DNA from: Paramyrothecium sp. XJ0827
Lineage: Eukaryota; Ascomycota; Sordariomycetes; Hypocreales; Stachybotryaceae
NCBI GenBank assembly: GCA_020881915.1
Contig: JAJFPB010000009.1
Coordinates: forward strand, 1,798,001 to 1,862,000
Direction: 5' to 3'
DNA length: 64,000 nucleotides
Shown here piece by piece: positions 1 to 64,000 of this stretch; the stretch's first letter is position 1, and every line of letters begins with the position of its first letter. The position numbers and the translations under genes are program-made. Under the pieces are notes generated by a model. The model was given only the letters and a program-made list of their open reading frames with translations, had not been told where the DNA came from and did no database searches.

Positions 1-1561
1 TAGATTGAACCAAGCATCGCCATGTGCGGATCCCTGATTCTTCTGGCTCTTCTGCCTACGAGTATCGGGGCCCTCAGTTACCACGCCATAGCCCAATGCG
101 TCAGAGTACGGCAAAACAAACACGATAATTCCAAGTCAGATTCAATATGCTTAGACTTTTTGGAAGATGTTTCCAAGAATGAGGTTACAGACGCGCTGCT
201 AGATCTTATTCGAGAGGATGGCGCAGGTGACTGGCCTCCCATCGCGTCTCATGAAGATCTACATCTCTTCAGACTTACGCGGACATTTATGACGAAGTTT
301 CTAAGCATATACCAACTCCTGCTCCATCTTTAGTAGACGAACATAATCTTGAGCTGATCTGGCGATTCAGAAAACGCCTGAACAGCTTACTCATGGAAAG
401 CGTCGATCTTCGAGAAGTTAGGAACTGGATGGACTTGGCAGACTCTACACGACGGACACCCCGATGGCAAGCCCAGTGCAATGCGTTTTACTGCACCATC
501 GCGATGCTCAGGCAGGCGTATAGGTGCGCTCTTTGGACATTTATGCTAATGCCTGCTAATGCTAAGTCGGATTAGATGGGCCACAGTTCCAGTCGTTCGC
601 GTGGCACAGGTTGAAAAGATGTTGGAGTTTCCACGAGAGCTAAATATTCCCTGGCAATTCCTTCAGAATCGTTATGGGTGCACTGCCGAAAGTGGGAATA
701 ACACAGCAAACGTTCTCCACAACGTCGATAGCCGTGGACAGATCAGATTCAGGATCAACGTTGGGGTTCCCGAGTCGATTTCTACCACTGAAACCTGGTT
801 TTTCTCCATCTTCTATAATGTGGAAGCCAAGGCTAGTCGGACACAACTCGCATGCTTTGACAAGTACTAATGCAGGTTGCACAGGCATTTCCGGTCTATC
901 GCAAACTGGTGCAGGCAATTATCGCCTACGCCGCGAACGATCATAAGGCATGCATCAAGCGGCTAGACAATGTCACGTCTCTGTTGCGCCCATTGCTGCA
1001 GGTCTTTTACCAGAGTATGGTATACTCCAGAGTGCGCAAGGACGTATGGTTGCGCTATGTCCAGGGATTCCAGGGTTGGGGGTTGGAAAAGACGGGCGAT
1101 GGAAAAGTCATCCGGCATGAAGGCCTATCAGGCAATCATGTCATGGTGTTTCAGGTCCTCGATGCTTTTTTTGGGATATCAGCCATATCTGTCGGATCAA
1201 GGCATGGAGCTGTACATCCCTGCTCGCCAACGGGTATTCATCAAAGCTGTGCGGGATCACTCCTTCAGAAACCAGATTTCAAATGACGGCCCACCCGAGA
1301 TTCAAGATGGATTCAACAGAATTGTCCAACAACTGAGAGTGAGTGTCTCGACAGCATCGGTGAAAGTGGACTCACAGAGCCTAGCTCTTCCGAGCAACAC
1401 ACCGACACCGGGTCATGCCAACCCTCAAATCACCTGCGCCAGAGAGAATATACATGACGGCAAGTAAAGGCGTCGTTGGCCCGGAAAACGCCACAAGCAT
1501 CAACGATGCTCTTAAATCACTTGAAGATATGTTGGCATCGAGATTGTGCCAAACCACTTGA
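1..1561 (+). pseudogene. PrnB-like (DUF1864) gene, 5'-truncated by window, frameshifted
   Basis: Resembles fungal members of the monodechloroaminopyrrolnitrin synthase PrnB / DUF1864 family, a heme-dioxygenase-like fold related to indoleamine dioxygenase. Family blocks seen in order: SYHAIAQCV, DGAGDWPP, LADSTRRTP, LNIPWQFLQ, SGNNTANVLHN, WLRYVQGFQGWG, GLSGNHV and, at the C-terminus, HRHRVMP and PAPER. Exons: 1-523, 576-831, 885-1338 and 1385-1561. Introns are 52, 53 and 46 nt; the second appears to be GC-AG. Two lesions break the frame: a 1-nt deletion near 273 and a 7-T run at 1166-1172 where 6 T would keep the frame. The TAG at 1-3 can serve as a 3' splice site, so the true start probably lies upstream of the window. 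Sequencing error at the two indels is the main alternative. The family call rests on remembered family sequence; the specific reaction is not inferred. Confidence 0.7.
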
Positions 1562-2072
1562 CAGAACATCTGGTGATCGGGGCAGCGCATGTTACTGAAA
1601 GACGCTGGCGTAACAGTTCCGGCTAGGCGGAATTGTGGCTTTGGTGGCTTTTGTGGTGGCCTTTAGTCAAGCACGGCTGAACTTTGTTGAGACAATCTCA
1701 TCCTACTGCGTGGGACCCTTGACCTTGAATCCTACGATTATCCTAGTGCTCTACTTCTTCCAGGACATGTGGTAGTCTAGAATTTTTAATGGCGCAAGGC
1801 TTGCAGCATGCATGATTTACTCCGGAGTTAAGCTCTAGAGCTTTGAGGGCGCGTGATCTACGCAAGCGTAATGGGCCTTGTATGTCTTCATTTAATGGCG
1901 CAGACGCACAGATAACCTGGTTATTCTCCTCACCTCAACCAAGACAGTCAAGGAACAAATAAACCCGGTACTATAACCGCACATGCCAATGCTTCGTCGA
2001 CCGTGAACTTCTACGAGTAGATTCTTGTTGTCCGAAGATCAATTGATCTTTCTTGGTTTAAAAATTGGCAAC
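1562..2072. other. intergenic
   Basis: About 510 bp between the PrnB-like pseudogene and the methyltransferase start, likely the promoter of the latter. No coding or repeat signal was recognised. Confidence 0.5.
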
Positions 2073-3113
2073 ATGACTCGGAACGCTATCATGATGCGGT
2101 TACAAAACGAGCCTGGAAGTTTTGCGTACAAGTGGGAGAGGGAGGATCATCCATTTACCATTGAAGAATCGGATTGGCAGAACTATGAAATTTATCGTCC
2201 AAGGTATCCATCTTCCATGTGGGACGCTTGGATCAACTATCACAGAGCCCACAATGGTTCAATGAATGCTGCCCATGATATTGGTGCAGGTTCGTGCTTA
2301 GCCTGATGTACCTGCCGTTGTTCTATGGACTGATAATCTATTACAGGCCCAGGGATAGCAGCAAAGAGACTGTCCGAATACTTCTCCCACGTCTACGTGT
2401 CGGATCCAGGAGAGAGCAACATTGCTGCAGCACGTCGACTACTGCACCCGACAGACAATTTCACATTCTGCCAACAACCAGCCGAGATTCCCTGGCTTGG
2501 AGATGAAACCATTAACTTCGCTTCCATTTGCGAAGCTTTGCATTGGATGGACTCGGAAATAGTAGTTAGGAACGTCGCGGCATCGCTTCGCCCTGGTGGC
2601 ACACTCGCCATATGCACATACAGTCTGATGATCAATTTCCCAGAGTCCCCGGAACTTGAACGTCTTTGGACAGACGTTTTCAAAGCTGCTGTTAGAGAAT
2701 TCGTCAAGAACGGAGACCTCGGACCAGCGGACATGAAGGGCATGCAAAATATTATGCTCGGTTTAGATGGCACGGCCATACCGGGCAACCTCTTCACTGA
2801 CGTACGCCGAATCCAAGTGAACTTCGAAGACAGCTACACAGCATTTCGCTTCGCTCCCGATGGCATGGTGGAGACGCCTTCTCTGCAAATCAACGCCGAT
2901 GAGACTGTTCAGCGCATACACGACGCGGGCTGGCGCAGAGAAGTAGACGTCGCCTGGTTGATGGGTTACATGGCGAGTCTGAACATGCCATTCGGCGAAA
3001 AGACCTGGCAAACACCCAATTGGCGCAGGTTTGAGACGATTATGATGAGGGATTTTGGCGGTAAAACAGTCGTTGAATGGCGTGTCGCCATGATACTGGC
3101 GACGAAAAGGTAA
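2073..3113 (+). CDS. class I SAM-dependent methyltransferase
   Basis: Small-molecule methyltransferase of the Methyltransf_11/25 type, 327 aa. Two exons, 2073-2289 and 2347-3113, joined by a 57-nt GT-AG intron that falls inside SAM-binding motif I. The spliced motif reads HDIGAGPG from about residue 68. Further family features are an acidic strand end (VYVSDPG), the EALHWMD block and RPGGTLAI (motif III region). ATG 2073 is the first ATG in frame; the frame is open upstream only from a TTG. The reading frame is intact. It lies between the PrnB-like pseudogene and an O-methyltransferase on the same strand, which suggests a tailoring role in a metabolite pathway. The substrate cannot be read from the sequence. 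Confidence 0.85.
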
Positions 3114-3982
3114 GTTACCCAGCGACATGGTTTATTATAGTGACAGCAAGGAAATGAGCAAGCGAGGCTATATACGGACTACGCGATGCCTCTGTCTCCA
3201 TTTGAGCGTATTTCATCGGGCTTCGTCTTTTAAAATGCTTCAGATTGTACATGCATTGGAAGACTACTTCCCACAATGAACCATCACCGTAGCCGTGAAT
3301 TATGATATGCGCAATTGGCCGTACACGAGGCGCATTGCCGCGCCTCTGCAAATTCGTATCAGATGACTTGAAGGGAAACACCAGCCTTACCATTGCAATC
3401 ACATTCTAACATCCCACTCAACATGCGGTCCAGATCTCCACGCCTCAAAGCTGCAGCGTGAGGTGGCCAGCTGGCTACCCAGCCGATTTCACGCACCGAA
3501 TGCATGTCTTAGATCGCCTCATGCCACCGCGCCTGGATCTCGCTCGCCATTCTTTCTTTTTCCTTCCAATTCACAACCAACCTCGCAGTTCAGCTCGGCC
3601 TTCCGTGATCTTGGTCACTACACATGCTGAGCTGCTTCATGTTCCAGGCTGCCTCAGAGCGTGAGCGTTGTCTCGGAGACTCACATTGAGCCCAATCTTT
3701 GAAGATCACTTGACGATATTATGTGGCCTTTGGGGAATGTGCATTTTTACGAGACATCTATCTAGAATGCAAGGTAATATCACGCCTCGGGCACATGGCG
3801 AGTCACTTCCCAAAAGTAGTCAGAAGCAAGGAATAATTAAAACATTTTCCGGGGTCCCGGAGCGACAGCGTTGCTATGATGCTTGCCTCTTCAGGATGTA
3901 CTTTAAGATCAGCAGTTCTGGTGACTTAGCTCCCAGGCTTGATAAGTGTTCACAGCCCATTAAACATCCCATCCACTGAAGT
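3114..3982. other. intergenic
   Basis: About 870 bp between the two methyltransferase genes. Short frames on both strands show no family resemblance or splice pattern I can support. Confidence 0.5.
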
Positions 3983-5403
3983 ATGGCACCCTTTCTGACT
4001 GACGCTCCCGGACTACCGGACTTAGCAGCCCAGCTCTACAAGGATGTAGCTTCGTTGGTGAGTGGCGGAGATGCGGACCGCCACGCTGCAATCGCAAAAT
4101 GCCGGCTGTTGCTACAAGGCTTAGAAACCCCGAGAGAGACCATGCTAGGACATTGCTGGGCGCAGGTGAGCGGCCGGTGTGATGGTTGACGGTTGGGCTC
4201 GTGTCTGACTACTGCAGCCCGCTACCATCGCCGCCATCAACTTTGGCGTAGATACTGGGTTGTGGACCTTGATGGATGGGAGAGGGGATAATCCACAGCA
4301 AGTTTCCGAGCTAGCCGCAGCGCTTGGTATCGACCCCGGGCTTCTCAGTAAGTCTGCCTTCCTATCGGACCTTCTATAATCTGACCCCTGGACATGGCGT
4401 CTGATGCGGCATCTTGGTGCCGTGGGCTACCTTGTCGAGACAGCCGAGGATGAGTACAGACCAACCACCTTTTCACGATTCCTGAGTATTCCTAGCATTG
4501 GAAACGGTTATCTCGCAGCGTAATATTTTTCCGTCCAACTGACACACGGACATTTGCGCTACTTGTGTCCCCTCCCCCAGAACTGCTTGTGTTAGCTCTG
4601 CTTCGACAAGATTTCATGAATTCTCTCGGGCTCGGAAGTGGAAGAATCCAACCGATACATCCGATACGGCCCTCATGTATGCCTACGGCATGCACCAAGA
4701 CCTATTCTCTTGGCTCGAGTCTCAAGGCTATGCAGCACATTTTAACGACTTGATGATAAGCTACCATCGAGATCGGAAGTCATGGATGGCCGCCGATGTC
4801 TATCCAGTGCAGGAGAGTCTCAATCATGGTGCTAACCTGGACCCCAATCAACCATTTCTTGTGGATGTTGGGGGTAACATTGGCCACGATCTCCTACAGT
4901 TCAAGAAGCGTTTTCCCCGTGTACCTGGAGTGCTGATACTCCAGGACCTACCAACAGTCATCCGTGGAATTGAAGTGCTAGACCCGTCCATCCTCCGAAT
5001 GGAACACGACTTTTGCACGGAGCAACCTGTCAAAGGTACGACGACCCGTGTGACACATTGCGACTTATTGAGGCTTACATAGCAAGGCGCCCGGGCATAC
5101 TATCTACGCTCCATTCTGCATGATTGGCCAGACGATGTTTGCGCAGACATTTTGTGCCGCATCAAGCTAGCTATGAAGCGGGGATATAGCAAACTGCTCA
5201 TCAACGAGAACGTCATGCCCACAGTCAAAGCATACTGGGAGGCTACAACGATCGACATAATGATGCTGACGTTTCTCTCCTCGGAGGAAAGAACGGAGAG
5301 CTCGTGGCGCAAGTTGATTGAGGACAAGGCAGGGCTGAAGATCAGTCGCATCTGGAATGATGGTCTCAGTACTGAAAGCTTAATCGAGTGCGAGCTTCGT
5401 TAA
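3983..5403 (+). pseudogene. O-methyltransferase (Methyltransf_2), probable splice-site loss
   Basis: Fungal O-methyltransferase of the plant-COMT-like Methyltransf_2 type. Coding segments: 3983-4165, 4218-4347, about 4396-4519, 4581-5035 and 5087-5403. Family blocks include the N-terminal winged-helix part, RLMRHLGAVGYL, NPTDTSDTALMYAY, FLVDVGGNIGHDL (SAM loop, GGxxG form), LQDLPTVI, ARAYYLRSILHDWPDD (the His-Asp pair of the active site) and LLINENVMP. Introns 1, 3 and 4 have canonical ends. Intron 2 starts with a strong GTAAGT at 4348, but no AG occurs between 4353 and about 4395, where the next coding block (reading RLMRHL) begins. The 3' splice site is therefore missing or non-canonical, and without splicing the frame stops in the intron. 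Otherwise the frame is well preserved, so the loss may be recent or the base wrong. Confidence 0.75.
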
Positions 5404-5518
5404 CACATTGGCGGTTTGCCCCCATACACTCGAGAGTTGCTTTCTTATCCCATTCATTACCGTCCTGGCAGTTGTCTATATTTCGTTGTCAATCATGACT
5501 CATTATCTATTTCATTAT

Positions 5519-8500
5519 TTACGTTCTGCGTCCCTCTGCATGCAGTGCCTGTGCTACTGCACAATTTGCCAACCGTATAAGCTCAACCACGAATTCTTTG
5601 ATAGTCTGGATGTGTATCGTCTCCTGGGCCGTAACATTTCTCTTGGGTATCTTATCCAGGATATCGCTTGCTGAGTCCAAGAGGGCTAGATATTCTGGTG
5701 TTCGAGGATCCAGGGGTTTAGTTAGGACATGACAAAATAAACTCATCATGGCTGATACAGGATAAAGCATGACAGCCCTAAAGTAGTCTATTAGTAGCTG
5801 CCAAGATCACGGTAGAAGATGCTTTGACTAGACATACCAGAAGGCGGGAGCAGCTAGCTCGTGCACCGCCGAATTTAAGTAGATGATAGTACATCGGCTG
5901 GCTTCAACCGACAGTTCGATGCTCGAAAGCAGTGCAGTGACCATGCCTGTACATGAGGCCTCACCTTCAGGGATACGACACCGGCCACTAGCTCGATGTA
6001 TCGCAGACACGAGGTAATGGTAGTCCAGCCGCAGGAAAATGTGCATCATGTTCAGATGAAGGTTGGAATCATCAGTCGTTTTGTGCCGATGACGGATGGA
6101 AAGAGCCGGTCGAAAGTCAGGAGGGATGCTCAGACGCCAGGACTCTAGATCATTGTCGAGTTCGCGTATATCGCGCAGGAGATCAGCCTCAGACTTACGC
6201 ATGGCTTGGGCGGAGTAGAGAAGTTTGGAAGTCTTGGATTTGAGCATGCTGAGACGCAAGTCACCCGGCAACGTGGGAACCAACTCTCCTTCTCTCAATG
6301 ACGAACTGCGATCCTTAGGATAACTAGTCGGGTCATAACAATGCTCCATGTAGTTTTCGGGCAGCGTCAGGTCGCAATACTCATCAGGCAGGGAAGGTGG
6401 TTGACCGACTGTCCGTAGGGTAATTTCCTTGTCAAAGATGTAGCAGAGCCAAAAGAGCATACGCATATGCCTCTTCGCACGAACGTGGAGGTCCTGAGGG
6501 TTTTCATGTGGTTCCGGCTTGCTGTAGTATTGGCCCCCTAATTGAAAGATCATTCTGCATGCCATCGAGTGAAATGTGTTGCCGGACTGGACGCGCCCAG
6601 AGAAGCTCTCGTACATGAACTACGAGGCACATGACTGTTAGCTGCAGAGCAATGATCGCTGGCTGATGGGATACGTACTAGCATGAACATGGTCTGGAGA
6701 CTTGTTAAGCTCGGGTTCTGAATCACATCGGAGAGCATGAGTTGGGCCATCAAAGTGCAGGCGTCGGTGTCAATCGGGGGTGCCCTGTTTGACTCGGATA
6801 GAAATACGCATATGGTGGCTGAGAAGGCCAAGATACATGCTTTGGCGCTTGCAAGGTCGAGAGGATTGGCTGCTTTGGCTGGCTCATACGCCATCTGAAT
6901 CGTTTGCCTGAAAAGTGCGACGTCGATGACTGGGAAGACGAGACTCGCACCCGAATGTCGAAAGGTTTCAACAAATTCCTCAACCAGACGACGGTCAGGG
7001 AGGTCACCTGGTTTAATGCAGTGGGAAAGTGTGGGTAGAGATGACGGCGCGGAGGTGTTCTTGCGGTGTGAGGCGTTCATCATGGTAAACTTTTCAAAAC
7101 AGCATTCCTCACCAGTGCGGGAGGCTATCCATTCTTGCCCGTATTCGGAGAAGACGGGAATGCCATCCAGGGTGCTGATTTCTCCGAGGTGGCATCCGTT
7201 GAAGTGTATCTGGCCGAGCGATACTGCAGGCGTGTCACCCAGACGCGGCGAGGAAATAAGTTGCGAGTGCTCAGGGTTGTAGGACAACACCGGTTCCTCA
7301 TGCTTATGAGTGCTCGGAACCGATGTGCTAGATGCTGGTGTTGATATGGGAGAAGGTTCGGAGGCAGTTTGTGTGGAAGTCTGGCTCTGGTTACTCCGGG
7401 ATAGAGCCTCTTCGACTCTGGCGAGTCTAAAAGCAATTTCATCTCGAGAACCTGCCTTCAGCCTGCACAATATCAGCATGAGTGTTTTGTGGACAGTGGG
7501 AGGGCTGCGGGCGATGATGGCGATCCCGGTTATAATACTGCCATATGAAAGGAGGAGTATAGCTCACTTGATGGCCCTGCCAGTTCTCCTTCCCCGGACG
7601 CGATCAAATGTGCAAGACACGTCGTGGTGTGCACACCAATTGCATTGATCGGGTTTGCTGGAAACGTCGCACTGGATCTACAGGAAATCGATATCAGCCA
7701 AGATCCAATCCGTGAGCCAAGCCGAGTGAATGACGCGCCAAGGATGTCAATCCATCGTAAGAGTGAGTGTCGGGAAGAGAAGCACATTGCTAGGCTAATT
7801 GTGCCGGCAAATACGCAGGCAGGCAACGTGTTGAGATCCGTTGTTTTTGACGGATCAATGGCTATTCCGATCCATTGGTGGCTGGGATGTGGATGTCTTG
7901 TCTATAGCTTCCGCTGGTTAGCGCTAGCCTTTCTTCTTCTTTAATCAATATAATATGCTCATTTCAACAGGTTATGAGCCCGGAAAAGCCACCATACAGC
8001 TGAGTATCCTCCTAATCATGATTTCCACTATAACTCGAGGTCTAATCGCCTCCTTCCACTGCGACAAAGATACTCACCACACCTTACCCGAAATTTTAAC
8101 CGAATAGTGATTTAGGAATCAAACACTGGGTTTTGCACACTTCCCGGCCTCACCCGTCACCAGCCTCTCGATTAAAATCCTTGCGCAAAACTTTCGCCAT
8201 AGACTCGACCTCACGATGGCTTCACACGACTATAATTTAAGAGCTCGACCCCTCTTGAAACCGAGCTTCCTTTGTTTCCTCCACAAGCAACATTTTTCCT
8301 CATCGTGTCGCTGACCTTGACGGATGTTCTGTTGCTGGATGCTGTTGTTTAATCTTGTTGAATATGTGGCAAAAAGGAACCTCTTGGAAGCTGCTGGAAA
8401 GGAAGGAATTTGCCACAGGAATATCCCCACCTATCGCTACAGGCTGATAAAGCAGCTATTCTAGTTGATTCCACATCGCTTAGAAAAGGACCTCTGAGGC

Positions 8501-11500
8501 CTTGTATCTCCGAGTGGTTCCCTTCTAAGTTTTGAGTCCTGGGCAACCCACGCCGACACCGACGACTCGCTTTCAGACGCAAGTTCAACCAACATTTGGG
8601 GCCTTGAAGTTACCTCAATTGCCTCATCAGAACCAGGAGAAACCCACGTTACAGCCAATGGGAGCTCCGACTCATCCGTTACCGATACCATCGACAACAA
8701 CGAGCATTCCAGCCTCGCGCTCGCAAGGGACATCGCTAGGCTGAAGAGGGAAGATTCACCTGAACCTGCCCTTCACTCGTCCCACGCCTTCTCTCGTCCA
8801 GCCATCAAGGAATCCATCCTCAAGCATGTCGGCCTCGAAGGAATCGACAGGAACACTTGGCAACCTAGCCAACATCCCGAAGCTAGAATCAACAGCGGGA
8901 TGGATCAACTGGAGCCGAGAAATGAAGGATCATCTCACGATGTCGGGTTATGGAGACTTGTTCAAACGAAACAAGGACAAACCCACCGGCACCAGCGCCG
9001 CGACCGTTGAAAAGATCGACAACTGGCTCTCCAAGCAGGAACGCGCGTGCGGAGCCGTCCTCAATCGACTTGGATACAACGCCAGGGAGCAGGTAAAGGA
9101 CAAGGAGACCGTCACGGAGATGTTCAGTGAGCTTGAGAAGCGCTTCAAACCAAAGGGAAGCGCGGTTTTCCAAGAACTCGATCGACGATACAACAGCCTC
9201 ACCCTAGACCAATGCTCGGGAGTCATGAACTTCGCGGAACGGCTGCGAGAAGCTCAATCTGAACTCTTGCAACTAGACGAGACATGCAAAATCGGCACGC
9301 CTCAATTCATCAATAAGTTCCTAACCGGACTTGGCCCCGAATACGAAGTGTTCCTCACTGCTTTCTACCAAAACCACAACTTGCTGCCCGAAAGAGGCTC
9401 CAACGGAGAAGTAACCAAACCTGCCGTCACATTCGAAATCGCCCTTGCCGCAGCAGCAAGAGGAGATGAACATTCAACAACGAGAAAAGACCAAGATACA
9501 ACAAACAGCTCTGCTGGCTGGAACACGTGGTCTTCGCAAAGACCGAGTGACTCAAACATGCGACCACTGCAACAAACCAGGTCACAACAAGGCCGGATGT
9601 TTTGGCTTACACCCCGACCTTCTTGAGGAGTTCAGGAGAAAACGAGCACTTCGGAGTGAACGACGAGAAACCAAGCTTGAGAGGAGAAAGGAGAACTCCT
9701 CGTCGCTGCAACCTGACGAGGATCACACTGCCGCCGTCGCCTTCTTAAACACGGCCTTTCTATCTCTTCAACCCCAGTTTGGCCTGGCTGCATCAGAACC
9801 ATCCAAACTACTGGAGCGAATCCACGTATTGGACAGTGGCGCCTCCTCCCACACGTTCTGCCACCGACGGAACTTTACATCACTCGAGAAATTCACCGGC
9901 TCTGCCATCAACGGCATAGCTGGCTCGGCCATTATGCCTGAGGGGCAAGGCACATACACCCTCAAAACCATATGGAACAATACCAAGGGAAAGACAACCT
10001 TTCATAAGGCACTTTACGTGCCAGGCGCTCACTGCAACCTCATCTCAGTCTCAGTCCTTGAGGAAGATGGAGCAACTATTCTATTTCGAAAAGGACGAGC
10101 TGTCGTTACAAACCACGGTAAAGTCATCCTCAGCGCCACTAGGAAATTCGGTCTATACGTCATCGACGAAGATGACGAACAACTGCACACCGCTATGGCC
10201 GCCTACTCCGTCAGCGACCCCAAACTGCAGATCTGGCATGACAGGCTCGGCCATTTGGGAGAACAGAACTTACATTGACTCATGAAGATGTCCACGGGCA
10301 TCACTCCTCTATCTGACTCCAACGTCTGTGAAGCGTGCGTAAAAGGGCGCATGAAGGAAAGGCCTCATCGCGGATGCATTCGAAAAGGAACAAGACCACT
10401 GGAGAGCGTTCACGGCGATATCGCTGGCCCTTTCTCAGACGAAGGCATCGACGGCCATAGATACTGGGCCTGTTTCATAGACGATTTCACCAAAATGACC
10501 TGGGTCTTCCCAATCAGGCAAAAGTCCGAATTTGGCAACTGCTTTCGAAAACTTCTGGAACAAGCTGAGACACCAACCCGTCGCTGCCGTTACCTTCGCC
10601 TCGATCGGGCGGGAGAAAACCAAGCTGATACAATCACTCTCTACTGCGAAAACAAGATAATTGAGATGATCTTCTCTGCTACCGAACAGCACGAACAAAA
10701 CGGGGTGGCCGAAGTAGCAAACCGTGTCCTACTCGAGAAAGTCACAACGACTCTCATCCATTCAGGACTGGAAAAGAAATTCTGGCCATACGTCCTCAAA
10801 TCCATGGCATATATACGAAACCTCTCACCAGCCTCGGGTCGTCAAATCACACCTTATGAAGCATGGCACAAGGAAGTGCCGGACCTCTCCCATCTCCGAG
10901 TTATCGGCAGCCGAGGCTTTGCAAAAATGCCTTCAGCCAAACGGAAGAAGATGGACGACAAGACAATCCCCTGCCGACTCCTCGGCTATCAAGGGAGCAC
11001 AAACTACGTCTTAGTCGACGATGATGGAAGAATATTCTTTGCGAATAACGTCGTGTTCGATGAGGAATCCCTGCCGAGAAAACGAATTGCATCCGAGCAA
11101 CCAACTGACGAACCCAACGCAAAACGGATGGATCTCACACCATCTCTTCCAACTATACCCCTAACCGAAAACATCAGAACAGACGAAGAGATACAGGCAG
11201 CCCTCAACCAATCCTATCTACCGAACCAAGACGAGCCGAGCTTCCATGTGGAACTGGGGACTCCAGAAAGAACACAAAGCCCCGACGGTGTAATCAATGA
11301 ACACCAAGTCCCAATGGAATCAACCGACCGTCATTCCGAACTACGCTTTCCAGTACGGGAAACCCGAGGACAAATGCCATCGAGATACACAGTCCTAGCT
11401 CAACAAGACCCAGAAGCTCAACAAAACCAATGGCGTTTCACCATGATTGCCATTCATCTGGCCATGATCGCCAACAACCTCGAACCGACCGAACCCGAAA

Positions 11501-14092
11501 CCTTTGCCGAAGCAATGAATTCGCCACATAGCGAACAATGGATGCATGCCATGATTGACGAAATCGACTCCTTAACGAGAAACGGCACCTTCATACCAGT
11601 CAACCTACCTCCAGGAAAACATACTCTCCAAGGCAAATGGGTATATAAGCTCAAGCGAGGAAAGGATGGCGAGATTACCAGATTCAAAGCTCGCTTCGTT
11701 GTCAGAGGCTTCGAACAAAAGAGGGAATCGACTACCACGAGACGTTTGCCTCCGTGGTCAAGCCGATGAGCTATAAAATGATCTTCGCTATCGCTGCGGC
11801 CCTGGACCTTGAACTAGAACAAATGGATGTCAAAACTGCCTTCCTTTACGGTGGTGTTAAAGAAGAAATCTACGTCACTCAGCCACAGGGCTTCGACGAC
11901 AAATCAGGCAAAGTCTTCCGACTGCGGAAGGCTCTCTACGGTCTTAAACAATCTCCCCGAATCTGGTACCAGACATTATCTGATTTTCTGGAAACCCTCG
12001 GCTTCAAACCACTCAACGCCGATGTTGGCGTTTTCATCCGTGGCACAACCTACATCGCCGTCTACGTGGATGATCTCCTAATCGCTGGTCCCGATAAGGA
12101 AGAAATCCGCCAAATCAAAGCCGCCTTGAGCAAGAAATTCGAAATGACTGATCTTGGTCCGTGTCAGTACTATCTGGGAATGTCCGTCCGGAGAGACAGA
12201 CGCAACAAGGCCATCTTCCTCTCCCAACGAGCATATGTCGAGAAGGTCCTACGGGAATTTGACATGTGGGAGAGCAAGCCAGTCACAACTCCCTAAGCAC
12301 GTCTAAATTCCAACCTGTCCCAGACGAATACAAAGCGTCTGAAACGACGAAACTATGGTACGCAAAGGCAATTGGTTCACTTATGTATGCCATGCTTGGC
12401 ACTCGCCCAGACATCGCATTTGCCGTCTCTCTCTGCAGCCGATATCTGGGAAACCCAACCAACGAGCACGTCCAAGCCGTCAAGCGCATCATGAGGTACT
12501 TACGAGGAACGATCGACTTGGAACTCGTTTTCAGCGGACCACTCAGACCGTTAGTTGGGTACACCGACTCAGACTGGGCTGGCGACCACGACACTAGACG
12601 GTCAACGGCTGGTTATGTCTTCAATGTCGGTACAGGCGCCATCAGTTGGAGCTCCAAACGACAACCAACGGTCGCACTATCATCCTGCGAAGCGGAATAC
12701 ATGGGGCAAACACAATGCACCAAAGAAGCGATCTGGCTACGAGGGTTGCTGCGCGAACTTCTGGCCCAATACAAACATGGAGACCTTCAAACAACTATCC
12801 TCTACGGGGACAATCAAGGGGCAATTGCAATGGCCAAGAATCCACAGTTCCACGCCAGGACTAAGCACATTGACCTTCAATGGCATTACGTTCGAGAACG
12901 AGTCTCGGATGGAGACGTTGAGCTCCAATATGTCCCAACCGAGCAACAAATTGCAGATGGACTTACGAAACCCCTTCCAAAAGACCGTTTTATCGTGTTT
13001 CGCAACGCGCTGGGCCTCTCCAATCCATGATTCACTGTTGGTCACGCAAATATGGGTCATGAGAAAAGGTGGTGACCGGGAACACCTAGCCAACCGACAC
13101 TCCCGGCGCCGAAAGTCTATTATATCAAATTCATACGGTCTTTTACCCTTTCCATCATGCCCCAAGTGGGAGAAAATGGGAGCCCAACAGTCTATCCCAA
13201 TCATCGAGCCTCCAAGTGACCCACAAGTCCTCGGTTCGGAACCCTTCGGCTTCCTGCAACAAACCTACAACAGCTTCAGCTGTATCTGAGCGCTCATTAC
13301 GTACATACCAGAGCCATTTCATTCAGGAACGTACCACACAAGAGCCAATTGGAAAGAATCCCATGGCAAACGAACACGATCGAGATACAAAACTACAAAA
13401 CTACTAACACAGCAAACGCTGTTGGATTGGCTTCCTCAGCCTTAATAACCACAGTCCTACAAGACATGCAACGGAACCTGCTCAATCGGATCCGGCCAAA
13501 GAAATCAAAATACCTCGACGATCGTAGTCGAAAATACCAACAAATGACAATATTAATGTCCTCTATATTTATTTTGGAAAAATATAGACCTGCGATGAAG
13601 TGGGAGATCTGGGGTGTTAAGGCTCCAGTGATCGAAGAATCCAAGGCTTCATTCAAACATCAAACATCAAATAATCTGGAGGATCTGGGGTGCTAAGGCC
13701 CCAGTGACCGAGCAATCCAACGCAGGTGTGGTAATAGAAGCTCTTTCCTGTTTTTCACCCACGAAGGTGTTTTTGAGGTTTTAATGAGGCCACACTCTGT
13801 TACGCAGAAACATCTCGCACCAATGGCTCGAGTGGGAGTGTTGAGATCCGTTGTTTTTGACGGATCAATGGCTATTCCGATCCATTGGTGGCTGGGATGT
13901 GGATGTCTTGTCTATAGCTTCCGCTGGTTAGCGCTAGCCTTTCTTCTTCTTTAATCAATATAATATGCTCATTTCAACACAACGTGTGTATGGTCCAGGT
14001 CCTGAACAACACCCCACACTCGCATGCACGAAGTTACCCACCTTTCGCTTGTGGCAGGCATCACAAGCCTTCCGGTTCCGATCTCTGACCAT
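5519..14092 (-). CDS. Zn2Cys6 transcription factor with a Copia element in intron 1
   Basis: Fungal binuclear-zinc-cluster regulator, 661 aa if spliced. Exons on the minus strand: 14092-14042, 7677-7568, 7462-6679, 6619-5838 and 5777-5519. Exon 1 encodes the start and the first two cysteines (KACDACHKRK). Exon 2 supplies the remaining four, giving C-x2-C-x6-C-x8-C-x2-C-x6-C. A Fungal_trans (PF04082-like) domain follows, including the segment MFMLFMYESFSGR rebuilt across intron 3. Intron 1 (14041 to 7678) is now 6,364 nt; without the retrotransposon and one target-site copy it would be 208 nt. Phase is 0 on both sides and the other introns are 58-105 nt. Such a long intron is exceptional for this kind of genome, so the gene may be silenced or cut short. 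It was probably the pathway regulator of the adjacent methyltransferase cluster (inference). Confidence 0.8.
7829..7969 (+). repeat. 5' LTR
   Basis: 141 bp, starts TGTTGAGATCC and ends CATTTCAACA. No difference from the copy at 13839-13979 was found by eye. Confidence 0.95.
7970..7983 (+). promoter_or_regulatory. Copia primer-binding site (initiator tRNA-Met anticodon arm)
   Basis: GGTTATGAGCCCGG directly abuts the 5' LTR. Its reverse complement, CCGGGCTCATAACC, has the form of an initiator tRNA-Met anticodon arm with the CAT anticodon. Drosophila copia is known to prime from an internal tRNA-iMet fragment in this way. Confidence 0.7.
7984..8825 (+). other. Copia 5' leader
   Basis: About 840 bp of untranslated leader between the primer site and the Gag start at 8826. 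No long coding frame or conserved domain was seen. Confidence 0.6.
8826..13030 (+). pseudogene. Copia Gag-Pol polyprotein, 3 frameshifts and 1 stop
   Basis: Gag begins at ATG 8826 in frame 3. The frame moves to frame 1 near 9455; it continues with the zinc knuckle (CDHCNKPGHNKAGC), the protease motif (LDSGASSH) and the pre-integrase HDRLGH block. An in-frame TGA at 10276-10278 interrupts the pre-integrase/integrase region. Integrase follows from 10282 (HGDIAGPF, DDFTKMTW, QNGVAE). The frame shifts again near 11722 into reverse transcriptase (KTAFLYGG, YVDDLL) and near 12294 into RNase H (TDSDWAGD, SSCEAEY, TKHIDL). The final stop is at 13028-13030. With three frameshifts and a stop this copy cannot make a full polyprotein unless bases are wrong. 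A programmed shift between Gag and Pol is possible but would not explain the other three lesions. Confidence 0.9.
13606..13720 (+). repeat. 39-bp imperfect direct repeat in Copia 3' region
   Basis: Two 39-bp units, 13606-13644 and 13682-13720, begin GATCTGGGGTG and match at about 34 positions. They lie in the non-coding stretch 13031-13838 between pol and the 3' LTR, which otherwise shows nothing recognisable. Confidence 0.75.
13839..13979 (+). repeat. 3' LTR
   Basis: 141-bp copy of the 5' LTR, followed directly by the target duplication CAACG (13980-13984). Confidence 0.95.
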
Positions 14093-15399
14093 GCTTGCTG
14101 GTACCACAGCCAGCCGTCCTTGTTGTCTTTGAGTAGGCGGCTCACACCGCGCCGTGTATGGCGCTGCGGGCTCGTTAGTCGATGGGTCCCTCTGAACAGA
14201 GGGTGAATGTGCCTGAAAGGCGCGGTCGTCGATGAATTGCAGGTAAGACACGGAACGAGGACAGAGCAATGTAAGATAAGCGGAAGTTCGGGACACGCTG
14301 ACAGACTGGAGGTACCGGGGCTCGGGGCTCGGAAATGGAAATCTGACCGGCGAGGGCTGGTGAGCTGCGGTAACACCGGATGGGGGCGGACGGAGTTACT
14401 GTCAGGACTCGGACTCGGACTTTGAAACACAACGGTATCTGGGAAGGATGCGTGGGCTCTTTCAGAATATCTCATAAATGCCAATGACATTTTTTGCCTT
14501 TTTTGTCCCAGCAAAAGCCTCCGACACTGGAGTCATGGACAACTTCCGCCGCCTACGTTGCCACTAACGGCACGTCAAACTTCAAACTACGCAAGCCGTC
14601 TTGAGTCAAAGCAAGACGATCCAATCAATCGCTCTCAAGCTTCCGATGAGTCAGCGGCAAGTTTGCAAGGATTCTTCCATGGACCCTTGTCAGTGGTTCT
14701 GAAATAGGTAAAGCTCCTAAGCACGGTGGATTCGATGCGACGCCCGCTTGCCGAGCTAGCCTGGAACTTGACTTGTCGGAAATAGCGAAATCTGATTACC
14801 CTGGGCAATGCTTGTTTTTCGCATTGCAGGTAGCCGCTAGGCTATTTAACTTTCTGAAGTCTGAGCAGCTTCAGGCGTACTGCACGGCGGCTTCAGGGGC
14901 ATCTTTGATGTCAGGTCGGAGACCGTCGATTAGAGATTGGCAGAGAAGTCTCCTAGTTCTCGTAGGTAAAATGTCGTAAAATTCTTAAAATCGTTTAAAG
15001 AAATCGACGGTAGCTTTCACCCCCTCTGATGTGTTCTCTTTCATAAGAATCAGGTGATCAACCACCGAAGAGATTGCTTGCCATCCTTGCTGGACAAGCT
15101 CACGATCCTGTGCTTAGATGGAAAGCTTTCAACATCGGATGCGCGGGCTTGCGCGGCTTGGGTTTACGTAGCGTTTATAAGCAACCTGAAAGCTGGCCTT
15201 CGATTAGTATTCGAAGCCTTATCATCGGCAATCTCAGTAAATTTTACTGCCCGACACGGAGGCCGAGCCCCGACCCCCGACTCTGATCCCCGGTTTTCCT
15301 CTGTCCCGCGGGTCTAAGCACGGACGGCTCGATCCCCAATTTCTCAATCCTGCTTCGACGTGATTGGACTCAACTTCCGCTTAGTCATTGCGATTCCTT
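14093..15399. other. intergenic / promoter side of the transcription factor
   Basis: About 1.3 kb between the regulator's start and the Mutator-like element. Only short frames without family resemblance; the part next to 14093 is presumably the regulator's promoter. Confidence 0.5.
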
Positions 15400-15407
15400 C
15401 CCGCACG

Positions 15408-15491
15408 GGCAATTGCTACGTGGGCATCACGTTTTGCTAAGCGGGCATCAGCCTTATGTGGGCATCACCTTTTGCACGCTCTGATTGGTTC
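15408..15491 (+). repeat. MULE left terminal inverted repeat
   Basis: 84 bp beginning GGCAATTGCTACG. It contains three spaced copies of GGGCATCA, possible transposase-binding sites (inference). Confidence 0.9.
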
Positions 15492-15594
15492 AAATTTTTC
15501 TTGGTAGTGCAGTCGAGGCTTTTCGAATTCTGCCGATGTATCTCTTTCTAATTGGGTAGTCTCACAGAAAGGGATGAAGTAAGGGTCACATGTA

Positions 15595-18106
15595 GTGATG
15601 GGTGTAAAAAGGGATGAAAAGGGAATGAAGAAAAGGACAGAAAAAGGGTTAGACGATGGTTTTGCTGGTCTTCCAAATACACCTGTTCACTTTAGCCTCG
15701 ACCCATGCTCAATCGCGATGTCAGCCAACCTCCGGTCTAGAAAACAACCACATGAGGGACGCTTGAATGATGCCAATGGGAAAACCGGCCCTAGGCTTGT
15801 AGGCGAGATCCCAGCTCCAGAAACCGAGTTTAGACCTCACGATATTGATACCCAACTCCTGAATGCGACCCCTCTGCATAGCCCGCTTCCCGGCGAACTA
15901 ATATCGACTCTGCAACTTGTTCGGGACACTGTTGGCATCAACGAACGACTGACTAAGGGCTCTCGAAACTTTCAATAATCTATATAGCTCACCGCCCGGA
16001 AGCTCTTCTCACGAAAACCGTACCTCGCCGCATACGACAACACCTCTGCAGGCAGATGAGGAGGATGCCACAGGGTATATATCCCAGGAGTCTACGACTG
16101 GCTCTAAAAAGGGCTATACCAAACCCACCAGTCCCAGGACCACTCGAGCCAACTGCCGAGGCCTTATATACCCGCGTCAACACATTTGCAAAGAGAATGG
16201 ATTCGCCATCATCAAGCGAAATGGTCTCACCCGTAAAGGCCGGCTAGCTCGTTACACATTCGAATGTGATCGATACGGAGAGCCAAGGGTTAATAAGAAA
16301 AGGGCTGGCCTTCGCGAGAGGAGATCTCGCAAGTGTGGTTGTAGGTGGAAGATGGTAGAGAAAAACAATTATCACTGGCATCTACGCCAGCTCGATGATC
16401 CAGCGCACAGCCAACACAACCATCTACCAAGCATCAGACCATCCGCCCATCCAGCCCATCGCAGGCGCGTGACGCCGCGGTACAAGAAACCATCAAGTTA
16501 TCTAGCCGCCGGGTAGGCATCCGGGCCCGCGATGTCCGCAGCATCGTCAAGGAAAAGCATCCAGGGACCGTACTCACGCAAAAGGATATATACAATGCTA
16601 GAGCTGCTATTGGCCGGGAGAAACTTGATGGCCTCCCTACAAGTGCTGCATTATTAAAGCAGTTCGATAGGTGGACAATACCGTATATTACGAAATGGGA
16701 CGAGAGTGAGCCTAACCGGCTCGTCGGGCTTGTGTGGACTCTCCCATACTGTCTACGCATGTGGAAGCGTTTTCCAGAAGTCCTAAGCTTGGACAATACA
16801 TACAGTACAAATCGTTTCAAGCTCCCCTTGTTTCAGGTGACTGGACAAACCTGCCTTGGGTCAGTGTACAATGCTGCGTTCGGGGTCGTTGATAATGAGA
16901 GGGTTGAGGGGTTCCAGTTTCTTGTAGATGCGATTCGAGATCTGGCAGCCCGATACGATATCCGTATTCCGGATGTGGCCATCACGGACTTTGACGAACA
17001 GATGAAAGCTGCCATCTCTATTACCTTTCCCGAAACCCAGCAGCAGCTTTGTATCCACCACATCAACTCCAACGTACTCCTCCGGGCCAAACAAAGGTGG
17101 AAGCATGTGATTAATACATTGCCTCGGAAAGAACCTGACGCTGAAGGGTCGCCTTGTTGCACACAAGATCAGCTGACGTTAAATAACGAGGACCGACTAG
17201 CAGTTAAATTATCCGAATCTCAGGAGGAAGCTGTCGCTGAATTTATTGGTCATGACTATCGAGGGGTCCTTGAGATGTGGAGACTGGTCCGCCATCATCT
17301 CTTCAATAGCTTCGGCTAGCCGAAAAAGGTGACTCATGCCATTTAATAAGTAGCCCTTGATGCTGTTATTACTCGCTTCTGTCCCAGAGGTGACGCGTAT
17401 ACCGAAATTGCGATACCCTCGAATAAAGCAGCGTGCCCACTGTGCCCTAACAGGCATATAGATCCGATATAGATATAAGAGGATGGCTCTTTGGTCATCG
17501 AACTCTTTACAGAGCATAATCCACGCGTTGTCATGGTCTTTCTCGGTCTCGGCAAAATTTTAACGACCGTTGTGCCCAGGATGGGATTCTCACGAATCGT
17601 GAATATTCTAGGCAGTCCTCTGACTACCTTGGAGAACTCCGGACCATTATGTCCCTTAGAGGGTTAACTCTGATTACATGGCAGTACCGAAGGGCATTAA
17701 AGGCATACCAACAAAGTCAAATCCTAAGCCAGAACTGGTTGGGGACTGTGACGTTAGTTGCATGGTTTCGGTAGAGATTGGCATTCCATGCTACCATAAG
17801 ATCTACTCTAAGCTTGTATCTGGTAGACCCTTCTCCAAATGGGAGGTCCATCAGCGGTGGCATCTACGGGAATCTACGGTAGATGACCCTACCGACGGAT
17901 TCTCGACCCAAATATTGCCAAACCTTTTTGCGGAAAGCCAAAGAACACTGCTCAACCCGTTCCCAGACGGCTGGCTATCGGAGCGGTCTTCCATTCACAG
18001 GGATCTCAGGCAAGTCAAACAGAAGGCCAGCCTGATATTCAACTACTCCAGCCTGCAGGCGAATCGGTCGCAAGACTATCGGCCGAAGCAAGCCAGACTC
18101 TGAACT
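15595..18106 (+). pseudogene. MULE transposase remnant with internal inversion
   Basis: N-terminal frame 15595-15978, then a FAR1/WRKY-GCM1-like DNA-binding block around 16140-16350 (ENGFAIIKRNG, RKCGCRWKM), with frameshifts near 16194 and 16425. The MULE catalytic domain is open from 16432 to about 17285 (LDNTYSTNRFKLPL, AITDFDEQMKAAI, CIHHINSNV). From about 17286 to 17555 the next part of the transposase (DHDNAW, EFDDQRAI, YRNFGIRVTSGTEASNN) is found on the minus strand, so this segment is inverted. Plus-strand coding resumes at about 17556 (REYSRQSSDYLGELR), shifts again near 17755 and reaches a SWIM-like block (GIPCYHKIYSKLVSGRPFSKW). The gene cannot be functional as it stands. Confidence 0.85.
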
Positions 18107-18373
18107 CCCAACCCACTATCAGCCATAGCCCATCTCAATATCCCAGTTCGCAAAGACATATAGCTACTCTAGGATTTGGGAGGACTACAGGGGCACGTGT
18201 GAGTGGGCGGCGGATTCAGCCAAATATACGAAGACGGATGAGCCAGTGGGAGACCTTAGTTGGCATTGGTGAAGAATCAATTCCACCCGTCCCTAAAGCA
18301 ATTGAAGCGGCAAAAAGGCACCACCGACATGCAGTAGATGCCATAAAGTAGGACATAAACGGAATTCAAATAT

Positions 18374-19011
18374 TTGTCCGTTATGGTTCCAGGAATTTTC
18401 TCCGACCCCGGCCCAGAGTCAGTCCCGCAGGTTGCTGCGGTACCAGATCCGAATTCCCTGAACAAAAACCTCGCAATGAGCTCTACAATAGCCCCGGGAT
18501 CACCAGCAGTGCCTATCGCCGAGACCATAGCCCCTACGCAGGCGATTAATCTATCATCTCCTTCAGCAAGTCCATCTCTGCCTCCTCCGCCACTAAGGTT
18601 CGATGACCCAAAGGCTATATATCAGAGATACGAAGCTGCAAGAGCGGTTTGGTATAAGGCCCAACCTAGCGGTAGTATCAAAACCAACCAAGAATACCGG
18701 AAGGCAAAAACCTTCCATCCCGATACAATAAGGAGAGCTATGCATGGTGTATCGACTACAAGCAGATGTCAAAGTATTGCACCACTTCAGCTGGCTCAAG
18801 GGAATGGACCAAGGAGGAGATGATGGCGTATCTAGACTGGAGTCAAGCTGAAGATGACCGTATCGAGGCCCAGGTTGCTTTGGAATTAGGGGATAACCCT
18901 CTGGGAACAAAGAGAAGAGGCGTAGACGATATTTGGAAAAGAATAGACACAGATACTCAAGAACAACAAGCCTTATATGTGGTCAACACAGGAAGATTGT
19001 ATTGTAGTTAA
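18374..19011 (+). pseudogene. second ORF of the MULE, function unknown, frameshifted
   Basis: A Pro/Ser-rich N-terminus leads into a charged helical part (QRYEAARAVWYKAQPSGS). The frame then shifts within an A run near 18707, and coding continues through ATG 18766 to the stop at 19009-19011 (SREWTKEEMMAYLDWSQAEDD). It lies on the same strand as the transposase and inside the TIRs. I do not recognise the family; it could be an accessory MULE protein or captured host sequence. Confidence 0.5.
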
Positions 19012-19254
19012 AAATAGCTAGTTAAGTTATAAGATCTTAACACTTAGCATACCTAATTTACTCTTGAAGCAAAATAACGAAACTAGAGTATACTTGGATT
19101 CCTAATTTCAAACCGATTGGCACGAGGTTTCCAACCGATGCTTCCAAAGTAAGTATACCCGTACCCCTAATGTCTTGGGACGGGATGGGTAGCTTGTTAG
19201 TGAACGAGCTTCACCGCCTTCGCGGACGTTGTATCGGAGGGTCTGAGAAATTCC

Positions 19255-19338
19255 GAACCAATCAGAGCGTGCAAAAGGTGATGCCCACATAAGGCTGATG
19301 CCCGCTTAGCAAAACGTGATGCCCACGTAGCAATTGCC
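19255..19338 (-). repeat. MULE right terminal inverted repeat
   Basis: 84 bp, reverse complement of 15408-15491 with no mismatch seen. Confidence 0.9.
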
Positions 19339-19346
19339 CCCGCACG

Positions 19347-20036
19347 TGTCATTCTTGCGCAGGTTACGGCTTGTCGGTGAGCCTTCGATTTACGCATCCG
19401 AGTTGCTGGCAATGTTTCAGGGTTGCGACGAAGAGAGAAAATGTTGAGCACAAGCCCAGCGCAGCTGCTCATACTCCATCCTGCAAATTGTTTACCACTG
19501 AGCAAGAATGCAGAATACATTGAATGAAATCTGAGCATCAACCGTGACTCAATCTTAGGCCCGTGTTCCAAACTTCCGGGCCCACTCCCTTCCAGATGAG
19601 TCCATCCCTGCCGTTGGCACGCTAAACCTCCGATTGGTGTCAGCCCTGCTCGGGTACTGCCATCATTTGTACTGAGATCGCGCCCTACCCATTACCGATC
19701 CCGTATGAAATTGCATCAGCCACCTCCCGCATCGTGCATTGTGGATCACGGATGTTTAGCGGACTCTTGAGAAACCCGTTGGCGCCGCCATGAGGCTCCA
19801 CGCAAACCTGAAGGATCGGGGATAAAACCCTTCAAGGGGCCCTTTCCAGGTGTTCCTTACCGACCGTTGGCTTGGTGTTTCTTTCTTCTAATCATAATCC
19901 TGAGTTTTGGGGGGAAAGCTATTTGTAGACAGTGTTTCATTCTCTCTCCTAATCGGACACTACTTAGAATACACCCTCAGCAACGACAAACACTTCTTCC
20001 GGCATCCGCTCCCAGCTCACAACAAAACGTCCTATC
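19347..20036. other. intergenic, ABC transporter 5' region
   Basis: About 690 bp. The last 180 bp or so is pyrimidine-rich, as is common in fungal promoters and 5' UTRs. No coding signal. Confidence 0.5.
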
Positions 20037-23000
20037 ATGGACTCGGAGGCGGCTACCCTGGCCGGGAAGAACACCGGTACAGCCCCCAGTATCAAAAGCG
20101 ACGCGAGTTCAACCAATGCAGAATGGAGCCTCAAGCCTAAACTGGTCGAGTTTCAACAACGTGACGAATCCTCAGGCGCACCGCGACGTGAGCTTGGCGT
20201 CACCTGGCAAAATCTAACCGTCGAGGCCGTCAGCTCCGAAGCTGCCATCCACGAGAATGTCGGTTCGCAGTTCAACATCCCCAAGCTTATCAAGGAAAGC
20301 CGCCACAAGCCACCACTGAAGAAGATTCTTGACAACAGCCATGGATGCGTCAAGCCTGGCGAGATGCTCCTCGTCCTCGGACGACCTGGCTCAGGGTGCA
20401 CCACTCTGCTCAAGATGCTGGCTAACAGGCGGAACGGCTATGCCTCGGTCAACGGCGACGTGTATTACGGCTCGATGACCGCCGATGAGGCGAAGCGATA
20501 CAGAGGACAAATCGTCATGAACACAGAGGAAGAGCTGTTTTTCCCTTCGTTGACAGTCGGACAAACGCTTGACTTTGCGACTCGCTTAAAGACTCCATTT
20601 CATCTGCCTAATGGCGTGAATTCCAAGGAAGATCTTCGCGTGGAAACTCGCAATTTCCTGCTGCAGTCCATGGGCATTGAGCATACCATGACAACTAAGG
20701 TCGGCAATGAGTTTGTCCGTGGCGTCTCCGGCGGTGAGCGCAAGCGAGTGTCCATTATCGAGTGTCTTGCTACCAAGGGCTCGGTATTCTGCTGGGACAA
20801 CTCTACGCGAGGCCTCGATGCAAGCACGTAAGTACAAACAACAATGGGCACGGTCATCCCGAGACTAACTCGTAGCAATAGTGCACTTGAGTACACCAAA
20901 GCTATTAGAGCCTTGACCGATACCCTCGGCATGGCTTCTATTGTCACGTTATACCAAGCCGGCAATGGCATCTATAATCTCTTCGACAAGGTCCTCGTCC
21001 TCGACGAAGGAAAGGAGGTATACTACGGCCCCATGAAGGAGGCTCGTCCTTTCATGGAGGACCTCGGCTTCATCTGCGAACACGGCGCCAACGTCGCCGA
21101 CTTCCTCACAGGTGTTACCGTCCCCACTGAACGCAAGATCCGACCCGAGATGGAGAACAAGTTTCCCCGCAATGCCGATCAGCTCCTTGAGGAGTATAGC
21201 AAGTCGCCCATACGGCGACAGATGGCGGCGGAGTACGATTTCCCGACCAGCGATGAGGCCAAGGAGAAGACCAAGACGTTCCACGAGAGCGTTCGAAGAG
21301 AGAAGGATAAGCGCGTGCCGGACAAGGACCCGATGACTGTGGGCTTCGGGCAACAGGTGAAGGCGTGTGTTAACCGACAGTATCAGATTCTCCTTGGTGA
21401 CAAGGCGACTTTCATCATCAAGCAAGTCTCAACCATTGCCCAGGCACTCATCGCTGGCTCCTTGTTCTACAACGCCCCCAATCACTCGGGAGGTCTATTC
21501 GTCAAGGCTGGCGCTTGCTTCTTCGCACTTCTGTTCAACAGTCTGCTGTCCATGTCCGAGGTCACCGATTCATTCACAGGCCGCCCCGTTCTTCTCAAGC
21601 ACAAGTCTTTCGCCTTGTTTCACCCCGCAGCCTTCTGTATTGCTCAGATCGCAGCCGACATACCCGTCATTCTGTTCCAAGTTTCCACCTTTTCCGTGAT
21701 CTTGTACTTTATGGTTGGCTTGACCTCATCGGCCGGCCACTTCTTTACTTTCTGGGTCATTGTGGTGGCAACGACAATGGTAAATATTCCCTACTTTCAC
21801 TCGTCGTTTCACACACTGACACTTTTTTGTAGTGCATGACTGCTCTCTTCCGGGCTGTTGGAGCCGCTTTCAGCACTTTCGATGGCGCCTCCAAGGTTTC
21901 TGGTTTTTTCATTGGTGCTCTGATCATGTACACTGGTTACATGATTCAGAAGCCCCAGATGCACCCTTGGTTCGTGTGGCTCTTCTGGATCGACCCTTTG
22001 GCTTATGCATTCAATGCCCTCCTCTCCAACGAGTTCCACAACAAGATTATTCCCTGCGTGGGCAACAACTTAGTTCCCAGCGGACCAGGATATGAAAACG
22101 ACGCGTCTCAAGCTTGTGCTGGAGTCGGAGGAGCTGTTCCCGGCCAATCGTTCGTCAACGGTGACGATTACCTCCGTTCACTTTCCTACAGCCACGCGCA
22201 CCTCTGGAGAAATTTCGGTATTGTCTGGGCATGGTGGGTGCTTTTTGTCATCATCACCATTGTGGCTACCAGCAAGTGGAAGGACGCTTCTGAGAGCGGT
22301 CCTAGCCTGCTCATTCCCAGAGAAAATGTCAAGATCATGCCAGTTCTCAAGAACTCCGATGAGGAGGCCCAAGTCAACGAAAAGAACAAGGTCGTCACCC
22401 GCCGTGGTGACGAGAGCTCTGTTACTGCTGCTGAGAACTCGGATAGCAGCGAGGAAGACGGAAATCTCGTCCGCAACACGTCAATCTTTACATGGAAGAA
22501 CCTGACGTACACCGTTAAGACTCCTGAAGGCGATCGCGTTCTGCTGGATAATGTTCAAGGCTGGGTCAAGCCGGGCATGTTGGGTGCCCTGATGGGTTCC
22601 TCAGGTGCTGGCAAGACTACGCTACTCGATGTGCTTGCCCAACGAAAGACTGAAGGCACCATTCGCGGCTCTATTCTGGTTGATGGCCGCGAGCTGCCCG
22701 TGTCCTTCCAAAGATCGGCCGGCTACTGCGAGCAGCTTGACGTGCATGAGCCTTATGCTACTGTCCGTGAAGCTCTCGAGTTCTCTGCTCTCCTTCGCCA
22801 GGCCCGCGAAACGCCCCGTGAGGAAAAGCTCAAATATGTGGATACCATCATCGATCTTCTGGAGCTACACGACTTAGCCGATACCCTGATTGGCGAGGTC
22901 GGCCATGGCTTGAGCGTGGAACAGCGCAAGCGCGTCACTATCGGTGTCGAGCTTGTTGCCAAGCCTAGCATTTTGATCTTCCTTGACGAGCCGACATCTG

Positions 23001-24382
23001 GTCTCGATGGTCAGTCCGCCTACAACACTGTACGTTTCCTCCGCAAGCTGGCTGCCGTCGGCCAGGCTGTTCTCGTCACCATCCATCAGCCTTCTGCCCA
23101 GCTATTCGCTCAATTCGATACGCTGCTCTTGCTCGCCAAGGGTGGCAAGACTGTGTACTTTGGCGAAATCGGAGAGCAAGCTCAGACTGTCAGGGACTAC
23201 TTTGGCCGTTACGGTGCTCCTTGCCCCACGGATGTCAATCCTGCTGAACACATGATTGATGTGGTGTCTGGAAGCCTGTCACAAGGCAAGGACTGGAACC
23301 AGGTCTGGCTTGAATCCCCTGAGCACAGTGCTGTTACCGAGGAGCTGGACCGCCTCAACAACGACGCGGCATCGAAGCCTCCTGGTACCACCGACGACGG
23401 CCATGAATTTGCCACCCCTATGTGGGAACAATTGAAGCTCGTCACTCAACGGATGAACTTGTCTCTATGGCGCAATACGGACTACATCAACAACAAGATG
23501 GCGCTGCACATCTCCTCTGCATTGTTCAACGGCTTCTCCTTCTGGATGATCGGTGACTCCGTCGGGGACCTTCAACTCAAGATGTTCACAGTCTTCAATT
23601 TCATTTTTGTCGCACCGGGAGTTTTGGCACAACTGCAGCCTCTTTTCATCCATCGCCGAGACATCTTTGAGACACGTGAGAAGAAGTCCAAGATGTATTC
23701 GTGGGTGGCCTTTGTCACTGGTCTGGTCGTCTCCGAGATACCCTACCTCTGCATTTGCGCGGTTTTGTATTACGTGTGCTGGTACTACACCGTTGGCTTC
23801 CCTGGAGATTCCAACAGAGCTGGAGCAACCTTGTTTGTCATGCTTGCTTATGAGCTTCTCTATACTGGCATTGGACAGTTTGTTGCGGCTTATGCCCCCA
23901 ACGAAGTCTTTGCCTCGTTGGTGAATCCTCTCTTGATCGGTACGCTGGTGTCGTTTTGCGGTGTGCTCGTCCCGTACAATCAAATCCAACCATTCTGGAG
24001 GTATTGGATCTACTGGATGAATCCTTTCAACTATCTGATGGGCAGCATGTTGGTATTCGACATCTGGGGTAGTGATGTCAACTGTTCAGAAGGCGAGTTT
24101 GCCAGATTTGAACCACCTAACGGAACCACCTGCGGGGACTACTTAGCGGATTACCTCAAAGGCATGGGTTCTACAAGCCACTTGATCAATCCAGATTCAG
24201 CCAGCGATTGCCAGGTCTGCTCCTTCACAAAGGGCGAGGACTACCTGCGGACACTCGCCCTCGATGAATACTATTTTGGCTGGAGGGACGCTGCCATTGT
24301 GGTCATTTTCGTTTTCAGCTCTTATGCTCTGGTCTATCTGCTGATGAAGCTGCGGACAAAGACCTCCAAGAAGGCGGAGTAA
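20037..24382 (+). CDS. PDR-type full ABC transporter (ABCG)
   Basis: Plasma-membrane drug or metabolite efflux pump with the (NBD-TMD)x2 layout, 1,412 aa. Exons: 20037-20827, 20882-21779 and 21833-24382; introns 54 and 53 nt. NBD1 has Walker [10 protein letters not shown] (about residue 114), signature VSGGERKR and the degenerate Walker [11 protein letters not shown] typical of fungal PDR proteins. NBD2 has GSSGAGKTT, a signature in the altered form LSVEQRKR, and [11 protein letters not shown]. Each half ends in a six-helix membrane domain. From memory it is closest to the BcatrB / NhABC1 / GpABC1 type, which handle plant antimicrobials and fungicides; that assignment is inference. The frame is intact. 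It may have served self-resistance or export for the adjacent cluster. Confidence 0.95.
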
Positions 24383-24740
24383 TTGCAAGACTCGCTTGCG
24401 CTCGCTGTCACCAGGATGCGATACTGGGACAGACTAGACAGCCCCATGGCGGGCACATTTCATTACTTAGAATTCATAGAGTCTGCATAGAATGATAGAA
24501 TTGGTTCGGACCAAATAACGTTATCATGCTGAGTCGATTGCACAGGCTGGTGATATGCAGTGCTGCAACGATCTGCATTCGGCGATGACCTTTCGACACC
24601 GACTGACTCACATTGCCAAGACCACGTACTCCGGCAATGTCATGAGAGACACGAGGCCTAGTTGCGACACAATAAAACGTGAAGGCAATCACACACTGTG
24701 ACAACCGTGCAATCTAAAATAGCCACAACTAGAGACCGAC
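24383..24740. other. intergenic
   Basis: 358 bp between the ABC transporter stop and the APH-like gene. Nothing recognised beyond the expected 3' and 5' flanks. Confidence 0.5.
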
Positions 24741-26057
24741 ATGGAAAGTGAAGAAATGGACTTGGGCCGACCAGCGACACCGGCCCATCATCCCACTGCA
24801 GGCGTTCGCATCCCCCGCCCGGAAATTGAAGCAATCATTGCCTTTGCATTTCCAGATAGTGAGCTCATATCCATTATGCAGATCCCATTTGGAAGATCTT
24901 ACAACAATCGCATCTATTTTCTCCAGCTACGGCATAATTCAAAATCCTTGAGCCTACCCTATATGCCATCCCGCCCGGAACAATTGGTCCTCAAAGTCAA
25001 CGGTCGCTTTTTCGCTGCCAACAAGATACAAAACGAGGTTTCCTGCCTTCAACTCCTTCATCAATACTGCCCCCGGATTCCATGTCCACGTGCTGTCGCC
25101 TGGTCCGAAGATGGCCAAGTCGCAGCATGTGCTACACCAGACAGTGCAGAGGCTTCTCGTGTCATCCTATCACCACCCACTAAGAAAATTGATCATGGCG
25201 GATGGATCTTGATGACGTCTGTGCCTGGAGAGCCAATTTCTTTGAAAGAAGCAGAATTGAACGAAGGAGACATTGAAGAACTAGGAAAGCAACTTGCGGA
25301 CATTGTCGCATGTATGCGGAAAGACATCCCTGCCCAAATCCATTGCGGAAATATTTGTCTGCCTCTTGGGATCGAAATCGTCCAAGGCGTGCCGGCCGTG
25401 GATTTTACAGCGTTGAAAATCAGAGACATCATACACGAGGGGATTCTCATTGACAAGCCCATCACAAGTGCGAACGATTACTACCAGCACAGATTAGAGG
25501 AAAAAGTGCGAACGCTGACCACTTCGCCAACCTTCATGCCGAACAAACATCTCTTAGAACCGCTTCAAAAGTTCATCACCGAGAATCTGCCAAAGCTAGA
25601 GCTCACTGAAGAAGACAGCACCAGCTCTAAGAAATTCTTCTTGACGCATTATGACCTCTCTCCACGCAATGTCCTCGTTTCGGGCCACCCGCCCTTCATC
25701 AGCGGCATCGTTGACTTCGAGTTTGCAGGGTTCTACCCCTTAGTGGAGGAGTTCTTGAACGACGAGGTGAATGGTGGTCGTGGTGAATGGCCTCCCAAGT
25801 TTTATGAGGCGTATCTGGCACGTCTTCATGAGCATGGCATCGCTACGCCGTCGCAAGGGTTTCATCCGCACATATGGAACCGTAATCTCTGGATCGAAAC
25901 CCTTGTGGGTAGCATCGCGCCGTGGTACCTGCCGGGCGATTTGGAAGGGCAGGAGTTGCAGGCCAAGCTGCTGGAAGTAGAGGCCGTTGTGAGAAAGATG
26001 TTAAGGAAGCTGACCGATGATAAGCATGTCCAAGACCAGACAACACCAATGGAATAG
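24741..26057 (+). CDS. APH-family kinase-like protein
   Basis: 438-aa single-exon gene with the aminoglycoside phosphotransferase / choline-kinase-like fold (APH, PF01636 type). A nucleotide-lobe segment (LVLKVNGRFF) is followed by helices ending in the catalytic loop HYDLSPRNVLV (H303, D305, N310) and the metal-binding IVDFEFAGF (D325, in place of the more common DWE). The C-terminal helices include the FYEAYLARL and WIETLVG blocks usual in fungal members. No signal peptide or membrane segment. These genes are numerous in Pezizomycotina and mostly uncharacterised; substrate unknown. Same strand as the ABC transporter with 358 bp between. Confidence 0.8.
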   Translation: MESEEMDLGRPATPAHHPTAGVRIPRPEIEAIIAFAFPDSELISIMQIPFGRSYNNRIYFLQLRHNSKSLSLPYMPSRPEQLVLKVNGRFFAANKIQNEVSCLQLLHQYCPRIPCPRAVAWSEDGQVAACATPDSAEASRVILSPPTKKIDHGGWILMTSVPGEPISLKEAELNEGDIEELGKQLADIVACMRKDIPAQIHCGNICLPLGIEIVQGVPAVDFTALKIRDIIHEGILIDKPITSANDYYQHRLEEKVRTLTTSPTFMPNKHLLEPLQKFITENLPKLELTEEDSTSSKKFFLTHYDLSPRNVLVSGHPPFISGIVDFEFAGFYPLVEEFLNDEVNGGRGEWPPKFYEAYLARLHEHGIATPSQGFHPHIWNRNLWIETLVGSIAPWYLPGDLEGQELQAKLLEVEAVVRKMLRKLTDDKHVQDQTTPME

Positions 26058-27410
26058 TAAATCTATCAAAGGCATACAAATTTGGTAGCCATAAAGGAAA
26101 TAGATGCTCATGCCTAGGTCTTGCATACTCTGTCTTCATCGAAGATATTTACAGCTATTCTAAGGCGTCAGTAATCATTTTAGCGACCATTTCGTCACTT
26201 TCCCGCCTCAAAGATTCCCTGGCTGTACATAGTCATCGCCATCCGTCTCAGTAGACATAATCCGGAACACTTCTCGCATTCCTTCTAGTGTTGATGAAAG
26301 GGCGTGTGGTTCTTCCAGAATGTTGCAATAGAAGTTGGTAAACTCGATGTTGCTTGCCGCAATGGCTGGAGTTGGTGCTGTGGTTGCCGATGTTATCAGC
26401 TCAAGGACCGCGGTGTCGGACCAGCCAATAATTGGAGATCAACCTGATTTGCTCAGCTCTGCGTTTTGATCGTCCTCTTGAAGGAAGCCGGCTGGGGAAT
26501 GAGACCGGTTCAAGAGCCTCCGGGTAGAAGTGATGAGACCAAGGTCCTGTTGATTCGCGACATTCGAATGTCACAAGTTAACCGCATCTGGCGCAAGTTT
26601 AGCTTATCACGATAACGGAGACGTTTGCCCTCGGCAACATGGCTACAACGGCTTCTGCTCTCTGTGCGTCTAACCAATAGGCGTAACGATAAGGAGCCAT
26701 ACGCGGAGCGTCACAAGGGACTAGCAAGGAATCTCGGGACTAAAGACACTGACATGACTGACGATGGCATCCCCAAGCAGCAAAGGACTTGCACAGCTAT
26801 GTCCGAGCAGACACATTTCGCAGTTGTTGTTGCGCTCAGACCCCATACTTAGCCTGGATTGAACCCTGGCGAGATGTCGTTAGGCGGTTCCTGACACGAG
26901 CCTCTCAGCTCGCTAGTAGCGTTCGAGCTTAGCCCAAGGATTGCATGACCCGGACCCCGTCTGACTGGACGCCACCACGGACCGTGGAGCACTATCAGCT
27001 TCAGACGGCTCGCGCACTGACGGCTCAACTGGATCTACAGCCCGGATGTGGCTGATCTTAATCTTGTTAGCCCCGGACCGGCTCCGTTTTCTCGTCTTGG
27101 CCTACCGGCGAGCAGGTCCGGAGCCCTGACAGCTATCATCCAGCTCGCTAGCGACGACAGCACTACTGCACGCTCGGAGGCAGAGGCGTCCGCTAGGCCC
27201 GGGGCAACCCCGTTTGCTATTACTGATGGTCCGACGATTTTGAGCGTTTAAGAGCCGCCGGTGTCCTCTTGGGCCCTTCGCTCTAATGCACCACCGTTGG
27301 CCTTTGACGGCGGCGCGCCATTCTCCTTTCCCTGCCCTCATTTGCTTCTCGTATTCTTGGTTCTTTTATTTTTGGCAGATTTAGAGTTTTTGCGAAAACA
27401 TGGTTTCGAA
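26058..27410. other. long intergenic region with one possible gene remnant
   Basis: About 1.35 kb. Apart from the minus-strand remnant listed separately, nothing recognised. The part near 26,850-27,330 is GC-rich and contains only short frames. Confidence 0.4.
26208..26572 (-). pseudogene. possible C-terminal gene remnant, family unknown
   Basis: A minus-strand frame of about 120 codons reads with protein-like composition (ANQQDLGLITSTRRLLNRS; later SNIEFTNFYCNILEEPHALS) and ends at TGA 26210-26208. It contains one in-frame TGA at 26441-26439 and no start. I do not recognise the family. It could be the eroded 3' end of a gene or a chance open frame. Confidence 0.3.
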
Positions 27411-29170
27411 ATGAAGCTGGGATCCAGACTCGGCGCTTTGCAAGCATGCGTGTTTCTGCTTCTGCTGCTGCAGTGGGCGGGCGTGGCCGCGGCGGTTGAC
27501 GAAGCCACCTCGAAGCTCATCAACGACATCCCTCCTTCGGCAGTACGATCCCCGACCGAGAGCGAAACCAAACAAGACCGATGGCTGACCGTGGGCGCAG
27601 ATCAAATGTCTTTTTCGGGTCATCAAACAGGGGAACTGCACGTTCGAAAACTTGCCGGAATGCTTTTGTCCGAACTTGGCTCTGATGGCCAACGTATCGG
27701 ACTGCATACAGGTTTCATCTCCATTTGAGGACCAAGTCAGTGAGTCTTCCTTGGCCCCTCTCTACTCGCCATTTTTGTCTTTGCAGATTCTTCTAACAAC
27801 CCACCGTGCAGAGGTTGCGGACGCAGCAACTGAGTTGTGCAAAGGCTATCCGATTGAAACCCGCAGCTCCGAGGTCAAGCTGGCCGCCATCACATGTGCC
27901 GCCATCACATTCCCGATCATGATATTACGCTTTATAGCTCGGATATACGTGGGCAAGAAGCTCTGGTCGGACGATTGGATGGCAATGATAGCAACGGTAG
28001 GTCGTCGATGGGATTACGATCCAGGAGTTTATACTAAGAATCGGATCTAGATATGCTTGGGGGCAATAATTGGTATTGAGATAGAGAGTATGGACCCTCG
28101 TCTCTTGCACAGCTATCCGTCTGTTTTTTTTTTTTGACGGAAAGACTAACCCAATTGTGTTGACAGGTAGTCAAGCTGGATTTGGTCGGCATTATTGGAA
28201 TGTCAACCCCAGAAACGGGGCTTTGGTCCTCCAGGTGCGTCCCCTAATGACTCTTATCTGCATTGTCGATGATCGTCTAGGAGGTTTGCTGACCTGAGTT
28301 ACCCACAGTTATACTACGCCTTGCAGCTACTTTATGTCGTCGTCCAAGTCTTCGCCAAAGGCGCTCTTGTGGTCTTCTATCTCCGCATCTTTCCAGACAA
28401 AAGATTCCGCCTAGTAGGCTGGGCGATGATGTGTTTCCTGATCGGACATGGCATCATCTACCTAGGCGTCATTGCTTTTCAATGCATGCCTCTAGCGTCA
28501 ATCTGGGACCTGAACATCGCTGAGAAGAAATGTCTCAATCTCAATGTGATAGGCTACAGTGGCGCTGCCTTCGCCATCTTCGAGGACATAGCCATCATGG
28601 TTATGCCGATTCCGTGGCTGCTCAAGCTTCAGCTCAGCACCTCGAAGAAGTTTGGTCTGGTGTTCATGTTCTGTTTGGGATCATTGTATGTTCTTAACTG
28701 CTTTGTGTGTGGTGAAGCAGCTGACAGTTGTGGTAGTGCAACTGTGACAAGCATGGTGAGATTGAAATATCTCGTCGCTTTCGCTAATACGACGGATCCC
28801 TCATGTACGTGGTCTAAGACTAAGACTGAGATGAATTACGCTAATGCAGTATCCAGATGACAACGTCGGCCTTGTTATTTGGTCGGTCGTCGAGCTGTCC
28901 TGCGCTCTCATCTGCGCCAGTCTACCCGCTTTACGACCACTCCTTCGAAGAATACCCGAAGCTTTGAGTAGCATGGCCTCATCGAGACAAAGGGGCCTGT
29001 CGAAACAAAGCGGTTCCAAGCAGAGTGGTTCTGTGCCCGGGTGCGAAAAGGGAGATATTCCGCTGGGGAAGTTCAAACAACTGCCTCCTCTTCCGCAAGA
29101 GGCTCATCGTAGTGATGAAGAAAACCCGCCAGACAAAATGCGTTGGACGCCAAATAGAATGACTTTATGA
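27411..29170 (+). CDS. CFEM-domain Pth11-like seven-helix receptor
   Basis: Membrane protein, 439 aa, eight exons: 27411-27542, 27601-27739, 27812-27996, 28051-28087, 28167-28234, 28309-28685, 28737-28804 and 28857-29170. ATG 27411 starts a clear signal peptide (MKLGSRLGALQACVFLLLLL). An extracellular CFEM-like region follows (IKCLF, GNCTF, ECFCPN, SDCIQ, ELCKGYP). The seven-helix rhodopsin-like part (PF20684 type) has SSEVKLAAI, LWSDDW, FGRHYWN, FQCMPLASIWD, IFEDIAIM and VRLKYLV blocks. The tail is Ser/Lys-rich and cytoplasmic. Relatives such as Magnaporthe Pth11 sense surface cues before infection. Two of the eight usual CFEM cysteines appear replaced (Ser in IPPSA, Pro in SSPFED). The final intron uses the second available AG. 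Confidence 0.85.
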
Positions 29171-29294
29171 TAGAATATTTGAAGCAAAGACCTTCAGAAC
29201 CCAGTTCGAGCCCTTCATTTGTACGCAAATGTTCTCTGCAAATGTCTCGTATCTTCGCTCCAGATTCCAGCACAGGACGACTTGATCAAGTGAA

Positions 29295-31038
29295 CTAATT
29301 ATCCTGATCCTTTCGAGCGTGTTCTCGAAGCTCGACACCACCAAGGCCATCTACGGTCTTGTTGATTTGATACTCTACCTTGTCTTGCATCTCTTTGCCC
29401 TCGAAAATGAAACTGAGCTCCTCTAGTGAACGGCCCTTGGTCTCAGGGAAGAAGATGAAGCAGATTATCCACTCAAAAACGATCCAACAACAATACACAA
29501 TGTAGTACTTCCAGCCAATATCATCAAGTGCAATCGGGTTGACATATGTGTTGAAGAACACGGCGAATCGGACCGTGAGCTGTTCAAAAGCAATGCCCTT
29601 GGCACGTTGCTCGTAAGGGAATATCTCGACCAAGTAAGTGTAGGTCATTGCGTTCCAGCCAATGTTGTAGAATCTGATGGGGTTAGTTATCCTTGTTCAT
29701 GAAAAGGGAGCGGAGCGGAACGCACGGAGAGTACAGGTAGATGAAGAACAACACGGGGATTGAAGCTGCAGAGCTTGTCTTGCCAGCGTCGAGATCGATT
29801 CGAAACCTAACAGAAGTTAGCTGTCAAGTTGGAAGTAATTCCTTGGTGAAGCAGCTTACCGAGCACTAGCAACGGTCCAGGCGATGTATACAACCGCGCT
29901 GCCCGTGATACAAGTCAAGAACATGATTCTTCTTCTGAATCGCGGCGCGATCAAGGCGATTGGCACGGCATTGATGAAGCCCCAGCATGTGTTGCTCAAG
30001 ATAATCTGCTGGACGGTGCGCTTGTTGGTGATTCCCACAAGTTCCAAGATCTTGGACATGTAGAAACTCAACAGCCCGTTGCCTGACCACTGCGTGAAGA
30101 AGCCGATAGTTCCAGCGAGGGCAAAACGCCTTCTCATGGGGGCGTCACGAATGACATCGGCCCATACGAATTTCTTTGAGAGCTCCTTCTCTTGAGCAAT
30201 GGTAGACTGGATCTGAGCGAACTCGAGCCGAACAAACTCCTCGCCATGCTCACCCTCTCCGTGGTATTTTTGCAAGATGGCCAGGGCTTCCTCGTGGCGG
30301 TCCTTGCTGATCAGCCAACGGGGCGACTCGGGACACCACGGCATGAAGATGACTTGGCAGAGACTCGGCACCAACTGTAGCAAGCTTGGAGTGCGCCACG
30401 CCCAGGTGGACTTCATCTGGAACGTGCCGTACGTGGTGCCGGCCGCAGCAATGGCGCCCACAAACCAACTGGCGTTGAACAAACTCGTGAGGATGGCGCG
30501 CTCCTTTTCGTAACCTAGCTCACCAAGCAGGGATGAGGCATTGACAATGGCAAATGGGATACCAAAGCCAAGCAGCCAACGCGATGCAAGGAACATGTCT
30601 TTATTGACAGCTCCGGTCTGCATGCCCGCGCCGACCATCATGATGAATGAGCCGGCAAGAATCGTTCGGCGGCGACCAAGGTACTGGGAGATGGTGGGGA
30701 TGAATGGGATGGCCATCAGGGCACCAAGCGAATACATGGCGTTTAAGAGCCCAAGTGTGGACTTTGTTGGGTGGTCAAAGTCTGCCTCTGTCAGTCTCGG
30801 GGCCACGCGCAGTATCACCAACGCGCGACTTACAGTCCTGCCACGACTCAACAGCCTGCAAGCTGTTCATCATGGACGAGTCGAAGCCCGACGTCCATTC
30901 CACACCAAGACCACATGGGATGAGAATGAGATACAGAAACCTCAGGTTCGGCTTCTGGTACCATTTCAGCGGATCCGAATGAGCAATCTTGCTGAGGCGG
31001 TCATCGCCCAGCTCTTCCTTCTTGCCGAGGATAGCCAT
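29295..31038 (-). CDS. MFS sugar transporter (sugar porter family)
   Basis: 12-helix plasma-membrane transporter, 528 aa. Exons on the minus strand: 31038-30834, 30781-29860, 29806-29726 and 29673-29295; all introns are GT-AG and 52-54 nt. Sugar-porter signatures: LGRRRT after helix 2, PESPRWLISKDR at the end of helix 6, TQWSGNGLLSFY in helix 7 and FFPETKGRSLEEL after helix 12. It is most like fungal lactose-permease / hexose-transporter-like proteins (LAC12 group), by inference. ATG 31038 gives the usual cytosolic N-terminus. Divergent neighbours are the CFEM receptor (3' ends face each other, about 125 bp apart) and the non-coding region after 31038. Confidence 0.9.
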
Positions 31039-32805
31039 GTTGCATCCGGTGCGCTGTCAAAACGGAGAAAGGCAGTGCGGCAGAGAGCCGACAGGATGTG
31101 GACACGGCGGCGGATGCGTATTTATATACCACCACGACGTGCTGGGGTCAACGAGCCGGGGGAGGAGCTTCACTGGACAGCAACGGATATCGGTCCGTTA
31201 GTCGGCTTGTAAGCTTAATGCACGCGAGCTTTCTTCCACGAATCTACTGCTACCCCCCACGAACTACGGACCTGTCAAAGCAGTCGTTGCAGCGTCGCCG
31301 GAGGCAGGTGATTCGGATCTGCATCGTAGCGCATACAGGCTATGCGGAGTCCAAGCATCTCGCAGTGCGGGGGAGGGTCCCCCCAGGGTTAGGTCCGACC
31401 ATCATCACGCTATTCCTCGCGCGCGACTCGGGTTTATGAAGCTTCGAAGTGTGGGGTAGCCGGGTTGTCTGGGTTCTTATAATCCCGAGGCTTCACAACT
31501 GGTGAGAGCAAGGATGAGGTCGCGGCCAAAGCTCAAGTGCTCCATTTGCCGAGGCCATTTTTCCCAAGAGAACATCATTGTATTAGTAACAGGACAAACT
31601 GTTTCTCCATCATTAGAGCCCGTTGATCCGATACAGACCAAATTTGTAGCGTCAAAGTGCTGTAATTGCCAAATAAGTTCAAAAATTTCCCCCTTGGATT
31701 GAGAGCACTCTTGTTGAGTGCAAGATTTACTGCTCACCGACACAAAAGAGGTGCATGTTCTGCCTGCGATCATGTGTACATGTAATCTCCACGAACCATC
31801 GTCAAGCTCTGCCTACCTTAAATTGCTTGATCTCGCTGGGGTCAACGCCTGGAGTAGATAAGTTCGGCAGGCAGACATTGTAGAGTTTTGCAGGCATCGG
31901 TTGACCAAAATCAGTGATGAAGAAAGAAAAATTCGAATGTTTAGATTACACACTAAGGGGAATATTCCAGTCCGTGCCTCGCTTGCGGCGCGCTCTCACC
32001 TGGGAATACCATGTTGCAATGTGTGTGTGTCCGCTGATGGCAGGCTGAGAGGCACCCATGATGCCCTGTTTGTTTGCAGCTGCGCGACAAATCGTTTCCA
32101 AGCCCAATGGCAATGGCAGAAGGAGCAACAGTGTTCCCCATTTCTCTTCGTCTATCCCGCTTTATTGTTTGTGTCTTGACGCGCAGTTAGCTTGGAATAG
32201 AGCCACAGCAGCCGGCGCAGCAGCAATTAGCTTTGGACATAGTCTTAAGTGAGTGCGCCCATAGCTTCTCGGCTTTGTGGCGGCTATCTGGACCGTGACT
32301 GCATCATGCTACCTCTTTGTAAGGACTGTCATGATGTAAGACTCGGTGCTAAATACGGTTTTGGCTTTCTGTAACAAAAGTTATCGCAGCTCTACTTTTA
32401 TCTAGCCAATACCCAGATGTCTTCCAATCACACGAACATTGTTCTGCATTTCTAAGGATGTAGCTAAACACTCTACGACGGGATCCGTGATAACTTCGAA
32501 CACGTTCGGTGAGAGGCCGATGCCTTATTCAGCCCTTATATTTTTTGACAGGAACAATATCGTAGATATATATGCGTTTGTAAAGCGTTCTAGGACAGCA
32601 CATCTAGAACCGAAGCCAGAGCGAAGAAACTGCTTACTATGCATACCAAGGGAGTTGGCTGTAGCTTACAACGGAAGCCATATATAGCCATTTGGACCCA
32701 GCAGCATTGCTCTTATCAACACCTGGCGCACCTGTCACTTCTGTGAATTTAGCTGAATTTGCTCCGAGTTGTATTTTCCAACAGAACGCGCAAGGTCTGA
32801 CGTCT
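31039..32805. other. intergenic
   Basis: About 1.77 kb, AT-richer toward 32.8 kb. Only short frames on either strand; none resembles a known family. The part next to 31039 is presumably the sugar transporter promoter. Confidence 0.5.
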
Positions 32806-35800
32806 TTAATTCCTCCCTAGGGCTAGGCCCAAGTCAAAGAGTATATCCCAAACAGTTCTTCGTTTCTCGATTCTCCCTATCCACTGGAATGCAGCGAGAT
32901 AGTCCATCAGCAGATGAAGAGCCCGGTCTAAAGTACCCTCTGTTCTGGTTGCCATCAACGTGCGCTGGATCGTTTGCAGCCCTCGCACATGTTGTGGGCT
33001 CAGCTGTGCGCAATCAAAAACACCCGCGCCGGAAAGGTTCTGGTACGGTGTGAGCGCCACAAACACAGATCTCTGATCCTGCGAAATATGGGTAGTATCG
33101 TCATCGTTGTTTGATATGTCAACCACTGCGTCATTGCTGTCATCCCGGTAATGCTGCTGTGATTCCTCTGGCCCTAGTGTTGCCTGCCGTCTTGACGTAA
33201 ATGCCCGGACCAACATCCGCTTGAAAGATCCAAGGCCATCATGATCGGCTGTATGTAGCTCATATGGGGCAGCCTTGTGAAAGACCTGCCGCACTACTAA
33301 AGCTTGATTGGCACCTCGCAGCCACATGATAAAGTCATTGACATTCGGTACTCCCTCCCAGTACAGTGCTCTCACATACCATGGAAGATGGTCCGTAAGG
33401 TAACTTCTCTGGACCCAGGGCGAAGAGATGTATCGCGCTGCGATGATAAAAACCAAACTCAAATAGTATAGTAGGACGAGTGTTAAGCAGACATAGAAGA
33501 GCAAGATTGTGTACATGACTGCCGGTAGGAGAAGAAAGTTTCTACCAGTGAAGTAAATAGTGCAAAATACGGTATACGATATTTTTTCAACGCCACACTG
33601 CACTGGATTGTTTAGGAATTCGGTGCACTGCACGGCATACGGTATTCCACTATATTTAAGCAATATCGTATCGTAATATCATATCGCACGGCGTGCGAAG
33701 AGCCGCATGGCCTAAGCATAAAACTAACCAAATTGAGTAAGGTTGAGGCTCAAGATAGTCTCACGGACCCTAACAAGATGAAGCCATTCACAGCCAACAT
33801 ATAAGATTATACTATTGCCAGATAACGAGAACGCTCGGGAAAACGTTTTCCTAGACCTCGCTCGCGTATGTTAAGGGTTTACTTAAGCTACATTATTGAC
33901 TAATTTAACGTCACTCCTATTGCTTAGGTGTGAGAATGAAATAGGTAGATCTAGAGGTCAAAGAAAACTCCACAGATTCGAGCATTATGAGTTTGAATTG
34001 TTTGCATACTATCTATTGCTCGTAATATCAGGTATAATGTTAGAAGACCCCTGCTGTTCCTCTTCTCCAATGATAGCTGTATCCAAGACAAGCGCAACGT
34101 CGTCAACCCAAGCCAAGTTGTGAGTCTTCGACCAGGACTTTATGCACTCAATTGCCTCGATTATATCAATCCCTAACCTGTTCCTGCGATCTTGGAGGCA
34201 TATATGGGGAGAGTCCTCGTATTACTCGTATTACATAGTACTTGCACTATATTTGATATCATATTTATACGATATTTGAACGACCATGCACTGTATTACA
34301 CGGTTTCCGGTGTTGCTTGCACTGCACGGTATAAAAATACCGTGCAGGCAATACGATATTGAATATGATATTGTCTTATTTACGGCCACACTATTTACTT
34401 CACTGGTTTCTACCTGAAGGGAAGATAATGATGGAGCCGACGGAGCCGCTGCTTGTTGACACAACAAGTATGGCAATGAACAGTGATGTAGTGAGATAGA
34501 TGAGTGAGATTGTGAATACAGTCTTGGCTGGTAGGGTGGCAATGAGATTGGCGCCGACTCGAAGCGGGCGACGGAATGTTAATGCTTGACATGATTCAGG
34601 ACCTTTCGAGTGTGTTAGCACAGGTATCCAAGGAGATCACTGGTAACATGGCTTTCATACCGGCAATGGATATACTCGTATTCCTGCTCACCGCTGCGGA
34701 TGGCACTTGAGCATTCGTTGATTCATGCACTTCCCAACAATTGCGAAATGTCAAGGAACATAGGTATTCCACTCTCACAGACTTGCTACCTCGTTCGATG
34801 ACTTTAAAGGCAGCACCATTTCTTCTGTGATCGCTGACAAGGGTGTGCGTCTGGGTAGACGCATTCAAGTACACCAGCAGGTCTAGGTTCTCTCCAAGGT
34901 CATCTCTGGGAAGATCGAGTTGAACGTGAGGATGGACTATTGTCTTTGACGGAATGCCTAGGCAAAAGCTTGACTCCGAGCTACAGGGACTCGCAAAGAA
35001 GCAGAATTTGTTGCAGGCAGACTCCATATCGAATTGCCCACGTTTCACTCTGACAGCATGGGCGAAAGCGTCATCAGAAAGCTTCGGGGCGATTGGGTGC
35101 GCTGGAAGCCATTTCATGGCATTATCGGTATTGGTATCGACCTTAGTAGGCAGGCAGAACAACTGCATAGGCAGTCTCTTCTGGGAAAGAATAACGGCTC
35201 TCATTCTGTCGTGGCCGCTGTAATTCTTGAGCGCGAATGCGCTGTAGTCTAGGAGGCTGCGTTCTAATGTCAGTATAGAACTGGCGTCAGTCCATTCTTT
35301 AAGGCTTGGTACTTACTTGGCTACAATGTAATGGAAATCCTCAGGCTGTGTCGTCGAACGGCCTATCAGGCTGTTCCACACCTCCAGGAACTGCACCTCC
35401 CTTGAAGACGAGCAGTAAGCTGCAGCTGCTGTCAGGTCTTGGGTGCCGCGTCCGACAGACGGAAGTGATGCTTGCTTTCCCAGCGCTTCACGAAGCGCCA
35501 ATAACTCCGGCGGTGCTTCATTCACTAAACGAGGAGGCATCCGAGAAGCATAGAAAGATCTTGCGCGGATGGGACAGTTTCCATAGTGAGCCCAGAGTTG
35601 AGAAGCCAGGGCTCCTTCTTGGAGTGTCCATGAACGACTCATCCAACTGCATGTAGCGAAGCGACCCATCGCTTCCGTAGATATCTGCAATTCAGTAATG
35701 CGGTCATTGCGGGAAGTGAGTGGTTTTAGGAGCGAAGCAAGACCAATCTCGGAATCAAGAACAAAAACCTGGCGGGCGCAAGAATAGGTCAAATCCATTA

Positions 35801-37122
35801 GACGAATTGCTTGCTCTTTAAGAGCTTTATGGCGGTCGCTGTTTGGCTTCTGAACAGGAATGCAAAATACATCCATCCAGAAAACTACGGGAGCTTGATC
35901 ATCCTCACTGGGCGAACCTATATCGGCGCTGGTGAAGGATGGGAGTTGAGGCTTCGAAACCACCTTGCCTAGGCGCTTGAGCTTCCTGTACAATGCCTCA
36001 AACTGGCACTTGGGGAGGGAGTTACTCGCAGGATTTCCAAGTCCGTCAGCCCAAACCTAAGAAAAGCGGTCAGCATCCTTCGTTGTTTTTCCATCGACAT
36101 AAACTTACATGACTTATCGCGTAGTAGAATGTTGGTTTGCCCCAGATGGTAAGAGTCTCGGCCGGAATTACTTCAATGGCAAAATGACCGGACGGTTTTC
36201 TTACACACGATAGTAAAGGAATCTTGTTCTTTTCGAGCAGAGCCATGATTTTCTCTTCCTCGACCAATACATGCGCGCAGTTGCAGGTTTCCGTCACGTG
36301 CGGAGGCTGGAATTCGTTCCAGTCGATCTGATTTGCCTGGCAGCAATCTTTCTCAAGACAGTTATCATGGCTTTTGTTCTTCTTTCTCCTATCCAGAGAA
36401 GAGAGGTAGACCATGGAAGTCGCACTATGTTGACTCATGAGCTGGTTGATTTGGCGAGGGCACCAGCCATTTTGCACCATGTAGTCCCAAAAGAGAAAAT
36501 CTGTCTCCTTTCTACCATCACTCACCATCGTCGTAGGGCAGAAAGATAGCCGGGCGATGATGGTGTTGAGAGTCGGCGTAGGATACAAGACTGCCCTGAC
36601 GGTATGGCAAAGCGAGCAAAGCATGATCTTGATAGAGAACATGACGAGACGCGCGCGACGCACTTCGCCCACGAGATGCTGCATCTGCTCGCCAGCCCAG
36701 CAAGCGCGAGCCAAGAGGACGCTCAATCGACGAGCCTCCCGATATCGCAGGCCAGCGTGGGTGATCAGCCGCCACGGCAAGGATGCAACCCAGCGAGCGC
36801 GATAGTCGTGCAGAGCCGTTGTGTCAATGACGCGCTCTCCATTTGCGTCTACTCGAGTAAAGGTAGCCCATCCTACCTGTTGCTTGAAGAATTCTGTTAA
36901 AGTGCCAAAGAAGAGCCACGACTGGGCCAGCGATAAAAGACATTCTTGAGGCAAAAGGCTTGGTTGCGAAAGCCGCAATTCCTGAAGATGACGTTGCGGA
37001 AACGTCAAGAATCCGTCTTCTGTTTCGTTGCTATTGTACGGCCATTGGTCTCTCGATTTTGCGACAAAGGGAATCGACAGCAGTGGCAAATTTGCGCCAT
37101 TGGCGAGCGGGAGATGCTCCAT
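32806..37122 (-). pseudogene. HET-domain membrane protein gene disrupted by a hAT-like MITE
   Basis: Heterokaryon-incompatibility (HET, PF06985) protein. Exons on the minus strand: 37122-36109, 36056-35317, 35256-34622, then about 34557-34406, and after the insertion 33537-32806. HET blocks: AISHVWADGLG (across intron 1), FWMDVFCIPV and MSRSWTLQEGAL. The C-terminal part is membrane-rich: one helix near TVFTISLIYLTTSLFIAILV, then after the insertion a long hydrophobic stretch (VMYTILLFYVCLTLVLLYYL), the YLTDHLPWYVRALYWEG block and an acidic tail. Dropping the MITE and one target-site copy joins the flanks in one frame of 1,090 codons. With the MITE present, translation meets TGA in the inverted repeat itself (CAG TGA), truncating the protein to about 848 aa. 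The small intron at 34621-34558 is the least certain junction. Confidence 0.75.
33546..34405. mobile_element. hAT-like MITE (non-autonomous DNA transposon)
   Basis: 860-bp AT-rich element with 17-bp perfect terminal inverted repeats CAGTGAAGTAAATAGTG (33546-33562 and, inverted, 34389-34405). It is flanked by the 8-bp direct repeat GTTTCTAC at 33538-33545 and 34406-34413. The 8-bp duplication and CAGTG ends point to the hAT superfamily. No transposase was found inside. Subterminal palindromes include a GCACGGTAT stem with a 4-nt loop around 34325-34350 and repeated ATACGGTAT / ATCGTAT motifs. Confidence 0.85.
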
Positions 37123-37986
37123 GGCGCGAAGCTGTATCCAGCACTCATGATGTAGTCAAGCGCGCAGATGCCACCCTTCTCCTGGAGTTCAAGTAAGCGC
37201 TGCGAAGGAACGCGTTTCACATTGGACACTGCCACGATGGCTGACGGTTCATATTTCATCCGGGGTCTTGTCCAGCCCTAGGCTGAATCCTTGCCAGTGA
37301 GTCTTGACAGGGATGCTCATTGGGCTGCCACGACGTCTTGCATTAGCAGATCAGTAGCATGCAGAAATACGTGTGTTGGATGGCTTTGGATCACACAATT
37401 GGCAGAAACTTTTATGCGAAGAAACATACGGAATATCTCCGTTAGGACTAATGAAGTATGAATACTAACAAACATGTCTTTGAAATCTGGGGTCTTGATA
37501 TTTTACCCTTCTTCGTCATTAAGCGGTCCTTGTGGCTCGTCCAAGAATCCTCCAAGTCAACCTAAAATGCGATCACTAATTTTCTTGGTAGAAAATGGAT
37601 GACTTGGCATTTCATAAGTAGGCACTAAAATCATAGAAAGGGTAGTCACATATAGAACGACAATCCCACTGAGCATTCAATATGACTTCGGTTTGAAATG
37701 CGATCTCCTAGGCATGTTCATTCAACATTCTAGAGAGCCACGAGGTCCGTCAATAATTTGTAGGCTGAAGAACCAATATTCACCACTGTTTCACATTTGA
37801 AAATTCACGCTCTCGGTTTCTCCATCGGTCAGACCCCTGCAGATGTTGCCTTTCTAATTTGATACCGAACATCTATTCCTTTTCCTACATGAAACACGGC
37901 CTAGCCCTTCTTACAATCTAGGTTTGCTTCGACGTCTGCAAAGTGAGTCTTCAGCTGAACCACAACTTTTATCGGGACGGCGCGGT
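37123..37986. other. intergenic
   Basis: About 860 bp between the HET gene start and the 3' end of the aldo-keto reductase. A minus-strand frame just upstream of 37122 is out of phase with the HET start and shows no domain. Nothing else recognised. Confidence 0.5.
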
Positions 37987-39103
37987 TCACCTGTCGCGAC
38001 CGTAGGTGGGCTTGGCCTGAGGCTTGTTGTCCAGGACGCCCTCAATCTCCTCCAGAATCTCGGGGGTCAGCTTGTCGAGCAGCGCGACGGCCTTGATGTT
38101 GTCCTCGACCTGCTCGATCTTGGTGGCGCCCAGGATGACAGTGCTGACGTTGGGGTTGCTGGCCGCCCAGGCCAAGGCGAGATGGGTCACCTTGGCGCCG
38201 AGACGCTCGGCGATGGCGGTGAGCTTCTTGACCTTTTCAATCTTGGCCTTGCCCTCCTCGGTCTGCAGCTCCTTGGAGGCGTTCTCGAAGAACTCCTTGT
38301 TGGTGGCGTACCGCGAGTCCTCGGGGATGCCATTGTTGTACTTGCCGGTTAGGAGACCGCTGGCCAGAGGGCTCCAGATGGTGGTTCCGTACTCGAACTG
38401 CTTGAAGAGGGACGCGTACTCAACCTCGAAACGCTCGCGGTGGAAGGCGTTGTACTGGGGCTGCTCAGCAATGGGAGCAATCAGGTTGTACCGCTCCGCG
38501 ATCTGGGTGGCCTCGGTGATCTGTGCGGCGCTCCACTCGCTGGTGCCCCAGTAGTAGGCGAGGTTGAGGTTGCGGATGACTTGGGTGAAGCCCTCGACAA
38601 TCTCCTTCATGGGCGTGGCGGCGTCAGGGCGGTGGGCAAAGACGACGTCCACGTAGGGGGTCTGGAGGCGGGCCAAGCTGGACTTGAGGCCTTCGACGAC
38701 GTGCTTGCGCGACAGGCCGCGGGTGTTGGGCTCCTTGCGGCCAGTGCCGAAGAAGACCTTGGTGATGAGGACGTACTCGTCACGGGGCCAGTCAAGCTCC
38801 TTGAGAGCCTGGCCCATCTCAACCTCGCAGGCTCCGTTGGAGTAGATCTCTGCGGTGTCAAAGGTTTGCTGCAAGCTAGTTAGCTGGGCTGCCTAGGCAG
38901 ACAAGACCTCTAGTGTTTGAACTCACGATGCCATGGTTCCAAGCAGTTTGCATGATGTCCTTGACAATGGAGCCCTTCTGAGTTCCACCGTAGGTGAGCC
39001 AGCCGCCGAGGGAGAAGACCGAGACCTTGAGACCGGTAGGTCCCAGGTGACGGAACTTCATGTCCTTGGGGTCATAGGCGGATCGAACAGCGGGCTGAGA
39101 CAT
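37987..39103 (-). CDS. aldo-keto reductase, Kv-channel beta-subunit-like
   Basis: NADPH-dependent oxidoreductase of the AKR6/KCNAB-like group, 352 aa. Exons on the minus strand: 39103-38927 and 38868-37987; intron 58 nt. The TIM-barrel AKR tetrad is D63 and Y68 ([10 protein letters not shown]), K96 (ITKV) and H138 (FAHRPD). Animal Kv-beta proteins carry Asn at the last position, so the His suggests retained catalytic chemistry (inference). Other blocks: [37 protein letters not shown] and [19 protein letters not shown] 39103 fits the family N-terminus ([14 protein letters not shown] soon after); an upstream in-frame ATG at 39148 would add 15 residues. Codon use is biased to C-ending codons, suggesting strong expression. 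Confidence 0.95.
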
Positions 39104-40050
39104 GGTGAGCGAGTTTCTGCTTGCAAAGATGAGTGTTTTGGAGCTCAAGAAGAAGGAGGAGAGGAGGGGAAGCTGTTTGAGCTTGCCTTATATGACACTA
39201 GAGATTAGATCATGGACCGGCTTTAGCAGCTGGAGCGGATTTGCGTTGCTGGAGGCAAACTAGCCCGATGTGACCTAACGCCAGTTCTCGAGATACGGAG
39301 CTGTCGTTGCATCACCGCCTGCGCGGGGGAACACGGCACGAGCTTTAAGTGGGCTTGAGGCATCCCGCCAGCCAATGACGTCGAGTTTCTGGTGGTTTGG
39401 CTTCAGCCGCGGCAGATGAAGAGTACAAAATGCCCACCGAATGCGGAATGGATTAGTAATTGAGAATCGCCATTATTGTAAATTTCCCCGTTGCTATTCC
39501 TTGAAGCCCGGAGTTATGAATGGAGTTAACTTGGGCCATGATGCCTACATATTCTCACGCTACCCAGTCCAATGCAGGGGGTCTATCGTCCTTAGGGGTT
39601 TATCATTCTGAAGATAGGAAACGGTCCATATCATATTCGTGTCCAACAACGTCAACGCGTCAATATTGTGCGCCAGACAATACTGGAAGCATCTACAGGG
39701 TAGGCAGACTGAGACGGGACAGCCCTAAATGCCTCGCAACTCCTTGTTACATGCATATACCAGTCGGTAGTGAAAGCATAGAAAATGTGTTCTAGATTGA
39801 CAGTAAGAATGGATGAATTCTATCTATACCGTGGCTATTAAGGTCGTTGAATGTCCGTTATCATGATGACCGGATCGCTGCTGGTCTAGAAACGAGGAAA
39901 TTTTCTGGTTAATTCAAAGTAGTTAGGAACCCTATACTGGTCAGGCTGTCATTGTAATCTCTCCCATATTATGTGAAGGCTGCGCTGTATCGGCATAGCG
40001 TTACGTTCAATGTGTCAGGGTTGTAGAGAATACTACCCAATAGGTGCTTA
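39104..40050. other. intergenic
   Basis: About 950 bp. The proximal part is the reductase promoter. No coding or repeat signal was recognised. Confidence 0.5.
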
Positions 40051-43000
40051 ATGTTCAAGTCTGAAATACATAAGCGAGCTTCAGGGCAAGCGAAACCCCG
40101 CAGCGAACATCGACCGTCCAGTAATGCGCGCTTCGTCCGGCGAACAGGATGGACAAGATCCATGACATTGGGTTCTCTCCGGTTGGAGACCACTCGAAGA
40201 GCGAATCGTATCGCTTCAAGTGAGGCCTCCCAATCGAATTGCAGTTTCATCGTATCTTACCAGAGCCCCAACATCATTTTCGTTCATGGATTGAAGGGCC
40301 ACGCAGAACGGAGCTGGGGCCATCGCCAACCCAGTCACCATGAATGCGATGCCTCGTCGAGCCGCAAGTCGCGGAGGTCCATGAGGTCTTACCTCAAGCG
40401 GGTGCATCCTTCGCAAGACTCTTGTTCCGAAAGTGATAATCAGAAGAACACGAAGCCGTTCTGGCCCGAAATCCTCCTTGCCCAAGACGTGCCGGAAGCT
40501 AGGATTTGGACTTATGGTTTCAATTCAAAGGTAATCGAAGACACATTCAAAGCAAATAATAAGAACAACATCTCGCAGCACGGTCGTGATCTGGCAGTCA
40601 AATTTGACCAAACGATGAACAATGAGGTCGGTAGAGTCATTTGTTGAGGATCTGCTTCACCACTGACCATCACGAAGAACCCTGTGGTATTCATAGCACA
40701 CAGTCTCGGCGGCATCATAGTCAAAGATGTGGGTTTCGTTGACCTGGCTATTTCCAATACTCACGACCGTATACCAATGCTTGACGGGCCTTTCACAGAT
40801 CAAAGTTATGCCAGAAGCTTACGAAGTTTGTCATTTTCCTCGGCACTCCGCACCGTGGAAGTCCGCAAGCTACCTGGGGTGTTATAGCCGCAAAAATTGC
40901 CCGCCTTGCATTTGTAGACTCGAACTCGAGGCTTGTGGAGGGGCTTCGGGTCAATAGCGAAGTTCTGGACAACATCCATGACAACTTCGTTAACCTCCTC
41001 CACAGCTCTGATATCAAAATCCATTCTTTCCAGGAGGGTCGTGGGATCTCGGGATTCCACGGTCTCGAAAGCAAGGTCGGTAGATGACATGACCTCCTTG
41101 GAGCTAATGCTTATTCGTTGGCAGGTTGTGCTCGACGATTCTTCTAAGCGTGGTCTCCCAAGCACCATCTAGACAGTCGAAGCGGTTGACGCAGATCATC
41201 GTCAACTGACAAAGTTCACTAGCAAGGACGATGCAGGCTATCGTGCAATACTTGCATCAATCAGAGCTTTTTTGCAATCACTCACCGAACAAAGATCCTC
41301 GGGTTCAGTAGCTCTCCCATCAGCTTCCCTACAGCAATCCATAAGACAACACAGTCCTAGCCCAGGACATTCTCAATCAGCAGAAAAAGGTTTGTTTAGA
41401 TTTAGGCTGGTGCTCGCAATTATATGTAATAACCTGCTCCAAGGACCGCCTTTCTTTCATATCGGCCTGCCAGCCAACAACCGTTTTGTAGGGCGGCAAT
41501 CCACTCTCCAACGAATAAGATCCCTGTTTTTTGACAATCCGACATGCTACAAGGTCGCAATAGTTGGGCTCGGAGGGATTGGAAAGACTCAGGTGGCGCT
41601 CCAATTTGCTCTTTGGGTGAAGGAACACAAACCAGATTATTCTGTTTTCTGGACATCGGCCCTGAGCCGGAGCTCCTTCGAACAAGGATACACCAGCATC
41701 ATGAAAGCATGTGGCCTCGGTAGCAAGTTTGAAGAAGATACAAAAACCCATGTTCAGCGGTACCTTGAGTCATCTTCTTCAGGAAACTGGATTCTGATAG
41801 TCGACAATTTTGATGAGGAGGAAATACTTTCGGACTCTTCTACCACTACTCCTAGTCTTTACAGCTACCTGCCATCAAGCAAACAGGGTCGCATATTGTT
41901 CACAACCAGATTTCGCAACATAGCCATCGCATCTACTGGCGTCAACGTTATAGACGTCCCTGATATCACTCCAGCAGAAGCAAGATGTTACTTTGCGACT
42001 TCGCTGATCAATAAAACTCTTCTAGACGATGACGGCGCAGTCGAAGAGCTGCTCGACATGATAGCGTACTTACCGTTAGCGATTACCCAGGTAGCCGCGT
42101 ATCTCAACGAGAACCAGCTCACGGTTACAGAATACTTAGAGCTATACAAGAACACTGAGCAAGACCAGATTGAACTGCTAAGGAGTGAATTCCACGATGA
42201 CACACGATACCAGCAGGCTCAGAACGCAGTAGCCAATACGCTGGTGATCTCCTTCACACAGCTGCATACAGTCGACCAAAATGCGGAACAGCTGCTTTTG
42301 TTCATCAGCTGCATTGAGCCGAAGGCCATGCCGCAATCGATTTTTCCACAAGGTGAATCAAGACAGCAGCTTACCCGCGCAATAGGAATCTTGCGCGGGT
42401 ATGGTTTCCTAACGATACGACAAGATCGCAAGACATTTGACATGCATAGTTTGGTCCATGTTGCAAGTCGTGCATGGCTTGTCAAGGAAGGGACAGCTGA
42501 GGAAGAGCGTCAAAGAACAATTATTCATTTGATTGAAGTATTCCCAGCTCCGAGATGGGAAACTCGTGATCAATGGCGCCAATATCTTCCCCATACCCTC
42601 AAGGCCATTGACTTGAGCAGCCCTACTAGGCCTCAATGCCTCTTGGGACACAACACAGCACTAGCTCTTCTGTTTGATGGACGTACCAAGGAAGCATTAC
42701 AGCTGCTCGAGCATATAGTCGCCACCGATTCAAGACTTTTCCGGGAGGACCACCCAAATCGTTTGGTGTCACAAATTGAACTTGCGAGAGCTTACAACAA
42801 TGATGGCCAAGTCCGAAGAGCACGACAGCTTCTGGAACATGTCGTGTCGATCCAGTCGATAACCCTACCAGACGGTCACCCACAGCGCCTTGCGTCACAG
42901 CACGAGCTTGCAATAGTGTATAGCGCCGACCGCCAGGTTCGGAAGGCAATGCGGCTGCTAGAGGCTGTAGTCGCAACCCAGGCAAACACTTTACCAGAGC

Positions 43001-43611
43001 TTCACCAAGAGCGCCTTGCATCGCAATATGAGCTCGCAAGGGTGTACAAGAACTGCGGCCAGCTTCAGAGCGCGCAGAGACTCCTGGAGCATGTGGTCAG
43101 AATTCATTCGAGGATGCTATCCGAGGACCACCCAGAGCGGCTTGCATCTCAGCATGAGCTCGCAATAGTGTACAACGCCAACGGCCAAGTTCAAAAAGGG
43201 CGCCAGCTTATAGAGCATGTTGTCACCGTCAAATCCGAAGTATTGGCAGAAGATCACCCAAGCCGCCTAGCCTCACAACACGCCCTTGCAGTGGTGTACA
43301 AGGCGGACGGCCAACTTCAGAAGGCGCAGCAAATACTAGAGCATGTGGTAGGGGTCAAGACGAGGACCTTGGCAGCAAGCCACCCAGAGCTTTTGGCCTC
43401 GCTGCACGCGCTGGCAACAGTGTACGAAGCGGCTGATGAACTGGAAGAGGCCTTGCATCTACTAGATCGTGTTGTTCGAACCGAGTCGCGAAGCTTGAGC
43501 GCGGATGACCCGAGCCGCCTGGTGTCACAACGAGCACTCGAGAGGGTCCAGATGAAGCTGTCTTCGGACCGGCACATCATGAGGGCAACACAGCCTGCGA
43601 TTGAAGGTTAA
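40051..43611 (+). pseudogene. fungal NLR (STAND): alpha/beta-hydrolase + NB-ARC + TPR, one premature stop
   Basis: Exons: 40051-40626, 40678-40728, 40815-41075, 41125-41389 and 41444-43611 (1,106 codons if the stop is read through). N-terminal SesB-like esterase: oxyanion segment IIFVHGLKGH, nucleophile Ser201 in FIAHSLGG, then IFLGTPHRGSP. NB-ARC: P-loop VGLGGIGKTQVALQFA, WILIVDNFDE (Walker B) and ILFTTRFRN. The C-terminus has about seven TPR-type repeats of 42 residues from 42.65 to 43.55 kb. A TAG at 41170-41172 (codon 312) lies in frame between the esterase and the NB-ARC; the frame is open on both sides. Such proteins act in non-self recognition and programmed death. The 3' acceptor of intron 2 and the start codon are less certain. 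Confidence 0.75.
42650..43550 (+). repeat. TPR-encoding tandem repeats, 126-bp period
   Basis: Seven units of 42 codons, each carrying variants of LASQHELAIVYNANGQ and LLEHVV. Similar wording such as GAGCTCGCAATAGTGTA recurs at DNA level, which indicates recent duplication or gene conversion between units. Confidence 0.8.
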
Positions 43612-44028
43612 AGCGGCTGGAGTCCACACTAGGAAGATTGGTGTCGCAAGGCTCCGCGATGTTGTTGGCGTGTGCCAGGTCCTAGTACAACGTAACATCA
43701 GCCATCAGCTGAGATCGTATTTGCTTATGCAAGTCCGACGCGGGCCGTGTCGCGATTGGACAAGCCCACGCTCAGCTTGAGGCACGAAGTTCGGTTGCAT
43801 GACTGATTTGTCGGAGGATTCAATAATTATGCCCTGTCAGTGTGGATGCACAAGGCTTCTCGTTACATTGCATATGTGAGGTCGTCTGAGGATCCCTAGA
43901 ATTAGGCCGTCATCCTTAGCGGTTGAGCGTAAGCATCAAGGCCTCCGGTAATCTCCATGCACTGTGGATTATTCTAGGAGTGTATAAGAGGTCAACAGAC
44001 CCGCTCGAGCGCAAGTCTTGGTATCTCA
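43612..44028. other. intergenic
   Basis: 417 bp between the NLR stop and the secreted protein gene. Nothing recognised. Confidence 0.5.
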
Positions 44029-45007
44029 ATGGCCTATGCCCCTCGTTACATGGACATTCTACTCAAGATGAGCGCCTCTTTGTATAGAATGGCTGGCTTA
44101 AGCTTGTTTGGATCTCTTGTATTCTCTGCCTCCGCTGCAGAAGCTCAATGCCGTCGCGACAACTGTATCCGTGCCGTCACTGGCACTCATCGGGGCGGAG
44201 ACCATGTTACCAGCGCAAGAGCAGATTGCAGAAGTTTCCTGGCCGTCACTAACTTTGCCGATGCTGTGTTTGTCTCCATATCTACCATCATGTAGTTTTT
44301 AACCGTTGAGCTGACTTTATCAGGACGGTTACAGTGACGGGCGTGGCTACTGCGTCCTCCAGCCCTCCCCCAGAACACATTGTGCCTGGCTATGCCTCAG
44401 CGTGCAAGAAAAGTGGACAATACTCCAGTGCATGCTCTTGCTGGGGCGTAATCCCGGCCACAATTACTGTCACGCCTGTGAGTTGCGACGTACTGACTAT
44501 TGACGTCGGCTACTTGGGAGCTAACATAGGTTCACAGACTACCACAGTTGTAGCTTGTGAAACCCCGTGTCCAGGCCAATGCGAAGACTCAGAAATCCTT
44601 TGCAACAATAAATGCGTCAATATTCAAACTGACCCTGAAAATTGCGGCCAATGCAACCTCCGCGTAAGCAAACATCCACTGTTTCCCTCTATGGCTTCTA
44701 CTCATCAGCAGTATAGTGCTCTAGCGGGGCTTGCTCTGACGGTCTCTGTCACTATGATACCTGCAAAAGAGGCATGCTCTGCGGAGATGCTCTTCTTCGT
44801 TGCGGGCCTGCTGGCAGTCGATGCATCTGTGAAAACACTGTTGATGGTCGACATTACTGTGGCGCGGGGAGGCCATGTGAGACACTGAGAGACTGTGAAA
44901 CAGACGAAGACTGCGGTGGTTCGAACTATGCTTGCGTTACTGGATCCTGCTGTGGTCGAAATGTTTGCGTTCCTGCTGGCATTTGTGGCGGCTACCAAGG
45001 GAGATGA
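44029..45007 (+). CDS. Cys-rich secreted protein, unknown function
   Basis: About 277 aa. Proposed exons: 44029-44291, 44324-44477, 44538-44663 and 44717-45007. The signal peptide is near MAGLSLFGSLVFSASAAEA, followed by QCRRDNCIRAV and RADCRSF blocks, a Thr/Val-rich stretch, YSSACSCWG, and a C-terminal half with about 22 cysteines (CPGQCEDSEILC, CRGMLCGD-like and SCCGRNVC patterns). This layout recurs in fungal secreted proteins of unknown role and is unlike named toxins that I recognise. The first intron would be only 32 nt, shorter than fungal introns normally are, so that junction may hide a frameshift or a different donor. The other three exons join in phase. Confidence 0.6.
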
Positions 45008-45252
45008 GGAGCTGAGAAGTCGAGCAAGGACTGTGTCGTTATGAGCCTGGTTTAGGGTCTGTGGAAGCCAGACATGAATTGTTGCTTCCATAGTCGAGTT
45101 GTAACAGATAGGGGTGGATGACGTTCAATAAGTGACGTCCTGGGAAAGAAGACAAGACATTATCAGTCTCAATACCGATGCTACATGGAATTAGCCTTCA
45201 TCCTTTCTTGCCTTATCCTAGAAAAGAATGATGTGAATCAATATAAGGACAC

Positions 45253-45677
45253 ATGGGGACAACTCAAGGTTCGAGTGCCGAATTTGATGGGAGCGTGTCT
45301 ACTGTGCTAAGTGACTTATCCTATACTGAAATGGTTGCTACTTCTGGTATGCTTGTTGCGGCTGCTCCTTCGTTCTCAATTACTGGCCTTATCCATTCGC
45401 CAATGCAGGCACTGTAACTGTTCTAAATGCTCTGCGACTCTTTTGTGGTGGTGAGACACCGAAGTACAACTGGCTGGACGATTGGAACGAATCCGACGTG
45501 TATACAATAAGACATTGTGCTTTAATCAATTGTCGTGGTCCTGAGGCCTATCGCGCTGTTCAAGCACACCAAGACCATGGCACCCATCCACTATGCCTCC
45601 GGCGGCCACTGCGTCGAGACAACCTCGCTAAGCTCGAGGAATTGGCGGTTGAGGTCTTCAAGAGTTGTGGCAATTAA
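45253..45677 (+). CDS. small orphan protein, unknown function
   Basis: 120 aa from two exons, 45253-45346 and 45409-45677, with a 62-nt GT-AG intron joined in phase 1. It starts MGTTQGSSAEF, has no signal peptide, and contains a Cys/Trp-rich middle (RLFCGGETPKYNWLDDW, RHCALINCRGPEAYRA) and a charged helix before the stop. I do not recognise the family. The composition and clean splice suggest a real gene, but a chance model cannot be excluded. Confidence 0.45.
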
Positions 45678-45803
45678 ATATAATAGCCTCAACCAAGAGG
45701 CAGGGATAACGGTAATTGTGGACAAATATCAAGCAATCGTATTACCGTATCACTGCATCACGATTTCTCCCGAGTTGCGCCAGTGAGTCATTCTAGAATA
45801 CTT

Positions 45804-45928
45804 CTTGATGTAGGTGGATCTCTGATTCATAGCTTGATGTAGGTGGATCTCTGATTCATAGCTTGATGTAGGTGGATCTCTGATTCATAGCTTGATGTAG
45901 GTGGATCTCTGATTCATAGCTTGATGTA
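45804..45928. repeat. 29-bp tandem repeat, 4 full copies plus 9 bp
   Basis: Unit CTTGATGTAGGTGGATCTC + TGATTCATAG, starting at 45804, 45833, 45862 and 45891 and ending with a partial copy at 45920-45928. The copies look identical. The array covers the stop codon and 3' UTR of the minus-strand ABC half-transporter. Confidence 0.95.
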
Positions 45929-47875
45929 TAAAGTTAGACCTGACAAAATCCGGAAACACGCAATGATTGTAACCATGATCCCGATATTCCGAGATAAATT
46001 CCCCGACTCATAATCGAAATCTGCCAGCACTTCATTGCCAGAGAAAGTGCAAGATATTTCTGGCAAAGGTTTATACAGGCATTGACATTTATACCCGCAG
46101 TCAAATACCTCGTCGGCAAATTGGCTGACTACCATGCCTTGAAACGAATAGTTCAAGTAATTGCAATGATAGAAAAACCTGTAAAACCCGTTCATCTGCG
46201 GCTTGGGTACCAAAAAGCCACCCGTAGCAAACCATAAGCCATTGAACATGGCAAAGCCGGCAAGGGCAACAACAAAATCTGGGAAAATCGAAGCTATACA
46301 CACCACCATAGACTCGGCAGCCAAAAGGTCCAGATAAAGCCAAATGAGCCATTGGAAAAAAGAACTTGTCGTTGAGCGAAGACCAGTGGACCAGTATACT
46401 ATTACGGAGAAACTGAGGGTAAAAACGAGGATGAAAACAAAGCTTGTTATGAGGTTCGAGATGATAAATTCCACGACACCGTACAGGTCGGTTTGATACT
46501 CTTGCGTAAACTGCAGGTAGTCCTCGACAAAAGACGGGACATACGCAATGGCCATGACGGATAAGAACGCAGTACAGAAATATATCTCGTTGATGAGGAG
46601 TCGAACATCATCTTGCGTGCGGTGTTGGTGGAGCCACAATGTGGCGATTAGAACAGCGAGGAGCAGGAACATTGCCAGACGAATGCCGTACGGAACGGGA
46701 TCGCGATAACTCTTTAGAAAGCTTCGACTAAGTAGTGTCTTCAGGATCCTAATCTTCAGGATCGTGGATCTGGGTCGGTGAAGCTTAGCAGTGGCGGTAG
46801 AGCGGGCCTGGTAACCTAGATCAGAAACTATCGCGATGAGGCTTCCCCTTGCCTGGGACGTTTCCCATGCAAGCCTGGACATTTGGCGATAAGAACTCGC
46901 CCCGCTCTGCTGAAAATCCGTGTTTATGATGTCGAGCATAAACTCAGCTAGATTGACATTGGCCGGGCATGCCAACCCAATTCCTGCGAAGTGCTCATGC
47001 GCTCCACTCATCGGACCGAAGTAATGTGTTTCGCCTTTTGCAAGTAGCAGTAATTTGTCAAAGAGTGTCAACAACACCGAGGAAGGTTGGTGAATTGAAC
47101 ATATGATTATTAGGTTATATTGCTTCGCAAGCGTTCGTAAGTATTTCACCACCTCAAAGGTGGCGGTCGAATCGAGGCCGCTTGACGGTTCGTCGAGGAA
47201 GAGGATCCTGGGGCACATAAGAAGTTGCCTGGCCACAGCCAATCGCTTCTTCTGCCCGCCTGATATTCCTTTGTGAAACGGCGTCCCAACGTATGTATCA
47301 GCTTGATCAGCTAAGCCGAAGGTCTTTAGAAGCTGTTTGACTCGGTCTATGCGATCCCTCTTACACAATCTCGAAGGCTTTTAGCATTTGATGTTCCTAA
47401 ACAAGGTATATTTGGCTACTGACCTCGGTTCGGCGAGCTTTAGCGTGTGTGAGAGTGTCTCAAAGACGGTTAAGGAACCCATGAAGGCATCCTCTTGTTC
47501 AACATAACCAGAGATGTATTTGAGAGACTTTTTCGATGCTGGGTGTCCATTCACAAGGACTTGTCCTATCATGGTTTTCGACTTGACGGTCTTTGAACTC
47601 AACGCTTCGAGCAGCGTTGTCTTCCCGCACCCCGAAGGGCCCATGAACGCGCTTAATTCACCTAACGAGTGCGAGTTAGGGGCTTGGATCAAAGCCGCGT
47701 CCTAAGGTAACTTACCTGCATTGACGATGCCGTATTGGCGTTCAACGAGTGTTTTGTTTTGCTGGCCATATCGGGACTTTGTTGAGACAGCGAGATCTCT
47801 CCATGCAATGCTCGCAACATCATTGTTTATGAGGCAATCGTCGATGGACTGCCTTTGTTGTGCCATATTAGCCAT
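45914..47875 (-). CDS. ABCG half-transporter (White/BCRP type)
   Basis: 613 aa; exons on the minus strand 47875-47716, 47661-47424 and 47357-45914. Single NBD then single TMD. NBD: Walker A GPSGCGKTT, Q-loop SGYVEQEDAF, signature ISGGQKKRLAVARQ, Walker B RILFLDEPSSGLDS and H-loop SIHQPSS. TMD: about six helices, starting after PYGIRLAMFLLLAVLIA, with the extracellular loop before the last helix holding several cysteines (CGYKCQCL). Such half-transporters work as dimers, often moving lipids or sterol-like compounds. Intron 1 splits the GELSAFMGPSG region in phase; intron 2 uses an acceptor ending GAG, which is needed for phase. ATG 47866 is an alternative start. Its neighbour is the MBOAT gene in the same orientation, upstream. 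Confidence 0.9.
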
Positions 47876-48333
47876 GGCACTATTGCTCTCTGCAACAGAG
47901 CATGCTCTCGTTAACAGTCTTCTCAGTACTCGAGCTGCGGGCTAATTTGAGTATAGAATTCTTGGGGACATCTCTTGAACCTGCCCGTGACGAATTCTTT
48001 TATCATTGTGGCCCGGTGTTTTGTTTCACCGCATGTCTAGCATTTCTAACTCAGCAGCCATTACTAATAAGTCACGCAATGAAACAAAAGTACTAGACGA
48101 ATCAGTTATCAGCCGCGTTGACACGGCATTTTTATCCGTGTCTCATAAAATTTGATTTCAAGTCTCGCGTGCTATTGTAAAAAGCGGCCAATATGACACA
48201 CAACCATGAATTCGATTTCCTACATTATTCATGTGCGCAGTCAGAGCGTGTAACATGATCCAACGCCTTGACGCGTTTAGATAGATTGAAAGGGGTCTAC
48301 TCCGTAAGCATTAGACACCACTACTGAATGCTG
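47876..48333. other. intergenic
   Basis: About 460 bp between the MBOAT gene's 3' end and the half-transporter start. Nothing recognised. Confidence 0.5.
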
Positions 48334-49657
48334 CTATTGTAGTTGGGGCTTAGTATAATCCTTACCGCCCCATAACACTTGTGATGATTTTGTCAGATTC
48401 AGTGTTGGTATCGCTCGCATGGCACTCTGAAGCCCATCGTCTTGACAAATCAGGTGGAAAGTGCCGAGAAACCACGCGATTCCAGTTAGTGTTTCCACTA
48501 GGTGGATGCATTGTTTTCTTCCAAGAGCGCTGCCTTCTAGAATTTGAGGCAAAGCGTTCGATAAAATCATCTGCACCACAATGCCAACTGGCTGCAGCGT
48601 GAAGAAAAGCATCGCACTAGTCGGAGGCTTGCTGTTCTGTGAAGCCAAGTACGAGGCGGCTGCATGAAGCGGACCACTGAACCAAAAGGCCAGCAGGAGC
48701 CGAACGCGCTTGTCATTTCTTAGAGTTGCCGAACAAAGCGACAGGATCAAGCCTGAAACAGAAAGCATCCCCTTCTTGAGAAGATCATGCCAAATTTCGC
48801 CCCAAAACACTTCCATGAGATTAGTAGATCCGACTGAAGTTGCGTGGTGAGATGTAACGTACCCCCAATATTCATTCTTGCCAATTTCCTGAAATCTCCA
48901 AAGAGAACAGTGTTGTAAACGAGCTGGTCACCAACCAGGCCAGAAACACTCATAACCCCAAGGGTATAAAGATCGTGGAGTCCGTTCAAATAGGCATATA
49001 TCGTGAGCCCGGTTGCCAAGCAATCAACTATCCGTTTTAATGAGTAGGAGCATTCTTAGAAATCGAATAACACCGACCTGGATATGAGACGAGATCTCGA
49101 GATAAAATAAAGCAGGACAAGTCCAACAAGATGTAGTCAAGGATAAGGCTCCGCAGCCGACTTAGCCATAAAGATGTTCGGCAATCGGCTCCGTCGGATA
49201 CAAGTGATCGATAATATGACTCAATGCTTTTTGCGGCAATTTGTTTTCGCGCTGTGTCGATTCGCATCTTTGTGTGATCCCAGCCCAGGCATCGGAAATT
49301 AGTGACAAGGTCTAATGTCCAGAAAATCCGATCTCGACTACGAGGTGACGGACATGACTGCCAGTGCAATACCGAGTTCTTTCGAGTGCCGCTCAGTTTG
49401 TGTAGCCTTCTCAGCTGTTGAATATCCCAAGCGAATACCACCGTTGCCGACCATATCATATACCAAAAAGAAAGAAACCCAACCATGTAGCTGACGAGAG
49501 CGTTGGGAGATGGAGGACTTGCGATGCAAGAGATGTTGCAAATACATATAAGACAAAAGATGCCATGTCGACCGAGAGATGTAGAGAGCAGCTGCTCATG
49601 AAAGAACGCGCCGCAGTAAAGAATAAGCAATCCTAGAACTAGGAGATGAAGGGCCAT
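48334..49657 (-). CDS. MBOAT wax-synthase-like acyltransferase
   Basis: Multi-pass membrane O-acyltransferase of the wax-synthase-domain type (PF13813 / MBOAT_2), 406 aa. Exons on the minus strand: 49657-49078, 49027-48863 and 48809-48334, joined in phase. Typical features: N-terminal helices (MALHLLVLGLLILYCGA), an RGIGW-like core changed to NFRCLGWDH, LFGDFRKLARMNIG, then the family signature VFWGEIWHDLLKKG (usually FWGRRWHQ) with the active-site His, and a cluster of C-terminal helices. Members acetylate or acylate meroterpenoids and related products in fungal clusters. A GTAAGG at 48365 could lead to a slightly different C-terminus. Neighbours (elongase-like gene, P450, ABC half-transporter) fit a lipid-like product. 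Confidence 0.75.
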
Positions 49658-50190
49658 TGCTGTTAGACGTGTGGACTGATAGCGAAGGTTTGGAACTATG
49701 CGGAGGGTTTGATCATTTTAGATCTTGAATCAATATTCGCCAATAGATCAATGAATATCTACAAGAGCCTTGGGTAGACGAAGACTGATGGTTTTCGTAG
49801 CAACGAACACCTTCTCCATAGCCCTGTCTCCAAATTAATGTCTCAGTCCACTCAAAGCCAATATCCGAAGGTGCGCCATGCATGGCCGCGAATGTGATAC
49901 AAATGTAAGCGTACTTGGTTTCACAATCTACGCCATTCCACACTAACACCCTAAGGAGATCCCGTCGATCTGTTTCATCGGAACCCGGTAACACGCCAGT
50001 TATAATACTTTATGCCGCTCTTACTTACACCAAGGGCTGTCTTGTCAGCTCAGGGCGTCCCCAAGAAATACGGTCGTTTCCGGTGACTTGAATTGGACCA
50101 CAATCATATACACGATATTTCTTCTACCATGAAGTATCCAGGATGTGCACAGTGTTATTTTTTATTTTCTTTAGAAAAGTCACTCCTCGG
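49658..50190. other. intergenic with an unassigned minus-strand frame
   Basis: About 530 bp. A minus-strand frame at 49994-49713 (reading VLVWNGVDCETKYAYICITF) has protein-like composition but no ATG near its start and no recognisable domain. Confidence 0.35.
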
Positions 50191-51502
50191 CTATTTGTCC
50201 TTGCCCTTATGCTGTCTTTTGTAGAAGAAGCCGAAGTAGACAACCAAACCAAGCACAAAAAGAAAGCCAAAGCTGTGTCCCAATAGCTCGTAACTAGACC
50301 CTACATGAGTAGAAGCCTTTGAACCTGGAACAAAAATTTGTATTGCCTAATCATGATATAAATCAACGAAAAATAAGAGATTTCTTTGGATATACCACCT
50401 GAATGAAGACGGGCTGAGTACTTTGCGTAGATGCATAGCAATCCAGGGAAAAATTGGATGGTCTGGAGCTGTGTAATCCTTATCTCGATGTTGGGGCAAA
50501 TATCTCGTTTATATACTGATACTGCAAAATACGTATACTAGGTAAAATGTGAGATTTGTACTGCTCAGTACGCCGAACGGGCCTTACCATTAAAGTAAGT
50601 ATAAAACTGTTAAGCAATATCATCGGCCACATGGCCGAGGAGTGAGTCCATTCGGACAGCCAGGTAGCTATTACAGCTCCTGTTTGGTGGTAGATCTGCA
50701 GAATGGATGGAGTCTTTCCTTTAGCGATAAGAATGAATGTTTCTAGCAGTTCAACGTACTTGGAAATATAAAATATCCAAGCGTAGTACCCAAGCCCCTG
50801 ATTCCAAGTGCAGCTTGGCTCCAAGTTGGGAAACTGGGTTTCGGCGACATCGAAAGTAAAATAGCTCCATTAAGTCCAGAGGTGGCGCTGCATGGAGCGC
50901 AATTGCCATGGACACCGGCAATGCCGCTGAGGCTGAATGGATTCGGGCGGGTCTGCTTGATAAGGTCGAGGATAGTCCACGTCAACAAAAACGATTACAA
51001 TGCCAGGAGCAAGTTGTGGCAAAACACAGAGAAAGTAAAGCTGCGGCTTCAGCTAAAAGGCCATGGACATCCCCCCAAGCGTGTGTTATGTTGGCTGAGT
51101 TTGTGCACCAAAAAATGGTAAGTCGCGAGAACTGCCAAAGGCACAAGTTGGTGTATAGAGATATGAAACAATGCATCAGATATCTCGGAAGGGCGTATTA
51201 GAGATAGAGATTGGTGCATGGGGAGATGAGGTCGTGAGACCTTGTAGGGCACAAAAGTATCAAGCATTGTTGACTTTCACCACCACCAAGACGGTCAATA
51301 AGATGTAGAGGAAACCATTAAGATATTGGCCAAATAAAGGATGGATGGTTATATTTGAGCGACGTAATTGCCGTCGCGCCTTCAGCTTTGGAGTCGTCAA
51401 CCATGAAGGAGACAAGGATACGCCATAAGGAATCAGAGCTATGTCGATCGACTTGGGAGAATTACTATTGCGAATAAAAAAAATCCATGATTTAAGTTTC
51501 AA
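50191..51502 (-). pseudogene. ELO-type fatty-acid elongase-like gene, interrupted frame
   Basis: Condensing-enzyme family GNS1/SUR4 (ELO), ER membrane. Supported segments on the minus strand: N-terminal 51502-51260 with the first helix (NGFLYILLTVLVVVKV); core 50824 to about 50590 with the family block GYYAWIFYISKYVELLETFILIAKGK and the His-box region QIYHQTG; RITQLQTIQFF; and a last exon from about 50340 to TAG 50193-50191 with a helix and the ER-retrieval tail KGKDK (KxKxx). The middle part (51259-50825) and the stretch near 50490 cannot be joined by canonical introns in one frame; a TAA interrupts at about 50480. The usual HxxHH box reads QxxHQ here. It is either a pseudogene or a divergent gene with introns I could not resolve. 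Confidence 0.6.
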
Positions 51503-52198
51503 TGTTTCAATAAGTAGAATCGCATGCTTACCCGTGTCTCGTAGGTTGAGACACGTATAAAAACCTGAAACAAGCTCCGTTCAGATAGTCAGCACAGATC
51601 CCTATGCCAGCTGACCGGATACCAGATGCCGGAGCATACATGCTCCCGGATGTTTGTGCGGGTACATGGGTATATGTCTCAAACTTGAGCTCTTTGCTCC
51701 GAGCAACTCACCGAGTATGGCACATGTCCCGCAACGTTTTGTGCCTAATAGAAATAGCTCATCTCATATCCATACAAGTCTCGGCTCCATTGGCTGTGTT
51801 CAATCGAACCGCTCGGTTCTGAGTCACTGTAAGCCGTCCGAATGGTTATCGTTGCTTCCGTAATTCGAGATACTCTCCACACAAACGAGTATACCAACGC
51901 TAGATATGTGCTATAATAGGGGTCTGTGTAGGTATAAGAACTCGGTCGCGTGTTCGGATTCGGTGTCTACTTCTCCTTTGGGTATATAAAATTTGACATA
52001 CGCCAAACCATCTGCTTGGAGACTTTTGGCGTAAGCGCTGAACCACACCATCTTCGCCTTACTGCAGACAGACGCCGAGTCTGCAAAGCTCATTATCACC
52101 AACGAAGTTAGATAGGAGATTCTCATCATTGTGCTGACAGGCGCGGGGTACGGCGAATCGAAGATAATCAATCGATAACGATTCCCCCAACCATCGTC
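51503..52198. other. intergenic, divergent promoter region
   Basis: About 700 bp between the start of the elongase-like gene (minus) and the P450 (plus), likely a shared upstream region. No coding signal that I can support. Confidence 0.5.
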
Positions 52199-53944
52199 AT
52201 GTTGACCTTGATAGCGGTGGGGCTGGTGAGTAGTGTCCGAGTTCTGATCATGAAATGAAGATGTTCTGAAAGCAAAGAACCCTAGTGTTTGCTCTATTAT
52301 GTCTACCAAACTTATTTCCACCCTCTGTCAAGGTATCCAGGCCCCTTTTTGGCGCGATTCACTCTGATGAGAGGCGCGTTCTACGCTTGGTCGGGGGATC
52401 TGCATCTGGACATGTGGAATTGTCATCAGAAGTACGGTAGGGTAAACTGAATGCTCTTCCCCAGCAAGAAGGTCACTTAGATTCCAATGTAGGACCAATT
52501 GTCAGATACGGGCCTAACCACCTTCTTTTCGGCACCGAGTCGGGCTTTCAAGGTTAGCAAACACGCAGATCTAACAGTGACAAGCTAATGAGTCCTTCAG
52601 AAATTTACGGCAACGGTTGTAATACTTGGAAATACTCGGAACTTTCAAACATTAGCCCAAAATCAGCAAGCCTCTTCACTCTATACGATAAGAAGAAGCA
52701 CGCCCAGCGCCGAAGGCTGATAGGTTTAACTCTTACGGATACTGCAATGCGGAAATTCCAGACCAAGTTGCAGGTCAACGTCAACAATCTAAGCCATCAG
52801 ATCCTCCAATCCCTACCCCAAGTCTCATCCCCCCGCCGCTGGGGTTCTCCGATGAATATGTCAGAGTGGTGCAAGTACTTGGTTTTGGATACAATGAGCG
52901 ATTACTTGTTTGGCTTCAACTATAAGGCCCTGGTTCACGCAAAGCACAGATATCTCGCAGGATGCATTGACGACCTTGGTCTCAGGAACAACGTTCTCTT
53001 ATACTTCCCTTGGATATTGATTGGGCGACTAGACAGACTTCTATTTCCCGCATCAGTAGATGGGACAAGAAAGCTCTGGCATTGGCTTCTCAGTGCGATG
53101 GATCAACATGCCCGCCTGGGAGTCAAAGAAGGTCTCTTTGGGTACCTCAAATCTATCGATGAATCAGAGACAAGCGAGGATTTGGGGCAAATGTCTGTCA
53201 AGGCGGAGATAGGAGGAATGATGGTCGCAGGTAAGTGTCGCCGTTACTACAGTGCGTGCTGTGCTAATGCTCGTAGGGTTTGACACGACCGCAAGCGCAA
53301 TGTCCGCTCTGTTTTTCTACTTGAGTCGGAACGAAGCAGTCTATGATCGCCTGGCCAAAGAGATACGGACAACATTTGAAAGTCTCGACGAGATAGCACT
53401 CGGTGACAAATTGAACAGCTGCTCGTATCTCAATGCTTGCATAACAGAAACTATGAGGATGAGTCCTCCAGCTGCCAGCTGTTCCGGGCGAGATGTCGGA
53501 CCTGGGGGGATCGTGGTGGACGGCCACTTCGTCGCTGAAGGATGCACTATTGGAGTTGGTATATACAGCATGCACCATAGCGACAGATACTTCTCTGAGC
53601 CTCATTGTTTCATCCCCGAGAGATGGCTAGAGAACATGTCGATGTCTCCAAACCAAGGGCATCATGCAAGCAAATCAGCGTGTGCCCCATTCTCCATTGG
53701 TCCCAGGGCGTGCGTTGGACAGATACTCGCTCTTTCTGAAACAAAGCTTACGATATCGACTATTCTGTGGAAGTTTGATTTCCGAGCGGATTCAAGCCCT
53801 AGGAAACCATCTGGGTCGAAACGAGCGCGGGAGGGCTTGCCTCAAGTTGGTCGTAACAACTCAGAAGAATATCAGTTACTTGATCGAATGATTGGCATCG
53901 GTGAGGATATATGGATTCAATTTCAAAAGAGAACAATAGCATAG
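52199..53944 (+). CDS. cytochrome P450 monooxygenase
   Basis: Heme monooxygenase, 511 aa, five exons: 52199-52225, 52286-52436, 52493-52552, 52601-53230 and 53277-53944, all GT-AG and joined in phase. The short first exon plus exon 2 give an N-terminal anchor (MLTLIAVGL, then CLLYYVYQTYFHPLSRYPGP) with the proline-rich hinge. Family features: KYGPIVRYGPN, I-helix AGFDTTAS (split by intron 4), the ExxR helix ITETMRM, PERW, and the heme loop FSIGPRACVGQ with Cys435 as heme ligand. The HPLSRYPGP hinge and overall layout are like fungal P450s of secondary metabolism (e.g. CYP58/CYP65 groups, inference). It is divergent from the elongase-like gene and close to the MBOAT gene. Confidence 0.92.
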
Positions 53945-55820
53945 GATTAGCTTCCTTCATAATACTTGCTGTTGAGCTTAATACCTAAGGACTTAGCTAT
54001 TAACACCCACACAGTATGCCTCGCATTGTATGTGCGAGACTGTACGCACGTTAATTCGTCCAGTGAGGCTTCTGTTGTTTCACCCCATCATTGGAGCACA
54101 ATTATGACCCGGGCCTTCTACCACGGTCTTCTCTACACTATCCTCGTAAGTTTTCCCCATAGTCAGACTAAACACATTAATAATCCTTCCCAATAAACGA
54201 TTCACACTACCTAGCCTGCAGTTTAAGAGAGGGGGAAGGAGCTGTATTTGGTAGTCCCTAATAAATTAGCTGCTTAAGTATTTGTTGAAGCAAGCCAGAA
54301 GGACTTACGTACCAAAGCAATGAATACCACTTACTTTTTTAGAATCTTTAGTAGCCTTCGCATGCTTTTTCATACACGGATAGAAAGCCCAACACCAGAT
54401 ACGTCAACCATACCTTAAGTTGGGTATCGCTCTAACCAAGTTTAGAATGTAAGTGGCTGCCATGCCTCTGCAAGCAGATAGGATAAGTACTCGTAGTAAA
54501 TAACGAGTCCATTAGCGGCAACGCAATTCTTGAAAACTCCGATAACTTTCTTATTCCCAACGTTTGCACCAAAGATGTGCGACGTCCATGGTCTGAATGG
54601 GGAAACAGACTTTTCGTGTTGCATTCTACCAAGCACATCTCTTTTTCAGCTACCTGGACACGTCTTGCATCGAGTGGCTGCCTACAGCCATCTTCACACA
54701 CGCTTTCCGTCGTCAAATACAACGAAGTAAAGATAACAATATGGCAATACCCCTTCGCTGTGTCCTAATGATATGGGGTCGGCTTACTTATGCCTTGGAA
54801 ATACTCCTGGTGGTGGGGATGTTTCTCAAGTCAACGAGTCCAGAAAAACTAATCAATGGCGTCAAACGCAAGAAGTGGTGATTTGTCCACAATGGCCTGG
54901 TCATTCAGATAGGATTTTCCACGATGTATTACTAGCAAGGAAGAGCCACACTTTTTCCAATACGAGACGAGATGAGCATGAATGTGCGAAAACTGGATTT
55001 GCTTTTTAAATATGCATTTTTCCAGGAAGCCCGCTGCACTGGTTGTCAGCCGTCGGACCAATATCGCGATGTGCAATACGGAGCTGAACAGGCACCATCC
55101 GATGGCTTACTCTGCATTAGGTCCCATCACGTCATCATTCACTCTGAGAACCTATTTCAGAAGCTGTGATCTGCTATGGCTTTCCTTGCCTTGCCAACAG
55201 TGACCGGGTCAATTTATGCTAGGGCTTAAACGTGAGCCATCCCAGCCACTCGAATTGCGACTGCATCCCGACAGGATTTATGCTTACATGATCGATAGAC
55301 TATCCATGCGAGTGCTGAATTCTTGAGACATCCTCTCAATAAGATAGAGCACAGCGTCGAATAACAAAATGTCCCGAATTTGTTCCAAGCGAGATGCTTC
55401 GTGCGTGTTCGCCAAAGCCCAACAGGCGAAAACCACCTATATTCTAATGTATCATTTCGATCACGAAGGATCTTATGGATAGGCTTGCCCGCAAAATGGC
55501 AAGACCCTGGAAATAATAATGCCTCCATCATTTCGATCACTACTCGAGAGACAAAATAGGGAAAGATCATCACGAGGATGCAGGTAGCTGCGGTGGTACC
55601 ATAATCGCCTCAGCTATTGATGCAGATGCATGCAGTTCGAGCTGAAAAGAGCCGTTTTGCAACGTAATTTATTAGGCTGAATCGACTGACATTATAAATC
55701 CTTGTCCTGCTCGTAAGAGAAATGTAAAAGTGCCTGCACTTCTTTTCAGATAAAATCTGCTTCTTGAGCTTCCATAATACGACTTCAGCATCTTACTCGC
55801 CGTTGCAACGGCACTCAACA
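53945..55820. other. long intergenic region, unresolved short frames
   Basis: About 1.9 kb. Minus-strand frames at 55573-55226, 55076-54849 and 54722-54432 have protein-like stretches (e.g. RWFSPVGLWRTRTKHLAW), but I could not join them or assign a family. They may be an eroded gene. Confidence 0.35.
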
Positions 55821-56278
55821 ATGGTTTCCTTCAAAAACACTATTTTGCTCCTCTCCGCTGCGAGTCGTGTCATTGGTGCTAATTGCACCGACTACGGCTC
55901 GTGGTATGTTTACGTCCTCTTGAGGGGCGGGGCCCAAGGCCACAGAAACGGGGACACCTACGTCGAACACTCAAAGACGCCTGGCGTCATCAGCCACTGG
56001 GGTTGGGCCTATTGGCCCGAGACGGGTGAAACCGAATTCTTCTCAAACAGCACTACTCTGAATACGACTCGACTCGAGTACGGTGGGCTCAACGGTACGT
56101 ACTATACTCCGCAATTCTACAAGAGTTACTAAACCGTGTTACAGACTTCGAGATCCGTGATACTGTCCTCGGGGTGCCTCTCAAAGGTGCTGGGACCATT
56201 CTCTTGGTACGACCGGCGGAGAGTAATGGAAGGAGTTTTCACGGTAATACCACCATCATTGCAGAGCTAGATGACTGA
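55821..56278 (+). CDS. small secreted protein, unknown function
   Basis: 135 aa; exons 55821-56094 and 56145-56278, with a 50-nt intron joined in phase 1. It starts with a signal peptide (MVSFKNTILLLSAASRVIGA), then NCTDYGSWYVYVLLRGG, several N-glycosylation sites (NST, NTT, NGT) and a C-terminal beta-like part (RDTVLGVPLKGAGTILLV). Only one cysteine in the mature part. Size, secretion and lack of domains make it an effector-like candidate (inference). An in-frame ATG at 55764 lies upstream, but 55821 gives the clean signal peptide. Confidence 0.65.
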
Positions 56279-57179
56279 AATGTCACTTATCCACTTGGTT
56301 GGTCTGGAGGGTCAATGCCCGTTAAAAATAATGGCATTGGGAACTTCTTCGTGTCTTGAGTTGCAGAAAAGAGATGTCATTTGTGATAAGGTCTGGCAAG
56401 AACGTTTTCCGAAAAGCCACAAGCTTCATTGAATGACCACTAATTTCTGTTTACCTGCCTTGAAACGGTCCGAGATTTCCATGAAATGACTTGAATCCAC
56501 CCCATCAGTTCTCTCCACACCGCCCATGGGACTTCGCGCAACTTCCGAATACGGGATCCCTGGTGTCGTGCTCCTGTTTGTGGAGCACCACACCCCCAGC
56601 CCTTGCACAGATGGTTAGCTAGAGAACTTGTTGGAAACTGGACATTCACACATCGGAGAATAATTTAACACCATGGAAGGACTAGGCAAGTCTACAGCAT
56701 CCACACCAAGATTTAAATCAACCTCGCAAACAGTTTGAATAGATGAACGCATTGTGACTATGTCTATGGCTTACCGCCAGCCCCATTTCCATGCTCTTAC
56801 AGGGGAACACTACATCTTCGATGAAAATTGGACCTTATCATCTGACTCAGTCCAAGTCCCATAGCCAAGGCCTACTAACTCAGTTCACGAGGGCTTAATC
56901 AGAGCTAAGCTCATTGAATCATCTTGCAGCCGCACAATGTCCACAGTGCCCTCGAATAGAGTTGCATGCCAAGATATTTAGCCCTGATGCCAACTTTTAG
57001 TTTCATCAGATAAGCCTCGCAGCCGCCTCCATCACGTAAAAAGTGAGATCTGATAAGTGCGCACAGGCATGGATAAACTGAGTGAATTTTCGCCTTCTAT
57101 AGGGACTCATAAAAAGCCCTCCCAGCCATCAATTTGAGAAACTTGTGATTCTCTCGCCCTGAAATTTGCCAAGCTAGCC
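56279..57179. other. intergenic
   Basis: About 900 bp upstream of the MFS gene. Nothing recognised. Confidence 0.5.
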
Positions 57180-58829
57180 ATGAATTCATCAACGCCGACG
57201 GACAGGGCTCTCGATGCCGAGAAGTCCCAGCAGGTGGACGTCAATGTTTCCGAACAAGGAACGGAGCAGCCTGTCTCACCACTCATCCCATGGAAGTACA
57301 AGTGGATTGCGTTGATCTGCGTGATAACCTTTCCCATAGGCCACACGTGGACCGGGTCGGCACTGGGTCCTTTGAAGAACACTCTGCGTGAGGAGCTCGA
57401 CATCAACAACACCCAGTTTGGAGTCATTAGCAGTGCAGATGCCTTTGTCAACACAATTTTCCCCATTATTGGCGGCATTATCCTGGATTGGTACGGACCA
57501 AACATTGTTACAATTTGCTGCACGAGTGTGATCCTCGTCGGCTCAGTGATTGCCGCTGCTGGAGTACAGGTCGGCCTCTGGCGAGTCTTGGTCGGTGGGC
57601 ATGTTCTGATGGGATTCGGCATTGCTGTTCTTGACTCGGCGACTCAAAAGGTAAGCTTGGAAAACTAAAACTCCCCCTCGGATTGCCCTGGTTTCAATTT
57701 GGAAGTGGGCTGACGAAGTCTTAGTTCTTCTACCATTGGTTCGGCGCCTCGGGCCTCGCCTTTGCGTTTGGCTTGGAAAGCGCCCTGTCCGGCACTGTTG
57801 GCCTCGTTTCGGGCATGGTTGCTATCCCCATTCGCGACGGTACTGGATGGTATGGTTGGACGTTTTGGATACCCGTCTTCTTTTGCGCCTTTTCACTCGT
57901 CATGAACATTGTCTACGTTTGCTTCGAGCATTTCTCGGTCCCAGCCAACTACCGCCTGACGTCTGGCCGTGCATCAGCAATCTCTCAGAAACATCTCATC
58001 ACCAAACGCAACTTCTCGTGGAAGATTCTCCTCACGCTACCCTGGGCGTATCTTATGCTGCCAGCAACTCAATTACTCCAGAGTGGTGCCGCCGGAGGTT
58101 TTAGCACCAGCTCTGCCGACATCATCTTCATGAAGGGCTACACTGAAGAAGTAGCTGGATACCTGTCTACGGCTCAAAGGATCCTGCCAATTGTACTGAG
58201 TCCTGCATTGGGTCTGTTCATTGACAGGTACGGACACAGGTTCCACTTTGTTGCTCTGGCTCCCATTCTGTGGATCATTGCCTGCTCGCTCTTGGGTTTT
58301 ACAGACGTACATCCATTGGCTGCCCTGGTCTTCTCGAGTCTTGCTGGTGTCATCAACTCAATGCCACTTCAAATCTGCATTCCCCTTCTTGTGGGCGATC
58401 AAGCAAAAATTGGAACAGCTTTTGGGATATGGCGTGCATTCAACAACTCTGGCTCGACAATTGTAAGTCTGCAAAATTCCAAGTCCTCATAAGCTCTACT
58501 AACGTTGTTAGATTGATGTTGTCTTTGGAGTTTTGCAAGATGGAACAGAGGACAGCGGCTACTACAAGGTACTGTTGGTTGCGATTGGCATCAAAGCCTG
58601 GGCTTTCGTCCTTGGTGTGTCCTATATCATTGTCGACTACAAACTGCTTGGCAAGGGCATGACCATGACCCGGAACCAACGGGTGTCTAGAGAGGCTCAG
58701 ATCGTTGACAGAGATTCGGACCCATTGACTCGAAGGACGGTTAAGCCATGGTTTACTGCACTCACCTTCAGTCTTCTCGTCGCCATCATTGCCAGCGCAT
58801 GGGCAGTATTTCTCAGGTATCTCATCTAG
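57180..58829 (+). CDS. MFS transporter, MFSD1-like
   Basis: 508-aa major-facilitator protein; exons 57180-57650, 57725-58462 and 58512-58829, introns 74 and 49 nt. Twelve predicted helices follow a 35-residue polar N-terminus; helix 1 is WIALICVITFPIGHTWTG. The loop 2-3 motif reads GGIILDWYGP, and the second half opens with LLTLPWAYLMLP and has the matching ALGLFIDRYGHRF motif. These features fit the MFSD1 group, which in animals exports dipeptides from lysosomes. In fungi the substrate is unknown and the organelle is probably the vacuole (inference). Confidence 0.8.
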
Positions 58830-59507
58830 ACATACCCAATACATCCGAGCCACTGCATAGCTATTGCATGATATTGCTGATAAGATGACTGCTTGAGATC
58901 GTGTCTCGACTCAACTTCGGTTGGCCCTGCCTGCTGAGAACAATGGCTCGCGCTGGGTTGTCAAGCTGCGATGTGCGAAGCGGGAATTGAAGTTGGCATA
59001 TCACACTATAGCGAAACATTGAACAAATGGATTGCGGTACCCTAATGCAATTGCCGTGGCAAGACAACCAGTCTTTACTCTATCTTCGGAACGTTGGTTC
59101 CTTTCCTTCCCCAGCAGAAAGTCAGTATCAAGCTGGGCGGGTAAGACGTAAGGCCACATATGAACGGCCTCAAGGTACTCATCAATCTGCCGAGCCACAC
59201 AAGCGTCTCAGATTTGGAATGAGGATTGGGCAGCACACGTTCGACCGAAAACCATAAGGGTCCCTAAAGGCTAGGCCATTTTGAGCCAGCTTATTCGCTT
59301 CTTGTCCTGGTTCATTGATGTGCTGATTCGGCCGCCCTTGATAGCTCAAGTGGGTTCGTGGCGATTGACTAAAATTACATTTCGCGTTGTGATCCTGCTA
59401 CCCATCCGGGTACGCGAACAACGTTGTAACGTATTCTCTTAAATAGAGCAACTTGTCGCGTCCAGGGAAGAAACTGACTGGGAACTACGACGTTTTGTGC
59501 TTTCGCA
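58830..59507. other. intergenic
   Basis: About 680 bp between the MFS gene and the GPI protein gene. Nothing recognised. Confidence 0.5.
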
Positions 59508-60728
59508 ATGGCTGGCCGGAAGGGCCCATCTGTTGCCTTGCTTACGCTGCTATTCCACGGTAGCACTTTGGCTCTTCCGCAGAGGATAACGGCTGAGCCT
59601 CAATGCACCACGACCACTCAGGAGCTTGGCATTGATCACACGGTGTCGGATTATGATGCTTTCATCTCATCGACGAACGCAGTCTATGGCGAGGAGGCGG
59701 AGAGAACCGATATTCAGGTTCCCATCCATACAACTGCCTTTGACTTCCCTGGTCTAGCCTATGTAACGGCATACGGATTCTACAACTCTGAAGCACTCAA
59801 ATCTGCAGGCTTCAAAGTCTTTTCCATCGTCAGATCGGTCATTGGGCCGTGCAGTGTCACTTTGCCTCCCTCGCCTACCGGCTCGGACTGCAGCCCTCAC
59901 GGCGATCACTGTGTGTATACACCAGAAAGCGCCTTGTTGCTCGGTTCAAGAATACTGAATTGGAACTAGGGCACTGTGATACATGGCCTAGTGCGACCGA
60001 TGCGCCGTCGGATGATCCATCGCTACCACCGTCTTCTACGGCATACCTTTGCACTCCTGATGTTGACCACTGTAGGTGTCCCGGCAGACAAAATCCAAGC
60101 AAACCTAATGAAGGCTTCTAGATTACTGCACACCACTACTAGCTACAAGCACTAGCTACCTTCCCGTGGTGTCGTCTCAGCCAGTGACTATTCCAAAGCC
60201 TGGGGAGGGTAATGACGGTATGTTTTGACAAGCTGGAGGAACGTTTGATCCCTATATCTGATCTACATCATGCAGACCATCACTCCTCCATTCCACCTTT
60301 AACCTCCATCGGAACCTTTCTATCAACAACAGAGCCAATTCTACCTCCTTCCCCTACAGGCTCAGACTGCTCGCTGTTTGGTGATGATTGTGAGTGTTTT
60401 ATGACAGCCCCGACCGAGTCGCAGGTATTTACTCTTCATAGGGCACTGCAAACCGGACTTAGCTGCATCCTCAACCAATAAGCACCGAATGGAATGCACC
60501 CTCTGCCCATCTGGATTTCCTGAAGTTATGGAGGTTCCCAGCAATTCCCAAAATACAGAAACTCGTTCGAATAGAACCACCTCGAATCACAATGCTATCA
60601 CACAACTCCCTGCGCCGTTAGAGACTCCGAAACCACCAATTTTCCAGGGAGCTGGAACCCTCGTCAACGTGTCGATCGTCTGGTTGGCAGCTTGGGCATT
60701 GAGCATCAGCCTCATGAATACACGATAA
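59508..60728 (+). CDS. GPI-anchored cell-surface protein with duplicated modules
   Basis: 333 aa, five exons: 59508-59910, 59970-60071, 60122-60217, 60276-60389 and 60442-60728; every intron is phase 1. Signal peptide (SVALLTLLFHGSTLA), a first domain with CTTTTQELG and YVTAYGFYNSEALKSAGFKVF, then repeated LPPSPTGSDCSxxGD modules (ends of exons 1 and 4) and a variant, LPPSSTAYLCTPDVDH, in exon 2. After both full modules the next exon begins with the same W-H-C joint. A Ser/Thr-rich stretch and a C-terminal hydrophobic tail (IVWLAAWALSISL) suggest a GPI anchor. Function unknown. Confidence 0.7.
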
Positions 60729-61332
60729 GGACCCTAGACGACTCATAATAGGAAACTGTTGTTTTACTTCACTTTCATGAAGGGCCAAAAGCATTCGGAT
60801 GGAGTTGCTGAGTGTTCCTCCCTACCAGCCATGACTGATGGGGACTACATGGCGGTGTTGCATGTGTAGGAGAACCCCCTTCACTTCTACTTTTCCGGCT
60901 GGTAATTTGGCTTTATTCGAATCATCTTGTTGGACCACGATGATCAAGTCAATAACCCTAAAGAAAACCAACAGCATCAAATCTAGGGTCAGTTGAAGCA
61001 ACTGTAGTTGATAGGGTCTCAGACTGGATTTATATACAAGAGCTTATAGCAAGAACTGCCCTGAATGGCTTTCGGGAAAGCTAACGAGTGTATAATGCAC
61101 AAAACAGATGGGTTTCGCAGAGCTAGCTTTTCCAACTGAGTTGAACACGAGCCGTGAACCGATATTCGCGCAAGTATATGCAGTCATTGTCTCTATGGGC
61201 TGTAGCACACTATTTCCCGCTAAACACACCCAGTGTGCCTCGGCGTATGTCTATTATCGTTGCGAGTTACCAGACAATCCATATTTCTTAAAATGCCGCC
61301 AAATGCGAGAAAACCTTGGTCTGTAGCCAGCC
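60729..61332. other. intergenic (converging 3' ends)
   Basis: About 600 bp between the GPI protein stop and the rhamnosidase stop. Nothing recognised. Confidence 0.5.
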
Positions 61333-64000
61333 TCAGAGCGAGCTTTGAATCAAAGTCTCTTTGTAAGGTGTCAGTAGAATTGGCCCCTTCAACCCATAAT
61401 CCTGCGCTGGGGGCACTCTGTCCTCGGGTGTGGGGACAGTGCCGGAGAATCTCAAGTCATACCAATGAGGCCGTAGAACATTAATCATGGTTGTTGCGAT
61501 AACAATTCTGACCCGGTTCTCCCCTCTTTTCAGGTAAGGCCCTATGTCTGCTCTGCCCTGCGATGGGTCTAAAGGTGGAAGCTGTTGGCCATTGACAGAC
61601 AGCGTCAAAGTCTGCACTATCCGGCCCACATCGATGAATGCACCATCAGCAGGTCCTGAATCTGGGGGCCATTGCAGCTTGGTCTCATAGTAGCCTCTGC
61701 CACTGACATTTTCTAACCCTTCAATTTCGCTCCAGCTGATAAGAGTTGTTAGACTGTGTGTAGTATTCGACTTCAAGGCGGTGATGTGGGCATCGTTCAA
61801 GTTTTCGGGAGGATCCCAATGCTCTACAGTGAGTTCCCAGTGTTCAAGTTCAAATGGCTCAGCTTCAGTGTGATCAACTTTGTGCGTTTTGCCATCTGAA
61901 GCTACAACTTCCAGTGATCTGGCAGATGTACCAACTTTGATCCCGATGCCACCGTTCTGGTATGCAGTGGAAAGAACCTCCCCAGGAACTGTGGTGAGAT
62001 GTATATTAGGCGTCTTGTCTTTTGTTTCTGGAATGAATGCAATTATGGTGGATTGATTGCCATAAAGAGTCAGTGGAATAACCGTCCTTGTGTCTTTTGG
62101 CTTGTACAGAACGACAGGTGTCTGCGCTCCAGTCCAAATGTCGTAGTGGTAGGGGGTCTTCGTGGAAGCAAAGTCTACTGTTCCGGTTGTGAGAGCTGAA
62201 TTCTTGTTGTATACCCATACGTAGTCAATGTTGTTTTTCGTATCCTCCCGCCAGACGGTGTACCACGTCCCATTCGCCGAAACTCTCGTCAAAGGTTCAA
62301 TTCCAAGAGAGGCGATGGTATTTGCTAGGCCAGCTTCCTCGGACACAACGTGAACATTATCCAAATCGGCAATCTCATGCATGGTATGGTTAACAATAAA
62401 TGCCGCACATTGATGCGGGTTCCACATGCGAGTGGGAATGCCACCTTCAAAGATAATGGGCAGCCCGGCCTTGGCGTACTCCGACAGCTTTCGAACACCG
62501 GGTACAGTCATGAAATCAAGGATGCGAACGATCATGACCTTGAATTGCTGCTTCGTTGGCGCAAATATGCCATCCTCAACTAGTGCGGTTGGGAGGTCAA
62601 AGTTCTCAGGACTCAAGTATTCATAGGTATAACCTGCGAGGTCAGTGACTCAATTTGAGAGCACAAGAGGCGGCAAAAGACATACCATGGTCGGTGAGAT
62701 CTGTCTTGACGTAGCTGGCGTTTCCTGGGAACCAGAATCTCTTCATCCAGAAGAGAGCATCACGTCTCGGCACACCGGTTTGGAGGATTTGCTGCAAGCG
62801 TCCCATGGCGTCCATATACAACCTGTAATCCTCCCATGCGGGCTGATGCCGGTTGTGGCAATCCGCAAACTGGTAACCAAACGTCATCATTCCCGGCCAT
62901 GTCGTGTTGGGATAACCGCCCGAGTAGGGTGTTCCGTGAATGACGGCCTGATTAACGCCGCCGGCAACAGCACGCTGAAAAATGTCAAAGAGCTCAGGCA
63001 AGGTCTGCTGGAAGGCGTTGTAGATCTCAGCACCAAGCTCAATGGATATGACTCGTTTGCCTGCAAGGTTGGCTGGACCAGTGTATTGCCGATACTTATC
63101 CACGATGCTCTCGTAAATGAGGCTCTCGGTTTCGGGGGCGTTGACCTTGGGGATGTTCTGAAGCATGTCCATCCACATGCCGTAAGAAACTTGATGGGAG
63201 TATTGAACATTGAGTCGCTCATTTGCCCATCTCGTCCATTCTTGAAGGAAATCGCCATAGGCGTTGGCTACCTGTGTTAGAGGGTATCAGTCTCTAAGCA
63301 GCAATATCGCCATTTAGTGGACTTACCGATGATCTATAGTCCATTCGGTACCGTTCACCTTGGTCCCATTGGTCCGTATTGTAGCCCAGGGCTGCGATCG
63401 GGAGAAATCTTTGCAGTTCATACTTGTGGTCATTTTCAAAGCGTTTAAGAAAACCCTTGGTCCAGCGAGCTTTCTGTCGAATTTCAATGGAGTCTTCCCA
63501 TGCGTAGTTGCCAACTTCCTTGATCAAGTCGAGAACACCGTCTGTCAAGAGGTGTTCCTCCCAGAACTTGGCCGCGAGCTTTGCACCTCCGGCAGAGTAA
63601 TGATCCACAGCCCATGACCCGTTTTGCACCCACGACTCGGGTTTCGTCTGTGGGCCTTTCATCATGGGAGGGCTGTTTTGTGCCATAAAGTGTGAATGGA
63701 TGAGATAAATCGAGAACAAAACGTAGTTATACTCGTCGGTTTCTGGTAGATCAACTTCGAGTTGGCCACTCTCTGTGACAAGATGAGTCACGTCAAAGAG
63801 CGTGTTTACTGCCAGGGTCTTTGCAGAGCCTCCCTTCGGCGAGCCAGCAAGGATCACGGCCTCTACGGGTCCGGTTCCCCACCCTTTGATAACGCCGCTG
63901 AAAGATGAAACATTTGCTGCGAAGCGAGTCTCTTGGACGGCCAGATCCCACGCTTTTCCTTCATGGTTGTAGGGCGCTGGGACACCTTGTCCTTGGTTGG
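61333..64000 (-). CDS. GH106 alpha-L-rhamnosidase, 5' end outside window
   Basis: Glycoside hydrolase family 106-like protein that removes alpha-L-rhamnose from plant pectin (RG-I/RG-II) or glycosides. Exons on the minus strand: beyond 64000 to 63327, 63271-62686 and 62633-61333; introns 55 and 52 nt. Family blocks in order: VSSFSGVIKGW, SWVQNGSWAVDHYSAGGAKL, RFLPIAALGYNTDQW, the barrel strand ISIELGAEIYNAF, INQ-type segment VNQAVIHGTPYSGGYPNTTWPG, and a C-terminal beta-sandwich ending with GENRVRIVIATTMINVLRP. At least 860 residues are in view; N-terminal residues and any signal peptide are missing. Supports plant-tissue degradation as a life style. Confidence 0.85.

Follow-up and report, generated by a model that had tools for sequence, protein, structure and literature searches.

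Probable truncation of a HET-domain gene by a putative hAT deletion derivative in Paramyrothecium sp. XJ0827

In the 64,000-nucleotide stretch of DNA analysed here (the window), the reading frame of a HET-domain gene is interrupted by what the initial annotation described as an 860-bp hAT-like MITE with 17-bp terminal inverted repeats (TIRs) and an 8-bp duplication. An 860-bp element was delimited on the minus strand at positions 33546 to 34405; its orientation is that of a residual transposase coding piece and is shared with the HET gene. The sequence CAGTGAAGTAAATAGTG is present at both element ends as an inverted pair without mismatch over 17 bp (left TIR, positions 33546 to 33562 on the plus strand; right TIR, positions 34389 to 34405 on the minus strand), and the 8-bp target site GTTTCTAC is duplicated on either side (33538 to 33545 and 34406 to 34413, unstranded), as had been claimed. 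Target site duplications of 8 bp are a hallmark of hAT transposons, and their short TIRs have the consensus start CA(G). The perfect 17-bp TIR starts in this way, and 8-bp duplications were found at this locus and in most sister copies. When the window was searched with the TIR pattern at up to three mismatches, just the two element ends were detected; two or more such loose matches were reached in 2 of 100 shuffled controls, so this test by itself is not strong. The strong evidence for the element is its other copies in the host genome.

A pattern placed on the deletion junction of the element occurred 11 times in the 51.8-Mb host genome (a lower bound, as are all repeat counts from pattern searches), and the reversed pattern used as a control was not found. 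The initial annotation had proposed looking for further copies, and a DNA search with the element gave 11 full-length copies with the same junction (40 of 64 candidates scored). Across the 861 aligned columns of these copies, only two were variable, both 1-base changes in homopolymer length. The absence of substitutions means that the copies arose very recently from one source, and the 11 aligned copies show no trace of repeat-induced point mutation. Perfect 8-bp duplications flank 10 of the 11, the sole exception being L005, where no matching duplication was present.

Longer relatives were identified from the element ends: in the host genome, 37 sites matched the left-end pattern and 41 the right-end pattern. 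Pairing by hand yielded 22 elements of 3,358–3,367 bp, three of ~0.9 kb (L033 through L035), and the 11 of 860 bp, leaving one left end and five right ends unpaired. In four full-length elements (L031, L037, L038, and L039), the 860-bp element matched as two end pieces at 97.6–98.6% identity, indicating that ~2.5 kb had been deleted. The element is composed of 653 and 207 bp from the two ends of the 3.36-kb element, with the internal-deletion junction between element positions 653 and 654 (window positions 34198 to 34199, unstranded). Among the seven 3.36-kb elements in which both ends were read, the duplication was perfect in L031, L037, L038, L056, and L057 and imperfect in L058 (7 of 8 bases) and L039 (6 of 8). 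In the 0.9-kb class, it was perfect in L033, and L034 and L035 had no matching duplications. L005 and L034 lie near each other (G000:C2:1325598 and 1329874), and the right flank of one is the reverse complement of that of the other (GGCAAGAT and ATCTTGCC), a possible sign of rearrangement between copies.

We then examined the coding content of the full-length elements. A 279-residue frame of L037 contained the Dimer_Tnp_hAT domain (PF05699; 66.1 bits, 2.5e-18) and also matched structure chains of the Hermes transposase, as expected for the autonomous partner of a hAT element; the other three of the four frames scanned from full-length elements had no Pfam match. The L037 piece had 22 stop-free matches in the host genome, 98–100% identical over 253–279 residues. 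The hAT-like assignment was accordingly upheld by the 8-bp duplications, the sister copies, and this full-length relative. None of the four full-length copies read (the same four as above) showed an unbroken transposase frame. Joining the putative exons of one copy revealed a single plausible intron but yielded no complete frame; interruption by introns could account for some of the breaks. The transposase source is therefore inferred, and the youth of the copies suggests an active helper element.

The term MITE fits only loosely. MITEs are usually much shorter than 800 bp and occur in high copy number. The element is non-autonomous, has lost its coding capacity, and has ends in common with a longer element, in keeping with the name; however, it measures 860 bp, was found in 11 copies, and retains ~67 codons from the end of the transposase. 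This residual C-terminal coding piece (positions 34012 to 34212, minus strand) matched the full-length element over 67 residues at 91% identity, and the longest minus-strand frame in the element is 70 aa. The element is better named an internal-deletion derivative, probably a young one, of a hAT transposon resident in this genome.

Contigs C1 through C4 (1.0–2.2 Mb each, 12.7% of the genome) carry 8 of the 11 (binomial P 8e-6, a guide only because the grouping was chosen after the counts were seen), and C2 and C4 hold most of the listed matches to the L037 piece. These contigs may be accessory chromosomes. By hand reading, 4 of the 11 copies (L001, L002, L007, and L009) are flanked on each side by frames longer than 75 codons that are in phase with one another. 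L002 (G000:C13:304548-305408) splits a DUF7223-domain gene with 371 and 308 open codons in phase; profile positions 1–215 matched on one side and 217–253 on the other, the latter scoring 26.4 bits and so narrowly missing the cut-off of 27. L009 (G000:C1:820528-821388) sits within an open frame whose two parts, 187 and 284 codons long, were judged by hand to be in phase; only the left part matched Fungal_trans_2. L007 (G000:C2:222157-223017) is surrounded by in-phase open frames on both strands, and its minus-strand pieces had no Pfam match. Other transposon types were also observed in the window, namely frames with Copia-type gag and pol domains (positions 8745 to 11766) and a Mutator-like element, recognised by its MULE transposase domain and by a sub-threshold FAR1 match (positions 15953 to 17316). 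A mimp-type end pattern had 0 matches.

The insertion site is in the last coding exon of the HET-domain gene, for which four exons were modelled on the minus strand: exon 1 (36109 to 37122), exon 2 (35317 to 36056), which holds most of the Pfam HET domain, exon 3 (34661 to 35256), and exon 4. The element divides exon 4 into an upstream part with predicted transmembrane helix 1 (34406 to 34602) and a downstream part of 243 codons plus stop with a further hydrophobic helix (32806 to 33537). The introns of 52, 60, and 58 bp have GT-AG ends, and the upstream exons are open. The minus-strand frame is open up to the element and in phase again beyond it. In the empty-site reading, with the element and one duplicate removed, the pieces join in phase as previously described, although our model with its three short introns comprises 1,092 codons versus the 1,090 claimed. 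With the element present, the frame runs for 850 residues and then reaches a TGA (34400 to 34402, minus strand), which is the second codon of the element and lies within the TIR, confirming the reported in-frame stop right after the junction. In the 850-aa product, Pfam HET (PF06985) matched residues 333–485 at 26.5 bits against a cut-off of 22.5. Exon 2 scanned alone gave 24.1 bits, and neither the other three gene pieces nor the lost 243 C-terminal residues had a Pfam match. A hydropathy scan predicted one helix at residues 812–830, before the stop, and another in the lost part.

A search with the 850-residue product returned 581 proteins, of which the best 120 were listed. The best match, P0001 (Arachnomyces sp. 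PD_36, 1,084 aa), was 55% identical over 99% of the query; among the 120 listed, no other covered as much of the query, and P0003 alone was more similar (59% identity over 40%). When P0001 was aligned with product residues 1–844, the start codon of exon 1 fitted that of P0001, and the three intron junctions fitted by eye. The upstream half was 54.6% identical to P0001 over 868 columns, and residues 840–1081 of P0001 matched the downstream half, in the same order, at 32% over 255 columns. Of the five best homologues compared, three (P0001, P0002 from Purpureocillium, and P0003 from Monosporascus) combined the two halves in a single protein in that order, and the matches of P0004 and P0005 were confined to the first half. 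Stretches within or close to the HET part are missing from P0002 and P0003, perhaps through gene-model error. Together with the TIRs, the duplication, and the sister copies, the homologues with both halves in one protein bear out the claim that the element was inserted in the coding sequence of a HET-domain gene.

Exon 1 gave nine matches, all at 62% identity or less, and neither a near-identical intact copy of the gene nor the empty site was found among these nine or among the 120 listed of 581. In the host genome, the HET exon query had 12 weaker matches at identities of at most 44%, and the C-terminal half had no match besides its own locus. Judged from these searches, the gene appears divergent and single-copy in the host genome. 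HET-domain matches as a whole are abundant there, with at least 150 (150 scored of 293 first-look candidates; control, 0 of 14 named genomes); the disrupted locus is weaker and not among the 150, of which 4 have stops inside the HET domain match. Targeting of HET genes was considered and found unneeded: one hit among 11 copies would be no surprise given at least 150 HET matches and, the hit locus being divergent and single-copy, targeting is not implied. The insertion need not have been directed to this gene class.

The gene had also been called allorecognition-type. This label derives from the HET domain, whose score is only modestly above the cut-off, and the role in allorecognition is putative. 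Some of the homologues listed bear heterokaryon-incompatibility names. At positions 41173 to 43608, ~4 kb from the HET gene, an NB-ARC and tetratricopeptide-repeat open frame (NLR-like) was observed, and its relatives were 37–56% identical among the 120 listed of 718.

On the evidence of the element ends, the duplication, the sister copies, the full-length relatives, and a homologous protein spanning both sides, we consider it highly probable that a resident hAT deletion derivative recently inserted and truncated a single-copy HET-domain gene. An internal deletion of the resident 3.36-kb hAT transposon would have produced the non-autonomous 860-bp element, which would have been mobilised by the transposase of its own family. 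A recent cut-and-paste insertion into the last exon would have left the usual 8-bp duplication. With the TIR supplying an in-frame stop, the predicted product would have at most 850 residues, with the HET domain and one membrane helix; the other helix and the C-terminal tail would be lost. The insertion is thus most likely a protein truncation that removes the C-terminal part, and the resulting allele is most likely loss-of-function or altered. Of the earlier wording "knockout or truncation", truncation agrees with the stop after 850 residues, whereas knockout is unsupported because this reading keeps the HET domain. The element and the gene run in the same direction, so the 3' end of the transposase unit would be brought into the transcript. 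AATAAA was not seen in the element on the gene strand, where variants such as AATATA and TATAAA are present, and premature polyadenylation in the element is therefore only possible.

Instead of being null, the 850-residue protein could be a functional, possibly altered allele that carries the HET domain on a single membrane helix. The domain (residues 333–485) and the predicted helix (812–830) both precede the stop, the exons upstream of the insertion are open and separated by GT-AG introns, and the HET domain itself is described as mediating cell death, with recognition in other regions (PMC13412767). However, the C-terminal part lost here is conserved in P0001, and a very young insertion need not have faced selection; we regard this reading as unlikely. 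A bolder form of it is quite improbable: a new allele with a membrane-tethered HET domain and no C-terminal part, kept or spreading by changing strain compatibility, within a current burst of the hAT derivative that hits several genes (HET, DUF7223, and transcription-factor-like).

The element might also be spliced out as an accidental intron, keeping the frame with 19 extra residues, in which case the gene may still work. A donor, AG/GTAGAA, lies within the duplicated target site, and the final 400 bp of the element offer 20 listed AG acceptors, of which six are in phase; one of these six, TCCTAAACAATCCAG, is open, 57 bp before the far end of the element. The existence of this one acceptor keeps splicing at a low probability. 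The donor is nevertheless weak compared with those of the gene itself (two GTAAGT and one GTATGA), the intron would be ~0.8 kb, far longer than the 52, 60, and 58 bp of the gene's own, and no clean branch point of the consensus CTRAC was found before the acceptor. We therefore consider rescue by splicing very improbable. That the halves are separate neighbouring genes with the element between them has a negligible probability: the downstream part does have its own open frame running into the element, and P0004 and P0005 matched the first half alone, but the pieces join in phase and, when homologues were inspected for halves occurring as separate genes, three of them carried both parts joined in the same order.

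Truncation by the hAT derivative, the preferred reading, is an event of a kind already known from the Podospora anserina, Fusarium oxysporum, and Fusarium poae reports. The P. anserina gene nwd2 is reported to be inactivated by a transposon (the REPA element) in the het-s isolates analysed (PMC3321046). As a natural transposon inactivation of an incompatibility-network gene, it is the closest precedent for transposon loss of a fungal incompatibility gene, although nwd2 encodes a NACHT/WD (STAND) protein and was followed in many isolates, whereas the present gene is of the HET type and was seen in one genome. The element shares its hAT type with the Hornet, Drifter, Folyt1, and Tfo1 families of filamentous ascomycetes (PMC3599309, PMC4994206). 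In F. oxysporum, a hAT element (Drifter) is reported to have disrupted a host gene, and a hAT insertion to have made an effector pseudogene (PMC3599309). The mimp and mFot5 elements of that species, tied to the Tc1/mariner element Impala and to Fot5, respectively, resemble ours in being non-autonomous, in having lost the transposase, and in sharing ends with a resident full-length element; ours differs in its 860-bp length, its 11 copies, and its retained part of the transposase end (PMC3599309). No hAT MITE is named in the accessible text of that source. On the core chromosomes of F. poae, 10 gene disruptions were reported among 135 recent insertions (PMC4994206), likewise recent integrations that disrupt genes, but 9 of those 10 involved a pogo-type element rather than a hAT derivative. 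As for the gene, its domain score places it with the HET-domain (PF06985) proteins, among which it is a divergent member with a C-terminal hydrophobic part and no known role. A count of 74 HET-domain genes across 76 strains of Neurospora crassa has been reported (PMC13412767), and HET-family pseudogenes are reported to have arisen via RIP and, in one case, via an inversion beside a transposon relic (PMC1805685). The accessible portion of PMC10890737 holds nothing on transposon disruption, and the word "transposon" is absent from the text of PMC2873952. No report of this locus or element family was found in a literature search of open-licence papers.

The general view, in which transposon insertions in fungal genes, including incompatibility genes, are already known, is unchanged, and with HET genes so numerous in this genome it is no surprise that one was hit. 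The locus offers what appears to be a clean, young natural disruption of a single-copy HET gene whose source transposon family is still in the genome. The insertion would serve as a ready presence/absence marker, and it provides a natural test of whether loss of the C-terminal part of this type of HET protein changes compatibility.
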